Source: Oscillatoriaceae cyanobacterium M7585_C2015_266
GTDB lineage: Bacteria; Cyanobacteriota; Cyanobacteriia; Cyanobacteriales; Oscillatoriaceae
Length of the DNA: 64,000 bases
Assembly: GCA_015295835.1 (NCBI GenBank)
Contig: DVEG01000020.1
Span: 455,709-519,708, forward strand
Direction of reading: 5' to 3'
This document shows, piece after piece, positions 1 to 64,000 of this stretch (positions are counted from its first letter, which is position 1; each line of letters begins with the position of its first letter). Made by a program: the position numbers and the translations under genes. The notes under the pieces were generated by a model. It was not told where the DNA came from. It saw only the letters and a program-made list of their open reading frames with translations, and searched no databases.

Positions 1-118
1 AATCATAAATATCAGTTCAGAGATAGGAACACGTCAAAAAAGCTTAGGATAAGGTAAGGTATTGACTGTCATTTGTCATCAGTTGTTGACAAAAGAATAG
101 CCAATACTTTAGGTTTCT

Positions 119-811
119 ATGCCTACAAAAGTGAAAGCAGTTATTTTATTGTCTGGAGGATTGGATTCCTCTACAATTCTCTATCAAGCAAAAGCTGACG
201 GATGCGAGTGTTATGCGCTTTCGTTTGATTACAAGCAGCGCCACCGCAGAGAGTTAGAATCAGCAGTGAGAATCGCCGGCAAAGCAGGTGTTGCAGAACA
301 TCAGGTGGTGGAATTCGACTTGCGCCGTTGGGGGGGTTCGGCTCTGACAGACGAGCGACTAGATTTGCCGCGTAATCGCTCTAAAGCGGAAATGGCTACT
401 GAGATTCCAATTACCTACGTGCCAGCGCGCAACACAATTTTTTTAAGTTTTGCTCTTGCTTATGCAGAAGCGATCGCAGCAAAAAGGGTTTATATCGGAG
501 TCAATGCTTTGGATTATTCCGGGTATCCCGATTGCCGCCCTGACTACATCCAAGCAATGCAGGAAGTGTTTCGTTTGGGAACCAAACAAGGGCGAGAAGG
601 TGAAGCGATCGCTATTATCGCACCCCTCATCCACCTCAAAAAAACCGAAATTATACAGTTAGGCGAGAGTTTAGGCGTTCCTTGGCAAGACACTTGGTCT
701 TGTTATACCGGTGGCGAAGTAGCCTGTGGCGTCTGCGACTCCTGTCAGTTGCGTCTGGCAGCTTTTGCCGAATTGGGATTAAAAGACCCCTTGCCCTACG
801 CTCATCAGTAA
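119..811 (+). CDS. queC: 7-cyano-7-deazaguanine synthase QueC
   Basis: QueC converts 7-carboxy-7-deazaguanine to preQ0 with ammonia and ATP, in the cytosolic pathway to queuosine-modified tRNA. The 230-residue length is normal for the family. The N terminus carries the PP-loop ATP-binding motif SGGLDSST. The C terminus carries a cysteine cluster (CYTGGEVACGVCDSC) that binds the structural zinc. The ATG at 119 is the first start that keeps the N-terminal beta strand before the PP-loop. It stands alone on the plus strand and converges on the CNNM-type gene, 24 bp away. No other queuosine gene is visible in the window. I am confident of the family and function. Confidence 0.95.
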   Translation: MPTKVKAVILLSGGLDSSTILYQAKADGCECYALSFDYKQRHRRELESAVRIAGKAGVAEHQVVEFDLRRWGGSALTDERLDLPRNRSKAEMATEIPITYVPARNTIFLSFALAYAEAIAAKRVYIGVNALDYSGYPDCRPDYIQAMQEVFRLGTKQGREGEAIAIIAPLIHLKKTEIIQLGESLGVPWQDTWSCYTGGEVACGVCDSCQLRLAAFAELGLKDPLPYAHQ

Positions 812-835
812 TCGGTTTTAGTAATAATTTCTCTC

Positions 836-2335
836 CTACTCTATTTCCTGTTCGTCAGTAGAATTGGGGGAGGATTCTCCAGGAGTATGCTCTTGAAGCA
901 GCGAGTCTTGCAAGCGACGAATTTGAATTTGGTGCAAACGTGGACCATCAGCAGAAATGACGGTGAGTTCAAAATTTTGATATTTCAGGGTTTCGCCGAC
1001 AGCGGGGATTTTTTGTAATTGGTAGATTAAAAAACCTCCCAGGGTCTGATATTCATTGGTGAGGGGAAAATCTAGATTTAACCGCTCATTTACTTCTTCT
1101 AAGTCCATTTGCGCCTGCACGAGAAATGTCTGCTCGTCAAGTATTTGTACACTCATTTGTTCGCTGGGGGTGGGTTCGATACGATCGCCGATAATTTCAG
1201 CAATCACGTCGTTGATAGAAACCAACCCAGCCGTGCCGCCAAACTCATCAACAACAATAACCATGTAAGTTTGCGAGCGCTGCATTTCCTGTAGCAGTTC
1301 CCGCAGAGGCATATGTTCTGGCACAAAACGCGCCGGCCGAATCCACGGCTGTAACGGCGTATCGAGGGTGAGAACTCCTTGAGACAAAGGTTCAGCCAAT
1401 TCTTTAAAATCGATAATGCCGCGAATGTCATCCAAGGATTCCCCCCGCACGGGATAACGTGAGTGCCCGGTGGAAACTACTTCATTTAATAGAGTTCTAA
1501 AAGTCGCAGTGCTGGGCAGAGCTGTCATACTAGTGCGGGGAACCATTACTTCCCCAGCCGATACGTCGCCAAACTCGAAAACATTATTAATGATTTCTCG
1601 CTCTTCCGCTTCTAAACCTATTGATTCACTAGAGGTAGCGATAATCAGTTGCAATTCTTCTGGGGTGACTTGATGATACCAGCTCGTGCCCGTATAACGA
1701 ATACCCACTAGACGCAGTAGCCAACGTGTTGATTGATTGAGAATCCAGATGAAGGGGTTAAAAAAGCGAGAAATCGCTAGACTAAAGGGAGCAAGAAACC
1801 GAGCCAATTGCTCCGAATAAAGCATCGCCACAGACTTGGGGCACAATTCTCCTAGCACGATTTGTAGATAAGCCACTAAGAAAAATGCTAGGGGTATGGC
1901 CAGAGAATGGGCGAGCGCTTCCCTACTTGCTGATGGCAGTGGCAGTTGAGCGAGCGCAAAAGCCACCAATTCCGCCATTGTCTTTTCTCCAATCCAGCCC
2001 AAAGCTAGACTAGAGAGCGTAATCCCCAACTGGGTTGTCGAAAGCAAACGCTCGATATTCCGTTGCAGCCCCTGAACAATTCTGGCTTTTGCGTCGCCCT
2101 CATCTACTAACTGGTTAATGCGCGAGCGGCGCACTGACACCATCGAAAATTCTGCCGTCACAAAAAATGCATTAATAGCAATGAGCAGAAAAACCGACAG
2201 CAATCTTAATAGCACATCTGCCCACGTCAACATGTAGGAATTGGAAGCTGAAGTACCCCAATTATGAGTAGCCGCCCAGACAACTACTGTAGGGGCTAAA
2301 ATCCACCAAACAGCTACAAAATTTAAAAGACGCAC
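836..2335 (-). CDS. CNNM/CorC (HlyC-family) transport-associated membrane protein
   Basis: This 499-residue protein has the order DUF21/CNNM membrane domain (about residues 38-225), paired CBS domains (about 255-375) and a C-terminal CorC_HlyC domain (about 395-475). Family members are often annotated as hemolysins but are linked to magnesium or cobalt efflux. The segment VFEFGDVSAGEVMVPRTSM is the signature at the entry to the CBS pair, and VVDEFGGTAGLVS marks the second CBS domain. An extra hydrophobic stretch precedes the DUF21 domain, so translation could instead start at the internal Met near residue 35. It lies 42 bp downstream of a small membrane-protein gene on the same strand and may be cotranscribed with it. 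The transported ion cannot be read from sequence. Confidence 0.88.
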   Translation of the reverse strand: MRLLNFVAVWWILAPTVVVWAATHNWGTSASNSYMLTWADVLLRLLSVFLLIAINAFFVTAEFSMVSVRRSRINQLVDEGDAKARIVQGLQRNIERLLSTTQLGITLSSLALGWIGEKTMAELVAFALAQLPLPSASREALAHSLAIPLAFFLVAYLQIVLGELCPKSVAMLYSEQLARFLAPFSLAISRFFNPFIWILNQSTRWLLRLVGIRYTGTSWYHQVTPEELQLIIATSSESIGLEAEEREIINNVFEFGDVSAGEVMVPRTSMTALPSTATFRTLLNEVVSTGHSRYPVRGESLDDIRGIIDFKELAEPLSQGVLTLDTPLQPWIRPARFVPEHMPLRELLQEMQRSQTYMVIVVDEFGGTAGLVSINDVIAEIIGDRIEPTPSEQMSVQILDEQTFLVQAQMDLEEVNERLNLDFPLTNEYQTLGGFLIYQLQKIPAVGETLKYQNFELTVISADGPRLHQIQIRRLQDSLLQEHTPGESSPNSTDEQEIE

Positions 2336-2377
2336 TGGCGTGCTCCCTCTTGCGGGTTGCTTGGTTTGTTTTCCCTC

Positions 2378-2671
2378 CTACTCCTGTGTCTTGGCTTTAT
2401 TCTCATCCTTTTGAGCTTCCTCAGCCTTGCCCTCTATTTGCGCTTTAACCCTTTTCAGAATATCCTGCTCTTTCAAGAACACAATTTCTTTTCCGCGAGC
2501 AGGTGTTCCTTTGCGGCTCGTCAGGTTATTCGTAGGGCGCACCTCTGGCTGTGTAATTCCCTTGAGCGCTTCCCGCCCGATAGCAAACCCCCAAGAGCCA
2601 CTCACCATACCTGCTGCAAACATGAGGGCGAGCAGGAGGAATGTCAGCGCCACAGTAGGATTGAATTTCAT
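2378..2671 (-). CDS. Small conserved membrane protein of unknown function
   Basis: This 97-residue protein has one N-terminal transmembrane segment (about residues 8-30). A basic linker follows, then a highly charged C-terminal tail rich in Lys, Glu and Gln that is probably helical. I do not recognise a catalytic domain. The hydrophobic start could be a signal anchor with the tail facing either the cytoplasm or the periplasm. It sits just upstream of the CNNM/CorC gene on the same strand, 42 bp away, so a shared transcript is plausible. The large overlapping open frame on the other strand has no family features and was not called. Confidence 0.6.
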   Translation of the reverse strand: MKFNPTVALTFLLLALMFAAGMVSGSWGFAIGREALKGITQPEVRPTNNLTSRKGTPARGKEIVFLKEQDILKRVKAQIEGKAEEAQKDENKAKTQE

Positions 2672-2926
2672 AGTTTTTGCGATGATATGGCCAAAAAACG
2701 AGAGGCTGCACTAATATACATTATTGTAGTTTCTAAGTTTTTGCATTGCCTCCGGGAATCTACTCCCTACCACTATACCCCCGCTGCCAACTCATGCTAT
2801 ACTTACTTGTACAAGCCTAAACAGCAAAAAAGTGGCCTTTCTGGGCGTACTGGGCAAGCGCCTAGATTCAATAGTCAAAGAATTGACAATCTACTACTTA
2901 TCGGTTAATCTAATAGACACATACAA

Positions 2927-2999
2927 CGGCGGTTGGCCGAGCGGTTGAGGCAGCGAACTCATAATTCGCCATAGGCAGGTTCGACTCCTGCACTGCCGA
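2927..2999 (+). tRNA. tRNA with CAT anticodon, probably tRNA-Ile2 (lysidine type)
   Basis: The sequence folds into a full cloverleaf. The 7-bp acceptor stem pairs CGGCGGT with ACTGCCG, and the D stem is GCC/GGC. The anticodon stem GCGAA/TTCGC encloses loop CTCATAA, with the anticodon at 2960-2962. The variable loop has five bases, the T arm is GCAGG-TTCGACT-CCTGC, and the discriminator is A. CCA is not encoded. A CAT anticodon can belong to tRNA-Met or to tRNA-Ile read after lysidine modification. The D-arm and anticodon arm resemble plastid trnI-CAU more than elongator tRNA-Met, and a second CAT tRNA near 49.6 kb looks like tRNA-Met. Isotype is therefore inference; the tRNA itself is clear. 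Confidence 0.85.
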
Positions 3000-3365
3000 T
3001 TTATACAAGTTCAACCTATTTTTTTAATTCCCACCGGCATTTTCTCGCTGCTATTTTCGAGAGCAAAAAAGTTACCTTGCTCACCGCTCACCGATTCAAA
3101 AGCAAAGTCAAAAATTAATTTTCTCAGGAGAATTTTTGTTAACTTAATCCAATGTAATAATAATGTAATAGCCGCCAGCCTAAAAATGGTCTCACAGACG
3201 CTGTGATGGTTGGCCCTCGATAAGATAAAATTCGAGTATGTTAAAATAACATCCTTCAGCTAGCATGCTAGAGTCTAACCTTTGAGATGAGAGAGGAAAC
3301 AAAAGCCAATTCCAGAAAAAAATAATGGTGCTAATTGGAAAAATGTCAAGCAGGTGAAAAAGCCC
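3000..3365. other. Intergenic leader of the FkbH/PCP gene pair
   Basis: No convincing gene is present in this roughly 365-bp spacer. It holds a perfect 12-bp palindrome, CTAGCATGCTAG, at 3260-3271 and generally AT-rich sequence. The promoter of the downstream pair must lie here. I could not pick a firm -35/-10 pair. A Shine-Dalgarno-like AGGTGA lies at 3352-3357. Confidence 0.5.
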
Positions 3366-6300
3366 ATGCAGCAAAAAATCGCCATCACAGCAACCTTCAC
3401 CGCCGAGCCAGTCGAGGAATCTCTTGCATTTTGGCTTAAACAACTCGATATCCCTTATCAAATAAACTTCGCCCCTTACAACCAAGTCTTTCAACAATTA
3501 TTCGATCCTAATAGCCTACTATCTCAAAACCAGAAAGGATTAAATGTAATTTTAATAAGGCTTGAAGACTGGGAAAGACAAGAAGAAAAACCTCAGTTAA
3601 GGCAACCGTTGCACCAAGAAACGATAAATAACATAGAAAGAAATGTTAGAGATTTAGCGAGCGCCCTAAAAGGAGCAGCTGCAGCCTCACCAACACCTCA
3701 GCTAGTCTGTATATGCCCAGCTTCACCCTCTGCCCTTGCCGACTTGCAGCGACAAACATTCTTCAAACAAATGGAAGACTGGTTAAAATCAGAATTCCAA
3801 AATCAAAGCAACATCTATATAGTAACACCCGACGAATTAGCAGCAACCTACCCAGTTGGCAAATATTACGATCCATATGGAGACGAACTGGGGCATATTC
3901 CCTATACACCAACTTTTTTTACCGCCTTGGGCACCCTCATAGCTAGAAAACTTTATGCCCTTACCAATCCGCCTTACAAAGTAATCGTTCTCGATTGTGA
4001 TCAAACCCTGTGGAAAGGTGTTTGCGGAGAAGACGGAGCTTTAGGAATAGAAATCGATCCTCCCCGCCGTGCACTGCAAGAATTCATAGTAGCACAAAAC
4101 GAAGCCGGGATGCTAGTTTGTTTATGCAGTAAAAATAACGAAGAAGATGTCATCGAAGTCTTCGAGCGGCGCACCGATATGCTCTTAACACGCGCTCGCA
4201 TAATTTCCTGGCGCATCAACTGGCTACCCAAATCAGAAAACATTAAATCTCTTGCTAAAGAATTAAACCTTGGGCTAGATAGCTTCATCTTCATCGATGA
4301 CAATCCCGTCGAATGCGCCGAAGTGCAAGCCAACTGCCCACAAGTACTCACCCTACAGCTCCCCGTAGAAAGCGACATTCCCAAATTTCTCAAACACGTC
4401 TGGGCATTTGATCATCTGAAAGTCACCGAAGAAGACAAAAAACGAACCGCCCTATATCAAGAAAATGTCAAGCGCGAACAATTTCGCAACTCTGCTGCCA
4501 GCTTAGAACAATTTCTAGAAGGATTATGTCTAGAAATAGACATTTCCGAAATGTTGCCACATCAACTGCCCAGAGTTTCCCAACTGACGCAACGAACTAA
4601 CCAATTTAACTTTACCACCATTCGACGCTCAGAGAGCGAAATTCAACAGCTAATTCAATCTAATTTTGAAATTCTCACCGTTTCAGTACGCGATCGCTTT
4701 GGCGATTACGGCTTAGTTGGCGTCATAATTTTCAAAAGCGATTCCGAAACCTTAAAAGTCGATACCTTCCTTCTGAGCTGCCGTGCTTTAGGGCGAGGAG
4801 TCGAACACAAAATGCTCGCCAAACTTGGAAAAATCGCAGAAGAACGCCATCTTACCCACATAGAACTTTATTACAATCCCACCAAAAAAAATCAACCCGC
4901 CCTCAACTTTCTAGAAAGCGTAGCAGCATCATTTAAACAGCCAACAGCCGAAGGCTTATGCTTCCGCTTACCAAAAGAAGTTGCCGCTCAAGTCAGCTAC
5001 AAACCAACAACATCAAAAACAGACGATACACCACTCCCAGAAATCATCGACAAATCCCCTCAAATACCTGCTTCTCAAATCGTCTCCAAACACCGCACCC
5101 TACTCCTAATTGCCAACGAACTAAATGACGTCGAACAAATACTCAAACAGATAGAATTACAAAAGCGGCTCTCTAAAATTGAAAAACCAACAGCTTTTCT
5201 AGAGCCCCAAACACATTGGCAAAAAGAAATAGCAGAAATATGGAAAGAAATTCTGGGAATAGATAAAGTAAGCAGAAAAGATAACTTTTTTGGGCTTGGG
5301 GGAGATTCACTGCAAGTTTATGAGCTGCTGTTTCAAATAAGGGAAAAATATAAAATAGACTTAGAAATAGAGTTTATATTTACAAAAAACCTAGAGGAGT
5401 TAGCAGCAAAAATAGAAGAAAAGCAGAATTTATACGAACAAAAAGTACAGGCAGAAACAGAAATAGCAGAGATTTTACAAAAAATAGAGGGGCTATCAGA
5501 AGAGGAAGCACGAAATACAGTCGAGCAAAAAATAAATGAGCTGCTAAATTGGAAAACAGCGGCAAGCGAGAATAATTTATATTACTGCTGTGCAGATATA
5601 GAAAGAGTGCCAGTGGGGCATAACGGAGAGTTGGTTTACTCCAGGATCACAGGTTCAAAGCAAATATTAAAGTCGGAAATAGCCGAGATGATATCTGAGT
5701 GCCAACAGTTTAAAACACTAGCCGAACACGCAAGGGAAATTAGTAGTACGAAACGATACAGTTTAAGCTATTCAGAAGCATTACAACAACTATCAGAACT
5801 AGCAAAGGCAGGATTTTTGATTTCACAACAGCAGATAATAGATAAATGGAAAAACTCGGAAGAAATACCCAGCACTGAAAACATAATAGCGTCGGTGGGG
5901 CTCATAACTTGCAATCGAATAGATGGATTAAAACGCGCCCTCAGCAGTTATATCGAAAACTGTTTGCAATACGAGAGAAAGAATGATTTTGTCGTAGTAG
6001 ACGATTCGGCAAACCCACAGACGCGAAATAGCTACCGGCAAATGCTGCGAGCGCTCAAAAATAAGTACGGCGTCAAAATTTACTACGGCGGTTTAGAAGA
6101 AAAGCAGCACTTCGCGAAAGCACTAATTAAAACAGGAGAATTACCGCCAGAAATAGTTAATTTTGCATTATTCGACGTAGAAAAATCCGGTGTTTCTCCG
6201 GGAGCAAATCGTAACGCTCTCACCCTGCACTGCGTGGGTGATATGATTTTCAGCGCCGACGACGATACAGTATGCCGCTTAGTAGCATCTCCAAAATTAA

Positions 6301-7412
6301 AAAGCGGCTTGAGCTTTAAAGCTGGTGGCGATCCATCTGAATACTGGGTATTTCGCGATCGCCAAACCGCCCTCCAGTCTGTTACCTTTACTGATATCAA
6401 CCTCCTCGGCTCTCACGAGCAACTGCTAGGCAAAAATATCATTACCATTTTCAAAACCTTTGCCAATAGTGACACCCCCGATTTCAACCAAATCAATACA
6501 CCCTTCCTGCGCAGATTACTTTCCGGCAACGGCAGAGTCTTAGTTTCCTTTAACGGGCTAGTCGGAGATTGCGGCTGGGGAGCACCCTTTGGTTTTTGGG
6601 GAGCACCCTTGGGTTATTTATTATTCGCTGGCGAATCCCACGAGCGGTTAGTGCGCTCAGAAACAGACTATCGCGCTGCCCTAACCAGTCGAGACATATT
6701 GCGCGTCGTCAATCAAACTTGCATTAGTGACGACAGCTTCGGCATGACTACTTTTTTAGGGTTAGACAATCGCCAACTCCTGCCGCCATTCCTACCAGTC
6801 AGACGCGGACAAGATTTAATTTTTGCAAATAGTGTGTGGAAGTGCTTTCCAGAAGCATTTTTCGGGCACCTGCCGTGGGCATTGCTGCATGAGCCGGTAG
6901 AAACGCGAAAATTCTGGTCTGGTGAAATTTTCAGAACGGCTTCTAGTTTTGATACTGCTAAACTAATTATTGAATGTGTCAAATCCTGCCAATTCGGTAG
7001 TAGTGTTCAGAAAACAGGCGCAGAAAGAATGCGTGCTCTGGGTACTCACCTAATTGAACTCGGCTCAATGCCCCAGGCTGATTTTGAAGAGTTTGTTAGA
7101 TTACAAGTATGGCGAGCGCACAGTTCTTTTATCTTCTTAATGGAAGAAAGACTAAAAGCTTGCCAGGAATTCCCCGCATTTTGGGCTAATGACATTAAAA
7201 AATATATAGACCTTTTGAGCAAATCCCTAATCAGAGATGATTATCTCGTACCACTAGATCTCGTGGAAGGGCGTACCCTTGACGAAGCCCGCGAACTTGC
7301 CCAGCGTCTGGTTCTCAAATTTGGCCAGCTCCTCTACTACTGGCCCGATATTGTTGCAGTTACGAAAAAATTGCGGCAGCGAAATCAGCGATTGGCAATA
7401 GATCGTTTTTAA
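3366..7412 (+). CDS. FkbH-type HAD / GNAT-like / PCP / PqqD-like / glycosyltransferase-like multidomain protein
   Basis: The protein has 1348 residues from the ATG at 3366; AGGTGA at 3352-3357 supports this over the GTG at 3354. An N-terminal region (1-190) leads into an FkbH-like HAD domain with LDCDQTLWKGVCGEDG (D210, D212), CSKNNEEDV and FIDDNP (D311, D312). A GNAT-like FkbH tail follows (about 350-520). Next comes a peptidyl carrier protein whose phosphopantetheine serine is S648 in LGGDSL. A helical linker leads to a PqqD/RRE-like winged-helix segment (about 735-825). The last part (about 844-1340) resembles a GT-A glycosyltransferase, with VGLITCNR and a SADDDT (D965-D967) metal motif. 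Known FkbH enzymes load a glyceryl unit from 1,3-bisphosphoglycerate onto a carrier protein. No adenylation domain is present. The second assembly-line gene follows after 82 bp. The sugar-transfer role and the product are inference. Confidence 0.85.
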   Translation: MQQKIAITATFTAEPVEESLAFWLKQLDIPYQINFAPYNQVFQQLFDPNSLLSQNQKGLNVILIRLEDWERQEEKPQLRQPLHQETINNIERNVRDLASALKGAAAASPTPQLVCICPASPSALADLQRQTFFKQMEDWLKSEFQNQSNIYIVTPDELAATYPVGKYYDPYGDELGHIPYTPTFFTALGTLIARKLYALTNPPYKVIVLDCDQTLWKGVCGEDGALGIEIDPPRRALQEFIVAQNEAGMLVCLCSKNNEEDVIEVFERRTDMLLTRARIISWRINWLPKSENIKSLAKELNLGLDSFIFIDDNPVECAEVQANCPQVLTLQLPVESDIPKFLKHVWAFDHLKVTEEDKKRTALYQENVKREQFRNSAASLEQFLEGLCLEIDISEMLPHQLPRVSQLTQRTNQFNFTTIRRSESEIQQLIQSNFEILTVSVRDRFGDYGLVGVIIFKSDSETLKVDTFLLSCRALGRGVEHKMLAKLGKIAEERHLTHIELYYNPTKKNQPALNFLESVAASFKQPTAEGLCFRLPKEVAAQVSYKPTTSKTDDTPLPEIIDKSPQIPASQIVSKHRTLLLIANELNDVEQILKQIELQKRLSKIEKPTAFLEPQTHWQKEIAEIWKEILGIDKVSRKDNFFGLGGDSLQVYELLFQIREKYKIDLEIEFIFTKNLEELAAKIEEKQNLYEQKVQAETEIAEILQKIEGLSEEEARNTVEQKINELLNWKTAASENNLYYCCADIERVPVGHNGELVYSRITGSKQILKSEIAEMISECQQFKTLAEHAREISSTKRYSLSYSEALQQLSELAKAGFLISQQQIIDKWKNSEEIPSTENIIASVGLITCNRIDGLKRALSSYIENCLQYERKNDFVVVDDSANPQTRNSYRQMLRALKNKYGVKIYYGGLEEKQHFAKALIKTGELPPEIVNFALFDVEKSGVSPGANRNALTLHCVGDMIFSADDDTVCRLVASPKLKSGLSFKAGGDPSEYWVFRDRQTALQSVTFTDINLLGSHEQLLGKNIITIFKTFANSDTPDFNQINTPFLRRLLSGNGRVLVSFNGLVGDCGWGAPFGFWGAPLGYLLFAGESHERLVRSETDYRAALTSRDILRVVNQTCISDDSFGMTTFLGLDNRQLLPPFLPVRRGQDLIFANSVWKCFPEAFFGHLPWALLHEPVETRKFWSGEIFRTASSFDTAKLIIECVKSCQFGSSVQKTGAERMRALGTHLIELGSMPQADFEEFVRLQVWRAHSSFIFLMEERLKACQEFPAFWANDIKKYIDLLSKSLIRDDYLVPLDLVEGRTLDEARELAQRLVLKFGQLLYYWPDIVAVTKKLRQRNQRLAIDRF

Positions 7413-7494
7413 CTATTTTATTCTAAAATCTTTATTCTAAAAATCAGGGTGACTCTCAAATCAACAATTCTTATTTAAGAATTTTTTAAAAATT

Positions 7495-10014
7495 ATGGCA
7501 AATATTGAAAAAATTGCAACACTTTCTGCCAATAAACGAGAACTATTTGAACTGTTATTACAAGAAAAAGGATTAAATTTATCTTGGATTCAAACCATCC
7601 CCCACAGACAAAACGTTCAGCGATCGCCCCTCTCTTTTGCACAAACAAGAATCTGGTCAAAAATTATAAATAACACAATTTCCGTAAATAACATCAGTAT
7701 AGCTATACGCATCATCGGCATACTAAATACAGCCGCTTTAGAGGAGAGCCTGAATACCATCATACAACGTCACGAAGTGCTGCGAACAAGCTTTCAAGAC
7801 GAAAATGGCTGCGCAATGCAAATTATTCACGCCAATGCCGATTTTAAACTGTCAATTTTAGATTGTACAGCAGTAGCAAGTGACGAATTGCAAATTCAAA
7901 ATTTACTGCGCGCAGAAGCAGAGAAGCAGTTTAATTTGGCAGAATCTCCATTAATGCGAGGCAGCTTAGTAAAAATTAGCGAGCGCCAACACTTCTTATT
8001 ATTAACACTTCACCCACTTGTCGCTGATTTTTACTCTCTAGGCATACTGTTGCGGGAAATAGCAACCCTCTACGAAGCATTTTGCAACCAAAAACCCTCC
8101 CCTCTCCCCTCTCTCCCCATTCAATATGCCGATTTCGCACGTTGGCAGCGACTATCACTACAGGGGAAAATTTTAGAACAAGAACTTCTCTATTGGAAAC
8201 AGCAACTTGACGGTTATTGCACTCTACTGCACCTGCCCACAAATCGAAAGCAACCGACAACTCAAAACTCCCGCGCTGGTAAGCAATCTTTAGAGATACC
8301 CCTCACCCTAACTCATTCTATACGCTGGCTGTGCCGAGCAGAAGGCGTCACCTTATTTATTACTTTATTAACGGTATTTTTCATATTACTATACCAATAT
8401 AGTGACAAAAAAGATATTCTGGTGGCGTCTCCTTTTGCTAACCGTAATCGCAGAGAAGTCACAGGGCTTATAGGCAGTTTTGCTAGTCTATTAGGTTTGC
8501 GTATCGAGCTTTCAGGAAATCCGACATTTCGCGAAATGCTCAGCAGAGTGCGAGCCCTCGTGGCAGAAGCATACGCCCATCAAGATTTATCCTTAGAACA
8601 AGTAGTAGATTTTCTTAATCTTAGTCACGGGCGGCTGACTCCGCAAGTAATGTTTGCCATTAAAAAAATACCGCTGTTACAGCCAGAACAAATACCAGGG
8701 TTAACCATAAGTTTTCTAGAGCTAGACAGCGAGACAACAAACTTTGATTTAGTATTGCTAGTGGAAGAAGGCGAAAAATTGAAGGCTGTATTAAAATACC
8801 GCGCGGAATTGTTTGATGAGCAGACTATTTCGGAAATGCTTGAGCGTTTCCAAATACTGCTGGAAAAAATCATCGCCAACCCGATGCAGACACTTTCAGA
8901 ACTATTAGGGCGGATAGAAAATACTGAATTACAAGGGGAAATAAAACGCGATGAGGAGGCGAGCGCGGATAATTTAGAACGCGAACTAGTCAAAATTTGG
9001 GAAGAAATTTTAGGGGTCGAATCTGTAGGAGTAAAAGACAATTTCTTTGAACTAGGCGGAGACTCTTTATTAGCCGTGCGCCTGTTTTCCCAAATTCGGG
9101 AAAAATTTAATCGTAATCTCCCCCTAGCAACACTATTTCAAGCCCCCACTGTCGAGCTACTCGCCCAAATTATTCGCCAGCAAGAATGGTTAGCGCCTTG
9201 GAATTCCTTAGTGAGAATTCAAAGCGGCGGAAAAAGACGAGCTTTATTCTGTATACATGCCCTTGGCGGAAACGTTCTTTCCTATAAGCCTGTCGCCACT
9301 TACTTGGGTGAAGATATTCCCGTTTACGGGCTACAATCGCGGGGTTTAGATGGCAAACAGGAACCCCACACCAGTATTGAAGAAATGGCAACTGACTATA
9401 TCAAAGAAATACGAACTGTACAGCCGGAGGGGCCATACATGTTTGTTGGTCACTCTTTAGGAGGAGTTATTGCTTTCGAGATGGCTCAGCAATTAGTTCG
9501 GGCAGGAGAAAAAGTATCTTTGCTTGCGGTTCTTGATACTTATAGCCCTACTTTTAAGTCGGAAGTACCCCCTGCTAGCTATCAATTAAAAATTCACAAA
9601 TATAATCTTTCGCGACTTGCAATCAGAGATAAAATAATTTATATTTTGGAGCGGGTTTGGTGGAAGGTAGAAGATTTAATCGCAAAAATAGCAGATAAAT
9701 TGCATTTGAAAACAGGAGGAAAAACAGAAGAATTGCCTGAACATTTACAGCGGATCGAAGAGGCAAATCGCCAGGCGGTACATAATTACAAACCACAAGT
9801 TTATCCAGGGCGGTTAACGTTATTACGAGCGCTCGAACGCCCCACGCGCAAGTATTTCGATCCGCTAATGGGGTGGGGCGAATTGGTAGCTGGCGGAGTG
9901 GAAATTGTTGAAGTTCCTGGGCATCACAAAACTCTAATTTTAGAACCCCGTGTCCGCATTTTGGCTAAAAAATTGCGTGAATGCATCGATAAGGCAGAAG
10001 CGCAGCCAGAATGA
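7495..10014 (+). CDS. NRPS-like protein: degenerate condensation - PCP - thioesterase
   Basis: The 839-residue protein has a condensation domain (about 40-460), a carrier protein (about 490-565, S524 in LGGDSL) and a type I thioesterase (about 580-830). The thioesterase has the GHSLGG nucleophile S654, a likely acid D681 in LDTYSP, and H810 or H811 in PGHHKTL. The condensation motif normally reads HHxxxDG. Here it reads H173-P-L-V-A-D178-F, so the catalytic second histidine is proline and the glycine is phenylalanine. The domain may bind or position acyl groups rather than form a bond, or use another mechanism. No adenylation domain is present. The gene lies 82 bp after the FkbH/PCP gene in the same direction and converges on ygfZ. 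The two proteins probably act as one assembly line, with the thioesterase releasing the product. Confidence 0.88.
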   Translation: MANIEKIATLSANKRELFELLLQEKGLNLSWIQTIPHRQNVQRSPLSFAQTRIWSKIINNTISVNNISIAIRIIGILNTAALEESLNTIIQRHEVLRTSFQDENGCAMQIIHANADFKLSILDCTAVASDELQIQNLLRAEAEKQFNLAESPLMRGSLVKISERQHFLLLTLHPLVADFYSLGILLREIATLYEAFCNQKPSPLPSLPIQYADFARWQRLSLQGKILEQELLYWKQQLDGYCTLLHLPTNRKQPTTQNSRAGKQSLEIPLTLTHSIRWLCRAEGVTLFITLLTVFFILLYQYSDKKDILVASPFANRNRREVTGLIGSFASLLGLRIELSGNPTFREMLSRVRALVAEAYAHQDLSLEQVVDFLNLSHGRLTPQVMFAIKKIPLLQPEQIPGLTISFLELDSETTNFDLVLLVEEGEKLKAVLKYRAELFDEQTISEMLERFQILLEKIIANPMQTLSELLGRIENTELQGEIKRDEEASADNLERELVKIWEEILGVESVGVKDNFFELGGDSLLAVRLFSQIREKFNRNLPLATLFQAPTVELLAQIIRQQEWLAPWNSLVRIQSGGKRRALFCIHALGGNVLSYKPVATYLGEDIPVYGLQSRGLDGKQEPHTSIEEMATDYIKEIRTVQPEGPYMFVGHSLGGVIAFEMAQQLVRAGEKVSLLAVLDTYSPTFKSEVPPASYQLKIHKYNLSRLAIRDKIIYILERVWWKVEDLIAKIADKLHLKTGGKTEELPEHLQRIEEANRQAVHNYKPQVYPGRLTLLRALERPTRKYFDPLMGWGELVAGGVEIVEVPGHHKTLILEPRVRILAKKLRECIDKAEAQPE

Positions 10015-10034
10015 AAAGCGCTACTACTTGCTGA

Positions 10035-11054
10035 TTAAAGTTCATGTTTAACAAAAGGCACCTCAACGATTTCTCCTGAAGCCTCTCCCACCCGAACTTT
10101 TAAACCGACGCCGCCGGCTTTGCTGCGGATATACGCTAAACCAAATAGCCCATTTTCGGTTTCGGTTATGCTGGTGAGGGTGCCGACTTTTTCTTCTCCA
10201 ACTGTGATGATAGTTCCCGGCGATGCCGGCGCATTTAGTCGCACACCCCAAAGATGTTGTTTGACGCCTTTGTAGGTGTTTAATCGGGCAATTGTCTCTT
10301 GACCTATGTAACATCCTTTATTATATGAAATTGTATGTAAAAGTCCGGCTTCTAAAGGATTGTAATCTTCGGTGAGTTCGGCATCGGGAAAGGGGCGCCC
10401 CTGTTCGATGCGCAGTTGTTCCCAACCGCGCTCGCTTAAGGGTATGGCTCCCGCAGCAGTAAGTTGATTCCAAATAGCAACAGCACTGTCAACGGGAAGA
10501 ATTAAAGTATAACCGGCGAGCGCTAAACCATTGCCAACGGCAATGCGAACCTCTACTCCGTTAATATTAAATAGTTTGTGCGTGGCGTCGGGTTTACCGA
10601 TAATTTCTCCTGCCCCTAATTCTTCGATTAAAGCATCACTTTTTGGCCCCATTAAACTGAAAGTAGCAGTCTCTTCGGTGATATCTTTTAACTGGACTTT
10701 ATCGGCAAAAAAGATATATTTATCTAGCCATTTGATTAAATAATCGCGGCGATTGGGAGAGACGAGTAATATTACTGAGTCATCGGTAACATAAGCAGTG
10801 GCAAGATCAATTGTGCGAGCTGTGGAAGTGACGAAAACGGTATCGCAACCTTCCCCAGGTTTGAGGCTGTTAAAATCGTTAGTGCTTTGGTTGTGCAGGA
10901 AACGAATGCGATCGCTATCTGAAACTAAAATTCGCCCCCAGTGCGAGCGATTGGTTATGGCAACGCTATGTCGTGCTGCTTTGATAGCAGCAGAGTCATT
11001 TACGGTTGATTCGTTTCCTAGTGCTGAAGCTGGGTTTTTTCTAATTTCATTCAT
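10035..11054 (-). CDS. ygfZ: Folate-binding YgfZ/GcvT-fold protein
   Basis: The 339-residue protein has the GcvT-like aminomethyltransferase fold. It carries the YgfZ signature NKGCYIGQE near residue 248, whose cysteine is needed for function in characterised homologues. YgfZ proteins use tetrahydrofolate to support assembly or repair of certain iron-sulfur enzymes. The C-terminal beta-barrel (after about residue 265) is present. It is the last gene of a tight minus-strand run: the 130-residue hypothetical gene ends 6 bp before it, and a secreted-protein gene lies 15 bp further upstream. It converges on the NRPS-like gene with a 20-bp gap and no obvious terminator hairpin. Confidence 0.9.
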   Translation of the reverse strand: MNEIRKNPASALGNESTVNDSAAIKAARHSVAITNRSHWGRILVSDSDRIRFLHNQSTNDFNSLKPGEGCDTVFVTSTARTIDLATAYVTDDSVILLVSPNRRDYLIKWLDKYIFFADKVQLKDITEETATFSLMGPKSDALIEELGAGEIIGKPDATHKLFNINGVEVRIAVGNGLALAGYTLILPVDSAVAIWNQLTAAGAIPLSERGWEQLRIEQGRPFPDAELTEDYNPLEAGLLHTISYNKGCYIGQETIARLNTYKGVKQHLWGVRLNAPASPGTIITVGEEKVGTLTSITETENGLFGLAYIRSKAGGVGLKVRVGEASGEIVEVPFVKHEL

Positions 11055-11060
11055 AACTCG

Positions 11061-11453
11061 TCAAGCCTCGCAAGCTGGCAAACTAGCAAAAACTTCCTCT
11101 ACTACTTGTTTAGCCTTTTCGTCGATTCGATTCCAATCCACATCTCCAGTTGTTTCGTCAATGAGACTGGTATCAATGTCAACTTCTACGCTTTCTATTT
11201 CCGCATGAGATTGGCGGTAATTACTGAAGCATATTTGATAGCACAACTCCCACATGTTTACTTTAACTTGGTGGTTTTGATGCTGCAAGCAAAGCTGGAA
11301 GCCGGGAATGGGAAATTGCACTTCTTCATATGTTCCTTGCCATACAGATTCTTCCAGCTTTTTTCGCAGGTTGTCGATTAGGCGGATAAGCGCTGGTTGC
11401 ATCAGTAACTCAGCTTGCTGCCATGCAAGTATGTTTTTGATCCTAGGCTTCAT
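11061..11453 (-). CDS. Conserved cyanobacterial protein of unknown function
   Basis: This 130-residue soluble protein starts MKPRIKNILAWQQAE. It contains a helical N terminus, a central beta-rich segment with three cysteines, and an acidic C-terminal half containing VDIDTSLID. I recognise no catalytic motif and assign no function. It lies between a putative secreted protein (15 bp upstream) and ygfZ (6 bp downstream), all on the minus strand, so cotranscription is very likely. The context only loosely suggests a link to ygfZ. Confidence 0.65.
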   Translation of the reverse strand: MKPRIKNILAWQQAELLMQPALIRLIDNLRKKLEESVWQGTYEEVQFPIPGFQLCLQHQNHQVKVNMWELCYQICFSNYRQSHAEIESVEVDIDTSLIDETTGDVDWNRIDEKAKQVVEEVFASLPACEA

Positions 11454-11468
11454 TGGATTTGGTTTGCT

Positions 11469-12131
11469 TTAGAATGATTGATTGGGAGAATTGCTAGGAG
11501 GGGGCGGAGGTAGGGTAGGTAATCTGTCGGTGTTATCTTCAATAGGAGAGGGTGGAATAGGTTGGCTCGTGTCAGGATTGGTATCAGAATTAGGTGATGA
11601 TGAGGCTGGTTGTAGGGAAGCTTGCCAAAAATAAACGCGATCGCAATATCTTTCTTTGTCATTACATTCTGTTTCTACAGAAATATTGCTAACATTGGTA
11701 ATATTAACCTCGATACTTTCTTTTTGACCTGGTAACACACTTTTTGAGGGGCCTCGTTTTCCATCTAAATAAACTGTAACAGTTACTCCCGGACTCCCCA
11801 CGTCGTTATCCCGCATTCCAAATTCTAGGAATAGGGTTTGGAAGTTATAATCTTTTTCGTCAGGATTTTTAGGTCTGATGCGACAGGTTATTGTCGAATA
11901 ATCAGAGCCGGGACTCATATACCAATATGATTTATATACTGCTCGCCCTACGGAAATATTTTTAACATTGTAACGCCAGCGGCCAGGGCCAGCATTGACG
12001 CATGTTGCATCGAGCAAGAAAATAGAATCTGACCCCTTCTGTGCCCGTGTAATGGCTATGCCTAAATTCCAGAGCGCTAAAGCTAGGGTTGTGCTGATGG
12101 CGAGTTTACCGATTGACTTGGTTGTTTTCAT
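11469..12131 (-). CDS. Putative secreted protein with proline-rich tail
   Basis: The 220-residue product begins with a basic N terminus and a hydrophobic core (about residues 8-28) ending near TRAQ, consistent with a Sec signal peptide. The mature part is predicted beta-rich and has five cysteines, including a C-x6-C pair (ECNDKERYC). The last 45 residues are a low-complexity Pro/Ser/Asn tail. I do not recognise the family. It is the first gene of the three-gene run leading to ygfZ. Export to the periplasm or cell surface is inferred from the signal peptide only. Confidence 0.6.
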   Translation of the reverse strand: MKTTKSIGKLAISTTLALALWNLGIAITRAQKGSDSIFLLDATCVNAGPGRWRYNVKNISVGRAVYKSYWYMSPGSDYSTITCRIRPKNPDEKDYNFQTLFLEFGMRDNDVGSPGVTVTVYLDGKRGPSKSVLPGQKESIEVNITNVSNISVETECNDKERYCDRVYFWQASLQPASSSPNSDTNPDTSQPIPPSPIEDNTDRLPTLPPPPPSNSPNQSF

Positions 12132-12352
12132 TGCAAATCGAAATTCAATATTGAATACTACTGAAGGGAGGGGCTTGATACTGTTCAGCCGCGCGATCGC
12201 TTTTATTTTTTAGCTTTATTGGTAAAGACGTCGGTGAACATGACTAGGAATCCATTTTTGGGCGCTCGCTGCAGTTAAATCGAGCCAAGTCATATTTTCC
12301 ATTGCAGGTATTATATTTCGATAAACTAACACAAGATTATCGTTTTTTTAGT

Positions 12353-12676
12353 ATGTTTGACTTAAATGCCCTGCTCAATTTCTCCCATGCCTACTGTATC
12401 GCTATTTGTGCGTTTCTGGTGCCTGCTAACCTGGGAGCCACACTTGGAACTTTGATCCTGACGGCATTGCGTCGCCCTCAAGTTGAAGTGAACCGAGCTG
12501 TTGTGTTTGCGCTCGCTCTTGCTGTTATTATGATACTTCACGTTCTCAGTTGGTTTGTTGTCGGTGTTGTCATGGCTCCTACTTATATTTTACTCTCCCT
12601 GGCTGCTTTTTGTATCGCCATCAACTTTTGGGCACTCGCTCCCCGTACTATAATTCGACTGCTCAGAGGCTCGTAA
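12353..12676 (+). CDS. Small hydrophobic membrane protein, unknown function
   Basis: From the ATG at 12353 the product has 107 residues. An in-frame TTG at 12302 would add 17 residues, but they do not look like a signal or domain, so I prefer the ATG. Three hydrophobic segments are visible, at about residues 12-35, 47-68 and 70-95 in this numbering, and the C terminus is basic (RTIIRLLRGS). I recognise no family. It is followed by a second small membrane-protein gene on the same strand after about 110 bp. Confidence 0.5.
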   Translation: MFDLNALLNFSHAYCIAICAFLVPANLGATLGTLILTALRRPQVEVNRAVVFALALAVIMILHVLSWFVVGVVMAPTYILLSLAAFCIAINFWALAPRTIIRLLRGS

Positions 12677-12784
12677 TCTTCTAAGCCTCTAATTGTTTGC
12701 TTATTCTACCACAATCGGGGGCTAATTCCCCCGTTTTAAATTTCTTTTAAAATTCGATAAAGCGTGAATTGGCATCTAAAACCG

Positions 12785-13030
12785 ATGAAAAATAAACTCC
12801 TCGACTGGTTAAATCTATTTCTAGTAGCAGATGTATTTTTAGTATTGTTCAGTTTTGCCTGGTTAGCAATCGCTGTTATAGCCCAAGCAGCTAAATTAAA
12901 CCTCGGAATTGAGCTTTGGTATAAACTTTGGCAACCCGTATTTACTCCTGCAATCGGTATTCTCATCGTGGGAGCGCTTCTCAGCGGCATCATTAGTTGG
13001 GTTGCCAAGCGATTAAATCCCGGTTCATAA
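12785..13030 (+). CDS. Small two-helix membrane protein, unknown function
   Basis: The 81-residue reading starts at the ATG at 12785 (MKNKLLDWL); a GTG at 12764 is the alternative. There are two transmembrane segments, about residues 8-33 and 50-72, separated by a short polar loop, and a basic C terminus. The size and pattern suit an integral membrane protein of the cyanobacterial core genome, but I cannot assign a function. A palindromic repeat that can act as a terminator follows about 40 bp after the stop codon. Confidence 0.5.
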   Translation: MKNKLLDWLNLFLVADVFLVLFSFAWLAIAVIAQAAKLNLGIELWYKLWQPVFTPAIGILIVGALLSGIISWVAKRLNPGS

Positions 13031-13070
13031 ATTATTTTTACATTCTTTCTTTCTTTTTCCCAGAAAAAAA

Positions 13071-13091
13071 CCGGTTTCTTTAAGAAACCGG
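13071..13091. repeat. Palindromic GGTTTCTT-type repeat / possible terminator
   Basis: CCGGTTTCTT and AAGAAACCGG form a perfect 10-bp inverted repeat around one central T, flanked by an A-run on the left and CTTTC on the right. Palindromes of this GGTTTCTT...AAGAAACC type are common in filamentous cyanobacterial genomes. Its place just after the 81-residue gene suggests a bidirectional terminator. Read from the minus strand it would also follow the DUF262 gene. Confidence 0.6.
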
Positions 13092-13176
13092 CTTTCTATC
13101 CGCAACTAGCTATTGGTATATCCCTTAAAATATGCACCTGTGCAATTATCACCACTAACTAGCCAAAAGAGATATC

Positions 13177-13359
13177 TCATTCTATATCTTTAAAAGCCTC
13201 TCTAGCCATTTCTAGCATTTTTCTAAACTTTTCAGTCTTTCTCTCTTTTAATATTTCTTCTTTTTGGTATGTATCAACAAGCTCTTTATATTTTTTTATT
13301 AATCCATCGGTATTTCTAATTTCGCCGCATGCCTCCACTCTTTCCGCCACTGCCACCAT
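13177..13359 (-). pseudogene. Out-of-frame C-terminal piece of the DUF262 gene
   Basis: This open frame begins MVAVAERVEACGEI and runs 60 residues. Its first nine residues repeat the last nine of the upstream DUF262 open frame. The following 51 residues are the natural C terminus of that protein. They are cut off because a 106-bp tandem duplication shifted the frame. The tail is helical and rich in Lys and Glu. It is unlikely to be translated as a separate protein, since its start lies inside the duplicated segment without a clear ribosome binding site. Confidence 0.75.
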
Positions 13360-13544
13360 AATAGACTCGAAATAAGCAGGTATAAATTTTTTGTCTCTTT
13401 TATCTATTCTTTTAAAAGCATCTTTTCCAACCGATTTACTCCACTCTTTCCGCCACTGCCACCATAATAGACTCGAAATAAGCAGGTATAAATTTTTTGT
13501 CTCTTTTATCTATTCTTTTAAAAGCATCTTTTCCAACCGATTTA
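13333..13544. repeat. Perfect 106-bp tandem duplication
   Basis: Copy one is 13333-13438 and copy two is 13439-13544. They match base for base, and the flanking bases differ (C before copy one, A before copy two). The unit is 106 bp, one more than a multiple of three, so the repeat shifts the reading frame of the minus-strand DUF262 gene. Perfect identity means the event is recent, slippage-generated, or an assembly artefact. Confidence 0.95.
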
Positions 13545-14452
13545 TATATAACATTAATCGTAGATGTAAAAATATTCCTCATTTCATTTTTCTTTTCTTC
13601 ACTTGGGTTTCTATTTTTTGCCATCCATTGATTGAGAAATTGTTTCAAATCATACCCTTTGTATTCTTTCTTCCCTTTATTATCATAATATATTGCCAAA
13701 AATCTTAGTATCATCTCTTGACCATTTGTCTCTTTTGTTTCTATTGGTATCTTCTCTTGCTCTTCTTTCTTTTTTGTTTCTCTCTGTTTTTCTTTTTTTT
13801 CACCATAAAAAATTTCCCTCCACTTTTCTTCATTCTCATCCAATTCCACAATAAGCTCATTAAGAGCTCCATGATAAATACAGGCTCTTATTTCCTGTGG
13901 TTTTAGATTTGTTCCTCCTGTATTCAATCTTTCAAAGATATAGTATATGCCTTGTCTATCTTTTTCCTCCTTCGGTTCTATAATAATAACAGGAAAAGGA
14001 TAATTCTTAAATCTCCGTTGATCTGGAGCTTCTAACTGATCAAATCTTTTACCATTATACTTATCAATAACCCCCTTCAAATTAAAACATTTACTTTTTT
14101 TAAAACGATTTTCGTAAAAATAAACAATGCTTTGTAACCTTTGGTTCCCATCAATCACTATCATTCTTTGATCTTCTTCTTTCGCAAGAAAAAGGGGAGG
14201 AACTGGAAAACCAAGTAACAGTGATTCGATCAACCGTGAAGCTTGTTTGAGCTTCCACACATAACCACGTTGAAATTCGGGAATGTATATTTCTCTTTCT
14301 TTGTATAATTTCACTAAGAACTCTATACTTAAATTTGTAGAGACTACTGACATCTTGAACTGCTCAGGAAGAGAATCGTCATCATCTTCCTCCTCATCTT
14401 CAGTTTGTGTCTGCAGTTCCTCAAGCTCGCTGTTTTGTTCAATTTCGCTCAT
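13436..14452 (-). CDS. DUF262 (ParB-like/GmrS-N type) protein, truncated by frameshift
   Basis: This is a 338-residue open frame with an acidic N terminus and a DUF262 domain. The visible motifs are FQRGYVW (about residue 60), IDGNQRLQSI (about 100) and FERLNTGGTNL (about 175). DUF262 is a ParB/Srx-like nucleotide-binding fold, best known from GmrSD-type modification-dependent restriction and other defence proteins. No DUF1524/HNH nuclease partner is visible here. The frame ends at TAA exactly where a duplicated 106-bp segment begins. Removing one copy would restore about 389 residues. The gene is much more AT-rich than its neighbours and sits beside an IS relic, which suggests acquisition by transfer. 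Whether the truncated protein works is unknown. Confidence 0.8.
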   Translation of the reverse strand: MSEIEQNSELEELQTQTEDEEEDDDDSLPEQFKMSVVSTNLSIEFLVKLYKEREIYIPEFQRGYVWKLKQASRLIESLLLGFPVPPLFLAKEEDQRMIVIDGNQRLQSIVYFYENRFKKSKCFNLKGVIDKYNGKRFDQLEAPDQRRFKNYPFPVIIIEPKEEKDRQGIYYIFERLNTGGTNLKPQEIRACIYHGALNELIVELDENEEKWREIFYGEKKEKQRETKKKEEQEKIPIETKETNGQEMILRFLAIYYDNKGKKEYKGYDLKQFLNQWMAKNRNPSEEKKNEMRNIFTSTINVIYKSVGKDAFKRIDKRDKKFIPAYFESIMVAVAERVE

Positions 14453-14737
14453 TCTGTGACCTCATATTTTGTTGGTTAACTATTATACATTAAGTGCTGA
14501 TTATCGCTCCTACCTCAAGGGGCTGAGTAAAAATATCCAGGTAAACTCGCCTCTAGACAGACCGACATCTATTTTAATCAAGCAATTGATTTGAATAAGT
14601 CGGCTGGATAAAGGAGGAAACCCCGGCTAGAAAACCCTCACCCTTTAAGGCAGCTTTTCTTGAAATCAACTGGATACACTATTTCTTTTTTTTTCTAAGT
14701 TTCATGTGCTAGACTAAGACCATACCAGCTTAAAGGC
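14453..14737. other. Spacer between DUF262 gene and TnpB relic
   Basis: I see no gene here. A stem-loop is present: AATCAA-gcaa-TTGATT at 14576-14591, nested inside CCGAC (14562-14566) and GTCGG (14599-14603). Such nested hairpins occur at left ends of IS200/IS605-family elements, so this could be the left end of the adjacent relic, but I cannot prove it. The divergent promoter of the DUF262 gene must also be here. Confidence 0.35.
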
Positions 14738-14740
14738 ATA

Positions 14741-15376
14741 GAGTCAAGATACCGCTACCGCTTCTACCCCACAAACCAACAAAAGCTACTTTTAGCTAAA
14801 CTGTACGGTTGTGCTAGATGGGTGTGGAATGAAGCGCTTGCTTACTGCCAAGAGGTGGGTAAGTACATCGGGTATAATGCACTGACTAAACGCCTGACAG
14901 TTCCAAAGAAGCAAGTAGAGTGGCTTACTGAGGTATCTAGTGTGGCTTTACAACAAGCGCTCAGAAACCTAGACAGAGCCTGTAGTAATTTCTTCAAGGG
15001 CAAAGGTGCGCCACAATTTAAGAAGAAAAGCAATAGGCAGTCTGTCACTCTCACTAAGTCTAGTTTTTCTCTGCAGGGCAAAAAAGTCTATCTTGCCAAG
15101 ATAGGGGAAATGTCTCCTATTTGGATAAAGGAGTTACCGAGTCAGCCCATTGTGGTAGAAGTGCCGCGAGTGGTAGTATCTGCCAAATTCCCTAGTATCG
15201 GTATTGACTAGGGGATAAAGGTGTTTGCTACCCTAAGTGATGGCACGAAAGCCTATAGCCCTAACTATGCCCCTCTGTATCAGCGTATTGCTCAGCTAAG
15301 CAAGAAACTGGCACGGCAGGTGAAAGGCTCAAAACGCAGAGAGCCAACTTACACGGAGAAACGAGGGTTCTGTTGA
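14741..15376 (+). pseudogene. tnpB: Decayed TnpB (IS200/IS605-family) gene
   Basis: Reading one frame through an internal stop gives a TnpB-like protein. YRYRFYPTNQQKLLLAKLYG and CARWVWNEALAYC match the N terminus, followed by ALQQALRNLDRACSNFF and FKKKSNRQSV. A TAG at 15209-15211 directly follows the RuvC-I aspartate (GID-stop-GIKVFATLSDG). Translation then continues to a TGA at 15374-15376. No good start codon is left, and the C-terminal half with the remaining RuvC residues and the zinc finger is missing. Only an open frame of 129 residues survives (14822-15211). TnpB is an RNA-guided nuclease that helps IS200/IS605 elements persist. This copy cannot be functional. It lies immediately upstream of a broken riboswitch. 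Confidence 0.85.
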
Positions 15377-15420
15377 TGTGTTAAGAATCCCCGCTATGGG
15401 AGGGCGGGTGAGTGTGTCAA
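15377..15420 (+). mobile_element. IS200/IS605-type right-end hairpin
   Basis: The stretch AAGAATCCCCGC...GGCGGGTGAGTGTGTCAA contains a CCCGC/GCGGG stem. It has the AAGAATC-hairpin-GAGTGT pattern of cyanobacterial IS200/IS605 right ends. A similar pattern occurs on the minus strand near 33.03-33.06 kb. It follows the TnpB relic and runs straight into riboswitch sequence, so it marks the element boundary. The exact boundary base is inferred. Confidence 0.6.
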
Positions 15421-15448
15421 ACCGGGTAATACCGGCGGAGAGAAGCTG
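15419..15448 (+). promoter_or_regulatory. 3' half of a TPP riboswitch, 5' half missing
   Basis: AAACCGGGTAATACCGGC followed by GGAGAGAAGCTG matches the conserved 3' half of the thiamine pyrophosphate aptamer: a short stem around TAATACC, then GCG-AGGGAAGC. It lies about 20 bp before thiC, where this riboswitch is expected. The 5' half (GGGGTGC...GGCTGAGA...ACCC...GAACCTG) is absent. The IS right end occupies its place. The aptamer should not fold, so thiC has probably lost TPP feedback. Confidence 0.7.
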
Positions 15449-15462
15449 TTTATAGAGGATAA

Positions 15463-16842
<1,380 letters not shown>

Positions 16843-16849
16843 TATAATA

Positions 16850-16885
16850 TAGGGGCGGGCAATACCCGCCCTATTAATCTTATCT
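16850..16885 (+). terminator. Intrinsic terminator after thiC
   Basis: TAGGGGCGGG (16850-16859) and CCCGCCCTA (16865-16873) pair into a GC-rich stem with one bulged G and a five-base loop. A T-rich stretch with interruptions follows. It starts 7 bp after the thiC stop codon. Confidence 0.75.
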
Positions 16886-17134
16886 TTCTGTTATATATTT
16901 TTCGTATGAATATGACAAGGGGTGACAGTAAAAAGCGATCGCGGTACGTTTGAAGCCTAGGCAGCATAATTACTTTGTCGCTTGGCGTGCTAAAATCGGA
17001 AAATGTAAAAAATAAAGTTGTTCTTAGGGGTTTTATTCTTACATACCGGTATGCTCAAAATCTAAACATACGATTTATCTGGAAGCAAAAAAGAGCGCTC
17101 GCATTGTCAAGCGATTTGTCAGCTAATAGTCGTA
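16886..17134. other. Spacer between thiC and pyrE
   Basis: No gene is seen. It contains one HIP1 site (GCGATCGC), one GCGCTCGC site, and a perfect 12-bp palindrome CATACCGGTATG at 17042-17053. The short plus-strand open frame here has no family features. Confidence 0.4.
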
Positions 17135-17734
17135 TTATTTTATTTGAGAACGTTCTCTCACCCGCGCCTGAATATCTGAAATTGTAAATACAGCCTGAAA
17201 TTGCAAACCTTTTTCTTGGTAAAATTCCGCACCGCCTTGCTGCCTATCTACCAAAGCAATAATATGATCAACACAGTAACCAGCATCACGCAGACGCTCA
17301 ACCGCTTTCATTGCTGAGGCTCCCGTAGTCACCACATCCTCCAAAACCACCACCTGTGCCCCAGCCGGTAAACTAGGACCTTCAATGTATGCCCTTGTTC
17401 CGTGGCCTTTGGCCTGTTGGCGGACAATTAACGCCGGGATAGGTTGGTTTTCCAGCGCCGAAACGACACTTACCGCTGAGACAATCGGATCGGCACCTAA
17501 TGTCAGCCCCGCTACTGCTTGAGTATCCGGTGGTAATAGCGATAGTAATAGACGCCCTGTTGCCAAAGCCCCAATGGGATGCAGTGTTACTTGCTTGCCG
17601 TTAATGTAATAGGTGCTGCGCTTACCAGAAGATAGTATGAAATCGCCTTCTTGATAGGCTAAATCGCAGAATAAGTCCAGCAACTGCGTTCGCAGTGCTG
17701 TCAAGTCGGCAGTATCCACGCGAAAATTGCTCAT
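17135..17734 (-). CDS. pyrE: Orotate phosphoribosyltransferase PyrE
   Basis: PyrE transfers the phosphoribosyl group of PRPP to orotate, giving OMP in de novo pyrimidine synthesis. The PRPP-binding motif VVVLEDVVTTGASAMKA is clear, as is the orotate-binding segment ILSSGKRSTYYINGKQ. Starting at the internal Met (MSNFRVD) gives 199 residues, typical for the family. An upstream Met at 17749 would add five residues. It is transcribed away from a secreted-protein gene across a short divergent spacer. No other pyrimidine gene is adjacent. Confidence 0.95.
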   Translation of the reverse strand: MSNFRVDTADLTALRTQLLDLFCDLAYQEGDFILSSGKRSTYYINGKQVTLHPIGALATGRLLLSLLPPDTQAVAGLTLGADPIVSAVSVVSALENQPIPALIVRQQAKGHGTRAYIEGPSLPAGAQVVVLEDVVTTGASAMKAVERLRDAGYCVDHIIALVDRQQGGAEFYQEKGLQFQAVFTISDIQARVRERSQIK

Positions 17735-17835
17735 CAATTTAAAATACATGTTTAAGTCTTTATCAATTTTGCCACAAGAACAGGAAAAGATTAAAATATG
17801 GGTTAATATATGTGGGAAAATTGAGGAGTAATCTC

Positions 17836-18285
17836 ATGGGTATGCGGCTTAAATATCCGAACGGTATTTTAGGGCTGACTCTCTCTTCTCTGGGAATTGC
17901 CACGGCCATATTTTTGCAAGTAGCACCTTCTAGGGCAGAATCGCAGCAGTTTGTCAGCATTCCTGAAGCATTTGAAGATGCCTTTTTTCAAAGTTCTAAA
18001 AACTTTTTTCAAAATCGAACCATTTGGCGTCAGATAGACTTAATTTTTGGACCAGGTTCGCTTTACCGCAGTTCATACCCAGAAATAGAAATCGAACGCG
18101 ATGCTAAGAGGATTGAAAACCTTTACCGCCGCATACTAAAACAGCAAGTTTCCAGCGCTCCAGTGATTCGCACTCCCGATTTACCTAATCCCTATGATAC
18201 ATCGATTTTACAGCAGCCGCCATCTAATTTTACCAATCAATTTCCGGGCATTGAGTTTAATTTTGAGAGAAATACTCTGCGGTAA
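17836..18285 (+). CDS. Secreted protein of unknown function
   Basis: The ATG at 17836 is preceded by GAGGAG (17823-17828) with seven-base spacing, so I choose it over the GTG at 17812. The 149-residue product has a signal peptide (LGLTLSSLGIATAIFLQVA, cleavage near SRAES). The mature part of about 110 residues is Phe- and Asn-rich, with AFFQSSKNFFQNRTIWRQ and a Pro-rich end. I do not recognise the family. It is divergent from pyrE and probably periplasmic. Confidence 0.6.
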   Translation: MGMRLKYPNGILGLTLSSLGIATAIFLQVAPSRAESQQFVSIPEAFEDAFFQSSKNFFQNRTIWRQIDLIFGPGSLYRSSYPEIEIERDAKRIENLYRRILKQQVSSAPVIRTPDLPNPYDTSILQQPPSNFTNQFPGIEFNFERNTLR

Positions 18286-18569
18286 TTTTTGGGTTTTGTT
18301 AGAGTTAGCACGGGGATAAAAAATAGGTAAAAATGGCACGTTTTCGTTAAGAAAAAAAATAACTTTTCTAAGAGAAAGAGGTTAAAAAAGAGAAAAAAGA
18401 ATAAGTCGAGAGGGAAGCGGGTTGTGACACCAGCAGGAGGGGACAACCTAGGATATTGCTCTGATAAAGTTGCAGAACTGTTATAAAATGTTAAGTTTAT
18501 TTCTAGAAATCAAAAGTTTGGCAAGCGCGTGCGATAACGTGAAGATGTAAACAGAATTATATTAGAACT

Positions 18570-18926
18570 ATGGAGCCAGAGTCTTTACCAACAGAGGTGA
18601 TTTTGACCCACCCCAGCCAATCCTTGGGAAAAATCCAGCTCGATTGGCATCCCCAACCCGGTAACTATCTGGATTTGGAAGGAAACACCTATGCCGTCAT
18701 AGAACGCCGCCACCGATACCAGCTCAAATGCGGTCGCTACCATTTACAGAAAATCGATCTCTACGTCCAATCTGCACAGCGAACGGTGGAAAGAACTTTA
18801 ATTAATGGACGCTGGGTAATAGGAGACGCCACCTGCCGCTACAACGCTCAATCAGAATTGATTCGCTGTGCCGTAAATCCAGATGGCCCCTGCCAGCAGT
18901 GCCGATATTACGAAGCAAAAGTATAG
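18570..18926 (+). CDS. DUF6464-like small cysteine-containing protein
   Basis: The 118-residue soluble protein has one tract (about 20-85) rich in beta strands and the C-terminal motif RCAVNPDGPCQQCRYYE. The closely spaced cysteines near the end may bind metal. The overall pattern matches my memory of the cyanobacterial DUF6464 family, whose function is unknown. That assignment is from recall, not a search. It converges on fmt with a 40-bp gap. A 284-bp AT-rich spacer without features precedes it. Confidence 0.6.
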   Translation: MEPESLPTEVILTHPSQSLGKIQLDWHPQPGNYLDLEGNTYAVIERRHRYQLKCGRYHLQKIDLYVQSAQRTVERTLINGRWVIGDATCRYNAQSELIRCAVNPDGPCQQCRYYEAKV

Positions 18927-18966
18927 AGAGGCGATCGCAAACATCTCTCATCTCTAGCAGTGGTGT

Positions 18967-19968
18967 TTACTGGCTAATTCCCAAACGCTCTCCCACAGTC
19001 AAACGAGCACCATTGGCAAAATCCCAACCTGTCTGTATACGTTTGCCTGCCAGTTGCACTTGCTGCAATAGCAACAATCCCTCACCGGTTTGAATAATTG
19101 GTCCAAAACCTCTAGCAATGCTGATAACTTCTCCGGGATGTCCAGAGCGGCAGAGGGCTGGCCAATCTACCTCCAGAACCCTGAATTCAGAAGGCAGACG
19201 TTTCCAATAGTCGGGACCAAGGGGCACCGTAGCGGCAATTTTAAGTTCTTTACCACGAAACGAAGTTACGCAGTCAGGGAAAAATCCCCTGATTTGATTA
19301 TGCAGTGCGATCGCCGCTCGCCCCCAATCTAGCTTGTAATCCTCTTTTTTAATTAACGGCGCATATGTAGCTTCCGACGCATCCTGCGCAACCGGTTGAA
19401 TTTCCCCGCGTTCTAACTGCAAAAGTGTTTCTACCAATAAATCCGCTCCCTGATGCGCAAGCTTCAGCGCCAGCTCCTGCGCATTTGTCAGCAAATCTAT
19501 CGGCGTGTAAGCCTTTAGCAACATCGCTCCGGTATCCATGCCCGCATCCATCAGCATTGTCGTAATCCCAGTTTCTGTTTCGCCGTTGTATAGACACCAC
19601 TGCACCGGTGCCGCACCTCGGTATTTGGGCAGAAGCGAAGCGTGTACATTGATACAGCCCAGTTTCGGCATGTCTAATATTTCTTGAGATAAAATCTGTC
19701 CATAAGCCACTACTACAAATACGTCTGCGCCAGCATTCTTCAGTTGGGCAAGGGTTTCGGGGTCTTTTTTCACCCGCTCCGGCTGCCATACTGGCAGATT
19801 ATGCTGGGCAGCAACTGCTTTTACCGGCGAAGGCGTCAGCTCGTTACCCCGCCCCCGACGCTTGTCAGGCTGGGTGACAACACCTAAAACTTCAAACCCC
19901 GGATGTTTTAGCAGCTTTTCCAATGCGGGCACGGCAAAATCGGGTGTGCCGAAAAATATGACTTTCAT
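18967..19968 (-). CDS. fmt: Methionyl-tRNA formyltransferase Fmt
   Basis: Fmt formylates the methionine on initiator tRNA using 10-formyl-tetrahydrofolate. The 333-residue protein begins [20 protein letters not shown], as expected. It has the catalytic segment [18 protein letters not shown] and the downstream MDAGMDTG. The C-terminal OB-like domain for tRNA binding is present up to the stop. It stands alone on the minus strand, convergent with the DUF6464-like gene. Confidence 0.97.
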
Positions 19969-20354
19969 ACAGTTATCGCACTGAGGATATTAGAAACTCT
20001 TTGGGAATATCCTGTTTTACCATTTTTCAGGGTGAATCTAGTGATTCGCTTCAGTCAGTAAGCTCACTTTTCCTGCCGCCCCTTGCATTCCGCCAAGCAA
20101 TGTGATATAATTACTAATTGTTTATTTAATTTAAGCCGTATGAAAATGTTACTTTGCCAAGGGCAAATCGCTTCTTCCATTCCACCAACGCCCCCTGTCA
20201 ATAAAATTGCTCTACAGCCAAAAGCCGCAGAGCAAAAGGACAGATAAACGCTTCTTTTATATTCTCATAATGTTTAATGTCAATTGGTCGCACTCTTGTG
20301 ACAATTTTTACAGTGTCTATGTCAGTGTCTATGTCAAGTGCGTTTAATGGTAGC
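19969..20354. other. Spacer between fmt and a membrane-protein gene
   Basis: This spacer of about 385 bp has no supported gene. It contains a 12-base unit, GTGTCTATGTCA, present twice in tandem around 20312-20335. The overlapping 61-residue minus-strand frame depends on that repeat and has no family features. Confidence 0.4.
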
Positions 20355-20831
20355 TTAAAAAAAATGTTTACAAAATTTAACAATCAAGTCAAAATGCTGG
20401 ATGCTCCAATTTGCCAAAGCCCCCAAGCCTAAACCGCTGAATGAAAAAATACTCAAAATAAAAAAAGCTTTGAATTCACTGATAGCGGCAGTCTGAAGAT
20501 CAAGTCTGACTAGAGTAGCAGCAGCCACTAAAAGTAAGGCGACGGCAGAAATATGAATCCACGTCAGAAAGACAACTGACAAAAAAGCAAGCAAGATGAC
20601 AACAAAAAAAGCTCTGGTATCTGAGCTGAGCCACTTGTTAAATAAGTTTCTGAATAAAGAGACAGGGAAAGCTAAAATCTCAATCACTATTAAAAGAAAA
20701 ATGGCGAGCGCAAGCCAAAGCCACCAAGGGGCAGCCGAGGCTTGCAAAACCCAACCCATGTTATAGTAGGCAAATAAAAGTAAACCAATGGAAAGCCAGG
20801 GAAATTTTTTCTCGAAAGACAGACGCGTCAT
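20355..20831 (-). CDS. Conserved membrane protein, unknown function
   Basis: The 158-residue protein has about five hydrophobic segments covering most of its length, with short polar ends. It begins MTRLSFEKKFPWLSIGLLLF. I recognise no domain with known chemistry. It lies 23 bp downstream of the NIL/ferredoxin gene on the same strand, so the two are probably cotranscribed. A role linked to that ferredoxin would be inference only. Confidence 0.6.
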   Translation of the reverse strand: MTRLSFEKKFPWLSIGLLLFAYYNMGWVLQASAAPWWLWLALAIFLLIVIEILAFPVSLFRNLFNKWLSSDTRAFFVVILLAFLSVVFLTWIHISAVALLLVAAATLVRLDLQTAAISEFKAFFILSIFSFSGLGLGALANWSIQHFDLIVKFCKHFF

Positions 20832-20854
20832 AGTTGCGAACTTAGACGGGAAAA

Positions 20855-21259
20855 TTAGAGATTGATAGAAATAGCGTTAACAGGGCAAGTGGGGATACAC
20901 TGTTCGCAAACAATACAGCGCGAGCGCGTGAAAGTAAGCTTAAATGTGTCTTTATCGAGAGTCAGGGCTTCCGTAGGACAAATGCCAGTACACAAGCCGC
21001 AGTGTACACAGCTATCCTCATCAATTGAAATTTCACGGCTGGCAAGTAAAACCGTGATTTCCTGCGAGCGCATCCACTCAATCGCCGCTTCCAACTCGTC
21101 AATATCCCCCGACAGCTCTACCACCAGAGTGCCTATTTGATTCGGGGCAACCTGGGCACGAATAATATTTGCCGCCACATTAAAATCTTTAGCCAGCCGA
21201 TAAGTAATTGGCATCTGCACCGAGCGTCTGGGAAAAATGAGCGTTACTCGTTTTTTCAC
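20855..21259 (-). CDS. NIL domain - 2[4Fe-4S] ferredoxin
   Basis: The 134-residue protein joins an NIL domain (about residues 1-75) to a bacterial-type ferredoxin with two tetracysteine motifs, CVHCGLCTGICP and CIVCEQCIPTCP. NIL is the ligand-binding fold found at the end of methionine ABC ATPases and in sulfur-metabolism ferredoxins. Homologous NIL-ferredoxins act as electron carriers or sulfur-transfer partners in sulfide/homocysteine chemistry in other bacteria. The function in this organism is not established. The start is GTG at 21259. It is divergent from the TxlA-like gene and leads into a membrane-protein gene. Confidence 0.88.
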   Translation of the reverse strand: MKKRVTLIFPRRSVQMPITYRLAKDFNVAANIIRAQVAPNQIGTLVVELSGDIDELEAAIEWMRSQEITVLLASREISIDEDSCVHCGLCTGICPTEALTLDKDTFKLTFTRSRCIVCEQCIPTCPVNAISINL

Positions 21260-21326
21260 AGCTCTGAAGCTTTGAGCAACTTCCGTTAGACTATATCTGA
21301 ATCATAGATCATCTTTGAAAAATCTG

Positions 21327-21944
21327 ATGGCTACGAATAAACCCGATCCCAAAGCTGCGTCTTTACAAAAGACTGATTCATCCAGCAACAGCGGGTTTGA
21401 AAATAGCTTTGCAACCCGCCTGAGAAATTTCTCTATCGTACTGGTAGCGCTCGCCCTTAGTGTGGCCATCTTTCTTGGGCTGCGAGAAAAGACAACCTCT
21501 GTCAATCTCTCCCAACTAGCTGAAGCCTCTACGCCCCTTGAAGTTGCTCTAAGTAACGGTAAGCCGACACTGATAGAATTTTATGCCAATTGGTGTACGA
21601 GCTGTATGGCAATGGCACCAGAAATCGAGCAACTGGAAAAGCAGTATGCTGACAAAGTCAATTTTACTATGTTGAATGTCGATAACAGCAAATGGCTGCC
21701 AGAGCTGCTCAAATATCGTGTCGATGGCATTCCTCACTTCGTATTTTTAGATAAAATGGGAGAAGTGATCGCTCAGTCAATCGGCGAGATTCCGCGTTCG
21801 GTTCTAGAGGCAAACTTAAAAGCCTTAGTTGCCGGTACTCCCTTGCCCTATGCTCAAGCTACCGGGCATACATCCGCCTTTCAACCACCTTTAGCACCCA
21901 CCACGGCTTCTCCCCGCAGTCACGGCAGCCAAGTCGTGAATTAA
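21327..21944 (+). CDS. txlA: Membrane-anchored thioredoxin, TxlA/HCF164-like
   Basis: From the ATG at 21327 the protein has 205 residues; an upstream TTG would add four. One transmembrane anchor (about residues 30-50) is followed by a thioredoxin fold with active site WCTSC (C90, C93) and the cis-Pro segment VDGIPHFVFLD. The C terminus is a low-complexity Pro/Ser/Thr tail. TxlA and its plastid homologue HCF164 face the thylakoid lumen and pass reducing power needed for cytochrome b6f assembly. That role is known for the family and inferred here. It is divergent from the NIL-ferredoxin gene. Confidence 0.88.
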   Translation: MATNKPDPKAASLQKTDSSSNSGFENSFATRLRNFSIVLVALALSVAIFLGLREKTTSVNLSQLAEASTPLEVALSNGKPTLIEFYANWCTSCMAMAPEIEQLEKQYADKVNFTMLNVDNSKWLPELLKYRVDGIPHFVFLDKMGEVIAQSIGEIPRSVLEANLKALVAGTPLPYAQATGHTSAFQPPLAPTTASPRSHGSQVVN

Positions 21945-21971
21945 ATGTTTATCTGGTTTCATCGCTTGCCG

Positions 21972-21988
21972 AAAAGCGATCGCTTTTT
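21972..21988 (+). terminator. HIP1-centred palindrome after the txlA-like gene, possible terminator
   Basis: AAAAGCGATCGCTTTT is a perfect 16-bp palindrome whose core is the HIP1 octamer. One further T follows. It lies 28 bp after the stop codon. The stem is partly A:T, so termination strength is uncertain. Confidence 0.45.
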
Positions 21989-22040
21989 CTCCTTTGAGTT
22001 GGTTGTTTTCTAGCCTTTTTCCTGGCAGTTAGTTTTTATG

Positions 22041-22245
22041 GAGCGTCTGCATTGCGATCGCATTCTACCATTTCTACTAATTTCAAAACCGCAGTTGTCA
22101 AAAGCAATATCCAATCCTCCGCCCAAAGCGATCAGGTTTTTCACGATTGATATTAAGTGATGTTAAGATTTGTTGAAACCAGCTTACTTCCTTACCAGTT
22201 TTGCCAAATTCAAAGGCAGAGATAATTGCTGCATAGTTTGTGCAG
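22041..22245 (-). pseudogene. Fragment resembling a C5 cytosine DNA methyltransferase
   Basis: Read on the minus strand, this spacer encodes LGGGLDIAFDNCGFEI. After a one-base frame change the reading continues LVEMVECDRNADA. Together these resemble the SAM-binding motif I and following acidic strand of C5 cytosine methyltransferases (FaGxGGldlgFe.aGFe...veid). Upstream sequence (AFEFGKTGKEVSWFQQ) also looks protein-coding in another frame. No complete gene remains. The call rests on motif resemblance only. Confidence 0.4.
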
Positions 22246-22252
22246 ACTAACT

Positions 22253-23317
22253 TCAAATTGACTTTTCTATCAACTCCCGCACCAACATAGCAACACGCGA
22301 GCTACTATCAGGAACAGCCAAAGCAGCAGCACTCTCCGTCATTTTTTGCAACTTATCCGGCGATTTTATCAAATCCAATACCCGCTCTTGCAGCACTTCT
22401 GCCGTCAAATCTTTTTGACGGAATACCAAAGCAGCGCCCGCCTTTTCAAACACAGCCGCATTATAAGCTTGATGATCTTCCGCCGCAAACGGATAGGGAA
22501 TTAAAATAGAAGGCGTTTTTGTTACAGCCAATTCCGCAAGCGTACCAGCCCCAGCTCGACTGATAACTAAATTAGCTCGCTGAAACAAACCAGCCATATT
22601 TTCATAAAATGGCATGGAAATATATTGCGGATGCTTGAGACTATCTGCCTCCGGATCTTTTTCTCCCGTTTGATGAACAAGCCAAGCCCCCGCCTCAAAC
22701 CAAACTGGGGCACACTGGCGCACTAATTTGTTAACTGCTACCGCTCCCTGCGAACCGCCGGAAACAACAATTAATGGCACGTCTGGCGGAATCGGTAAAT
22801 CTAAAGGTTGAGGAGAAAGAAATTGCGCTCGCACCGGTGTTCCCACATGCACCACCTGGGCACGAGACAAATACTTCGCCGCCGCCTCGAACCCAACCGC
22901 CACCAGCGAACACCAGGGAGCAAGCCACCGCGTCACTTTCCCCGGTAACGCATTCGATTCATGCAGGATAACTGGTAGCCCCAGGGAGCGCGCTGCCATA
23001 ATCGCCGGAGCAGCAATATAACCGCCAGTAGTAAACACCCCCCCAAATTGCCCTTGTTTCAGTAGACTCCTCACCTGCAAAACAGAACCCACCAATTTTG
23101 CTAAAACTCGCAGGGTAGCTAGCCCCCGCTGCTGAAATCCTTCTACAGGTATAGTATGGAGGCGATACTGTTTAGGAACTAGCTGCCTTTCTAAGCGTTC
23201 GGGAACGCCTAACCACTCTATTTCATAATCATTTAATTTCTCGGCAGTGGCGATTGCCGGAAACAAATGTCCCCCAGTGCCGCTAGCCGCAATCAATAAC
23301 CGCATCGATTTATTCAC
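22253..23317 (-). CDS. murG: UDP-GlcNAc transferase MurG (lipid II synthesis)
   Basis: MurG adds GlcNAc to lipid I, giving lipid II, at the inner face of the plasma membrane. The 354-residue protein has the N-terminal glycine loop ASGTGGHLFPA and the membrane-association and donor-site motifs, including ISRAGAGTLAEL and IPYPFAAEDHQAYNA. The start may be M1 or M5. No division or cell-wall gene cluster surrounds it, which is common in cyanobacteria. It is divergent from a gene for a secreted NTF2-like protein. Confidence 0.95.
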   Translation of the reverse strand: MNKSMRLLIAASGTGGHLFPAIATAEKLNDYEIEWLGVPERLERQLVPKQYRLHTIPVEGFQQRGLATLRVLAKLVGSVLQVRSLLKQGQFGGVFTTGGYIAAPAIMAARSLGLPVILHESNALPGKVTRWLAPWCSLVAVGFEAAAKYLSRAQVVHVGTPVRAQFLSPQPLDLPIPPDVPLIVVSGGSQGAVAVNKLVRQCAPVWFEAGAWLVHQTGEKDPEADSLKHPQYISMPFYENMAGLFQRANLVISRAGAGTLAELAVTKTPSILIPYPFAAEDHQAYNAAVFEKAGAALVFRQKDLTAEVLQERVLDLIKSPDKLQKMTESAAALAVPDSSSRVAMLVRELIEKSI

Positions 23318-23420
23318 AAATGCCTCTTTTATGGCAATTATTATCTTTGGTTGAGGTCGCCACAGTACCCCTACCCCTAGTCCTTATATAATAAATATAA
23401 TAAATATAAAATATCACGTT

Positions 23421-24248
23421 ATGCACAATCCCTTGACTCTACTGTACCGCCTTTTTTTGCCTGCTTTTCACAAAACCAGGGCAAGATTCCTCGCATCCCT
23501 GTTAGGTTTGGCACTCTGGAGCGCGCAAGCGCTCGCCAACGGTGCGGCTGAGGCAGCCCCTCCGGAAACAGCACCCCCAGAGCTTAAGGAAATGCTCCGG
23601 CAAATCGATGCAGCAGCTAATGCTCAGGATATCAAAGTCGTTATCGAATTTTTCAGCCCGAATTTTAGCCACTCCGATGGGCTGAACCGCGAAACTATGG
23701 AAAAAGCTCTCGTCGAACTGTGGAAACGCTACCCTAAGCTAAACTACCGCACGGAATTGCAATCTTGGCAAATAGATGGGCAGGGGATTGTGGCAGAAAC
23801 TGTAACATATATCACAGGTGTTGAGCAATTGCCAGATCGAGAAATGTATCTGACAGCAACTCTGCGCTCGCGACAACGCTATGAAAACAAAAAAATTGTC
23901 CAGCAAGAAATATTGGCTGAACACTCTCAACTGACTTCAGGTACTAATCCTCCTACTCTCGATATTAAATTAGCCGACCGCCTCCCTGCCGGGCAAGAGT
24001 TTACTTTTGACGCAATCATTCGCGAACCCGTCGGCAAGCAATTGCTCATGGGAGCCGCCTTGGAAGAAATCGTCAAACCAGAAAATTATTTCAACGCCAC
24101 TGAAGTAAAGCTTTTGCCTTTATCATCAGGCGGGCTTTTCAAAATCGGTCGCGCACCAACTTCTCCAACTAGCCATTGGCTTTCAGCTATTGTTGTGCGG
24201 CATGATGGTATCACTGCTGTCACTAAGCGCGTGCAAATTAGCAAATAA
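23421..24248 (+). CDS. Secreted NTF2/SnoaL-like domain protein
   Basis: The 275-residue product starts with a signal peptide (ASLLGLALWSAQALA). Residues about 50-155 form an NTF2/SnoaL-like cone fold (LKEMLRQIDAAANAQDIKVV followed by FFSPNFSHSDG). The remaining 110 residues are beta-rich and may be a second domain (FTFDAIIREPVGKQLLMGAA). No catalytic residues are evident. A divergent AT-rich spacer with ATAATAAATAT repeats separates it from murG. Function unknown; periplasmic location is inferred from the signal peptide. Confidence 0.65.
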   Translation: MHNPLTLLYRLFLPAFHKTRARFLASLLGLALWSAQALANGAAEAAPPETAPPELKEMLRQIDAAANAQDIKVVIEFFSPNFSHSDGLNRETMEKALVELWKRYPKLNYRTELQSWQIDGQGIVAETVTYITGVEQLPDREMYLTATLRSRQRYENKKIVQQEILAEHSQLTSGTNPPTLDIKLADRLPAGQEFTFDAIIREPVGKQLLMGAALEEIVKPENYFNATEVKLLPLSSGGLFKIGRAPTSPTSHWLSAIVVRHDGITAVTKRVQISK

Positions 24249-24340
24249 TATTATTATTTTATTTTATTTTTTAGGGTTAAAGTTTTATCTCTTTATACAC
24301 TCAGCACCTGGCAATAAGTAATTTTAACTCAGGAGTTGCA

Positions 24341-25114
24341 ATGGTTTCTGTTAAAGACCAAATTGTTTTAATTACGGGTGCGAGTAGCGGCATTGGGGCA
24401 TCTTGTGCTAAATTGTTCGCCCGCAACGGCGCTAAATTGATTTTGGCAGCACGTCGGCTGGAAAGGCTTAAGCAATTGGCAGATGAACTGACAAAAGAAT
24501 TTGGCAGTCAGATTTATATATTGCAGCTAGATGTGCGCGATCGCTCCCAAGTTGAATCCTCCCTTACTGCCCTTCCCGAACCTTGGATAAATATCGATGT
24601 GCTAATTAATAATGCCGGTTTGAGTCGGGGTTTAGATAAACTCCACGAAGGCAATATAGAAGATTGGGAAGAAATGATCGATACCAATCTCAAAGGCTTA
24701 TTGTACGTTACCCGCACGCTCGTTCCAGGAATGGTAAAACGAGGGCGGGGTCATGTTATTAATATCGGCTCGCTCGCAGCTCGCGGTGCCTATCCCGGCG
24801 GCAATGTTTATTGCGCCTCTAAAGCCGCAGTTAGAACGATTTCGGAAGGGTTGAAACAAGATTTATTGGGCACTCCTGTACGGGTAACGGAAATCGAACC
24901 GGGTTTGGTGAAAACCGAATTCAGCATCGTTCGCTTTCACGGAGATAAACAGCGCGCTGACAAAGTTTACGAAAACCTTACGCCTTTAACCCCTGACGAC
25001 GTGGCTGATGTCGTTTTGTTTTGTGTCACCCGCCCCCCCCACGTCAATATCAGTGAAGTTATGCTCGTACCCGTCGAGCAAGCAAATGCCATGCTCGTTT
25101 ACCGTCGCAGTTGA
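24341..25114 (+). CDS. Short-chain dehydrogenase/reductase (YdfG-like)
   Basis: This is a classical SDR of 257 residues. It has the NAD(P)-binding TGASSGIG at the N terminus, the NNAG motif, the catalytic serine after INIGS, and YxxxK in VYCASK. The segment AARRLERL after the glycine loop, with basic residues, suggests NADP preference. The closest named relatives I recall are YdfG-type 3-hydroxy acid or serine dehydrogenases, but the substrate is not determined by sequence. An AGGAG ribosome binding site lies before the ATG. The signal peptidase gene starts 17 bp after its stop, so they may share a transcript. Confidence 0.9.
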   Translation: MVSVKDQIVLITGASSGIGASCAKLFARNGAKLILAARRLERLKQLADELTKEFGSQIYILQLDVRDRSQVESSLTALPEPWINIDVLINNAGLSRGLDKLHEGNIEDWEEMIDTNLKGLLYVTRTLVPGMVKRGRGHVINIGSLAARGAYPGGNVYCASKAAVRTISEGLKQDLLGTPVRVTEIEPGLVKTEFSIVRFHGDKQRADKVYENLTPLTPDDVADVVLFCVTRPPHVNISEVMLVPVEQANAMLVYRRS

Positions 25115-25130
25115 GCAGATTTTTACAGAC

Positions 25131-26231
25131 ATGAAGCAGTTAACGGTGCAACAGCCAACCGAACCAAGAAGTAAAGAACCTTGGTTGGCAGTTAATTTGT
25201 CTCTATTGTTTCCCGGCACGGGACAAATTTATGCGGGGAAGGTTTTAAAAGGAATTGTTATTCTATTCGGTGAAATTATTCTCTTTGTTCAGGCTGTCTG
25301 GTCAATTTTTAGTCCTTTTGGCAATACAGTTAATGGACTTATGTTTTTCTTGCCAATTACTGGTATTTATCTGTTTAATCTTTTTGATGCTTATAATTCG
25401 GTTAAAAAATATTCTTTTAAAAGGCAAAAACCGCTAAATAAATCTCCTAATTATAAATCTTTCAGCTTATATTCTACATCTAGTTTAAAAGAACCTTGGC
25501 TGGCAGTATTTTTATCTCAGCTATTACCAGGATTAGGTCATTTTTACTTAGAGAAATTTATCTGGGGAGGATTTTTATTGATATGTATAATAATTTTTGC
25601 TAATTTAGCAAGTTTATTTTCAGTTTTTCTGGCCTTTCCCCCTATTATTTGTGCGCTGGCTTCTTATCACGCTTATATGGCTGCTCCGCAAAAGAGCGAA
25701 CGCTCTAAGTTGACGATTGTCTTTGTTGTGGCGGCAATACTGGCAGTAAAATTGGCGATCGCTTATTTACCTACTTGGGTTGATAAGCATGTGGCAATGT
25801 TTGAAATTCCCAGCAATTCAATGCAACCGACTCTGCTAGAAGGAGACAAAATATTGGTCAATAAATCTAATAACTACCTACCCCAAAAAGGCGATATAGT
25901 TGTATTTAAACTCTCCCTATCTCCGAATCAAAAAAATGAATTCGGGAGCTTTTTCGTAAAGCGCATTATCGGAACACCAGGACAAAAAGTAGAAATCAAA
26001 AATGGTGTAGTTTATGTCAATAACAAACCCCAGGAAGAATATTATATAGCTGAAGCTCCCGATTATACTTTTGGGCCAATTATAGTTCCTAATGATACCT
26101 ATTTAGTTCTTGGGGATAATCGCAATGACAGTTATGACTCTCATGTTTGGGGATTTTTGCCCGCTGCCAATATTATCGGCAAAGCCTATAAAATTTATTG
26201 GCCACCTGAAAGAATTAGGGCTTTAAATTAA
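25131..26231 (+). CDS. lepB: Signal peptidase I with two extra N-terminal membrane repeats
   Basis: From the ATG at 25131 (MKQLTVQQ) the protein has 366 residues; a longer in-frame reading overlaps the SDR gene and is not needed. Two similar blocks, each beginning KEPWLAV and containing LxPGxGxxY, form paired hydrophobic modules (about residues 18-95 and 117-200). The S26 peptidase domain follows, with catalytic S230 in PSNSMQP, K277 in FVKRIIG, and the C-terminal LGDNRNDSYDS box. Type I signal peptidase removes Sec and Tat signal peptides. The duplicated N-terminal module is unusual against the usual one or two anchors. The gene converges on an outer-membrane-like gene with stops one base apart. 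Confidence 0.92.
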   Translation: MKQLTVQQPTEPRSKEPWLAVNLSLLFPGTGQIYAGKVLKGIVILFGEIILFVQAVWSIFSPFGNTVNGLMFFLPITGIYLFNLFDAYNSVKKYSFKRQKPLNKSPNYKSFSLYSTSSLKEPWLAVFLSQLLPGLGHFYLEKFIWGGFLLICIIIFANLASLFSVFLAFPPIICALASYHAYMAAPQKSERSKLTIVFVVAAILAVKLAIAYLPTWVDKHVAMFEIPSNSMQPTLLEGDKILVNKSNNYLPQKGDIVVFKLSLSPNQKNEFGSFFVKRIIGTPGQKVEIKNGVVYVNNKPQEEYYIAEAPDYTFGPIIVPNDTYLVLGDNRNDSYDSHVWGFLPAANIIGKAYKIYWPPERIRALN

Positions 26232-26232
26232 T

Positions 26233-26748
26233 CTAAAATCTCAAACCCACCCCCCCTTGTAGGGAAAAAGCAGCTCCTCCTTGTTGGCGATAAGCGTCAA
26301 AAGCAATAATCGCATTCCCAAATAAAACTATACGGCTGTCTGGGAGGGCATAATCGATACCCGGTTGCAGAGCCAAGCTAGTTTTGTCACCAACCGGAGT
26401 ATTGCCGCCGGCAAAAGAAACTCCCGCACCCACATAGGCATCCGTCTGCCAGTTTAAAGGAATATCATAAGAAACCGTCGGCACTATGGCAGCGCCATCT
26501 GAGTTTAGAAAAGCTTGTGCGCGTAGGGAAACTGGAACTTCAAGTAGTTTATAACGAATAGCTATTACAGCAGCATTAGAGAAATCATCGCCTCCCCCAC
26601 CGCCCACCGAGCCGCCAATACCGACATAACTGCCATAGGCTGCTTGAGCAAAAGCGTATGGGGCGTTAGCGAATAATGTAGCGATGCAAGTAAAATTCCC
26701 CAGGGCGCTGATGCCTGCTTTCCACAATAAATGCTTTAGATATTTCAT
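26233..26748 (-). CDS. Putative outer-membrane beta-barrel protein
   Basis: Starting at MKYLKHLL (26748) the product has 171 residues with a signal peptide ending near AFAQA. An upstream Met at 26778 would add ten residues. The mature part is a run of alternating hydrophobic/polar strands rich in Gly and aromatic residues (YVGIGGSVGG, DAYVGAGVSFAGG), ending in LRF. A terminal phenylalanine is typical of outer-membrane barrels that use the BAM complex. The family is not recognised. Barrel topology is inferred. Confidence 0.6.
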   Translation of the reverse strand: MKYLKHLLWKAGISALGNFTCIATLFANAPYAFAQAAYGSYVGIGGSVGGGGGDDFSNAAVIAIRYKLLEVPVSLRAQAFLNSDGAAIVPTVSYDIPLNWQTDAYVGAGVSFAGGNTPVGDKTSLALQPGIDYALPDSRIVLFGNAIIAFDAYRQQGGAAFSLQGGVGLRF

Positions 26749-26914
26749 ATTTCTACTCCTCACACCAAAAAAGTACAAATCCGTTTTATTAAAGGCTAAA
26801 AAATGTCAAATAATAACTTTTGAATGAAAAAATTGATTTTTTCGTTTAAAATTTTTTAAATAAATAGAATAGGGGATAGTGTTCCCCTATTTGAGAAAAA
26901 TTTATACCCGATTA

Positions 26915-29074
26915 TTAGCGCTCTGGTGGCAGACATTTGGGATGTAATCCCCCTTGTTCGCAGATATAGGTAATTTGCTTGACATTTAAGTTCTTAGCCA
27001 GTGTAAAATCAACCCCTTGAAGGCCGATAGAAATTGTATTGACAGGAAAAGTTTGAATAAATTGATTGGGTTTGGTAGGTTTGATTGTTACAAAAATCGC
27101 GCCTTGAAAATCAGCTCCGGCTAATTTGGAGCCCCGCAAATCTGCCGAACTCAAATTGGCATTGCGGAAGTTGACTTTTTCAAGGTTAGCATTGCTGAGA
27201 TTGGCACCGACGAGTCTGCTAGAAGAGAGATCGGCATTTTGCAAATTTGAGCCGCTAAAATCGGCTCCCGACAAGTCGGCTTTTTGCCATTCCGATTTAG
27301 TTAAGTTGGCGGATTGGAAGGAAGCCCCTGAAGCTTTAACTTGCGCCAGTCGGGCTGCTTGCAGGTTAGCATTACTGAAGTTAGCTTGTTGTAAATCGGC
27401 ACCAGTCAGGCTGGCATTGTTTAAGATTGCTTGATGTAGATTAGCTTGCATTAGTTGAGTGCTGCTAAAATTGGCACCGCTGGCGCGAACGTGGGACAAA
27501 TTTGCTTTAGTTAGGTTGGCGCCGATAAAGTTGGCGCGATTCATGATTACATGACTGAGGAAGGCACCGCTAAGATTGGATTGTTTTAAGTCAGCGCCAC
27601 TGAGATCAGCGATCGCGTCGTCAAAGGTGCCGAAAAAGCCGTCTTCACCGGGAGAGGAGAAGCAGACTTCCCGCAGGCTAGCATTTGTCAAGATAGAGCT
27701 TCGGAACTTAATTCCCGATAAATCCAGGTAGTCGAGTACCAATGTAAATTGACGCGAGCCGGAGCGATTTTGAGCGAGATTGACGCGGCTGAGATCGACA
27801 TTGCGGATTTGCTCGTTATAGAGGGTGAGAATTTTAGCGATCGCCCGCTGGCTGACGCGTTGACGCTCTCGCACTACCAGTCTTTCTTCCTTGTCGCCGC
27901 CATAGCGCAAAGATTCGAGATCGTTGTTGAGAGATTGATTCAAACGCTGCAAGTAGGGGAGCGCTTTTGGTCCATTGCTGACCATTGCTTGCCCGAGCGC
28001 CTGCATCAATTGGGCATCTGTTTCCAGGCTCAGCAAATCTGCCAACAATTGCAGGGCGGCATCGGGGTGAGCGAGGTTTCCCAGAGCTAAAATTGCCCCC
28101 AGTTGTTTATTTACAGTAAATTGATTTGCCAGTGTCAGGAGAGCTTCCCGATTTTGCTGCTGTACCTGACGCCAATTAATCTGAGTTTGGATGTAAACTT
28201 GGGTGCCGACAAATGTTGCCAGCACTGCTGTCATTGCTGCCAAGCCGGTAATCAACAGAGTCAAACCGGGATGGCGGCGCATCCAGTACCAAAGGGCTGG
28301 ACGTGGCCAGCGGCTTTCGGGAGTGAGGACGAGGGCTGCGATCGCCTCATCTTCATCGGTTTTTTGCCAAATATCTGCCTTCCCGTTACCTTCAGCTTTA
28401 GGGGCGTCGAATTGTTTGAAGCGGGGAACACCTTCATCAGCGTCGAGAACAAAAGTTCCCGCCAAGCGATCATGTAGGGCGCGTCGGTGTGGATCGAAGC
28501 AAGCGATCGCTGTTTCTGCCAACAGCATCACTCCTCCCAGCCCCAGGAAAATGGCCAAATTTGGCGCACTCCCGCTGCAGCGCCACAGAGCATAGGCAGT
28601 GCTGAGGGGCAAACCCCAACGCCCTACGACCTCGCGCTTCAGAGCTCTTTGCCAACCAGGATATGCTCCAGATGCGGTTATCACTTGCAAGCCGAACCAG
28701 CGCTTTGGAAGAGTTTTGCCTGTTTTTCCCAGGAGATAGATTTGCCAACCTGCTACGGCTATAGGCATTATTAGCGCTCCAGTCCAAAATAAATTTGCCA
28801 GAGGAGCTACTTTTATACTCTGTGTGGGAGTGGCAAAAGTTTTGCCGAGGGTTTCCTGGGTTCGTGCCAGCAAAGGATTTAGGGGAACGGGTTCTTTTAA
28901 CAGGTGCAACTGGGCGTATGCGCCGATGCTGAAGGGGATTAGTGCGCTGGCGGCAATCAAGGATACTTCCGCCGCCCAAGCCCCGCAGCGTCGGGCCATA
29001 ATTTGCAGGGTGTTGGGGCGTTGAAACACCAGTTTTAAAGGACGAAATCCTGTAGTTGCGCTTGGGCTAGCCAT
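26915..29074 (-). CDS. RDD-domain / pentapeptide-repeat membrane protein
   Basis: The 719-residue protein has an RDD-like membrane module at the N terminus (about residues 20-210), with a segment LLGKTGKTLPKRWFGLQV typical of RDD proteins. A further transmembrane segment lies near 270-295. A helical stretch (about 305-430) resembles HEAT-like counting repeats. About 50 pentapeptide repeats of the A(D/N)Lxx type follow (about 440-690). The ATG lies inside a basic start. Cyanobacteria have many pentapeptide proteins, mostly of unknown function; the quadrilateral helix probably faces the cytoplasm. It stands alone. I know of no defined role for this architecture. Confidence 0.85.
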   Translation of the reverse strand: MASPSATTGFRPLKLVFQRPNTLQIMARRCGAWAAEVSLIAASALIPFSIGAYAQLHLLKEPVPLNPLLARTQETLGKTFATPTQSIKVAPLANLFWTGALIMPIAVAGWQIYLLGKTGKTLPKRWFGLQVITASGAYPGWQRALKREVVGRWGLPLSTAYALWRCSGSAPNLAIFLGLGGVMLLAETAIACFDPHRRALHDRLAGTFVLDADEGVPRFKQFDAPKAEGNGKADIWQKTDEDEAIAALVLTPESRWPRPALWYWMRRHPGLTLLITGLAAMTAVLATFVGTQVYIQTQINWRQVQQQNREALLTLANQFTVNKQLGAILALGNLAHPDAALQLLADLLSLETDAQLMQALGQAMVSNGPKALPYLQRLNQSLNNDLESLRYGGDKEERLVVRERQRVSQRAIAKILTLYNEQIRNVDLSRVNLAQNRSGSRQFTLVLDYLDLSGIKFRSSILTNASLREVCFSSPGEDGFFGTFDDAIADLSGADLKQSNLSGAFLSHVIMNRANFIGANLTKANLSHVRASGANFSSTQLMQANLHQAILNNASLTGADLQQANFSNANLQAARLAQVKASGASFQSANLTKSEWQKADLSGADFSGSNLQNADLSSSRLVGANLSNANLEKVNFRNANLSSADLRGSKLAGADFQGAIFVTIKPTKPNQFIQTFPVNTISIGLQGVDFTLAKNLNVKQITYICEQGGLHPKCLPPER

Positions 29075-29548
29075 TAGTATATTTTACAGTCACGATTCGT
29101 GTCGATTTAATTGGTTTCACTACTGTACTTACCGCCTCACGCGCCATCGGGATGCCGCTGACAATTTCTATCCAAAAATAAACTTCCTAATTTTTTCTAC
29201 AATATAGGCAAAATAAAGCCATCGCCAAAATGAACTTGCAAGCGTACTATAAATATCTTTTCTATCTTTTCTACCCTAAAGACTAACAGAAAAAACAGTA
29301 AGCTAGACTGTACGGCTGTGCAAGATGGGTATGGACGAAGCTCTATCCTATTTTTTTTTACCAGTTGTGCAAATGCCAAACGGAGTTAAAACGGGGCTGG
29401 TGGAATAGCTCAAAAAAGTGTCTATCATCACTCCGGCAACAGCCCAAGGCATGGGCCTCTCCCAATGTTAAAATGGACACGGAGAGGGAAAATTGTCTTG
29501 TCTTGTTGAAGCGTCAAGAATGGGGGCAAGGGAGTGTTAATTTTTTTG
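29075..29548. other. Spacer containing a TnpB-family relic
   Basis: Within this spacer, 29300-29362 encodes LYGCARWVW, nearly the same as the N-terminal block of the TnpB relic near 14.8 kb. Downstream, about 29469-29535 can be read as GHGEGKLSCLVEASRMGA, which could be a TnpB tail. No intact open frame remains. Similarity of the first block is clear at DNA level to 14801-14830; the second is weak. Confidence 0.55.
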
Positions 29549-29923
29549 TTATTTTTCAACTTCCACTGCTTTGATATCAATAGTACCAGGAGGTGTGAGA
29601 CGTTGCAAACGACCTTGCTGTGCTTGCAGCGGTTCGCCACAGTTGGGACATTGTAGTTGTGTCTGATTAAGGGCTGCAATTTCGTAATTACACACCGGGC
29701 ACCGATCTTGAATCAGGTTGCGACTCAACCACCAGCGAAACCCTAAGAAGGCGAGCGCCGGGGCAATCAGAGCTAACCCCATTAAAATTAACACCGACTT
29801 TACCAGCCAGCCCAAGCCCAGAGAGCCAAGCAACCAAATTACAATTAGCAGTACTAGCCAATTGCCAGCGTCAGATAAATTGAATTGAAAAAATTTTGGG
29901 CTGTTCTGGTTCACAGCAATCAC
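29549..29923 (-). CDS. Membrane protein with C-terminal zinc ribbon
   Basis: The 124-residue protein has two or three hydrophobic segments (about 20-75). A zinc ribbon with two CxxC knuckles follows (CPVCNYEI and CPNCGEPL, about residues 78-100), then a short tail. The GTG start at 29923 is preceded by GAGGT. I recognise no function; the ribbon probably faces the cytoplasm. It lies just downstream of a glycosyltransferase gene on the same strand, 38 bp away. Confidence 0.7.
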   Translation of the reverse strand: MIAVNQNSPKFFQFNLSDAGNWLVLLIVIWLLGSLGLGWLVKSVLILMGLALIAPALAFLGFRWWLSRNLIQDRCPVCNYEIAALNQTQLQCPNCGEPLQAQQGRLQRLTPPGTIDIKAVEVEK

Positions 29924-29961
29924 CTCAAATTGGGTTTTGGATCTATATTAATTCATACTAA

Positions 29962-31101
29962 TCAAAAATTAGGACAAACGAGTTGTTTGAGGCGTTCGGT
30001 AAAGCTATCTGTACCAAATCGCTTCAGCACTTCCTGTCTCAACCATGCTCCGTTGCAGCGTTGATCGCCTCCTTGTAGAATTTCGACGCAAGCTGTTGCC
30101 ACTGCATTAACGTCGCGGTGGGGTACTCTCCAGCCAAGCCGTCCATCCTCCAGGGGTTCGGCTGAGCCGTCATTATCCCCAGCCAATACTGGTATTCCGC
30201 ATGCCATTGCTTCTAAATAGACGATTCCAAATCCTTCTTGAGACGGCATAACATAAGCATCGGCGACTCGGTAGTGTTCTGGTAATTCTTCTTTCGGCAC
30301 GAACCCTGCAAAGACGACGCGCTCTGCAACCCCTAAATCAGCAGCCAGTTTTTGCAATCGAGGGCGATCACTTCCCCTACCGATGACTAAATATTTGACA
30401 TTGGGGATTTTTTGTGCTATATGTGGCAAAGCTCGAATAGTAACGTCGACGCCTTTATACATATCTCCTGACCACAATCGCGCCACAGTCATTAGCACTC
30501 GATAACCAGCCAGATTGTAGCGGTTTATAAGAGCTTGGGGTTTAGGACCGGGGGTAAAAACTGTTCCATCCACAGTACAGGGCAAAAGTTGAAACTTTTG
30601 TGGAGCGAGGTTGTTAGAAGTACAAGCGCGATCGCGAGTGTAGCGTCCAATCGTCCAAATACTCTCAGCCTCTTGCAGTGCCTTTCGATATAAAGGCGAT
30701 AGCGGTTCCCATACTTCTTTGCCATAAGTTAAAACCGTGTAGGGAACTTTGAAAAATTGACAAAGCAAATTGACGAGAGGGGCTAGTTTGACATGACCGC
30801 AAAAAACTCTTTGCGGGCGGTGTTTTTGCAGAGATTGGAATAGAGTGATCGCCATGCGCAGACGTCCCAACCAAGGCGGGCTAGTTTTCAGGTAATAAAA
30901 TTTTAATGGACTGCCCTCTCCCTCAAAGGGATTACCACAGCCGGAACAGTCTCTCAATAGGAAAACTTCAGCCTTCCCCAAACCAGCAGAAATATAAGCC
31001 TTTAGAAGCTCTTTGATATAAGATTGAATTCCCCCTTCTTGAGAAAATATTTCCAAGAAAACAAACAAATGAGATATTGATTCAGTATACTTAAGGCTCA
31101 A
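29962..31101 (-). CDS. Family 4 glycosyltransferase
   Basis: This is a 379-residue GT-B enzyme. It has an N-terminal acceptor domain and a C-terminal nucleotide-sugar domain with VARLWSGDMYKGVD, the YVMPSQEGFGIVYLEAMACG signature and its E-x7-E pair. Such enzymes build cell-surface polysaccharides or glycolipids, retaining the anomeric configuration. The likely start is a TTG at 31101, since no Met precedes the conserved N-terminal strand. It follows the anti-sigma-type ATPase gene by 14 bp, so the two form an operon. Donor and acceptor are unknown. Confidence 0.85.
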   Translation of the reverse strand: MSLKYTESISHLFVFLEIFSQEGGIQSYIKELLKAYISAGLGKAEVFLLRDCSGCGNPFEGEGSPLKFYYLKTSPPWLGRLRMAITLFQSLQKHRPQRVFCGHVKLAPLVNLLCQFFKVPYTVLTYGKEVWEPLSPLYRKALQEAESIWTIGRYTRDRACTSNNLAPQKFQLLPCTVDGTVFTPGPKPQALINRYNLAGYRVLMTVARLWSGDMYKGVDVTIRALPHIAQKIPNVKYLVIGRGSDRPRLQKLAADLGVAERVVFAGFVPKEELPEHYRVADAYVMPSQEGFGIVYLEAMACGIPVLAGDNDGSAEPLEDGRLGWRVPHRDVNAVATACVEILQGGDQRCNGAWLRQEVLKRFGTDSFTERLKQLVCPNF

Positions 31102-31115
31102 AGCAATTTCTTATC

Positions 31116-31547
31116 TTAGTGAAAGTGATATTTAACTATCAACAGACAATTGCGACCATCTTCAGTTCTTTCGTAGGCAACTCGATCAGCCAGACGCCGG
31201 AGCAGAAACCACCCATACCCCCCTTCTTGGAGAGTTCCAGGCTCTGGTTCCTTCACCTGATCGGGATTGAAAGGTTTTCCCCAATCCCAAATCCTAATTT
31301 CAATCCGATCTTGCCATAGCGCTAGTTCAATTTCAATTGGAGTTTCCGGGGGGAGTTCGTGATGAGCGTGGCGAACAGCGTTGGTAAATCCTTCTGCTAA
31401 GGCTAAGTTGAGGCTGTAGAATTTTTCTTCTGGCCAATAACAATCCGAGGTATGCTGGATGAAGAATCCCTCAAACCATTTTTGTACTTGATTTAAGACA
31501 GTCAAATCGCTTTGAACTGTCAAATGGTCTTGCTTGAACATATCCAA
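31116..31547 (-). CDS. Anti-sigma-factor-type serine kinase / HATPase
   Basis: The 143-residue protein consists of a GHKL ATPase domain of the RsbW type. The N box reads EGFTNAVRHAHH, the G1 box is WDWGKPFNP, and EGGYGWFLLRRLADRVAYE is the G2 region. Such proteins bind partner sigma factors or phosphorylate STAS-domain antagonists. No STAS or sigma gene lies beside it. It is the first gene of an operon with the family 4 glycosyltransferase. Confidence 0.85.
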   Translation of the reverse strand: MDMFKQDHLTVQSDLTVLNQVQKWFEGFFIQHTSDCYWPEEKFYSLNLALAEGFTNAVRHAHHELPPETPIEIELALWQDRIEIRIWDWGKPFNPDQVKEPEPGTLQEGGYGWFLLRRLADRVAYERTEDGRNCLLIVKYHFH

Positions 31548-31744
31548 GCTTTGCCAAGCACTAAGTCGTGCCTTTTTAGTATAGCGAATTGTTTTTTAAA
31601 GGGAAAGGCAAGCCGTTGCCAGCAAAATGATTTTTATTCCCTACTCAAGGATTGACGCCTGCCGCATTTTCTCAAGCCATGCTGTAGCATGAGCAGGAAA
31701 ATACGACAGACGTCGAATCAGATATGATTACAGTTGTTTAGTGT
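31548..31744. other. Spacer between the anti-sigma-type gene and petD
   Basis: No gene is seen. CATGCT-gt-AGCATG forms a small hairpin near 31679-31692. The promoter for the anti-sigma operon and the petBD terminator should both be in this 197-bp stretch, but I could not place either firmly. Confidence 0.35.
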
Positions 31745-32227
31745 TTAGAACAGACCCAAGGTCAAAGATTTGTCAATTGGGAAGATAGCACCGATTCCGA
31801 GCCAAAGGGTGACGAGGGTACCAAACAAGAAAACCGTCGTCGCTACTGGGCGGCGGAAGGGGTTTTGGAACTTGTTGACGTTCTCAATAAAGGGAATCAA
31901 AATCAGTCCCAGGGGGATAGAAGTCATGACCGCAATCCCCAGCAATTTATTGGGGAGAATGCGCAAGATTTGGAAAGAAGGCCACAAATACCATTCCGGT
32001 AAGATTTCCAAGGGAGTAGCGAAGGGGTTGGAGGGTTCCCCTACCATTGCTGGGTCTAAAACAGCTAGTCCGACACAGAGGGCGATCGTTCCCAAAATCA
32101 CGACGGGGAAGACATAAAGCAAGTCGTTGGGCCATGCAGGTTCACCGTAATAGTTGTGACCCATTCCCATCGCGAGTTTGGCACGCAGCTTTGGATCGCT
32201 CAAATCTGGCTTTTTCAGAGTAGCCAT
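31745..32227 (-). CDS. petD: Cytochrome b6-f complex subunit IV PetD
   Basis: PetD is the 17-kDa subunit of the thylakoid cytochrome b6f complex, equivalent to the C-terminal part of cytochrome b. The 160-residue length and the sequences [20 protein letters not shown], the PEWY motif in [14 protein letters not shown] (part of the quinol-oxidation site) and three transmembrane helices are all canonical. It lies 88 bp downstream of petB on the same strand, the usual petB-petD order, so the two are cotranscribed. Confidence 0.98.
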
Positions 32228-32315
32228 AGTTTTGTGTGTTCTCCTTTTATTTGCTTGTTATTGCAAGCTGTTAGTTGCTAGTTTTTCCAATCTAACAACT
32301 AACAGCGCTCGCCAA

Positions 32316-32984
32316 TTACAACGGACCAGAAATCCCTTGTTTACGAATCATTAAGAAGTGGAGCAGCATGAAGACTGCTATCAGCCAGGGCAACACGAAG
32401 GTGTGCAGGCTGTAGAAGCGAGTCAAAGTAGCTTGGCCCACGCTTTCGCCACCGCGAATTAGCTCGACGATTAAAGAACCCACGACGGGAATTGCTTCGG
32501 GAACGCCCGACACGATCTTAACCGCCCAGTAACCGACTTGGTCCCAAGGCAGGGAATAGCCGGTGACGCCGAAGGACACAGTGATCGTCGCCAGAATCAC
32601 GCCCGTGACCCAGGTCAGTTCCCGAGGTTTTTTGAAACCTCCGGTCAAGTAAACCCGGAAAACGTGCAGGATCATCATCAGCACCATCATGCTGGCAGAC
32701 CAGCGATGGATAGAGCGGATTAGCCAGCCAAAGTTGACCTCGGTCATCAGGTACTGGACTGAGGCAAACGCATCAGTCACTGTCGGCTTGTAATAGAAGG
32801 TCATGGCAAATCCAGTAGCAAACTGGATTAAAAAGCAAGTGAGGGTGATCCCGCCCAGGCAGTAGAAGATATTGACGTGGGGGGGGACGTACTTGCTAGT
32901 GACGTCATCAACGAGAGCCTGAATCTCTAGGCGCTCTTGAAACCACTGGTAAGCTTTTGAGTTTGTTATCTCCTTGGAAAACAT
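32316..32984 (-). CDS. petB: Cytochrome b6 PetB
   Basis: PetB carries hemes bp, bn and the covalently bound heme cn (ci) of the b6f complex. The 222-residue length matches cyanobacterial proteins with the [12 protein letters not shown] start. C42 in VNIFYCLGG is the heme-ci cysteine. The helix pairs with heme histidines ([40 protein letters not shown]) are intact. petD follows. The gene is divergent from ctpA across a 468-bp spacer that contains an IS200/IS605-like right end; the cyanobacterial ctpA-petBD neighbourhood is otherwise normal. Confidence 0.98.
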
Positions 32985-33453
32985 GAAGCAAGCGTCCCGA
33001 TATATATATTGCGGTTTATCAAGAATTTTACACTCCCCGTTTTTAAACGGGAGATTCTTGGTTCATCCAGTCTCCTTAATTGCCGGTTTTAAAGCCGGCA
33101 AGCAGGAGGATTTCTGTCTCCCTTGACGCGTAGCGGCTTTCCCGCAGGGTAGCGTTAGTTACCCTGGAGTACAGTCCTCGTGTTGCCTACTTGCGAGTGA
33201 AATCCCGCTCGGTAGGCTTTTTTATCTCTGTACTCTAGTAGGTAGCTTTCAATAAAAGTTGTAACATATTGTGAACAAAGAATTAATCTATTAGGCTTGC
33301 AAACTTTTATATCCCATATGGCCATAGAGTTTGAGGGTTGACCTATGTGTTAGATGTCTACTGCTGGAATAAAAAAACCTTGAAAAAAAAGCACTTGGGC
33401 AATCTGACCACAGCAGACAGTAGCAAGTTGACAATTACAGGTTAGAAATTAAT
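32985..33453. other. Divergent petB-ctpA spacer
   Basis: This 469-bp region must hold the promoters of petB and ctpA. Its central 200 bp is the structured element described separately. 33126-33152 also contains GCGTAGCGG...GCAGGGTAGCG, a short palindromic motif related to the one inserted in the broken cyclase gene near 44.7 kb. Confidence 0.4.
33025..33224 (-). mobile_element. Solo IS200/IS605-like right end with omega-RNA-like structure
   Basis: On the minus strand this region ends AAGAATCTCCCGTTT-AAACGGGGAGTGTAAAA, a hairpin (33033-33053) of the same design as the right end near 15.4 kb. Before it come CCGGC stem-loop 33080-33101, CAGGGTA/TACCCTG (33145-33166) and GCCTAC/GTAGGC (33185-33217). 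The run ACGCTACCCTGCGGGAAAGC then CAAGGGAGACAGAAATCCTC recalls 3' ends of TnpB elements in cyanobacteria, where the guide (omega) RNA is encoded. No TnpB frame remains. On the plus strand the GCCTAC/GTAGGC stem is followed by six Ts and could act as a terminator. Assignment is inference from pattern. Confidence 0.5.
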
Positions 33454-34689
33454 ATGATGCGCAAACGAGGTTTTTGGCTGGGATTTTTACTGATATTGTT
33501 TTTAACTCTGGGATGGTGGGTGTCGCCAGTGGCGGCAATGACAGAAGAACAGCAGCTCCTCTCAGAAGCTTGGCGAATAGTGAATCGGGCGTATCTGGAT
33601 GAAACGTTTAATCATCAAAACTGGTGGTTGATCCGTCAAAATGCTCTTAAACAATCTCTAGTTGATCGGGAAGCGACTTACAAAGCGATCGCCAAGATGC
33701 TGGCCACTCTCGAAGATCCGTTTACCCGATTATTAAAACCAGAGCAATACAAAAGTTTACAAGTCAACACTTCCGGAGAGCTGACAGGAATCGGTCTGCA
33801 AATCGCCTCCGATCCAGAAACGGGCTATATCGAAATCGTCGCCCCGATTGAAGGCTCGCCAGCAGAAAAAGCAGGGCTAAAACCGCGAGACCTGATTCTC
33901 AAAATAGATGGCGTCTCGACAATGGGTCTGAGTCTGGACGATGCAGCGGCTAAAATGCGCGGACCGATTGGCAGTTCCGTAACCCTAACCGTTCAAAGAA
34001 AAGACCCACCAACGGCGTTGGAAGTGGATATAAAGCGCGATCGCATCGCTCTCAACCCCGTTGAATTCGACTTGCGCATCACCAACAGCGGCATCCCCAT
34101 TGGCTACATTCGCCTCAGTCAATTTAATGCTAACGCCCCCGCTGAAGTCGCCCACGCTATCGACAAGCTCGAACAACAGGGCGCTAAGGCTTACATCCTC
34201 GACTTGCGAAACAATCCCGGCGGCTTGTTACAAGCTGCAGTTGAAGTCGCCCGTCTTTGGTTAGATAGCGGCACGGTGGTTTACACCGTCAACCGACAAG
34301 GTGTTCTCGGCAGCTTCGAGGCAAACGGTGAAGCTCTCACCAATGATCCCCTGGTTCTTCTAGTAAATCAGGGCACGGCAAGTGCTAGTGAAATTCTCGC
34401 CGGTGCCCTTCAAGATAACGGTAGAGCTAAGTTAGTAGGCGAGAAAACTTTTGGCAAGGGATTGATTCAATCTCTTTTTGATTTGTCTGATGGCTCTGGA
34501 TTGGCCGTCACGGTGGCCAAATATGAAACGCCAAATCACCGCGACATTCACAAATTAGGCATTTTCCCTGATAAAGTAGTGCCCCTCGCTCCCCTCTCGC
34601 GCAATCAATTGGCGACGGAGAATGACCCTCAATTTCAAGCTGCTGTGGAATTGCTGACTAAAGAATCTGTCTTGGCAGGTACGCTGTGA
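33454..34689 (+). CDS. ctpA: Carboxyl-terminal processing protease CtpA (S41)
   Basis: CtpA removes the C-terminal extension of the photosystem II D1 precursor in the thylakoid lumen, allowing the manganese cluster to assemble. The 411-residue protein has a signal peptide (GFLLILFLTLGWWVSPVAA), a PDZ domain (about 105-195) and the S41 catalytic core. The Ser/Lys dyad is visible as S310 in QGTASASE and K335 in KTFGKG, 25 residues apart as in known CtpA. Cyanobacteria have up to three paralogues (CtpA, B, C); the position next to petBD supports CtpA. Confidence 0.93.
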   Translation: MMRKRGFWLGFLLILFLTLGWWVSPVAAMTEEQQLLSEAWRIVNRAYLDETFNHQNWWLIRQNALKQSLVDREATYKAIAKMLATLEDPFTRLLKPEQYKSLQVNTSGELTGIGLQIASDPETGYIEIVAPIEGSPAEKAGLKPRDLILKIDGVSTMGLSLDDAAAKMRGPIGSSVTLTVQRKDPPTALEVDIKRDRIALNPVEFDLRITNSGIPIGYIRLSQFNANAPAEVAHAIDKLEQQGAKAYILDLRNNPGGLLQAAVEVARLWLDSGTVVYTVNRQGVLGSFEANGEALTNDPLVLLVNQGTASASEILAGALQDNGRAKLVGEKTFGKGLIQSLFDLSDGSGLAVTVAKYETPNHRDIHKLGIFPDKVVPLAPLSRNQLATENDPQFQAAVELLTKESVLAGTL

Positions 34690-34984
34690 TACTGGCAGTA
34701 GTTGCGGGTGAAAATGTGACATTGGAGTCTGCTTTCTCACCCGCAATTTTATAACAGGTGATCGCTTTTCCTCCCCTTGAGCAAGGGTTTGGGCATTTTT
34801 TTAAATCATTAATTCCTAAGTATTTAACACAAACAGCAGACTTAACCCGATAAGAAACTCAATCTCGATAGAAAACAAGCTATTTCTAGCAAGACGCCTC
34901 TCAAACTGACACACACGTGCTTTCAAAGAAAATAACAAATTTATAGAGTAGCATTAGTAAAGCGTTAAAGAAACCGAGGACAAG

Positions 34985-35725
34985 ATGAGGACACACTCTG
35001 AAAATCGTCACAACAAAAATGAAGGCGGAAATAATGTAAATCAATGGTATCAACAAACTGCCGAGCTAACTCAAACAGTTCAGCCCACACCAATTTACCA
35101 CCTTTCTGCGGCTTTTTCGGATGAAGAAATAATCGCCCAGCGCCGTAAAGCTTTAGCTTTGGCAGCAGAAGGAAATTGGGAACAGGCAATTGAGATAATC
35201 AGCGAATTGATTTGGCGCTATCCCACAAGTGCGATCGATTACAATAATCGCGGATTGATGTATTTTGAAAGTGGACAATTGGAAAAGGCGATCGCTGACT
35301 ACAATCGAGCGCTTGCCTTAAATCCGCGATTGGCTGGTGTTTACAACAATTTGGCTAATTACTACGCTGCTGGCGGCAAATTAGCAGCAGCAGTGGTGAA
35401 TTATGACAAAGCGATTGACCTTAATCCCGTTCACATTCGGGCTTGGCTCAATCGGGGAATCGCCCTGCGCGATATGGGGCTTTACGAGCAGGCGATCGAG
35501 AATTTTGATAGCGCCTTACGCTTAGGAAATCTGAAAGCTCATATCTGGGCTGAACGGGGTCGGACTTACGAATTTAAAGGAGAGTGGCAGCAAGCGATCG
35601 CTGACTACAAGCTTGCCCTCAACGAACTTTCACGCTCCAACTTTTCTAATTTTCAAAAAGCTACACGCTTGCAAGCACGAGTCGAATCCTGGCTCACCTC
35701 CCTCCTTAAATCGCTCATATCTTGA
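34985..35725 (+). CDS. Tetratricopeptide-repeat protein
   Basis: The 246-residue soluble protein has a polar N terminus of about 50 residues, then four to five TPR units (about 52-220). Examples are AIDYNNRGLMYFESGQLEKA, AGVYNNLANYYAAGGKLAAA and IRAWLNRGIALRDMGLYEQA. TPR arrays are protein-binding scaffolds. There is no signal peptide or enzyme domain. The ATG at 34985 follows a GAGG stretch. Neighbours do not indicate its partner. Confidence 0.85.
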   Translation: MRTHSENRHNKNEGGNNVNQWYQQTAELTQTVQPTPIYHLSAAFSDEEIIAQRRKALALAAEGNWEQAIEIISELIWRYPTSAIDYNNRGLMYFESGQLEKAIADYNRALALNPRLAGVYNNLANYYAAGGKLAAAVVNYDKAIDLNPVHIRAWLNRGIALRDMGLYEQAIENFDSALRLGNLKAHIWAERGRTYEFKGEWQQAIADYKLALNELSRSNFSNFQKATRLQARVESWLTSLLKSLIS

Positions 35726-35877
35726 TTATATTTCTCTTCCCTTGGCTGCTTTTCTACGATTTCCCATTCTGTAAATCAGAGAATATGCAATTGCTTTTAT
35801 TATCATCTATTTTTGATATTCTCTATTTTTTTGATCATCAAAAAACTTATAATTTAAATTAGCAAAAATATCAAAAA

Positions 35878-36309
35878 TCATAAGTTTTCGTCGTTAAATT
35901 CTGCAGTTTCAAGCTCTTGCCCCTGATTGTATTTGCGCTCCAACCAAAATATTTGTAGTATATTAGGATCCATACGATAACTCTGCTCCTGCATAATACT
36001 TTTAGTTTTTTGCGGAGCGAAAAAGCGGGTAAATTCTGCCTGCAATTTACTTACTCGTCTTTGGGTTCCCTGTACTTCGGTTTGGATTTCTTGGAGTTTT
36101 TCTTGCCCGGCTTGATGATAGGGCCAAAGCTGGAGCAAAGCAGAAAGAGACGCTATGGATATAACGAGATTAATTGTCAACTTGAGTGTAATTTCAGTCA
36201 CCCGTTCTTGATAGGGATGAAGTCTCGATTTGAGAAGCTTCCTACGTGCTTTTCTGCGACGGGATTCCAGGGGTATAACAGTCACTGCTGAAGATTCAAT
36301 AGTCTTCAC
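35878..36309 (-). CDS. Membrane-anchored coiled-coil protein, unknown function
   Basis: The 143-residue product has a basic N-terminal region (about residues 15-35, rich in Arg and Lys) and one transmembrane segment (about 45-65). A coiled-coil follows (about 70-95, QEKLQEIQTEVQGTQRRVSK), then an acidic tail. I recognise no family function. It is transcribed toward the TPR gene with a 152-bp gap. Cyanobacterial homologues probably exist, given the well-ordered features, but I could not check. Confidence 0.6.
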   Translation of the reverse strand: MKTIESSAVTVIPLESRRRKARRKLLKSRLHPYQERVTEITLKLTINLVISIASLSALLQLWPYHQAGQEKLQEIQTEVQGTQRRVSKLQAEFTRFFAPQKTKSIMQEQSYRMDPNILQIFWLERKYNQGQELETAEFNDENL

Positions 36310-36394
36310 GAGATTGTACTCTACTTAGTTAAGTATGGTAAATTTTCGCGGGTAGTAAGTATATTCCCGCAACCAAAAGAAAACTAGAATAATA

Positions 36395-36594
36395 ATTAGT
36401 AATGCGCTCGCCATAGGTTACGATATCCGATTTTTTCTGCTTTGACTACGCTTACGCAGACGACGAGGGGAGCCTCCCCTGAAGAACTGACGGGAAAACC
36501 ACTCCCATGACTTACAGCTTTTGGCTGTAATAACCTGGAAGCTTTGAGGTCAATTGTCTGGAGAGGCTCCCTGTAGAAAACCTCAAGCTTGGTT
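36395..36594. other. Structured region 3' of psaM
   Basis: Three inverted repeats lie here. AGGGGA-gcc-TCCCCT is at 36466-36480. TTACAGC/GCTGTAA is near 36512-36530. AAGCTTTGAGGT (36539-36550) pairs with ACCTCAAGCTT (36580-36590), enclosing an inner GGAG/CTCC hairpin. The last stem begins 4 bp after the psaM stop codon. No T-run follows, so this may be an RNA-stabilising 3' structure or an IS relic rather than a simple terminator. Confidence 0.5.
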
Positions 36595-36690
36595 TTACTT
36601 ATACAGTTCGGTTGACAGGCGGAAGGCCAAAATTCCCGGAATTAGAGCGATAACGAGAGCGACCAACACTTGAGTATCGGTAAGATTCAT
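36595..36690 (-). CDS. psaM: Photosystem I reaction centre subunit XII PsaM
   Basis: This 31-codon gene encodes a single-helix protein that begins MNLTDTQVLVALVIALIPG and ends FRLSTELYK. The length, the N-terminal (S/T)DTQ and the C-terminal RLSTELYK are typical of PsaM, a small photosystem I subunit that contacts the trimer region. It stands alone on the minus strand. An SD-like AGGAG lies upstream of the ATG (complement of CTCCT near 36702). It is too short for standard open-frame cut-offs. Confidence 0.88.
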   Translation of the reverse strand: MNLTDTQVLVALVIALIPGILAFRLSTELYK

Positions 36691-36895
36691 TGGTGTAAAA
36701 CTCCTGATGATAAAGGTATTCGTTTTCCAATTTCGACTAATTTGCCGATTTGTGGAAGACTTTTGTTACAATTTAAAACAATTTTAAAGAATTAACGGTG
36801 TTTCTGGAGAAAGCGATCGCTTTCCCAAACCAGAATATCTGGACTTTCTACTGGTTGCTCTTACTTTTGCCACCCTCAGGCACGAAAAATCGTTA

Positions 36896-37621
36896 ATGCT
36901 GGATCAATTTTTAGATTTTTACCCGAATTTCGGGATAGACGCCTTTTTTCTGCTGGTGATTCTAGTGGCCTTAGAAGCCGTACTGTCAGCAGATAACGCC
37001 ATCGCCCTAGCGTCCATTTCTAAGGGTCTGGAAGATGACAAAATGCAGCGTAAGGCACTTAACTTGGGTTTGCTAGTGGCCTTCGTGTTGCGGATAGTTC
37101 TGATTCTAACGGCTACCTGGGTGATCAAGTTCTGGCAATTTGAGCTATTGGGAGCTCTCTACCTGCTGTGGCTGGTATTTCAACACTTTACCTCAGAAGA
37201 GGGGGAGGAAGGGGAACATCACGGTCCTCGTTTTGCCTCTATCTGGCAAGCTATTCCTATAATTGCCCTAACCGATCTGGCTTTTTCCCTCGATAGCGTC
37301 ACTACAGCGATCGCGATTTCTGATAAAACTTGGCTCGTTCTTACCGGCGCAACTCTGGGAATTGTAACTCTTCGGTTTATGGCGGAGTTATTCATCCGCT
37401 GGCTAAATGAATTTGTCCACCTGGAAGATGCCGGTTACATTACAGTTGGCTTGGTGGGGGGACGTTTGCTGCTCAAGGTCTTTAGTAGCCAACAAGTACT
37501 CCCAGAGTGGTTAATGATTTCAGCGATCGCCCTATTATTCCTCTGGGGGTTTTCCAAACGCAAACTGCTTCCGGCTGAAATCATCGAAGAAACTCAAGAG
37601 CGTCCAGATCAAGATAGTTGA
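36896..37621 (+). CDS. TerC-family membrane protein
   Basis: The 241-residue protein has about seven transmembrane segments and the two acidic TerC motifs, EAVLSADNAIALA and TDLAFSLDSVTTAIAIS. Family members act in metal homeostasis, with evidence for manganese export in bacteria. The plant homologue is needed for thylakoid formation. An acidic and His-containing loop (EEGEEGEHHG) lies between segments three and four. The ATG at 36896 fits the first membrane segment. No regulator or riboswitch (such as yybP-ykoY) is recognisable upstream. Confidence 0.9.
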   Translation: MLDQFLDFYPNFGIDAFFLLVILVALEAVLSADNAIALASISKGLEDDKMQRKALNLGLLVAFVLRIVLILTATWVIKFWQFELLGALYLLWLVFQHFTSEEGEEGEHHGPRFASIWQAIPIIALTDLAFSLDSVTTAIAISDKTWLVLTGATLGIVTLRFMAELFIRWLNEFVHLEDAGYITVGLVGGRLLLKVFSSQQVLPEWLMISAIALLFLWGFSKRKLLPAEIIEETQERPDQDS

Positions 37622-38045
37622 TAGCGCGCTTTCCCTACCCAATACACAATGGCCCCTTGAGCACTGGACACAGAAATGACCCACTGTGTCCAAAATGCTC
37701 TACTGCCAATCCTTGATTATTCTTCAACTACTCCCTGCCCTCAATAGCAAGAAATAGCAAGGACTCTGCCAACATTTCTGTTTTCGACTCCTTGTTCAAC
37801 GACCAAACTTAAACAACAATGGTTGCCCACTATTGCCTAAAGGTTCAATCTCCCTAGGTTTTTATCTTTATCCCTGGGCGATAGCCCATGGTACAGAAAA
37901 TGACAAACCCAAATTCTAGCTTCTCCGAATCAATTTACTTCTTTAGAATCTGGGTTTTTTAATCAGGTTGATTCCCTTTGCCTCAAAAGCTATGATAGCA
38001 TAAAGTCGCCCTAAAGAGTAAACCTTTAGAGCTAATTTATTCGTA
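37622..38045. other. Spacer between terC-like gene and ndk
   Basis: No gene is seen in this 424-bp spacer. It contains a perfect hairpin, GGACACAG (37666-37673) with CTGTGTCC (37684-37691), followed by AAAATG, and an intrinsic terminator near its end that is listed separately. Confidence 0.45.
37906..37960 (+). terminator. Intrinsic terminator with 13-bp stem
   Basis: AACCCAAATTCTA (37906-37918) pairs with TAGAATCTGGGTT (37944-37956) with a single mismatch. The T-run continues to 37960. The stem lies almost 300 bp after the terC-like gene and 86 bp before the ndk stop codon, so it may serve either side. Confidence 0.7.
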
Positions 38046-38495
38046 TTATTCGTATATCCACCGGGTGAGGCTCGGTTCCCAGCCTACTAATTCCTCTTCT
38101 TTAAACCAGAGGCTAATTTCTCTTTTAGCTGTTTCTACGGCGTCGGAACCGTGAATTATATTTCGGCCCACATCCACCCCAAAATCGCCTCGAATTGTGC
38201 CCGGTTCTGCGTTAAGAGGATTGGTTGAGCCAATCATTTTGCGCGCTGCAGCGACAACTCCTTTGCCTTCCCAAACCATCGCTACTACTGGTCCGGAAGT
38301 GATAAATTCTACTAAAGACGGGAAAAAAGGCTTTTCTTTGTGTTCGGCATAGTGTTGCTCGGCGAGAGAGCGGCTCACTTTTACCAGTTTTAAACCAACC
38401 AGAGTGAAGCCTTTTGATTCAAAGCGACTTATGATCTCGCCTACGAGTTGGCGTTGAACGCCATCTGGCTTTACCGCTATAAATGTGCGTTCCAA
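38046..38495 (-). CDS. ndk: Nucleoside diphosphate kinase
   Basis: NDK balances nucleoside triphosphate pools by phosphotransfer through a histidine. The 149-residue length is canonical. The active-site sequence NIIHGSD places the phospho-histidine at H115. The N terminus [20 protein letters not shown] is typical. It is divergent from speA over a 477-bp spacer. Confidence 0.97.
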
Positions 38496-38972
38496 ATCTG
38501 TCTCCTAGAAGTTTATTAAAGAATACAAAAAATAGATTACCTCAAAATGTTCCTTTTTACTCAGCTTCCTCTCGTCGCAGTGTTAAAGAATACCTTCTGG
38601 GCCATTTTCGCTGCGGTTGGTCTACTGGTTTGACTTCTATTGCCGGATAGAGCACCTATTATATTTTATAATTTTTGTCAAAGAAACTAGGATTGCTATT
38701 TTTCATTCTTAATTTTATAGAGGCAAAAAATTAGTTTATATAAAAAAATAATAGAAAACTGGCAAAATTAAGGAAAGGCAACTCCGGAGGCGGTGGCAAA
38801 AATATTTTATCCAAAATTTCCGGAAGTGGCCGTCGCATTTTTGGAAAAGCTTTCCGGGTTGTACCAAAATGCCAGAAAATAGCCTGCAAAGAATTTCCCA
38901 AACAGGGAGACATAACATCAACAATCGGCTAAACTGTCTACTCTAAAGGTCAAAAGTGAGGTAAAAGAGATA
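38496..38972. other. Divergent ndk-speA spacer
   Basis: This 477-bp region holds the promoters of ndk and speA. I see no gene. The two small minus-strand frames at about 38.73-38.92 kb lack ribosome binding sites and family features. A near-palindrome, GGAAAAGCTTTCC, lies near 38840-38852. Confidence 0.4.
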
Positions 38973-40988
38973 ATGGAATTGGAACAAAATAATGGGGAAA
39001 TTACCGATTTCGAGCAAGTGGCGGTAAAATCCCTTGCTGATGTGAAAATTGCCAAGTTGGAGAACAAAAGCAAATTGCGTTTAAAAGAAGAACGAAAATC
39101 TTGGAGAATTGAAGATAGCGAAGAATTATATCGGATTCGCGGTTGGGGTGAGCCTTATTTTTCAATTAATGCTCTGGGGCACGTCACGGTTTCTCCCCAA
39201 GGCGAGCGCGGAGGCTCCCTAGACTTATACGAACTGGTAAAAGCACTAGAAAAGCGTAACTTGGGATTGCCGTTACTAATTCGCTTTTCGGATATATTAG
39301 AAGATCGGATCGAGCGGTTGAATGCCTGTTTTGCTAAAGCGATCGCCCGTTACAACTATCCCGGAGTTTATCGTGGCGTATTCCCCGTAAAGTGCAACCA
39401 GCACCGCCACTTAGTTGAAAACTTAGTGCGATTCGGACAACCCTTTCAATTTGGTTTGGAAGCAGGCTCGAAACCAGAATTAATGATTGCTCTGGCAACT
39501 TTGAAGACTCCTGGTTCGCTGCTAATTTGTAATGGTTACAAAGATAAGGAATATATTGAAACGGCGATGCTTGCTCAGCGATTGGGGCAGACGCCGATTA
39601 TCGTAATCGAACAACTAGAAGAAGTGCAAATGGCAATCGCTGCTAGCCGCAAGTTGGGGATTGAGCCTGTATTGGGTGTACGGGCAAAGCTGACTTGCAA
39701 GGGTATTGGACAGTGGGCAAGCACAACCGGCGAGCGGGCTAAATTTGGACTTTCGATTCCAGAAATGATCCGAGCCGTTGATGAGCTGCGGGAAGCAGGA
39801 ATGTTAAACTGTCTGCAGCTTTTGCACTTCCACATTGGTTCCCAGATATCTTCGATTAGCGTAATTAAAGACGCCATCCGCGAAGCTAGTCAGATATATG
39901 TGGAATTAGTGAAATTAGGAGCGGCGATGAAATATCTGGATGTGGGCGGTGGCTTAGCAGTGGATTATGACGGCTCGAAAACCAATTTCCACGCTTCTAA
40001 AAATTACAATATGCAGAATTATGCTAACGATATTGTGGCAGAGGTAAAAGAAGCGTGCGAAGAGCGGAATGTGCCAGCGCCTACCCTGATTAGCGAAAGT
40101 GGGCGGGCGATTGCATCTCACCAGTCAGTGTTAGTTTTTGACGTACTCAGTACGAGTGAAGTTTGCACGGGTGCGCTGCCGTCTGTGAGTGAGAGTGATC
40201 ATTTAATTCTGCGCAATCTCTGGGAAACCTACCAATCCATAAATGCCGAGAATTTTCAAGAGGCTTATCACGACGCCATTCAATTTAAGGATGAAGCCAT
40301 TAGCCTATTCAATTTCGGCTATTTAAGCATCACCGAGCGCGCCAAAGCAGAGCAGTTGTATTGGGCGTGCTGCGAAAAGATTCAAAATCTTGTCCGTCAA
40401 CAAAACTACATCCCCGACGACTTAAAAGATTTAGAAAATATAATGGCATCAATTTATTACGTCAATTTGTCCGTATTTCAATCGGCTCCCGATACTTGGG
40501 CAATCAATCAACTCTTTCCGATAATGCCCATCCACCGTCTCGACGAACCCCCTACTCAGCGAGCTACTTTAGCCGATCTTACCTGTGACAGCGACGGAAA
40601 AATCGACAAATTTATTGATAAATTAAAAGTTAAGCCTGTGCTGGAGCTGCACCCTTTCAAGCGAGGAGAACGTTATTATTTAGGAATGTTTTTAGCCGGC
40701 GCTTATCAAGAAATTATGGGCAGCTTGCACAATCTTTTCGGGCATACCAATGTTGTGCATATCAAGTTGACGCCGAAAGGATATCAAATCGAACACGTTG
40801 TCAGGGGAGACACAATGAAAGAGGTACTCAGTTATGTTCAATATGATTCTGAGGATTTAGTAGAAAGTATACGTAAACAGACTGAACAGGCTTTGCAAGA
40901 AAAGCGGATTACTCTTGAGGAATCACAGCTTTTATTGCAAAATTATGAGCGCAGTTTGCAGAGGTATACTTATTTGTCGGCAAATTAA
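38973..40988 (+). CDS. speA: Biosynthetic arginine decarboxylase SpeA
   Basis: SpeA makes agmatine from arginine, the first step of polyamine synthesis in cyanobacteria. The 671-residue protein belongs to the alanine-racemase-fold decarboxylases. The PLP lysine is likely K140 in VFPVKCNQH. The pyridoxal-binding segments DVGGGLAVDYDGS and LISESGRAIASHQS are intact, and the substrate-binding cysteine region SEVCTGALPS is present. A polar N-terminal extension of about 40 residues precedes the conserved part. It converges on the sugar nucleotidyltransferase gene, with a terminator between them. Confidence 0.96.
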   Translation: MELEQNNGEITDFEQVAVKSLADVKIAKLENKSKLRLKEERKSWRIEDSEELYRIRGWGEPYFSINALGHVTVSPQGERGGSLDLYELVKALEKRNLGLPLLIRFSDILEDRIERLNACFAKAIARYNYPGVYRGVFPVKCNQHRHLVENLVRFGQPFQFGLEAGSKPELMIALATLKTPGSLLICNGYKDKEYIETAMLAQRLGQTPIIVIEQLEEVQMAIAASRKLGIEPVLGVRAKLTCKGIGQWASTTGERAKFGLSIPEMIRAVDELREAGMLNCLQLLHFHIGSQISSISVIKDAIREASQIYVELVKLGAAMKYLDVGGGLAVDYDGSKTNFHASKNYNMQNYANDIVAEVKEACEERNVPAPTLISESGRAIASHQSVLVFDVLSTSEVCTGALPSVSESDHLILRNLWETYQSINAENFQEAYHDAIQFKDEAISLFNFGYLSITERAKAEQLYWACCEKIQNLVRQQNYIPDDLKDLENIMASIYYVNLSVFQSAPDTWAINQLFPIMPIHRLDEPPTQRATLADLTCDSDGKIDKFIDKLKVKPVLELHPFKRGERYYLGMFLAGAYQEIMGSLHNLFGHTNVVHIKLTPKGYQIEHVVRGDTMKEVLSYVQYDSEDLVESIRKQTEQALQEKRITLEESQLLLQNYERSLQRYTYLSAN

Positions 40989-41054
40989 TCTTTATCTTGG
41001 TATAGAAATACGACAAGATTAAGCGCTCCTGCCGCATCCCCAAATAAAAGCTAA

Positions 41055-41081
41055 GCGCTCTCAGCGTGCTGCTGAAAGCGC
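41055..41081. terminator. Bidirectional terminator between speA and nucleotidyltransferase gene
   Basis: GCGCTCTCAGC (41055-41065) pairs with GCTGAAAGCGC (41071-41081) with one mismatch and a five-base loop. It lies between two convergent stop codons. The flanks are AT-rich on both sides. Confidence 0.65.
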
Positions 41082-41102
41082 GTAAAAAAGCAGGAAAAAG
41101 CT

Positions 41103-42269
41103 TTAAAGCGTTTCGTTGCTAAGAAGTTCAGCGATCACTCGCTGCTCCGTCGGGGGTTGAGACGGGAGCGATTTGCGGGAATCTGTAATCAACCAATCTA
41201 GAGCCGCCGCCTCTAAGTCAATCCTTTCCCCAGTTTTGTCAATACAATAGCGCCCGAACACTAATTTATCAACTAAACGCGCTCCTTGCCCAAGACGGGA
41301 ATATTCAAAAATCACGCTATTATCAACAGTTGCTCCACTGCAGATGCAGCAATTAGGGCCTATATAGGTAGGGCCTACAATTTTAGCCCCATCTTCAATC
41401 CGGGTCATGCCACCGATATAAACCGGCCCTTTGACGTCAACTTTATCCCAGTTTACTGCCACATTGATACCAGTGTAAATGCCGGGAGCAACTTGATGTC
41501 CGGGAATGCTGACATTTTTAATTTCTCCCAGCAGCACACCGCGAATTGCTCGCCAATAATCTGGAACTTTCCCAATATCCACCCACTGGAAATCCATCGC
41601 CAGCCCGTAAAACGGTGCTCCGATTTCCACAAGATGTGGAAACAGTTGGCTACCGATATCGTACTCTACTCCGGAAGGGATATAATCCAAAACTTCAGGC
41701 TCGAAAATGTAAATACCTGTGTTGATGTTAGTGCTAAGGGCTTCTTCAACTTTTGGCTTTTCTTGGAAAGCCTTAATTTTACCATTTTCGTCAGTCACCA
41801 CCACCCCGTAACTAGAGACTTCTTCCCGGGGCACAGATTTCATAATTACCGTGGCGATCGCCCCTTTTGAGCGGTGCCACTTAACCGCCGCTGTCAGATC
41901 CAGGTCAATCAATGCATCCCCGCACAAGACCACAAAAGTATCGTCAAAAAAAGGATTAAAGTCTTGGATGCGTTTCATGCCCCCTGCTGAACCCAACGCC
42001 TCCCCGATGAGTTGACCTTCGTCAATGCGACCCTCAAAGGAATAGGCAATCTGGACACCAAATCGCTGGCCATCTCGGAAATAGTTTTCAATTTCATTGG
42101 CCAAGTGACTGACATTGACCATGATTTGGTCAAAACCATGCTGGCGCAGCAGTTCAACTAAAAACTCCATCACTGGTTTTTGCAGGATGGGAATCATCGG
42201 TTTGGGAATTGTATAAGTTATGGGTCGGACGCGAGTACCCTTCCCAGCAGCCAGAATCATGGCTTTCAT
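41103..42269 (-). CDS. Sugar-phosphate nucleotidyltransferase with left-handed beta-helix
   Basis: From MKAMILAAGKGTRVRP (42269) the protein has 388 residues; an upstream Met at 42326 would add a poor 19-residue lead. The N-terminal Rossmann-like domain shows the nucleotide-binding AAGKGTRVRP and the VVLCGDALID metal site. The C-terminal hexapeptide-repeat helix (from about residue 255, VAPGIYTGINVAVNW) resembles mannose-1-phosphate guanylyltransferases and glucose-1-phosphate nucleotidyltransferases. It supplies an NDP-sugar, which one cannot be told. It may feed the nearby glycosyl polymer genes, but no operon proves this. Confidence 0.85.
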   Translation of the reverse strand: MKAMILAAGKGTRVRPITYTIPKPMIPILQKPVMEFLVELLRQHGFDQIMVNVSHLANEIENYFRDGQRFGVQIAYSFEGRIDEGQLIGEALGSAGGMKRIQDFNPFFDDTFVVLCGDALIDLDLTAAVKWHRSKGAIATVIMKSVPREEVSSYGVVVTDENGKIKAFQEKPKVEEALSTNINTGIYIFEPEVLDYIPSGVEYDIGSQLFPHLVEIGAPFYGLAMDFQWVDIGKVPDYWRAIRGVLLGEIKNVSIPGHQVAPGIYTGINVAVNWDKVDVKGPVYIGGMTRIEDGAKIVGPTYIGPNCCICSGATVDNSVIFEYSRLGQGARLVDKLVFGRYCIDKTGERIDLEAAALDWLITDSRKSLPSQPPTEQRVIAELLSNETL

Positions 42270-42419
42270 AGATTTTCTTCTCTCAACCCTAGGCCACTTA
42301 ATTTTACCCAATTGACAGTGTGACATTCTCCTACGCTTTTGTTTACAGTACAGCGCAGGCAGACAATATCGCAGGAACTTCCTGCTTCTCTACTTTTTTC
42401 TTAAAGCTGGCACTTTTAT

Positions 42420-43322
42420 TTATGAGGGCATCAGACTGCTGGAAGTAGCTTGCAGCCCTTCTGGCAAGGCTCTAATTTTTAAATCTTCATAAAACTCTTC
42501 TTGAGATAGTTCTACTTTGGATTGAGCTGAAAGCAGTAATAGTGCCCAGAAAATACCTACCTTATCATTAGATTTGGGCGCAGGCTCATTGCCAGAAGAA
42601 GTGCTCGCCCAGATGTCGCTTTCAGGTAAAGCCGTATCGGGTAATAGTGACAGCAGTTGTTCAAACTCCAGCCACTCCCGCTCTTGGGCAATTTGATGCC
42701 AATGAGCCGCTAAAAACCTTTCCAAGCTAGCAGCCATTTCGGAAAGATTTTCTTGGTGAGCTAAATGGGTAATTGCCTTGACTGTTTGGGCGCCAGACTT
42801 GTTACTTAAAAGTCGCTGGCTTCTGCGACGACGGGGGTTTTCTTCCATCGCTTTCGCTATCAGCTGCAGTTGTTCTAGCAACTCCTGCAGAGACACTCGG
42901 CGTTTTTGCGGAGGCTGAGCAACCGCACGGCGCCGCAACTGACGCTCCAGATGCATTGGCACAACTCGCCGAACAGCGTTTTCCCCGTCGCTCTCTTGCT
43001 CTTCTTCTATAAACTCTGGCTCCTCTTCTTCCAAAGATGGCGAGCGCAGCAGACTTTCAGCCTTAAGCCAAACCAACATTGACGCGCACAAAAACGCCTG
43101 CCCCGACTGAGACAGTGCCGCTTCTCTTTGTGCAGCCTCTGACATCGGCATAGTCTGGCTCAAGAAACGATCAATAGCTTCTATCACTTGCACATCCCAA
43201 GGATCTATTTCTCCCTGCTTTGCCAAATCCAGCAACAGCTCGATTCCCATCTGCTGTACCGATTTTGCTGCCCTGGTTTCCACAGTCGCTAGTGCATTCT
43301 TTGGCAGTGAAACTGTCATCAA
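42420..43322 (-). CDS. scpA: Segregation and condensation protein ScpA
   Basis: ScpA is the kleisin subunit of the SMC-ScpA-ScpB chromosome condensin. The 300-residue protein begins with the region that binds the SMC neck (MGIELLLDLAKQGEIDPWDV, then VIEAIDRFLSQ). The C-terminal winged helix (ALLLLSAQSKVELSQEEFYEDLKI) contacts the SMC head. The linker is acidic and Arg-rich (RRLSN, RRRR). Neither smc nor scpB is adjacent. An MM start offers two Met codons at 43322 and 43319. Confidence 0.9.
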   Translation of the reverse strand: MMTVSLPKNALATVETRAAKSVQQMGIELLLDLAKQGEIDPWDVQVIEAIDRFLSQTMPMSEAAQREAALSQSGQAFLCASMLVWLKAESLLRSPSLEEEEPEFIEEEQESDGENAVRRVVPMHLERQLRRRAVAQPPQKRRVSLQELLEQLQLIAKAMEENPRRRRSQRLLSNKSGAQTVKAITHLAHQENLSEMAASLERFLAAHWHQIAQEREWLEFEQLLSLLPDTALPESDIWASTSSGNEPAPKSNDKVGIFWALLLLSAQSKVELSQEEFYEDLKIRALPEGLQATSSSLMPS

Positions 43323-43466
43323 AAAACTGGGTTTAAACCCCCCTCCGAAAAGTACGGATTTTCGTTAGTATACTACACATATACTGTGAAAACCAAACAG
43401 CAAATTACACTTCGAAAACGAGGGTTAGGGGGTTTTTCGTAGAAATACTTACAAAAGAGCTATTGC

Positions 43467-43844
43467 TTAACTGGCTGATACTTTATCCGTCAGATATGCC
43501 TGACTGGTAAGGGGTTCAGCGCTGGGAGGCAGTTGATGCTGGTGTTGCAACTCTGCCTGAAATTGCTCTATATTTTGCTCAAGCTCCTGAATCCGAGCCT
43601 CTTGCTTGCGGATTTTACGAGCATTTTTTTGGGCTGGCAACCACTGTAGCAAGCGCGTCCAAATACCAAAGAGCCAAGCCAAAAATGCACCAAGCCCCAT
43701 CGCTATAAACAGTTCTATCGCCAGCGGTGCTTCAAATTGGACGCCTTCCACTATTTGAATGGTAACAATCTGTGTATTTTCCACGCTGAATAAAACCATT
43801 AATAAACAAAACACAAACACAAATATTGAATTAATTAGTCTCAT
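43467..43844 (-). CDS. LapA-domain membrane protein
   Basis: The 125-residue protein has two hydrophobic segments (about residues 5-22 and 42-64) separated by IVTIQIVEGVQFEAPLAI, the LapA/YciS pattern. A coiled-coil tail follows (about 78-105) with a Leu- and Gln-rich face. In E. coli LapA takes part in lipopolysaccharide assembly control. The cyanobacterial role is unproven. It precedes scpA by 144 bp on the same strand. Confidence 0.75.
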   Translation of the reverse strand: MRLINSIFVFVFCLLMVLFSVENTQIVTIQIVEGVQFEAPLAIELFIAMGLGAFLAWLFGIWTRLLQWLPAQKNARKIRKQEARIQELEQNIEQFQAELQHQHQLPPSAEPLTSQAYLTDKVSAS

Positions 43845-44171
43845 CTACGAACTCCTGCATATCGGGGTGAACTTGCCCATTTTACAAGGGCAGCGGTAAC
43901 CAACCAGTAGGCTGATTAAACCTATTTTACCTTTTTTGGGTTACCAGTGATAACAGTGTTGTCAACCTAAGTTGAAAGATAAATCGTTTTCCTCATAAAA
44001 AACAGAGGAAAAAATAAATATATGTTTATTTTTATTTTTAGTCGCTTGCAGACAGTATATTCATAAACAATCTACAGCTAGCAACAAAAATTCTGCCACT
44101 CTAATCTGGCTATAATTGTCAGGTAATTCTGCACTTTAAGCAAAAAGCAGGTTCGCAGATTATATAATTTT
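43845..44171. other. Spacer upstream of the broken cyclase gene
   Basis: No gene is seen in this 327-bp spacer. An inverted repeat, TTTTCCTC (43987-43994) with GAGGAAAA (44005-44012), lies near its centre. The region is otherwise AT-rich. Confidence 0.4.
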
Positions 44172-45050
44172 TTGAGGAAGAAACCCTATCAAACTTCTGA
44201 AAACGATTGTATTGCCATTATTGCAGGGCTGGCAATTTTGGCAGTTGTGATAACTGGTACCCCAGCCCATCAACAACCCACCCTGGCAGAAGTTTATCAA
44301 GTCATCAAAAGTAAACAGTTTATCGATTTAACACACGCTTTTGCGCCAGGGATTCCTCACTGGAAAGGCTTTCCCGATGAGACGCGGGAAAAACTCTACT
44401 GGTACGAGCCAGGAGTCAGCAAGTTGGGGTCTGGTTTTTGGGCAGAATTGTATTGTCATGTAGGGCAATGGGGCACCCACGTCGAGCCGCCGGCGCACTT
44501 TATTAAAAGGCTGCGTACAGTGGATGAAATCGAACTCAAAGAAATGATCTTGCCTCTGGTTGTGATTGATGTTCAAGAAAAAGTTTCTAAAAACCCGGAT
44601 TACACTCTAACAATGGAAGATGTTAGGGCATGGGAAGCAAAAAATGGCCCGATTCCAGAAGGGGCGTTTGTGGCGATGCGCACTGATTGGTCGTTTGCGA
44701 AGCGACTCTGCAGGAGTAAGCGTTGACTAGATAAGGAGGCGATGGCGAATAAAGATGCTAGTGGAATAGATCACTATCCGGGTTGGAGTTTGCCGGTACT
44801 TAAATATCTCTACGAGGAGCGGAAGATTATGGCATCTGATCACGAAACTACGGATACTGATCCGGGAATTGCAACGAGTAAGGGCGACTATTCTTTAGAA
44901 AGGTATATTTGGCAACAAAATCGCTTTCAAATTGAGTTGTTGACGAATCTGGACAAGGTACCAGAAGCGGGAGCTTTGGTGGTGGTTACTTTCCCGAAGC
45001 CGAAAAATGGATCGGGATTTTCTGCACGAGTCTTTGCTATTTTACTGTGA
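44172..45050 (+). pseudogene. Cyclase-family (kynurenine formamidase-like) gene, interrupted by TGA
   Basis: One frame gives an almost complete cyclase-family metal-dependent hydrolase. QFIDLTHAFAPGIPHWKGFP and the metal-ligand block HVGQWGTHVEPPAHF are present. So is the C-terminal HETTDTDPG, followed by GALVVVTFPKPKNGSG. After FVAMRTDWS there is a 24-bp insertion (TTTGCGAAGCGACTCTGCAG then GAGT). Then AAGCG resumes and the expected KRWP reads KR-TGA. The frame restarts at the ATG 44742 in the same phase. Two separate open frames (184 and 102 residues) therefore come from one broken gene. The N-terminal signal peptide has decayed and the start codon is uncertain (TTG 44172). The insertion resembles short palindromic repeats near 33.13 kb. 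Confidence 0.85.
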
Positions 45051-45153
45051 GTGGTATTTGCTCTAGCAAGATTCAATAAATTTTTTGTAAATTTTTCTGG
45101 TCGCTGCTTGCGATAATTCAATTTTGGCAGAAAGAAAAGTGAATAGGTACAAT

Positions 45154-46014
45154 CTATGAAATTTTTTCGAGGGGAGGCGCTGCAGTATCTGAGGGAGAGG
45201 ATTTGACAGTTTTTTGCTGGCGCGTGCCTATGCCTAGTGCTGGAAATAGTTGATATTTCAAGAAACTGCCGGCGGCAACAAAGAGGATAATAACTAGCGT
45301 GCCGATTCCGATCGGACTGGGTACCCAGAAGATAACCTCTATATGGTTGAGATGAGCGGGTTTGAGAGAGCAGACTATCTGACGCCCGTTATCAAGAATA
45401 TCTGGGGCGTTCGCGTCGAGATTGGTTTCTATGATGCGAGCTCCCCAGGGCGTATTGAGTCTAAATTCTAAATCTATGAGCGAACCGGGACTGACGAGGA
45501 CATTTCCCTGTGAGGAGAGGATTGCGAGCGCTCGCATATCCAACTCATATATTAAATGATTCCGCAGCGCTAGTAATAAGTTATTCTGGGTAATACTGAG
45601 ATGAGATTTGATATCTGACAGAGCAAGTTCACTTTCCTCACGTGAGCGCGGATTTTTATTTTCAGGCGGATTAAAAAATTGGTTAAATTTCTCTTCCAGC
45701 TCATGGCCATTATTAAAAGGAATAGTCACAATCAACTCTTGCGGGGAAAGCCTGTTTACGCGCCCTCCCAACTGCCGCGCTCGCCGTTCGATATTTTGCC
45801 ACCATTCCTGTACAGACGAACCGCTGAAACTCGTTAGCGTTTCTGCTAACTTAATATGCTGTACGAATTCGCCGTGAGTCTGACTCTGAAAATTTATCTC
45901 GACATCGTACTTAACGCAACCAGAAAGTAATAGCCAGACAAATAATCCTACTAACAAAATCCGAGATTGTCGCAAAAAACTGAAAAAATTTTCCCTCTGT
46001 TTCCCTATCCCCAT
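45154..46014 (-). CDS. DUF3153 lipoprotein
   Basis: The 286-residue protein has a signal sequence with lipobox LLSGC (lipid-modified C33). A periplasmic DUF3153 domain follows, starting CVKYDVEINFQSQTHGEFVQ, and a C-terminal transmembrane segment at about residues 235-255 (GIGTLVIILFVAAG). DUF3153 is widespread in cyanobacteria and has no established function. The YDVEI...H segment also appears in many cyanobacterial lipoproteins. It lies 25 bp downstream of a TldD/PmbA-type gene on the same strand. Confidence 0.8.
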   Translation of the reverse strand: MGIGKQRENFFSFLRQSRILLVGLFVWLLLSGCVKYDVEINFQSQTHGEFVQHIKLAETLTSFSGSSVQEWWQNIERRARQLGGRVNRLSPQELIVTIPFNNGHELEEKFNQFFNPPENKNPRSREESELALSDIKSHLSITQNNLLLALRNHLIYELDMRALAILSSQGNVLVSPGSLIDLEFRLNTPWGARIIETNLDANAPDILDNGRQIVCSLKPAHLNHIEVIFWVPSPIGIGTLVIILFVAAGSFLKYQLFPALGIGTRQQKTVKSSPSDTAAPPLEKIS

Positions 46015-46039
46015 AATTGATTCCTCCTAATGAGGTTTC

Positions 46040-47347
46040 CTAACTTTGACGTGACGCAACGCTAAGCTGCGTAAATAAAATACTTGGCAAATAAGCGCCA
46101 CCGCCGATCCATTCTGGGGAATCGCTGAGCTCTGCCAAATTTTTAAATGCTTCAAAAATATTGCCAGCGACCATTGTATTTTTAACGCGACCGACAATCT
46201 CGCCTTTTTCGACTTTGTAACCCAGATCCAAGTTTACAGAAAACTCACCTGCCAATTGATTAGATTGTCCTGCGCCCAAAACCTGATCGACAATTAAGCC
46301 TTCTTTCATACTGGCAATTAAGTCAGCAGTAGAAGTTTGACCCGGTGCTATGCAAAGATTTACCATATCGGGGCTGGGGCGAGACAATCCGCCTCGGAAG
46401 CCATTACCGGTGGATGTGACGCCGGCGCGAGCTGCCCAACGGCGATCCCAATAAAATCCTTTGACTGTGCCTCGTTCGATGTAGACTTTGCGGCTAGTGG
46501 GAGTGCCTTCATCGTCAAAGGGGCAAGCCGATGGCCCGCTCGCCGGCTCTTCAAATAGAGTGAAGCGTTCGTCGAAGAGGGTTTCACCTACTTTGTCTGC
46601 CAGAGGAGAGGCTTTTTGGTAGACTACTTGCCCGGAAAGCACGGTATCGAAGAGATTGCCGAGGGTACTGGCTGCGGCTCTGGGGGTGAAGAGAACGGGG
46701 TAGGAGCCGCTGCTGATGTGGGCGAGACGTTCAGCCCGACGGTATTTTTCCAAGAGCTGCTGAAGTACGCGTTCGGTTTCGATAGGGCGCTCGCGTGCTA
46801 CGTCATAACTGTATGCTTGCAGGAAATCTTCGCCTCTTACCAGATTACCGGAGAGGCTGACGCTGACAATTTGGTTGGAGCGTTCGGCGTAAACGTCGCT
46901 ATTAGTGGCAATTTTTACCCGCACCTTGCGGACGTGGAAGCTGACATCGACTAAAATTTCTGGGTTATACTCGTGTACTTGCTGGATCAGCTTTTTGCCT
47001 ATTTCTACCAATTCCTGGGTAGTGGGTGGCTTGTAGGTGCTTTCTGGTGCTGTCATGCGAAAGTTTTTAGCAAATTCAAATTCAGCGCGATCGCCCGTAG
47101 CGGCTGTTTGCACGGCAGCGTCTACTAAGTCTTCGAGGCGCGTCAAATCCGTGGAACTGGCAAAACCCAGCTTGCCATTGCAAGTTACACGTAATGCTAC
47201 TCCCTGTATTGCTTTTGTTTGAAGGGATTTTAAGCGATTATTCTCAAATTCAATGGGGGTATCTTGGCTAGAAAGGTAGTAGACCTCAGCGGAGTCTGAG
47301 CGTTGAGTGGCCAATTTGAGAATCTGCTCTAGGGTCGAATCACTCAC
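46040..47347 (-). CDS. TldD/PmbA (TldE)-family modulator of microcin processing/gyrase protein
   Basis: The 435-residue protein belongs to the TldD/TldE family. TldE lacks the zinc-binding HExxxH of TldD; I see no such motif here, so this is the PmbA/TldE side. Blocks GVALRVTCNGKLGFASST, the Gly-rich AARAGVTSTGNGFRGGLSRP and DLGYKVEKGEIVGRVKNTMV are typical. In other bacteria TldD/TldE degrade unfolded or leader peptides, including CcdA and microcin B17 precursor. It precedes the DUF3153 gene. No TldD partner lies beside it in the window. Confidence 0.88.
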   Translation of the reverse strand: MSDSTLEQILKLATQRSDSAEVYYLSSQDTPIEFENNRLKSLQTKAIQGVALRVTCNGKLGFASSTDLTRLEDLVDAAVQTAATGDRAEFEFAKNFRMTAPESTYKPPTTQELVEIGKKLIQQVHEYNPEILVDVSFHVRKVRVKIATNSDVYAERSNQIVSVSLSGNLVRGEDFLQAYSYDVARERPIETERVLQQLLEKYRRAERLAHISSGSYPVLFTPRAAASTLGNLFDTVLSGQVVYQKASPLADKVGETLFDERFTLFEEPASGPSACPFDDEGTPTSRKVYIERGTVKGFYWDRRWAARAGVTSTGNGFRGGLSRPSPDMVNLCIAPGQTSTADLIASMKEGLIVDQVLGAGQSNQLAGEFSVNLDLGYKVEKGEIVGRVKNTMVAGNIFEAFKNLAELSDSPEWIGGGAYLPSILFTQLSVASRQS

Positions 47348-47566
47348 AATCTCGCCTTTTTTCTCAAGTCTTTATCGATCTTACTTTAAGAATTGTAAGA
47401 AAGTCTGAGAGGGATGTTCGCGGTTGCGCCGAGTCTGTCCGCAAGAATTTGTACTAAGGGAATAAAGCTATTTAAGTTAAGTAGTTAAGCATTATAAGAG
47501 CCATAACAAGAATTACCTGACTCTAGGGATAAGGAAAAGAGGGGATTGTTGAGGGGAGAAATTGGG

Positions 47567-49627
47567 ATGGATAGGTTGAATGGGCTGGATGTGAGGGAAT
47601 GGCTGTTGACAAATGGGCTAGGTAGTTTTGCTAGCGGCACGATTTGCGACGCTCGCACCCGTACATATCATGGTTGGTTGATTGCGGCTATGGCGCCTCC
47701 GTGTCAGCGTAAGCTGCTGTTATCTCATTTGGAGGCTAGTCTGGAAGTGGAGGGGCGGGTTTGGGAGCTGGGAACGAATTTCTGGGTGGGAGGGGTGCGA
47801 GCTCCTATGGGAGCAGAGCTATTGCGAAGTTTTGAAATTGAGCCGGTTCCGACTTGGATTTGGGGAAAGGAAGGTTGGCAGCTAATCAGGCAATTGCTTA
47901 TGCCGCATGGGTTAGAAAATAGAGGCTATTCAGAACAAAAATCCTCCCATGCCTTAGCAACTGCAAACCGGATTTTGATTAACTACCGCTATCAGGGAGC
48001 GACGACGGCGACACTCCGACTGAGATTGTTAATAGGCGAGCGCGATTTTCATCACCAACAACGAGCAGAACCTGGTTTGCAATTTTGGCAAAAAGTCGAA
48101 GGTAAAAGATTGCTGCTACAAGCTATGCACGGCACTCATCCTGGTACGCCCTGGCAATTGCGTTGGAGTTCAGGAGAATATCAAGCCGATGGTTATTGGT
48201 ACTGGAATTATTACTTGCCGGAAGAAACTCGCCGGGGATTAGGCGATCGCGAAGACTTATATAGTCCTGGCCAAATTATTATTACTTTACAACCCGGAGA
48301 GTCTGTGACTTTGGAAGCGCGGGTAAGGGTAGAAAAAGAGCTAGAGGCAGAGATATTTGATGCTCAGCTAGATTTCGAGGCAGCTGTTTCCCGGGAGCTG
48401 CAAAGGCTTGATAGACTTTTCGGGCATTTGAAGGGGTATGAAACGGGCGAGCGCGCGTCGATATGGTGGCAATTGTTGCGGGCTAGTGATCAATTTATAG
48501 TCTACCGGGCGTCAATTGACGGACCTAGCGTGATTGCTGGCTATCATTGGTTTAATGATTGGGGTAGGGATACACTGATTGCACTACCCGGTTTAGCCCT
48601 AGCGACTGGGCGTTTTGACTTAGCAAGAGGGTTGCTGCAAACTTTCGGGCGTTACTGTCGAGATGGTTTGATTCCGAATACATTCCCGGATATTGGTACT
48701 GAGCCGCTTTACAACAGTATTGATGCAGCGTTGTGGTGGATTGAAGTTTTGGGGCTTTATTTAGAAGCAACCGGGGATTGGGATTTTTTAGCTCAGCAAT
48801 ATGGAGTGGTGCGGCAGATTTACAAAGCTTTTTCGGCGGGTACTCGCTATAATATTCAGGTTGATGCTACAGACGGGTTGCTGATGTGGGATGCGCCTGG
48901 GGTGGCGTTGACGTGGATGGATGCGGTGGTTGACGGTTATGTAGTGACGCCTCGGCGGGGAAAGCCTGTGGAAATTAATGCCCTGTGGTATTCAGCTTTG
49001 TGTTGGGCGACTAAGTGGGCTGAGAGACTGGCTGCTGGTGCAGAAGAAGAAGAAGCGGCGAAGTATTACAAACAGGCTCAGCGTTATGCTGAACAGGCGC
49101 GGCGAGTTAAAGGATCGCTGTCAAAGTTTTGGAATGATTATCAGGGTTATTTGTACGATACGATTGATGTCGATGATTGGTGTGATCCTCGAATTCGCCC
49201 GAATGCAGTTTTGGCTTTGTCGCTACACCACTGCGGGTTTTCGCAGCAACAGGGGCGTCAGGTATTGAAGGTGGCGTGTAAAAAGTTGCTAACGCCTTAT
49301 GGTTTGCGTAGTCTTGCTCCCGATTGTCGGGATTATCTGGGCACTTATGCTGGCGATCGCTATCATCGGGATCGGGCATACCATCAGGGTACGGTTTGGA
49401 GTTGGCTGATTGGTCCTTTTGTACGTGCCTGGAAGCGTTTTTATCCAGAGGAACCGATTCCTTTTGACAGCCAGCCTTTACTGGCTCACTTTTCTCAACA
49501 GGGTTGTATTGGATCTATTTCGGAAATTTTTGATGGTGAGCCGCCGCACGCAGCTGAGGGAGCGATCGCCCAGGCGTGGTCTGTGGCAGAACTAATCAGG
49601 CACTGGCACACTCTTGTTATAGATTAG
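47567..49627 (+). CDS. Amylo-alpha-1,6-glucosidase (glycogen debranching-type)
   Basis: The enzyme hydrolyses alpha-1,6 branch points left in glycogen degradation. From the ATG at 47567 the protein has 686 residues; a TTG at 47546 is an alternative. The N-terminal GDE_N domain (about 5-250) starts REWLLTNGLGSFASGTICDA. The catalytic GDE_C six-hairpin domain (about 300-680) contains HWFNDWGRDTLIALPGLALA and the acidic residue block WMDAVVDGYVVTPRRGKPVE. It is divergent from the TldD/PmbA-type gene. The stop codon ends one base before the tRNA-Met gene on the other strand. Confidence 0.9.
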   Translation: MDRLNGLDVREWLLTNGLGSFASGTICDARTRTYHGWLIAAMAPPCQRKLLLSHLEASLEVEGRVWELGTNFWVGGVRAPMGAELLRSFEIEPVPTWIWGKEGWQLIRQLLMPHGLENRGYSEQKSSHALATANRILINYRYQGATTATLRLRLLIGERDFHHQQRAEPGLQFWQKVEGKRLLLQAMHGTHPGTPWQLRWSSGEYQADGYWYWNYYLPEETRRGLGDREDLYSPGQIIITLQPGESVTLEARVRVEKELEAEIFDAQLDFEAAVSRELQRLDRLFGHLKGYETGERASIWWQLLRASDQFIVYRASIDGPSVIAGYHWFNDWGRDTLIALPGLALATGRFDLARGLLQTFGRYCRDGLIPNTFPDIGTEPLYNSIDAALWWIEVLGLYLEATGDWDFLAQQYGVVRQIYKAFSAGTRYNIQVDATDGLLMWDAPGVALTWMDAVVDGYVVTPRRGKPVEINALWYSALCWATKWAERLAAGAEEEEAAKYYKQAQRYAEQARRVKGSLSKFWNDYQGYLYDTIDVDDWCDPRIRPNAVLALSLHHCGFSQQQGRQVLKVACKKLLTPYGLRSLAPDCRDYLGTYAGDRYHRDRAYHQGTVWSWLIGPFVRAWKRFYPEEPIPFDSQPLLAHFSQQGCIGSISEIFDGEPPHAAEGAIAQAWSVAELIRHWHTLVID

Positions 49628-49628
49628 A

Positions 49629-49700
49629 TGGCTCAGACTGGATTTGAACCAGTGACCGAGGGCTTATGAGTCCCTAGCTCTACCGCTGAGCTACTGAGCC
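49629..49700 (-). tRNA. tRNA-Met (CAT)
   Basis: The minus strand folds into a cloverleaf. The acceptor stem pairs GGCTCAG with CTGAGCC, D stem GCTC/GAGC. The anticodon loop CTCATAA has anticodon CAT at 49666-49668, and the T arm is ACTGG-TTCAAAT-CCAGT. The anticodon stem has one A-G mismatch next to the loop. Discriminator is A, and CCA is not encoded. The features fit elongator tRNA-Met. It lies 1 bp after the debranching-enzyme stop codon, on the opposite strand. Confidence 0.9.
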
Positions 49701-49832
49701 GATTTACTTCTAGTGCTTCATAATTATAACTCTTTTTTTGGGAAAGTGCAACCCCTTTTAGAAAATTTTTTAAATTTTCCCTTTTTAATAAAGCCAAAAA
49801 ATGGCCACTTTAGTAATCGATGAGGGAGAAAG

Positions 49833-49855
49833 CCCACGACAACCTTAGTCGTGGG
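49833..49855. terminator. Hairpin after the LysM/M23 gene, possible terminator or IS-end relic
   Basis: CCCACGAC (49833-49840) and GTCGTGGG (49848-49855) form a perfect 8-bp stem with a seven-base loop. It follows the M23 gene by 24 bp on the minus strand. The form AGCCCACGAC...GTCGTGGGTAG also resembles ends of cyanobacterial IS200/IS605 elements, so it may be a relic. Confidence 0.55.
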
Positions 49856-49879
49856 TAGCATATTCCTAACAGCTGACTA

Positions 49880-52378
49880 TCAAGGGAGATAGGCAAGAGG
49901 ATTTACTGCTCCCTGTCCAGGTGGATGGATTTCAAAATGTAAGTGGGGACCGGTGCTGAAACCCGTGCTGCCCATCTCAGCCACTTGTTGACCTTGCTCC
50001 ACTTCTTGGCCCTCGCGAACCAGAATGCGATCGTTATGGGCATAGAGAGTGACGCTGCCATCTGGGTGAGTAATTTCCACCAAATTGCCGTATCCGCCCT
50101 CATTCCAACGAGCGTAGGTAATGACTCCGGGAGCGGCTGCGACGATGGGAGTGCCAACTGGTCCTGCTATATCAATCCCTTTGTGCATCCGTCCCCAGCG
50201 CCAACCATAACCGGAAGTCAGCACTCCTTTGGCTGGCCAAATATAGCCGGTGAAGACAGCACTGCCTTTTGGTAGATAGTTATCTGGAGAAGCTAAGGGA
50301 GGAAGTTCAGGAGAAACCATTCGGGGCTGAATCACTGATTCAAAGGCTTCTGTCCCAGTAGGAGCCGTTGCCACTATCTCCTGTTCATAAGGCGTTGTAG
50401 CCACAGGGGCGGTATCTTTCGTTGGCACTGAAAGTGGCGCGGCTGAAGATTGTTGATTCTGATCTGTGCCTGGGTATTGGTTGGCAAGAAACTCTGGATT
50501 GACTCTGGCGGAAGTTAGTTTATTATTTGCGGGTTCATCTACCAGTTCATTTGTCTCGGCTATCAGGGAGCTAGCCTGTGCATTAATCGGGGTTACGGTT
50601 TTTTGAGACCGATATTTTTCCCGAATCTTGAGCATTTCAGAAATCAACTCGTTGTTATAGAGGTAGGATGCGGTGGCAGGCTCAAGATTTGTCGGCTGTT
50701 CTGAAGCGGGAAAGTTGGCAACAGAGGGAGTAGGCGAGCGCAGCTCTACTTCTACTTTGTTTGATTCTATCTCTGATGTAGTCGCCTCACGGCTTAGAGT
50801 TACTGGGGGGTTGTAGGCGATCGCTGTTGAGTTCGGCAAGGTGACAAAAGGCACCTGCTTATCTGCCTTCACTTCCTTTGTCGGCTGGTAGGAAATGCTT
50901 GCGATTCCGTATGGTTGATACTTTTCAATCAGAGCAGTGGTATGAACTTCTTGTCTGCCCGGTTGATACAGGGGGATTTCCAGGGTTTGACCGACAGTCA
51001 ATAGGTTCGGATCACTAATTTGATTATACTTCGCCAGCACAGATGCAGTTACTCCATAAGTTCTGGCGAGCGAATCCAGCGTATCCCCGTCCCTTACCTT
51101 ATATTCTACTACTGACTGCGGTTGTTCAGGCAGGAGGGCAACTGCTTTGGAGAAGTCAGGCGTCACCACTTTATCTGAAGTAGTAACCGCTTTCTCTTTC
51201 CCCGTCACCTCACCAGTCTCTAATTCTGGTGTGGCGACAATTTCTGGTGTTGGCAGCGACTGCTTTAAGAAATTCTCCTTGACGGTTACTGCTGTTTCTG
51301 CCTGAGGAGTGCTCTGACTTGGCATTGGCAGCAGTGTCGGCACTTCTAACTCGTTGTTATTTGTAGGCGAAAAGGGCGAAAATACGTTCTCAGAAGCTGT
51401 TGCTTCTGATGCAGGAATGCCAAGCGGCAGATTGGTTGGGATTTCCGCTTTTGATAGCTCGTTCGCTCCTGGCAGAGGAATTAACACCGAGCTTGGAGAA
51501 ACTTTTGCTGCTGCGGAGTTATCTAGTTGCTTTTTAGCTCCATCAGAAGAATTTGCTTGGTTAATGAACGGAAAAGCTTTTTCATTAGCTGCGGCTTTTT
51601 GCGGCGCGGAAACTGCACTCGCTTCAGATGAATTTACAGACTCCTCAATACCAAACTCCGCCAGACTGTCTTTTAAGCGGTTCGATGATTGCTCGAATTG
51701 TTCGCTTGCGAACTTATTATTCGCCTTTATATAGTTTTGTTTGGCCGCGAATATTTCGCTGACTTCATCGGCAATCTTACTTTCAATCACATAGGCAGCT
51801 TCTGGCGCAGCCTGGTTTTCCTGGATTGAGTTAGTAAGCAAGGAAAAGGCGTCGCGCTCCGATAGCGCTGTAGCTGGAGCGTTCGTTTCCTTTGTTATCG
51901 TGCTGCTATTTGGCGACTGTATTTTGGTTTCTTTGGAAAGGATGCCTTCGTAACCAATGTTGTTTTTAGCCGCGAGTGCGCTTTTGCCCAATTCATGAGT
52001 CTGCGAGGGCTGCCACTGTGTGAACAGCTCCACTTCCGATTCGGGTTGGTTTGCGCTTTGGCGAAGCGTTTCCGTCTCTGCCCCAGAGGTTTCGACAACA
52101 ATTCCAGACTCGACTGTTCCATTCTCGAATGTTGTCAGAGCTGTTGGCGTGATTGCCTCTACTGTTTTTGGTTCAGCAGCGCTCGCTCCATCCCCTTGTT
52201 GAGGCAGAACCATGCTAGAGGCCCCCATCGAAATGGCCAACCCTATCATGGCTGCAGATGCGTGTGTTCTGCGATTCCCTTCTGGAGCCTGTTTAAATAG
52301 TCCGAGGGAGAGCCAAGTCTCCTTATCTGCGGCTTGGGAAGAAACAGGCTTTACCTTTTGTGGAAATGTTCGTTTCAA
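49880..52378 (-). CDS. LysM / M23 peptidase (NlpD/EnvC-like) cell-wall protein
   Basis: The 832-residue protein has an N-terminal hydrophobic anchor (about residues 41-60, SAAMIGLAISMGASSMVLP). A long low-complexity Ser/Thr/Glu/Pro region follows, then one LysM (about 420-470, YKVRDGDTLDSLARTYGVTA). The C-terminal M23 domain (about 715-832) has the zinc motif HKGIDIA and the second HLHFEIH. It binds peptidoglycan and may cleave peptide cross-links or activate amidases. The 784-bp upstream spacer is remarkably long and without any gene. Confidence 0.88.
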   Translation of the reverse strand: MKRTFPQKVKPVSSQAADKETWLSLGLFKQAPEGNRRTHASAAMIGLAISMGASSMVLPQQGDGASAAEPKTVEAITPTALTTFENGTVESGIVVETSGAETETLRQSANQPESEVELFTQWQPSQTHELGKSALAAKNNIGYEGILSKETKIQSPNSSTITKETNAPATALSERDAFSLLTNSIQENQAAPEAAYVIESKIADEVSEIFAAKQNYIKANNKFASEQFEQSSNRLKDSLAEFGIEESVNSSEASAVSAPQKAAANEKAFPFINQANSSDGAKKQLDNSAAAKVSPSSVLIPLPGANELSKAEIPTNLPLGIPASEATASENVFSPFSPTNNNELEVPTLLPMPSQSTPQAETAVTVKENFLKQSLPTPEIVATPELETGEVTGKEKAVTTSDKVVTPDFSKAVALLPEQPQSVVEYKVRDGDTLDSLARTYGVTASVLAKYNQISDPNLLTVGQTLEIPLYQPGRQEVHTTALIEKYQPYGIASISYQPTKEVKADKQVPFVTLPNSTAIAYNPPVTLSREATTSEIESNKVEVELRSPTPSVANFPASEQPTNLEPATASYLYNNELISEMLKIREKYRSQKTVTPINAQASSLIAETNELVDEPANNKLTSARVNPEFLANQYPGTDQNQQSSAAPLSVPTKDTAPVATTPYEQEIVATAPTGTEAFESVIQPRMVSPELPPLASPDNYLPKGSAVFTGYIWPAKGVLTSGYGWRWGRMHKGIDIAGPVGTPIVAAAPGVITYARWNEGGYGNLVEITHPDGSVTLYAHNDRILVREGQEVEQGQQVAEMGSTGFSTGPHLHFEIHPPGQGAVNPLAYLP

Positions 52379-53162
52379 GAAACGACCTCCTAGCGTTCAG
52401 CGCTTAACTGTCCTTGTGTTGACTAATCTATTTTCGCCGTTCAATGATGTCAATCACATATAAAAGATATTTTTATCACTGACGGCTGACTTTTCTTAGG
52501 CAAGATTATCCTGCTTTTTTGATTTAGACAAGCTTACGGTTCTGAAAATCTTGCCACAGGATTATCAGGCTTTTAATCCAAATCGCTCCTTTGACAAACT
52601 CCTTTGTCCTACGTCCGATTTGGTTGCTCGATGAGAATTTACGCTTATTTTTCCCGAAAAGACAAGCGTATTTCCCACATCTGTTTAATTAGTTGTTACT
52701 CCATACAATCTTTTCTGCTCCCCCTTTTAAAATTGCCTGTTTTCCTTACAGGAGAGTCTTTTTAAGCTATTTCACCCTAACTGAGTTTGTTTAAAATAAT
52801 CTATCGATTCAATTATTCCCGCTTAGCTACGGTTTAATAGAAATTTCTTATCGACACTGGATGCTGTCCACTTTCTGACTGAGCCATAGGATTCTTAGGT
52901 AATCCTGAAAAGAAAGTGTTTTCAGAGGGGGCTGAAAGTAAATGGCTGCACTTACCATTGCAGGAGGTTACTTCAGCTCATTTATCCAGTTCTGTGTAAA
53001 TATAGTATCTTTTCCCTGCAATAGCTGCGAGGGAGAAAATGAAAAATTTTGTTAAACTTTTGCGCTCGCCAAAGTAGACATTGGTTGTAGCATAGGATAC
53101 TTTATGCTGTAAAAAGTGCTACTTAACAGTTCAGTAAAAACAACAAATAACAGGGTGCGCTT
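52379..53162. other. 784-bp leader/spacer upstream of the LysM/M23 gene
   Basis: I find no gene here on either strand. Inverted repeats are present: TACGCTT/AAGCGTA (52640-52646 with 52664-52670) and CCTGT/ACAGG (52736-52752). The conserved blocks of the c-di-AMP riboswitch, which often precedes such genes, were not found. The length and structure suggest a long 5' leader or a distant regulated promoter. Confidence 0.5.
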
Positions 53163-53624
53163 CTATCCCAGATAACCCAATTGACGGCGCGCTTCGTAAA
53201 GCCCCAAAGCTGCACTGACAGAAAGATTGAGGCTACGGACATAAATTTGGCTCATGGGAATATGGGTGGTGGCATCACAGGCATCGAGAATTTCAGCAGG
53301 CAGCCCTGTGGTTTCGCTACCAAATAACAGCCAGTCATCCGGTTGAAATCGAAAGTGGATGTAATTAGTACTGCCGCGAGTGCTGAAGCCGATCCAACGC
53401 CCCCCTCGCTGTCGGTGATGGTTTTTAAATGCTTCTAAAGTGGGGTGGTAGTGGAGGTCAACATAAGGCCAGTAATCAAGACCGGCTCGCTTGAGATAGC
53501 GATCGCTGATTTCAAAGCCCATCGGTCCGACTAAATGCAATTCTGTGCCCGTAGCAGCACAAGTACGGGCTACATTACCGGTATTTTGTGGGATTTGAGG
53601 ATACACCAATACAATCTTAGGCAT
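53163..53624 (-). CDS. trmL: tRNA (cytidine/uridine-34-2'-O)-methyltransferase TrmL
   Basis: TrmL is a SPOUT-class enzyme that methylates the wobble ribose of leucine tRNAs. The 153-residue length is typical. The N-terminal IVLVYPQIPQNTGNVARTCA and the knotted C-terminal part LLFGSETTGLP and IPMSQIYVRSLNLSVSAALG are canonical. It lies downstream of the glutamate-cysteine ligase gene on the same strand, across a 159-bp gap with a long inverted repeat. Confidence 0.93.
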   Translation of the reverse strand: MPKIVLVYPQIPQNTGNVARTCAATGTELHLVGPMGFEISDRYLKRAGLDYWPYVDLHYHPTLEAFKNHHRQRGGRWIGFSTRGSTNYIHFRFQPDDWLLFGSETTGLPAEILDACDATTHIPMSQIYVRSLNLSVSAALGLYEARRQLGYLG

Positions 53625-53709
53625 GCTGGTGGTAGTTTATCCCAATTCCGGCGGATATGCATGAGATTGCTGTTTCTGGGCCTAGAAAGGCCACCCCAGA
53701 TAGAGTTTA

Positions 53710-53750
53710 TCGATAGTTTTTTTTTATATCATTTTCGGGCAAACTATCGA
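53710..53750. terminator. Ten-bp inverted repeat between trmL and gshA
   Basis: TCGATAGTTT (53710-53719) pairs perfectly with AAACTATCGA (53741-53750) across a 21-base loop. It lies 33 bp after the gshA stop codon, so a terminator of that gene is plausible. No clean T-run follows on the minus strand. Confidence 0.5.
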
Positions 53751-53783
53751 TTAGATATTCTGAACTCTAAAAAGGTGTCTGGC

Positions 53784-54935
53784 TCAAGCTACTTGCATTT
53801 GGCAGAGCTTATCTTCTAGCTCACGTTCTTGTTCAGCCATTGCTTGAATCCCTTGAATAATAACGCTTTTAACGTCTTGCCCTTCTGCAATCGACTTTAA
53901 CCACTGCTGGGAAGTGTTGCCTTCCCGAAGAATTTTTTTCAGAGGGGAAAGAAAACAGCTAAAGCCTTGCTTTTTGGCCACTGGCCACACTTGTTTGTAA
54001 AGTTCTTCGATCCAATCCCGGGCTTTTATAAGTTTGCCATCCTGCCAGTGCCGCAAAAAAGCGTCTAAACTATCTTTAGCGGCAGCAATTTCGTTGGTAT
54101 CGGCGATCGCAATTAACTCTTTCAAGCGCTCGCTAGCTGGAATCTGGCTGCTCTCTAAAGGATCTAAACCGGGCTCCTCGAGCATCTGAATCAGACGAGC
54201 TTCAAGCAGAGCTGTGACAGCAAGCAAAGCTAAGGGATCGACTATCAAGTCGCAGATTCTCAATTCCAACCGATTTATACTATAAGGACGGCTGTCGCCG
54301 TTGGGTCTCACTGACGACCACAGATGACGGACGTTTTTCATCGTGCCAGCGGCTAATTGCTCTTCCGTCCACTTAATGAAGTGGGCATGACTTTCAAACA
54401 AGGGTACATGAGCGGGGGTTTTAGGGAAAATCATCCATCGAGTTGAGTGAGCTCCCGTAACTTCACCGTCAAGGAAAGGGGATGAGGCGCTCAGCGCTAA
54501 GTACAGGGGCGCTTCCATGCGGACGAGACGAATTGCTCGCATTAGCATTTCGGGATCGCTGAAGCCGATGTTGATATGAACACTGGCTGTGACGACTTTG
54601 GTGCCGTAGGTTTGCTCTATATAGCTGTGATAGGGATTACCTGGATCGGAGCGGTAGAAGCGATCGCTTTTTCCCAAGGAAAGGGTGCTGCCGGGTATCA
54701 ATGTGTAATCCCCCAAAGTTTTGAGGTACTTGCGCAGTTGCAACCGAGGACGCACTAATTCGCACAGCAGACGCTCGTAGGAACACAAGGGGGGTGTTGT
54801 GTATTCTACGTTCCGGCTGTCTGGTTCGCGCACGAATCTGTCTAGGGCAGTAACAATCTCGTGCGAGAGGCCTACTATTTCACCTTCGGGCGTCCCGGTG
54901 TAAACCTCTACTTCAAAGCCTTTCGATAGCAGCAC
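53784..54935 (-). CDS. gshA: Glutamate-cysteine ligase, cyanobacterial type
   Basis: This enzyme joins glutamate and cysteine, the first step of glutathione synthesis. The 383-residue protein begins MLLSKGFEVEVYTGTPEGEI. It contains the conserved segments YTTPPLCSYERLL, FPKTPAHVPLFESHAHF and SSVRPNGDSRPYSINRLELR, typical of cyanobacterial ligases. GTG start at 54935 follows GAGGA with good spacing. gshB is not in the window. Confidence 0.87.
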   Translation of the reverse strand: MLLSKGFEVEVYTGTPEGEIVGLSHEIVTALDRFVREPDSRNVEYTTPPLCSYERLLCELVRPRLQLRKYLKTLGDYTLIPGSTLSLGKSDRFYRSDPGNPYHSYIEQTYGTKVVTASVHINIGFSDPEMLMRAIRLVRMEAPLYLALSASSPFLDGEVTGAHSTRWMIFPKTPAHVPLFESHAHFIKWTEEQLAAGTMKNVRHLWSSVRPNGDSRPYSINRLELRICDLIVDPLALLAVTALLEARLIQMLEEPGLDPLESSQIPASERLKELIAIADTNEIAAAKDSLDAFLRHWQDGKLIKARDWIEELYKQVWPVAKKQGFSCFLSPLKKILREGNTSQQWLKSIAEGQDVKSVIIQGIQAMAEQERELEDKLCQMQVA

Positions 54936-55121
54936 GATTTTTCCTCAACTGTATTGATGGTTACTTATTCAGTATCCCGGAAATTAGCAGGCAACATCTC
55001 CCAAAAAGTTCACTCTTTCCTCGCCCTGCTTTCTTGGTGCACTACACGGAAAATTTTAAGTTTTATCAAAAATTCTTCTAAACACTTGACAAAAAAATAT
55101 TTTACTGATACGTGACTTTTT

Positions 55122-55530
55122 TTACAAATGTTCAGGGTCGCTCCCTCTTTCTCGCAATCGCTCTAACAAAGCTTGATAACGCTGCTGCTTTTGTTTGAGT
55201 TGAGCGCTCGCCTCGTTTGCCCGTTGCTGCTCTTGCTCTCGCAATTGCTCCAATTCAACAGAGGTAAGAAATCGCTGCCCGTCGGGGCGATAAATTTCTA
55301 GAGTTTCTTCTTTAAGTTCAAATCTTATCCCTAAACGAGAACTGAGCCTGCCATCTATCTCCTCAATCTTTTCTAACTCTTCTCCCCTTCGCAGCAACCA
55401 TGTCAGTTCCATTTCCTGTTCTAATAGTTACAATCCATCGAAATTGTTTTGTGTTGTCTGCTATTGGTTGACTATCGCTGCCTGGATAATAAATTCTGGG
55501 TTTAATATCATTAGACAATTTTTGTACCAT
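55122..55530 (-). pseudogene. Uma2-family nuclease gene with deleted centre
   Basis: The N-terminal part reads MVQKLSNDIK, then YPGSDSQPIADNTKQFRWIV, like the start of Uma2-family proteins. The C-terminal part, in another frame (55122-55412), reads MELTWLLRRGEELEKIEEID followed by a Glu/Gln/Arg-rich coiled tail ending ERLRERGSDPEHL, like Uma2 C termini. The central nuclease core (about 100 residues, with the PD-(D/E)xK site) is absent and the join lies near 55400-55435. The two open frames overlap out of phase. Uma2 genes are numerous, mobile or decaying in cyanobacteria. Confidence 0.75.
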
Positions 55531-55668
55531 TTTAGTAATAACTACTTTCAACTGTAGTAAATTATACAGGTGTAATTTTTGCTATTGGTATTACCTGTAG
55601 TTCATAGGCGGCAGCAGACAACAATATTTATACATAAAAATATAAAATCTGTCGTTGCTCACCACTAC

Positions 55669-56889
55669 TTACGTTCGTTGTGGCAACATTTGAATAACAC
55701 CCCATTTTCCATTTGTCAACCAATCAGAGTCTTGTTTGCTAACTTTTTCTATCTTAAGAGGGTGCAAACCTGCCGCTAATTCCGATTTAAGAGTGCGTAG
55801 TGCTACTAAGGGTGCGGGAAAGTAACTGACAATATCTGTAAAAGGGGTTGTAAATTCCCAATGGCGATCGCCTAGCAATCTGCGATAATTAGCATCTCCC
55901 TTTATTATAATCCAATTTGCTTCTGCCAGCAACAGGCGCAGTTGTTGGGGTATTTCCCAGAATGCTAGTGGCGATGTCCAAAAAAAATCTTCGTACAATT
56001 GCAAGCAATTTTTATGAATATACTCTTGTATACGACAAGCGATCGCTCGCACTTCTTCCTTTTGATTTGCCGCCATATCTTTTAGCGTATAGTCAACATC
56101 TGCTCTCATTGCATCGGATACAAATGTCGGATGTGCTTTCAAGTGAAAACGTACCAAATTGGCTATCTTACTGCTGAGTAAAAATTCTGCCAAGCACAAA
56201 TCGCAGAATAGCTCAAACCCTGCATTGTCGATAATAAAGTCTATTTTTAAATTTCGAGAATTTGCCCATATTTCTGCTACTGCGGGCGCGTCATTAGCCA
56301 AAATTCTTGTTATTTCTTGCTCGACATTTGTGGAGCTGCGATCGCCTTCATTTGCTGGCCACAAACTCAGGTCTACACGATTGCCCCACAGTGCCAAATA
56401 TAAAAGGTATTCTAAATCTTTTTTATCCCATTTTACTTGCAGCTTATTAACCTGTGTGCTCAAGGCTTGTATAGAATTTTTTGCCTTCTCCAAGCCGAGG
56501 CGCTTTTGAAGGCTATAAGGATCGACACTTTGCCATTTTCCGGGTTGGAAATATTGCGTTGCTTCCAAGATGCGACGGTAAAAATAAGCTTCGGCAAAAT
56601 ACCAGGGAACATCCAGCCAGTTTTTACCTAAATATGGTTTTACATAATTAGCCCATGCAGCCAAATCTGGCGCTTCTTTTTCTGCGAGGTTTCTAATTGG
56701 TTGCTCCGGTATTTCCTGTGCCAACTTTTCTAGATTTTCGGCAAGCGGGATTGGGAAATTATTTTCTGCTATGCTACGACGTGCGATCGCAGGCAACCGT
56801 TCAATTACTGTAAAATATGCAAAACTTCCCACCTCCCCTCCCATCAGCGGGGGTGGCAGTGGCAATTTCGGAAACTGCATCAGCGTCAT
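55669..56889 (-). CDS. ARMT1-like (DUF89) damage-control phosphatase
   Basis: This 406-residue protein shows ARMT1/DUF89 hallmarks: IIDNAGFELFCDLCLAEFL (metal-binding D-N-x-G-x-E) and the C-terminal IIIKGDANYRRLLGDR. Family members are metal-dependent phosphatases that clear damaged or unwanted phosphometabolites such as sugar phosphates. An acidic and Trp-rich N-terminal half is unassigned. The substrate in cyanobacteria is unknown. It is divergent from the PstS-like gene across an AT-rich spacer. Confidence 0.85.
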   Translation of the reverse strand: MTLMQFPKLPLPPPLMGGEVGSFAYFTVIERLPAIARRSIAENNFPIPLAENLEKLAQEIPEQPIRNLAEKEAPDLAAWANYVKPYLGKNWLDVPWYFAEAYFYRRILEATQYFQPGKWQSVDPYSLQKRLGLEKAKNSIQALSTQVNKLQVKWDKKDLEYLLYLALWGNRVDLSLWPANEGDRSSTNVEQEITRILANDAPAVAEIWANSRNLKIDFIIDNAGFELFCDLCLAEFLLSSKIANLVRFHLKAHPTFVSDAMRADVDYTLKDMAANQKEEVRAIACRIQEYIHKNCLQLYEDFFWTSPLAFWEIPQQLRLLLAEANWIIIKGDANYRRLLGDRHWEFTTPFTDIVSYFPAPLVALRTLKSELAAGLHPLKIEKVSKQDSDWLTNGKWGVIQMLPQRT

Positions 56890-57142
56890 GGTATTTTATA
56901 TTCTTCTATTTTACCTCAACATAGCTCTAAAAAATTTTTTATTATTTTATTTTAATTTTTTAAATTTTTACGTAAAAATTTTTTGTCAAGTTTTATATTT
57001 ATTTTAAATTTCTCTGATCTTAGCCATATTTATAATAATTTATACTAGTAGTTTTAGCAAGCTATTAGATAAAATAGACCTGTATAGTTGCTAGAATAAA
57101 ATAAATTACCCCAATACAAATCCACAAACCAAGAATTTTGCC

Positions 57143-58213
57143 ATGTCAGAAAAAAATGAAACAGCCTTTCTCATCTCCAGCCTATTGATTACAGTCGTGC
57201 TAGTAGGGGTTGGTTTTTGGTGGTTGAGTAAGCGTTTCGTCATTGTGCCGAAGTATTCCGTACCATCAAACACCTCAACAATCACTACTCCATCTAATAC
57301 TGGAAACCCTCCAACCACTACTCAGCCTGATGGCGACGATTTTGTCAAAGTACAGGGAGTTCCGGTAGGACTATTCAGCTATGGTGGTAGTACCACATGG
57401 GCTCCCATCCGGCTCTTGGTTGATTCTGCCATTCAAGCAGCCCGCCCTGAGTTTAAGTTGCGCTATGTCGATCCTATAGATATTCCACCGGGATCGGGGG
57501 CTGGCATTAAAATGCTTTTAGACGGGCAATTAAGTTTTGCCCAATCTTCCAGACCGATTCAGGAGAGCGAATTTCAGCAAGCACAGCAGCGAGGATTCAA
57601 TCTACAGCAAATTCCCGTGGCGATCGAGGGTGTGGCAATTGCCATCAATCCCAACTTAAACATAGCGGGTTTAACTCTCAGTCAGCTAAAAGCGATTTAC
57701 ACGGGGCAAATTGACAATTGGAATCAAGTAGGAGGGCCAGATATCCGTATCATTCCTTATTCTAGAAAGATTGAATCGGGTGGAACCGTTGATTTTTTTG
57801 TAAAACAAATTCTCGGAGGTAAGGATTTTGGGGCAAACGTTCAATTTGTCGCCAACACGACAGAAGGGCTGCAAAGAGTAGCTGACTCTCCGGGCGGGAT
57901 TTACTATGCGTCTGCCCCAGAAGTGGTTCCTCAATGTTCTATTAAACCAGTAGCGATTGGGCGCGATGACAGAGAATTTGTCCCCCCTTACAAACCGCCC
58001 TTTGTCCCACCGCAGCTATGTCCGGCTCAGCGGAATCAGCTTAACCTAGAGGCTTTCCGACAAGGGAAATACCCAATTACTCGCTACCTCTTTGTGATTG
58101 TCAAACAGAATGGCCAGATAGACCAGCAAGCAGGGGAAGCATATGCAAATTTGCTGCTGACGCCTCAAGGACAAGCGGCGATTGAAAAGGCTGGATTTGT
58201 GAGAATTCGCTAA
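57143..58213 (+). CDS. PstS-like phosphate-binding protein, membrane anchored
   Basis: The 356-residue protein starts with one membrane anchor (about residues 9-29, AFLISSLLITVVLVGVGFWW). A Thr/Pro linker follows, then a PBP-like phosphate-binding domain (about 75-355). Characteristic segments are YGGSTTWAPIRLLVDSA, LDGQLSFAQSSRPI, LSQLKAIYTGQIDNWNQVGG and SGGTVDFFVKQ. No pstCAB permease genes are adjacent, and no lipobox is seen. Phosphate binding is inferred; it may be a sensor-like or scavenging protein. Confidence 0.82.
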   Translation: MSEKNETAFLISSLLITVVLVGVGFWWLSKRFVIVPKYSVPSNTSTITTPSNTGNPPTTTQPDGDDFVKVQGVPVGLFSYGGSTTWAPIRLLVDSAIQAARPEFKLRYVDPIDIPPGSGAGIKMLLDGQLSFAQSSRPIQESEFQQAQQRGFNLQQIPVAIEGVAIAINPNLNIAGLTLSQLKAIYTGQIDNWNQVGGPDIRIIPYSRKIESGGTVDFFVKQILGGKDFGANVQFVANTTEGLQRVADSPGGIYYASAPEVVPQCSIKPVAIGRDDREFVPPYKPPFVPPQLCPAQRNQLNLEAFRQGKYPITRYLFVIVKQNGQIDQQAGEAYANLLLTPQGQAAIEKAGFVRIR

Positions 58214-58513
58214 AAAGTATAAAGAGAAATATTTCAGTTTGTTGATTTAGAATTTTAATATTCGCGCGTGTAGAAGTAAGGCAGAATAGTATAGGAAGGT
58301 GATCGCCCTGTCTGAAATATTATCCCATTCGATGGCTGCTCATTTTTTCGGAATGCTTGCTGCTGTGATTATTTTTTTATAGCAGATTGAGCTTTTCTGA
58401 CTATGTTTTATAAATTCAGTACAAATTTTTTTGATTGATTACTGCTTTTATAACCGACAGGGGAAATATTAAAAATTAATTAAGTAACAAGTAGGCAAGT
58501 AAATTATCAAAAC
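58214..58513. other. Spacer before the sensor kinase gene
   Basis: This 300-bp AT-rich spacer shows no gene. I see no firm terminator or promoter, only scattered A/T runs. Confidence 0.4.
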
Positions 58514-61500
58514 ATGAGCCCTCAAACTTTGCCAGGACAAATTGTATTGCATTTGACTTGGCCCAATGTAGGCTACATCCTGCAAATTCTGCAAACGACC
58601 TTGGCATCCAGCGGTCGGCTGCGGGCGTTATTGGTGGCAGGCGAAAATTTGCAACTATGTCAGGAATTACAGCAACTGTGGCTTTCTGCAGCTCAAAATA
58701 GACAGAATGATTTGTGCGCTCAGCGTGTGGCTGCAGGAAGAGAAAAAGTTTGCTTGCCAGAAGAACTAGCCCCACTCCAAGGGGTAAGTAAAAGGAATGT
58801 AGCGGCAAAGCTAAAGTTAATTGAGTTGCAGGGGGTGCAAGCAAGTGTACTGGCGCTAAGTTCTGGGCTTAATGTTTGGGTAAGAATAGAACCTTCACAA
58901 ACACCTTGCAATTTGATACCCAGTTGGGAAGTATCTTTTGTTTTTGATCCAGAAGTGATCGCACAGTTGCTGCGCACACCTTTGGTAGCTGAGGCAGCTC
59001 CACACTGCTGCAATTTAGAAGCGGCTGACTTAACGAGCGAGCGCTCCGAAATACTGCGGCGATTCTGGCTGCAATTACTTAGTGCTTGGGAATCAGATGC
59101 TTTTAAAGAAATTGGAAGAAATCCCCAACTAGAGCGACAACCCTTACTTTTTCCTTTCAGATTGAAAAGGGAGCTTACTCAAGCTTCTATTTTAAACAGC
59201 TTTCGCGAACAAACCCCGATCATATACTCTCCTGAATGGAAAAGCGAAGTGGCACTTTCTAGCTCTATATTTTGGGAAGCGCCATTCGGAATTCTCTACG
59301 AAAGTTTGGATGGTGGTATTCTCAACAGCAATCCAGCCTTTTGCCAGATGATTGGTTACACTGAGGCACAGTTACGCCATTTGGATCGACGCTCCATTTC
59401 TCATCCAGAAGATTTTGCTGCCGAAGTGAGGCTGATTCAACAAATGTTGCAATACGGCTTGAAACGCCAAACCCTGCGTAAGCGCTATCTGCGTCGCGAC
59501 GGTTCATTTGTCACCGCCTCCGTAGTTATGTCGCTGATTGGAGACGGAGACGAAGACAGTTATTTGCTGAGTTTTGTAACGGATATTAGCGCACAAACAC
59601 AAACTGAACAGGAAATATGTCAACGATTACAGCGGGAAAAACTACTGAGCGAGATATCGGCAAAAATTCGTACTACGTTTGATTTGTCTACTATTATTGA
59701 AACAGCGGTGCAGCGCTTGCGGGAGGTGCTGGATGCAGATCGAGTTTTGGCATATCAGTTGCACGAAGACGGGAGGGGGGTTTGTATTGCCGAAAGCGTC
59801 AATTCCTCTTATCCGGCAATGAAAGGGCGATCGTTTCCCACTAATTCTATTCCTCTTCAATATTTGCAAGCATATAGCAAAGGGAGTCTGTGGAGTGTAG
59901 ACGACGTTCGCACCACAACTCTGAGTGAATGCCACCGACAAATGCTAGAGGAATTACACGTCAGAAGCATGATTGCTGTTGGGATTCAGCGCTTTGAAGA
60001 AGGAACGCAGCCCCTAATAGGGAAATTGTGGGGATTGTTGATGATTCACCATTGTCGCGCTCCCAGATGTTGGACATTAGATGAAAAACAACTCGTGCAA
60101 GCAGTAGGCGAGCAAATGACGATAGCCATTGAGCAGGCAACGCTACTATATCGGTTGCAAGCCCAAGTAAGAGAACTGGAAGCTCAGGTTAATCAATATA
60201 GGGAAAGTATAGAGCGCTCGCTACACTTTGAAAAACTAATCCGTAACTTAACTGCAACCCTGCGCCAAACTCTTGATGAGCATCAGATACTCAAAGCTGC
60301 TGTCGAAGGCTTGGCTGAAACTTTAGGGGTTGATGCTTGTTATGCCAGTTTGTTCGCTCCAGAAAAACAAGTGTTGCAAGTACAGTGCGAACACTTCAGC
60401 AATCGACTGCATTTGGGTGAATCCCTCGTTGGCAAGCTTTTCTACTTGCAAGACTGGCACGAAGAATGTCGCCAAAAGTTCCTGACAGGGGAAATCTGTA
60501 TTCTGGACATCCCAGAGCAGGCGACGGCAGAAGATGATACGGCTAGTTTGTATTCGCTTCTCAGTTATGCTTTTAAACAAAAATCGCCGTCTGAAAATGA
60601 AGCCCCCTCTGTGGCAAGCAGCAGCCAGCTCGTCGCACCAATTTTCGATGACCGAAAGCCGCTGGGGATGCTTTGTATATTTTACCAAACCAACCGGAAG
60701 TTTGAGCAGGCAGAGATTAATTTGGTAGAACAAGTAACTGCTCAGTGCGCGCTCGCTATCCGCCAAGCCCGCCTCTGGAGGCAAAGACAGGCTGAACGTT
60801 CCAGCGCTGAGTATTTCCGCTTATTCCTAGAAAAATCTACTGATGTCTTTGTCGAATACGACTCTCTGCTGCGCTACATCTATGTCAATCCAGCCGGTGC
60901 TGCTTTGCTTGGAAAACCTGCCACTGAAATTATCGGCAAAACCGACCGCGAGATTCTCGATGAAAATAGCTTATCAAGGGCAGATACCATAGAAACTTTA
61001 TTGCGTCAAGTATTTAACACAGGTGAAAAAGTAGTCGTCAATTATGAGGTTTGTGTTGGTGGCGAGGTGAGAACTTTTGAAACCGTTTACGCTCCTATCG
61101 CTGATGAGACTGGTACTATTCACCGTGTCATCGGTATCGGTAGAGATGTGACGGAGAGCCGCCGTCAGTGGCAACTTCTGCAGGAACAAAATCAGCAACT
61201 TACCGCTATTAATCGGCTTAAAGAAGAATTTATTGCTACCACCAGTCACGAACTCCGCACACCTTTAACTGCTATTCTCGGTTTTTCTAGTGTATTGTTA
61301 GAAGAATCTTTTGGCCCGCTCAACGCCAAACAAAAACTTTACGTTGACCGCATTCACAGCAGCGGGCAACACCTGTTAGAGCTAATTAATGATATTCTCG
61401 ATTTTTCTCGTATTGAAGCAGATCGGCTGGAACTAGAACCCCAGTTAGTCTTTATTCAAGATATTTGTGAAAGTGTTGTTAGTTTGGTTCAAGAGCGTGT

Positions 61501-61975
61501 TAACAATCAAGGTTTGACGCTAGAAGTTGAGGTGGAACCAGATTTGGAATATATGTTTGTCGATCCTCGACGATTGAAACAAATGTTACTGAATTTGCTT
61601 TCTAATGCTGTTAAGTTTACTCCTGAGGGAAAGATTGGGCTGAAAGTCTCTCGCTCCTGCAAAAGTGCGGCTTCGGCTGAGTCTGAAAGTGCTTCTAGTT
61701 CGGAAATGATTTATTTCACGGTTTGGGATACTGGTATCGGTATCGATCAGGAGGACCAACTCCGTATTTTTTCTCCGTTTTCACAAATTGATTCGTCTTT
61801 GGCACGCAAGTATCAGGGTACAGGATTGGGTTTAGCGATCGTCCGTAAGCTGGCTGAACTTCACGGTGGCTCGGTTTTTGTAGAATCTAGTAAGGGGCGT
61901 GGTTCTCGTTTTACGATCGCGCTTCCTTTGCAACCTTTTTCTTCTAAGCCTGCCAATTTTGGGCAAATATGGTAA
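58514..61975 (+). CDS. Sensor histidine kinase with PAS-GAF-GAF-PAS array
   Basis: The 1153-residue protein has an N-terminal region of unknown fold (1-255), PAS (about 258-365), GAF (about 390-545), GAF (about 590-755), PAS (about 765-890), HisKA (about 905-970) and HATPase_c (about 1010-1140). The phospho-accepting residue is H912 in TTSHELRTPL. The N box LLNLLSNAVKF and the G boxes DTGIGI and GTGLGLAIV are intact. No receiver domain and no membrane segments are present, so the kinase is cytosolic. The first GAF has C473-H474 in SECHRQML, at the position where phytochromes and cyanobacteriochromes bind bilin. Whether it binds a chromophore is open. No cognate response regulator is adjacent. 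Confidence 0.9.
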   Translation: MSPQTLPGQIVLHLTWPNVGYILQILQTTLASSGRLRALLVAGENLQLCQELQQLWLSAAQNRQNDLCAQRVAAGREKVCLPEELAPLQGVSKRNVAAKLKLIELQGVQASVLALSSGLNVWVRIEPSQTPCNLIPSWEVSFVFDPEVIAQLLRTPLVAEAAPHCCNLEAADLTSERSEILRRFWLQLLSAWESDAFKEIGRNPQLERQPLLFPFRLKRELTQASILNSFREQTPIIYSPEWKSEVALSSSIFWEAPFGILYESLDGGILNSNPAFCQMIGYTEAQLRHLDRRSISHPEDFAAEVRLIQQMLQYGLKRQTLRKRYLRRDGSFVTASVVMSLIGDGDEDSYLLSFVTDISAQTQTEQEICQRLQREKLLSEISAKIRTTFDLSTIIETAVQRLREVLDADRVLAYQLHEDGRGVCIAESVNSSYPAMKGRSFPTNSIPLQYLQAYSKGSLWSVDDVRTTTLSECHRQMLEELHVRSMIAVGIQRFEEGTQPLIGKLWGLLMIHHCRAPRCWTLDEKQLVQAVGEQMTIAIEQATLLYRLQAQVRELEAQVNQYRESIERSLHFEKLIRNLTATLRQTLDEHQILKAAVEGLAETLGVDACYASLFAPEKQVLQVQCEHFSNRLHLGESLVGKLFYLQDWHEECRQKFLTGEICILDIPEQATAEDDTASLYSLLSYAFKQKSPSENEAPSVASSSQLVAPIFDDRKPLGMLCIFYQTNRKFEQAEINLVEQVTAQCALAIRQARLWRQRQAERSSAEYFRLFLEKSTDVFVEYDSLLRYIYVNPAGAALLGKPATEIIGKTDREILDENSLSRADTIETLLRQVFNTGEKVVVNYEVCVGGEVRTFETVYAPIADETGTIHRVIGIGRDVTESRRQWQLLQEQNQQLTAINRLKEEFIATTSHELRTPLTAILGFSSVLLEESFGPLNAKQKLYVDRIHSSGQHLLELINDILDFSRIEADRLELEPQLVFIQDICESVVSLVQERVNNQGLTLEVEVEPDLEYMFVDPRRLKQMLLNLLSNAVKFTPEGKIGLKVSRSCKSAASAESESASSSEMIYFTVWDTGIGIDQEDQLRIFSPFSQIDSSLARKYQGTGLGLAIVRKLAELHGGSVFVESSKGRGSRFTIALPLQPFSSKPANFGQIW

Positions 61976-62092
61976 TTCCCACACTTTTAATCCTTTTGTT
62001 CATTAGAGCGAGGGCTTATTTTCCTAATCAATTTAACTGATTTTGAAACTATTTTATTCGCTTTATGACGGAAAATAAAGAATTTTAAACTT

Positions 62093-62812
62093 TTATATTT
62101 TGAATTTCAAGGATTGAAAAACTGGCAAACAGATGAGATGATCGTCGAGGGTATAAATCAATCCTTGGGAGCGCAATTTTCCCATCAGGCGGGTGACAGT
62201 GACGCGGGTAGAACCAATAGCACTACCGATTTGTGCGTGGGTTAAAGACCAAGGCAAACGGTAAGCGCGCTCGCCAGCCAACCCTATCGGTTCACAAGGT
62301 TCACCATATTCTTCTATCAACAAACCTAGAAACCCCATCAGGCGATCAATAGTCCGCCGTTGTCCCAGAGTAGCCAGCCACAAAAGTTTGCGCTGGTGCT
62401 GGTAGCGAAATGCTTCTAATATTTCCCGCCGGAAGTGAGGCCAATTGTCTAAGTCTTGCCAGTACATCCATACGATATTTGTTTCATCGACGTGAGCATA
62501 AGCCTGAATGGTAAATGGAGAGTGTCCGACGATTTCAAACGGTTGGCCCGCACCGACAAAGCCTAGAAAAGCTTCTTCGCCATTATTGTTGCTAGCCTGA
62601 GCCTGAGATTTTGACTGCATTTTTTTTAGCGGTTGTTCACGCCCCACCAGTCGCACGGCACCCCGTTGTACTAAGTATAATAGTTCAGGACGAGCGGGTA
62701 TGCGTTCATCTTTCTTAAATGTGCGAAAGCGGTAGTGTTCTTGAGCCCAATCGAGAATCTGCTGCCAAGTAAAAAATGGTCGAGACATCTGTGAAGATAC
62801 AAAAGAATGCAT
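62093..62812 (-). CDS. Crp/Fnr-family transcriptional regulator
   Basis: The 239-residue protein has a cyclic-nucleotide-binding-like domain (about 20-140) interrupted by a polar loop (PLKKMQSKSQAQASNNN). A C-terminal winged helix follows (about 160-235) with LTHAQIGSAIGSTRVTVTRL. The helix-turn-helix is of the Crp/NtcA type. The effector pocket lacks the clear cAMP-binding signature, so the ligand is unknown. It converges on the kinase gene. An adjacent location does not prove a link to it. Confidence 0.88.
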   Translation of the reverse strand: MHSFVSSQMSRPFFTWQQILDWAQEHYRFRTFKKDERIPARPELLYLVQRGAVRLVGREQPLKKMQSKSQAQASNNNGEEAFLGFVGAGQPFEIVGHSPFTIQAYAHVDETNIVWMYWQDLDNWPHFRREILEAFRYQHQRKLLWLATLGQRRTIDRLMGFLGLLIEEYGEPCEPIGLAGERAYRLPWSLTHAQIGSAIGSTRVTVTRLMGKLRSQGLIYTLDDHLICLPVFQSLKFKI

Positions 62813-63113
62813 GGTAATTGACTTTCTGAGAGCAGTTTAAAGTTGGAATGTGCGCTCAGCTGGTAGGATCTCCAATAAATAAGAAGATAGTAGCAACTTA
62901 CTTTTCTTCTATCCTCTCTTCTATCCTCCGTGTCCTCTGTGGTTTATTTATAAGAATAGAAGTGTCAAATAATACTTCTAATCTCAATTAAATTTTCAGG
63001 ACATTTATTTTCGCAACCGCGCTGAGGGGAGTATAAAATAATGCTCAAGAATAGGCTAAGAGCTAATAAAAAATAGAGTGAATTGCGCTGAAAAAGGTGA
63101 AATAAAGGAAGTG
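62813..63113. other. Divergent spacer between the Crp/Fnr gene and the DALR gene
   Basis: No gene is seen. TTCTATCCTC is repeated in near tandem, followed by CCGTGTCCTCTGTGGTTTA, a phrase that recurs in filamentous cyanobacterial intergenic DNA in my experience. Ribosome-binding AAAGGAAG (63104-63111) supports the DALR start at 63114. Confidence 0.4.
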
Positions 63114-63956
63114 ATGGCTGTTGAGTGCTTACCAGCTTTGGCGCCGGAGCTGTTGAAGCGGTTGCAAGAAGGGATTATTTTGTACGGTAGGACTCTGGGG
63201 ATGTTAGAGTCTGCTATTTCATCAGAGGTGATAGCTGAGGTTCCTCTAATCCGGACAAAAGATACTCAGGGAGTTGTTTATATTTCTGCGATCGCTTTAA
63301 AATTGGCCAAACTTTGGAATCAGCCAGCAATGCAAATTGCAGCGGCGGTAGCAGATAGGTGTACACAATCACAGAATCGAGTTTCATTTTCAATTCGCGT
63401 AGTTTTTCCTGGTTCGATTTACCTGCAAATTTCGGATTGGGGTTTAGCGAATTGGTTGCAATCGCTCAGCGAGTTTTCTGTTGTCAACAGAAACAGGGTT
63501 GCTTCAAAAAATCTGGTTTCTCTATTCCCAACCCCTGAAAATGCCGAGCAAATCTTTCCAGTGCAATATGCTCATGCGCGCTGCTGTTCGTTATTGCGTT
63601 TAGCTGATAGGGAAGGGTTGATAGTGGGGGGCGAAATGCATGCCATTCCCTGGTTGAAAGAAACCTGTTTGCGGTTAGTGCATCCTGCCGAATGCCGTCT
63701 TATTTCTGAATTGGTGACGGCAACCGATGCTCTTTGGCAGGCTCAGGCGGCTCAGTCTAAAAACTGGTTTAAAGTAGCTGTTGATTTGAGTCAAGCTTTT
63801 GAGAGTTTTTACAGTGCCTGTCGCATTTTTGGGGAAGTGCAACGGGAAACCCCCAATTTGGCCCTCGCTAGATTGGGGCTGATCCAGGCCACTCAATCGG
63901 TGCTGGCGTGGATGCTAAAAAACTTGTTTGGGGTTTGCGCTCCTTTGGAATTGTGA
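63114..63956 (+). CDS. Stand-alone DALR anticodon-binding-domain protein
   Basis: From the ATG at 63114 (with AAAGGAAG upstream) the protein has 280 residues. An upstream TTG at 63078 would add twelve residues with little support. The C-terminal part (about 180-280) reads FYSACRIFGEVQ...ALARLGLIQATQSVLAWML and LFGVCAPLEL, the signature of the DALR domain that recognises anticodons in arginyl-tRNA synthetase. No synthetase catalytic domain is present. The N-terminal half has no recognised fold. The function may be tRNA-related but is unproven. Confidence 0.75.
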   Translation: MAVECLPALAPELLKRLQEGIILYGRTLGMLESAISSEVIAEVPLIRTKDTQGVVYISAIALKLAKLWNQPAMQIAAAVADRCTQSQNRVSFSIRVVFPGSIYLQISDWGLANWLQSLSEFSVVNRNRVASKNLVSLFPTPENAEQIFPVQYAHARCCSLLRLADREGLIVGGEMHAIPWLKETCLRLVHPAECRLISELVTATDALWQAQAAQSKNWFKVAVDLSQAFESFYSACRIFGEVQRETPNLALARLGLIQATQSVLAWMLKNLFGVCAPLEL

Positions 63957-64000
63957 CAGTGGAGGTTTTGGAAATCCCTAAAAAAACGTTATGAAAATTT

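Follow-up and report, generated by a model that had tools for sequence, protein, structure and literature searches.

What can a pair of NRPS-like genes make when neither of them encodes an adenylation (A) domain, and was the pair built that way? The question is raised by two adjacent genes in the window, a 64,000-nucleotide stretch of an Oscillatoriaceae cyanobacterial genome (contig DVEG01000020.1). With moderate confidence, the pair is best explained as secondarily reduced: it would belong to a cyanobacterial type of NRPS-like pair, FkbH-PCP-RRE-GT plus C-A-PCP-TE, that is itself uncharacterised, and would here load glycerate, probably glycosylate it and release it through the thioesterase (TE), amide formation most likely having been lost. 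Domain content, the missing A domain, the broken motif of the condensation (C) domain, the intact FkbH and TE motifs, and the domain-specific rates are all read from the sequence.

With 1,3-bisphosphoglycerate as donor, FkbH domains charge a carrier protein with a glyceryl unit (PMC8949500, PMC7489565). FkbH starters for glyceric acid units have been proposed in cyanobacterial NRPSs (PMC6520454, PMC8609519), and FkbH in place of an A domain is known in both cyanobacteria and myxobacteria (PMC6520454, PMC8609519, PMC8949500). The features of the present locus are listed in Table 1.

Table 1. Features of the two-gene locus, in window positions.
Feature	Position	Strand	Remarks
Gene 1	3366..7412	+	1348 aa; FkbH-HAD/GNAT - PCP1 - PqqD/RRE fold - GT-A-like; frame open throughout
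FkbH domain (HAD-IIIC core + GNAT-like tail)	3975..4934	+	residues 204-523; TIGR01686 E=1.7e-97
PCP1	5196..5435	+	GGDS, serine 648; PF00550 E=2.2e-11
PqqD/RRE-fold domain	5577..5855	+	AlphaFold pLDDT mostly 57-89; Foldseek fold matches
GT-A-like domain	5877..7409	+	weak PF00535; DDS about 6000-6008, GANRN 6201-6215, DDD about 6258-6266
Gene 2	7495..10014	+	839 aa; degenerate C - [A missing] - PCP2 - TE; frame open throughout
Condensation (C) domain	7621..8904	+	PF00668 E=1.8e-88
Short linker at relatives' A position	8902..8979	+	right side resumes at A-PCP linker; A loss as read from the assembled sequence
PCP2	8959..9180	+	GGDS, serine 524; PF00550 E=6.8e-17
Thioesterase (TE)	9217..9999	+	PF00975 E=2.3e-29; GHSLGG, VLDTYSP, VPGHHKT kept

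The two genes lie on the same strand, separated by 82 bases, and their domains are those named in the preliminary description: FkbH, both PCPs, C and TE are recognized by profile, and the PqqD-like segment by Foldseek. Gene 1 carries the HAD motif DxDxT as DCDQT (residue 210, 3993-4007), so that its FkbH domain belongs to that family by profile and motif alike; the domain is 68-74% identical to those of its relatives, and the FkbH-PCP part as a whole is 51-55% identical to the FkbH-PCP parts of large NRPS-like proteins from other cyanobacteria. The PqqD-like segment has no Pfam match in a profile search. Its predicted structure matches TigE (8vpo, E=8e-4) and, more weakly, TbiB1, PqqD and lasso B1 (E about 0.1-1, probability 0.85-0.99) in Foldseek; as modelled, the segment is a winged-helix PqqD fold.

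The GT-A-like domain was also called in the preliminary description. The DDS, GxNRN and DDD motifs that uphold this call are invariant among homologues; the call is qualified by a Pfam GT2 score (E=0.001-0.005) that lies under the Pfam cut-off and by a Foldseek search with the GT domain alone, which gave no significant PDB match (second model, mean pLDDT 56). Mannosyl-3-phosphoglycerate synthase appeared in that search at E=1.2-1.4 only, and much of the GT is poorly modelled. Over its full length the domain is about 22% identical to rare standalone cyanobacterial proteins of about 482 aa (loci L064, L065, L067, and L071), which are GT-A-like themselves and do not reach the cut-off of any Pfam or NCBIfam family. 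On its weak Pfam scores and motifs, the domain is a probable candidate glycosyltransferase.

Gene 2 is most readily compared with an NRPS termination module of the C-A-PCP-TE type. The PCP serine and the Ser/Asp/His motifs of the TE are present, but the A domain and the HHxxxDG motif of the C domain are not. HHxxxDG is replaced by HPLVADF (8011-8031), with proline in place of the second histidine, and the asterisk with which the C domain had initially been marked is justified.

The initial observation that no A domain exists in the pair or nearby extends to the whole genome, in which no NRPS-type A domain was found. Four AMP-binding genes are present, none of them NRPS-like; one, of 510 aa, was compared with models and scored best with those for malonyl-CoA synthase and acyl-CoA synthetase, below their cut-offs, and for the other three, length was the only criterion. 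All four look like primary-metabolism ligases. The C domain of gene 2 is the only one in the 4.0-Mb genome, and the pair is its sole NRPS-like locus; supply of an A domain by another NRPS of the genome was considered and rejected on these counts. As for carrier activation, an Sfp-type phosphopantetheinyl transferase (PPTase; 246 aa) and an AcpS-size protein are encoded elsewhere in the genome. The neighbours of the pair include queC, a transporter-like gene and ygfZ, among others. Inspection found none of the partners of tetronate or methoxymalonyl pathways (a FabH-like ring-forming enzyme, or dehydrogenases plus an O-methyltransferase) beside the pair, and no NRPS remnants were found in 2336-3365.

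Whether the pair was built without an A domain is answered by its relatives. A search for the same two-gene architecture in other cyanobacterial genomes found gene 1, with identical domain order, in each of the other seven family genomes (G001-G007), and gene 2 with an A domain. In the six family genomes where it is fully readable, gene 2 encodes 1393-1492 aa with the order C-A-PCP-TE and an intact HHxxxDG motif. It adjoins gene 1 in five of these (G001, G002, G004, G005, and G007); in G003 it has been kept (1393 aa, C-A-PCP-TE) though at a site separate from gene 1. G006 has a contig end within gene 2, and the stretch that can be read holds the C motif and an A motif, so the ancestral A domain is supported by six full genes and one partial gene whose PCP and TE are unreadable. 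Synteny with queC (upstream in both the window and G003) and with ygfZ (downstream in the window as well as in G001, G002, G004, and G005) points to one shared genomic locus. Since the family orthologues possess both the A domain and an intact C motif, the A-less layout points to a lineage-specific loss in the window genome and, judged from these sequences, is secondary rather than ancestral. The preliminary description had taken that layout for the design of the system, which the orthologues contradict; glyceryl loading by FkbH, release by the TE and possible glycosylation, which it also proposed, continue to be the best reading.

Further NRPS genes lie upstream of the pair in G001, G002, and G007, where a PPTase is also adjacent to it; both are absent beside the pair of the window. 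The first of these upstream NRPS genes (L044:13734, L047:1270, and L048:4036 (-)) seems to begin within a C domain and looks as if its N-terminal half were missing. Among the other sampled cyanobacterial genomes, the GT part was found only as the standalone proteins and one weak match to a generic GT, and no further homologues were found in plasmids or in viral contigs; in the homologue sampling the phylum of G442 was represented by two genomes. A metagenome-assembled genome of Cloacimonetes (4.0 Mb) has a gene 1 orthologue with a GT about 50% identical, which adjoins a C-A-PCP gene without a TE, followed by another NRPS gene. This occurrence suggests transfer or a mis-binned contig.

Loss of the A domain is accompanied by change in particular partners. 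Rates were estimated for each domain in a comparison of one genome with six others, all of other genera; the topology was fixed and came from three parts of gene 1 (the N-terminus, FkbH, and GT). Relative to the distance between G001 and G002, the terminal branch of the window genome measures 0.29 for FkbH, 0.38 for GT, 0.48 for the N-terminus, 0.53 for PCP2, 0.75 for TE, 1.06 for RRE, 1.95 for C, and 3.73 for PCP1. In a likelihood test in which only the branch of the window genome was stretched, domain by domain, PCP1 preferred x12 (2dlnL=59.5) and C preferred x6 (2dlnL=207.5); FkbH and GT preferred x1 and RRE, PCP2, and TE x1.5, with 2dlnL of 4 or less. Acceleration is thus confined to C and PCP1 among the domains tested, and the control genome, G003, gave no stretch above x1.5. 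The divergence of PCP1 is also evident in its identity to orthologues, 28-35% compared with 51-70% among the other genera.

When neutral drift of the C region was simulated, at least four stops arose in every run once identity had fallen to 40-60%; the real C frame has none. The open frame fits selection for read-through to PCP2-TE, and we infer that C and PCP1 tolerate missense change yet must be translated through because GT and PCP2-TE behind them are needed. PCP1 could instead have been replaced by recombination; codon usage in the stretch from PCP1 to RRE (5196-5855) deviates from its surroundings, being rich in ATA and in part poor in C-ending codons. An origin of PCP1 as a copy of PCP2 was rejected; the two are only 36% identical and the tree is long-branched.

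All that follows on catalysis, on sugar and product, and on a role for the RRE fold is inferred from these domains. Because gene 1 lacks a C domain, it is read as the starter. FkbH would take the glyceryl unit from 1,3-bisphosphoglycerate and pass it to a carrier (PCP1, or PCP2 in trans), and the GT-A-like domain would place a sugar on the carrier-bound glyceryl unit. In the relatives, the C domain would join this starter to one amino acid chosen by the A domain, and the TE would release the product; in the window genome, the TE would release (glycosyl)glycerate or a similar small product. The glyceryl acceptor and the sugar donor of this scheme are guesses. With the A domain missing and the C motif broken, amide formation has most likely ceased in the window genome, as far as its sequence indicates. 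It is conceivable, if rather doubtful, that the locus now serves solely to make a small glycosylated glycerate, as a line in which FkbH loads glycerate, the fused GT glycosylates it on the carrier under guidance of the RRE fold, and the TE releases glycosylglycerate, amide formation having been shed here.

The same losses can be read as decay. A functionless remnant of the family NRPS, in which visible decay has so far reached the amide-forming parts alone, would account for the missing A domain, the broken C motif and the strong divergence of PCP1, as well as for the absence of the upstream NRPS genes and adjacent PPTase of G001, G002, and G007 and the position of the pair as the only NRPS-like locus of its genome. 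Against such a remnant, FkbH, GT, PCP2, and TE have undergone no significant excess change and both frames are open; the divergence of C and PCP1 is large, yet the parts translated behind them are constrained, and decay is therefore regarded as unlikely.

It is less probable still that an amide continues to be made, by way of an adenylating enzyme from elsewhere that loads PCP2 in trans. A C-T-TE module served in this manner is known from syringomycin, where SyrB1 provides the A domain for the A-less last module of SyrE (PMC8949500), and PCP2 and TE of the present pair are conserved. Unlike that system, the window genome has yielded no NRPS-type A domain, only the apparent primary-metabolism ligases; in addition, the C motif has a proline at its second histidine position, and PCP1, which presumably donates to C, has diverged more than any other domain. 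The predicted RRE/PqqD fold brings to mind a RiPP-like system, with the fold binding a precursor peptide to which the glyceryl or sugar unit is added, and RRE-GT fusions have been flagged by RRE-Finder as possible new RiPP clusters (PMC7470986). That case is a slim one: no small ORF near the pair, as a candidate precursor peptide, is conserved across genera, the partner encoded by gene 2 is an NRPS termination module, and RRE-like folds are found outside RiPPs too (PMC7470986).

Secondary reduction, the favoured reading, sets the locus beside several known systems. Dysinosin (DysB) and suomilide (SuoB) of cyanobacteria likewise begin with FkbH loading glycerate onto a PCP (PMC6520454, PMC8609519), but C-A modules follow, the A domain is kept, sulfotransferase and methyltransferase functions are present and no RRE-GT occurs in the same protein. 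The cyanopeltolin-type synthetase oci of Planktothrix, a cyanopeptolin synthetase, has a glyceric-acid loading (GA) domain and so resembles the locus in function, starting an NRPS with glycerate (PMC2533009); it has seven NRPS modules and a sulfotransferase. In the myxobacterial vioprolide and cystomanamide synthetases FkbH replaces A in an NRPS module, and cystomanamides are glycosylated (PMC8949500). Their products differ in being lipopeptides, no FkbH-PCP-RRE-GT fusion is described there, and the vioprolide line starts with an acyl-AMP ligase/PKS and has a C domain that forms an ester. The uncharacterised RRE-Finder fusions (PMC7470986) resemble gene 1 in joining an RRE fold to a GT, here with RRE-GT set within an FkbH/PCP protein. 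A further counterpart is the pair of G001-G007, with the same two genes, the same gene 1 order and, in several, the same genomic site, differing in the complete gene 2 (partly readable in G006) and, in three genomes, the NRPS genes upstream.

Each element has been reported singly: FkbH starters, RRE-GT fusions, and C-T-TE ends that lack A and are served in trans (PMC8949500, PMC7470986). Literature searches of open-access papers returned no FkbH, RRE and GT in one protein, no FkbH, PqqD and glycosyltransferase joined in an NRPS, and no lineage with A loss and matching relaxation of C and PCP1; in agreement with the preliminary description, they also returned no characterised system with the exact layout. 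The unusual features are the FkbH-PCP-RRE-GT fusion, which is conserved, and a natural loss of amide-forming parts. If the favoured reading is right, the locus is a natural domain-removal experiment on an NRPS, in which the A domain is missing, its partners C and PCP1 are freed from constraint, and loading, sugar transfer and release are conserved; the roles of PCP1, PCP2, and GT would therefore be directly testable. One protein, conserved across a cyanobacterial family, that combines FkbH, a carrier, an RRE fold, and a GT whose family is in neither Pfam nor NCBIfam points to unstudied chemistry.

Some minor observations concern the surroundings of these genes. On the Cloacimonetes contig (NBMB01000011.1, L021), assigned to a phylum distant from cyanobacteria, the FkbH-PCP-RRE-GT gene is accompanied by a C-A-PCP gene and additional NRPS genes. 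In the window, a short way downstream of this region, lie a low-GC ORF (13436-14452, GC 0.33) and a short ORF (14822-15211) that resembles part of a transposase-associated gene.

What the first reader, a model, noticed from the sequence alone, without database searches (positions are those of the whole stretch)
14741..15448. TnpB relic overlies a truncated thiC TPP riboswitch
The 3' half of the TPP aptamer (15419-15448) directly follows an IS200/IS605-like right end. The 5' half, which holds the GGGGTG and CTGAGA blocks, is not found in its place. The element appears to have replaced it. This would free thiC from thiamine feedback.
Basis: partly seen in the sequence, partly recalled or inferred. 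Interest (0 to 1): 0.7.

Follow-up and report, generated by a model that had tools for sequence, protein, structure and literature searches.

The report
Mobile-element relic cut thiC's vitamin switch
In this cyanobacterium the RNA switch that normally turns down vitamin B1 synthesis was cut in half by a jumping gene, now itself broken, so thiC has probably lost thiamine feedback; such losses are rare but not unique among its relatives.

Summary
Bases 15421-15450 are positions 50-79 of the cyanobacterial thiC TPP aptamer (E=2e-13), starting at the base after an IS200/IS605 right end (...GTCAA, 15420). The element holds an eroded left end, 12 codons of tnpA and a dead tnpB. No 5' half is recognisable in the left flank, and the whole genome has no RF00059 hit. 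All 109 thiC leaders inspected around ThiC matches in other genomes carry a full aptamer. In the order, 374 of 389 genomes have RF00059; of the 15 without it, 10 also lack thiC, leaving this genome and two other pairs (three lineages). The other pairs keep only decayed 3' remnants, with no element junction noted. Genes on both sides (GmrSD-like, pyrE-like) also neighbour thiC in relatives, so this is insertion plus loss in place, not rearrangement. The 26 invariant positions upstream of the junction are gone, so TPP binding is very unlikely while ThiC stays intact and constrained. Loss of feedback is inferred, not measured. 'Replaced' is partly right: the element sits inside the aptamer, and the 5' half was lost separately. 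A well-documented, modestly interesting case of a known kind of event.

The parts
13436..14452 (-). GmrSD-like (DUF262-type) gene, divergent from thiC; also next to thiC in four fetched loci
   Evidence: Pfam PF03235 E=2.7e-30; homologues at about 44% identity beside thiC in L032/L043 (one genome), L110 and L137
14453..14614 (.). left flank: intergenic sequence where the thiC promoter and aptamer 5' half would be expected; no recognisable 5' half
   Evidence: AAGTGCTGATTATC and AGGGGCTGAG at about 14491-14525 look like eroded remains but are near chance level
14615..14658 (+). eroded IS605-type left-end-like stretch
   Evidence: local alignment to 10 left ends of relatives, p about 0.009 against shuffles and 0.008 against other window stretches; not found by a profile scan
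14668..14705 (-). tnpA remnant (MKLRKKKK*...), about 12 codons; shared with the C29 copy, where it continues as a TnpA-like relic
   Evidence: Y1_Tnp only E=0.07 for the C29 copy
14738..15376 (+). tnpB relic: ATG to ATA start, TAG at 15209-15211 just after the RuvC-I GID motif, C-terminal half deleted, ends at TGA 15374-15376
   Evidence: HTH_OrfB_IS605 E=4e-16, OrfB_IS605 E=1.7e-6
15385..15420 (+). IS200/IS605 right end with hairpin, ending GTCAA
   Evidence: same ending in the C29 copy and in many relatives
15421..15450 (+). retained 3' half of the thiC TPP aptamer (positions 50-79 of L007, with P5 and the 3' strand of P1)
   Evidence: (E=2e-13)
15469..16842 (+). thiC, intact, 457 aa
   Evidence: Pfam PF01964 E=2e-193; 93% identical to family relatives; pN about 0.035-0.056 against pS 0.63-0.73
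17135..17749 (-). pyrE-like gene (name given here from general knowledge of the fold and its adjacency), downstream neighbour of thiC in many relatives
   Evidence: tblastn hits in about 39 of the fetched thiC loci; Pfam phosphoribosyltransferase matches just below cut-off

Best explanation
An IS200/IS605-type element inserted into the TPP riboswitch of thiC, between aptamer positions 49 and 50 (just 3' of the conserved ACCTGA segment, just 5' of the P5 stem). Its tnpA and tnpB then decayed, and the aptamer's 5' half left of the element was deleted or eroded. What remains upstream of thiC is the element's right end joined to the 3' half of the aptamer and the native 15-20 nt before the start codon. 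Without the 5' strand of P1, P2, P3 and the CUGAGA junction the RNA should not bind TPP, so thiC is probably no longer repressed by thiamine pyrophosphate; it must be transcribed from a promoter in the left flank or in the element. Shown: the junction, the missing 5' half, the absence of any RF00059 match in the genome, the dead tnpB, the conserved neighbours, the intact thiC. Inferred: insertion before loss of the 5' half, loss of TPP response, promoter source.
For: No RF00059 match in the genome, against one in each of the 7 family relatives searched and in 374 of 389 order genomes. All 109 thiC leaders inspected carry a full aptamer. The right end stops at the base where aptamer homology begins, which an unrelated deletion would rarely produce. 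In L007, L008 and L012 the junction reads CCTGAC|ACCGGG; left-end/flank junctions of other elements suggest target motifs of TTAT or TGAC type, so TGAC is compatible. Genes on both sides also neighbour thiC in relatives. Of 44 invariant aptamer columns, 26 are lost. ThiC is constrained, and thiG and thiE-type genes are present.
Against: No aptamer sequence abuts the left-end-like stretch, so insertion into an intact aptamer is not shown from both sides. The own-genome copy L002 suggests a TTTAT-type target, not TGAC. The aptamer decayed without a noted element junction in two other genera. No expression data.
Confidence: 0.75

Rival explanations
1. The riboswitch decayed or lost its 5' half first, by ordinary mutation, and the element then inserted into the remnant. 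Outcome for thiC is the same; the element is a bystander.
For: Two other genera keep thiC with only decayed 3' aptamer remnants and no element junction noted. No 5' half abuts the left-end-like stretch.
Against: The retained 3' half is nearly perfect (17 of 18 invariant positions), whereas in those genera the retained part is more degraded; this fits a sharp cut better than slow decay, but the 3' part may also be kept for translation.
Confidence: 0.17
2. Assembly artefact: thiC was joined to an unrelated tnpB relic.
For: The genome is a 35-contig draft and reads are not available here.
Against: The window copy is only 72-90% identical to the other copies, so a repeat-driven misjoin is unlikely; the contig is 536 kb with the locus inside it; both neighbouring genes are neighbours of thiC elsewhere; the junction sits exactly at the element end; no aptamer was found elsewhere in the genome.
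Confidence: 0.03
3. The truncated leader is still a regulator: a diverged or rearranged 5' half in the left flank or the right end pairs with the retained part and senses TPP or something else.
For: The covariance model pairs GCTA of the right end with AGC of P1 (31 bits). GGGGCTGAG occurs once in the window, in the left flank.
Against: That GCTA is part of the element (also in L002). The conserved 5' segments GGGGTG, CTGAGA and ACCTGA have no counterpart next to it; left-flank similarity is near chance; the leader folds no better than shuffled sequence.
Confidence: 0.05

Closest known systems
TPP riboswitch of cyanobacterial thiC (Rfam RF00059)
   Same: Same place just upstream of thiC; 30 nt in register with relatives, one change against L007.
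   Different: 5' half (5' P1 strand, P2, P3, CUGAGA, ACCUGA) absent; no RF00059 match at any threshold tried; no longer an aptamer.
IS200/IS605 elements with divergent tnpA and tnpB (ISDra2/IS608 type)
   Same: Right end with hairpin ending GTCAA, tnpB 55-58% identical to intact relatives, divergent tnpA remnant, eroded left-end-like stretch.
   Different: tnpA nearly gone, tnpB lacks its start codon, has a stop and lacks its C-terminal half; immobile relic.
Decayed thiC TPP riboswitches of G233/G309 (L184, L183) and G140/G256 (L185, L186)
   Same: thiC kept, RF00059 lost, only the 3' end of the aptamer recognisable.
   Different: No IS junction was seen in the printed leaders; they look like decay in place.
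omega RNA / reRNA of TnpB (PMC8612924)
   Same: Same layout: right end followed directly by flanking DNA that would serve as the guide; here the guide position is the aptamer's 3' half.
   Different: tnpB is dead here and the other copies found in this genome are relics, so no guide activity is expected.

Membership tests
TPP riboswitch (RF00059) | covariance-model match over gathering score | tested here: not met
   none in window or genome
TPP riboswitch (RF00059) | 5' half with GGGGTG and CTGAGA segments | tested here: not met
TPP riboswitch (RF00059) | 3' half (P5 stem and 3' P1 strand) next to thiC | tested here: met
   E=2e-13
TPP riboswitch (RF00059) | binds TPP and controls the gene | not testable with these tools
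   needs in-line probing or a reporter
IS200/IS605 element | tnpB (OrfB) homology | tested here: met
   HTH_OrfB_IS605 E=4e-16, OrfB_IS605 E=1.7e-6 but below its curated cut-off; relatives 55-58%
IS200/IS605 element | right end with hairpin at a fixed terminus | tested here: met
   GTCAA end as in other copies; DNA hairpin z=-1.8
IS200/IS605 element | left end with hairpin next to a target motif | tested here: inconclusive
   left-end-like stretch p about 0.009, no hairpin better than shuffles, no profile hit
IS200/IS605 element | Y1 transposase gene tnpA | tested here: inconclusive
   about 12 codons in the window; relic in the C29 copy, Y1_Tnp E=0.07
TnpB RNA-guided nuclease | complete RuvC nuclease domain | tested here: not met
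   stop at 15209 and C-terminal half absent

The most novel reading that the evidence does not exclude
The element did more than break the switch: thiC is now driven by the IS-borne tnpB promoter and the right-end hairpin plus P5 remnant form a new leader, an IS-for-riboswitch exchange that made thiamine synthesis constitutive and was kept by selection.
Probability: 0.12. Interest if true: 0.55.

Novelty: new member of a known kind. Interest (0 to 1): 0.38.

Why it matters
It is a natural experiment in which a nearly universal metabolic control in this order has been lost while its gene stays under constraint, with the structural cause partly visible. Together with two other lineages it shows that TPP control of thiC can be lost but rarely is (5 of about 379 sampled genomes that have RF00059 or thiC), which makes the cost of losing the feedback testable.

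Tried and rejected
Rearrangement between element copies carrying the 5' half elsewhere: rejected, no 5' half pattern or RF00059 hit in the genome and both neighbours are also neighbours of thiC in relatives. Eroded 5' half at 14491-14525 (AAGTGCTGATTATC...AGGGGCTGAG, as if P2 had been deleted): attractive, but p 0.04-0.07 for the core and about 0.3 with the promoter. Aptamer-like match CCCGGCTAGAAAACCCT near 14621-14638: more likely part of the element's left end. L115 and L116, at first scored as lacking the aptamer, are false alarms: L115 has a long insertion in the P2 loop and L116 an intact aptamer further upstream. The 31-bit covariance hit that borrows GCTA from the right end: coincidence. 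Paper searches found no report of an IS in a TPP riboswitch (judged from titles and abstracts); one search failed on a formatting error; one script failed and was rerun; the library lacks most subscription journals.

Full report
What is there. The window is a cyanobacterial chromosome stretch (contig C18 of a 3.98 Mb, 35-contig genome, 98% complete). thiC (15469-16842) is intact and constrained: 93% protein identity to family relatives, pN about 0.035-0.056 against pS 0.63-0.73. Upstream, divergent, lies a GmrSD-like gene (13436-14452); downstream a pyrE-like gene.

The riboswitch. A profile built from relatives' leaders finds the 3' part of the thiC TPP aptamer at 15421-15479 with E=2e-13. 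In register with L007 it is aptamer positions 50-79, with one change, invariant G70 to A. Nothing recognisable of the 5' half exists: no RF00059 match in window or genome, no GGGGTGYC...GGCTGAGA anywhere in the genome, no profile hit in the left flank, residual similarity near chance. The covariance model R1 gives 31 bits here and 99-102 bits in L007 and L008; part of the 31 comes from GCTA of the element's right end. Of 44 invariant aptamer columns 26 are gone.

How unusual it is. Of 40 relatives searched, 36 have exactly one RF00059 match; the seven family members searched all have it, and in the loci compared it lies just upstream of thiC. All 109 thiC leaders inspected, L007-L035 and L066-L145, carry a full aptamer; some loci are the same genome fetched from two collections. 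In 389 genomes of the order 374 have a match. Of the 15 without, 10 also have no thiC match. The remaining five are this genome, G233 and G309 (one genus), and G140 and G256 (another genus). Their leaders keep a decayed 3' remnant: CCTGGGGTAATACCAGCAAAGAGAAGCTGTTTA in L183/L184 and little more than GCGGAAGCTG in L185/L186. No element junction is apparent there, but I did not search those leaders for elements. So loss of TPP control at thiC occurred in at least three lineages, and only here was an IS end seen at the cut.

The element. The right end 15385-15420 stops at GTCAA, as in the C29 copy and many relatives. tnpB starts at an ATA where the C29 copy has ATG, has a TAG at 15209 and lacks its C-terminal half; Pfam confirms the family; intact relatives are 55-58% identical. 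The other matches found in this genome are also relics. A tnpA remnant, 14668-14705 on the minus strand, is shared with the C29 copy, where it continues as a TnpA-like reading frame. A left-end-like stretch lies at 14615-14658 (p about 0.009) but has no hairpin better than chance.

Order of events. A GmrSD-like gene beside thiC also occurs in L032/L043, L110 and L137, and pyrE-like genes downstream in about 39 fetched loci, so the flanks are old neighbours and the change happened between them. The right end meets the aptamer to the base, which favours insertion into the aptamer at 49|50. IS200/IS605 elements integrate 3' to a short target motif without target duplication (PMC8612924) and are known not to remove target bases (general knowledge), so the 5' half must have gone in another step, before or after. 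In three family relatives the site reads CCTGAC|ACCGGG; left-end flanks of other elements show TTAT or TGAC type motifs, compatible but not proof, since the own-genome copy suggests TTTAT.

Function. [quoted passage not shown] With the CUGAGA junction, P2 and P3 gone, TPP binding is not expected; that is inference from the known aptamer architecture. Whether thiC expression is now high, low or under another control is unknown; no excess of sigma-70-type promoter matches over shuffles was found in 14440-15480. thiG- and thiE-type genes are present, so the pathway appears to be kept.

Verdict. Real, well delimited and rare; of a known kind: an insertion-sequence relic in a regulatory leader. No matching report was found in the papers searched.

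Noticed in passing
L183, L184 (G309, G233) and L185, L186 (G140, G256), leaders just before thiC: Two further genera keep thiC but have only decayed 3' remnants of the TPP aptamer; L183/L184 share the G-to-A change at the position corresponding to G70 with the window.
   Followed up: partly
L011/L069 (Oscillatoriaceae cyanobacterium M33_DOE_052), thiC leader: An extra stem of about 40 nt (GAAGGTGG...CCACCTTC) is inserted in the aptamer at nearly the same junction (CTGA|CCGG) where the window's element sits.
   Followed up: partly
L115 (Leptolyngbyaceae RU_5_1), 2726-2983: P2 loop of the thiC aptamer expanded by about 180 nt with repeats of GATTGAA/CAATCTA type; the rest of the aptamer is intact.
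   Followed up: no
L138 (Drouetiella hepatica), 1159 and 2903: Two TPP aptamers: one before a gene that looks like a solute symporter (not tested), one before thiC.
   Followed up: no
G026, G059, G066, G093, G142, G148, G202, G218, G248, G257: Ten genomes of the order lack both RF00059 and a thiC match, possible thiamine auxotrophs or assembly gaps.
   Followed up: no
window 43321-43360: Another IS605-type left-end-like match (E=0.05 in a left-end profile scan).
   Followed up: no
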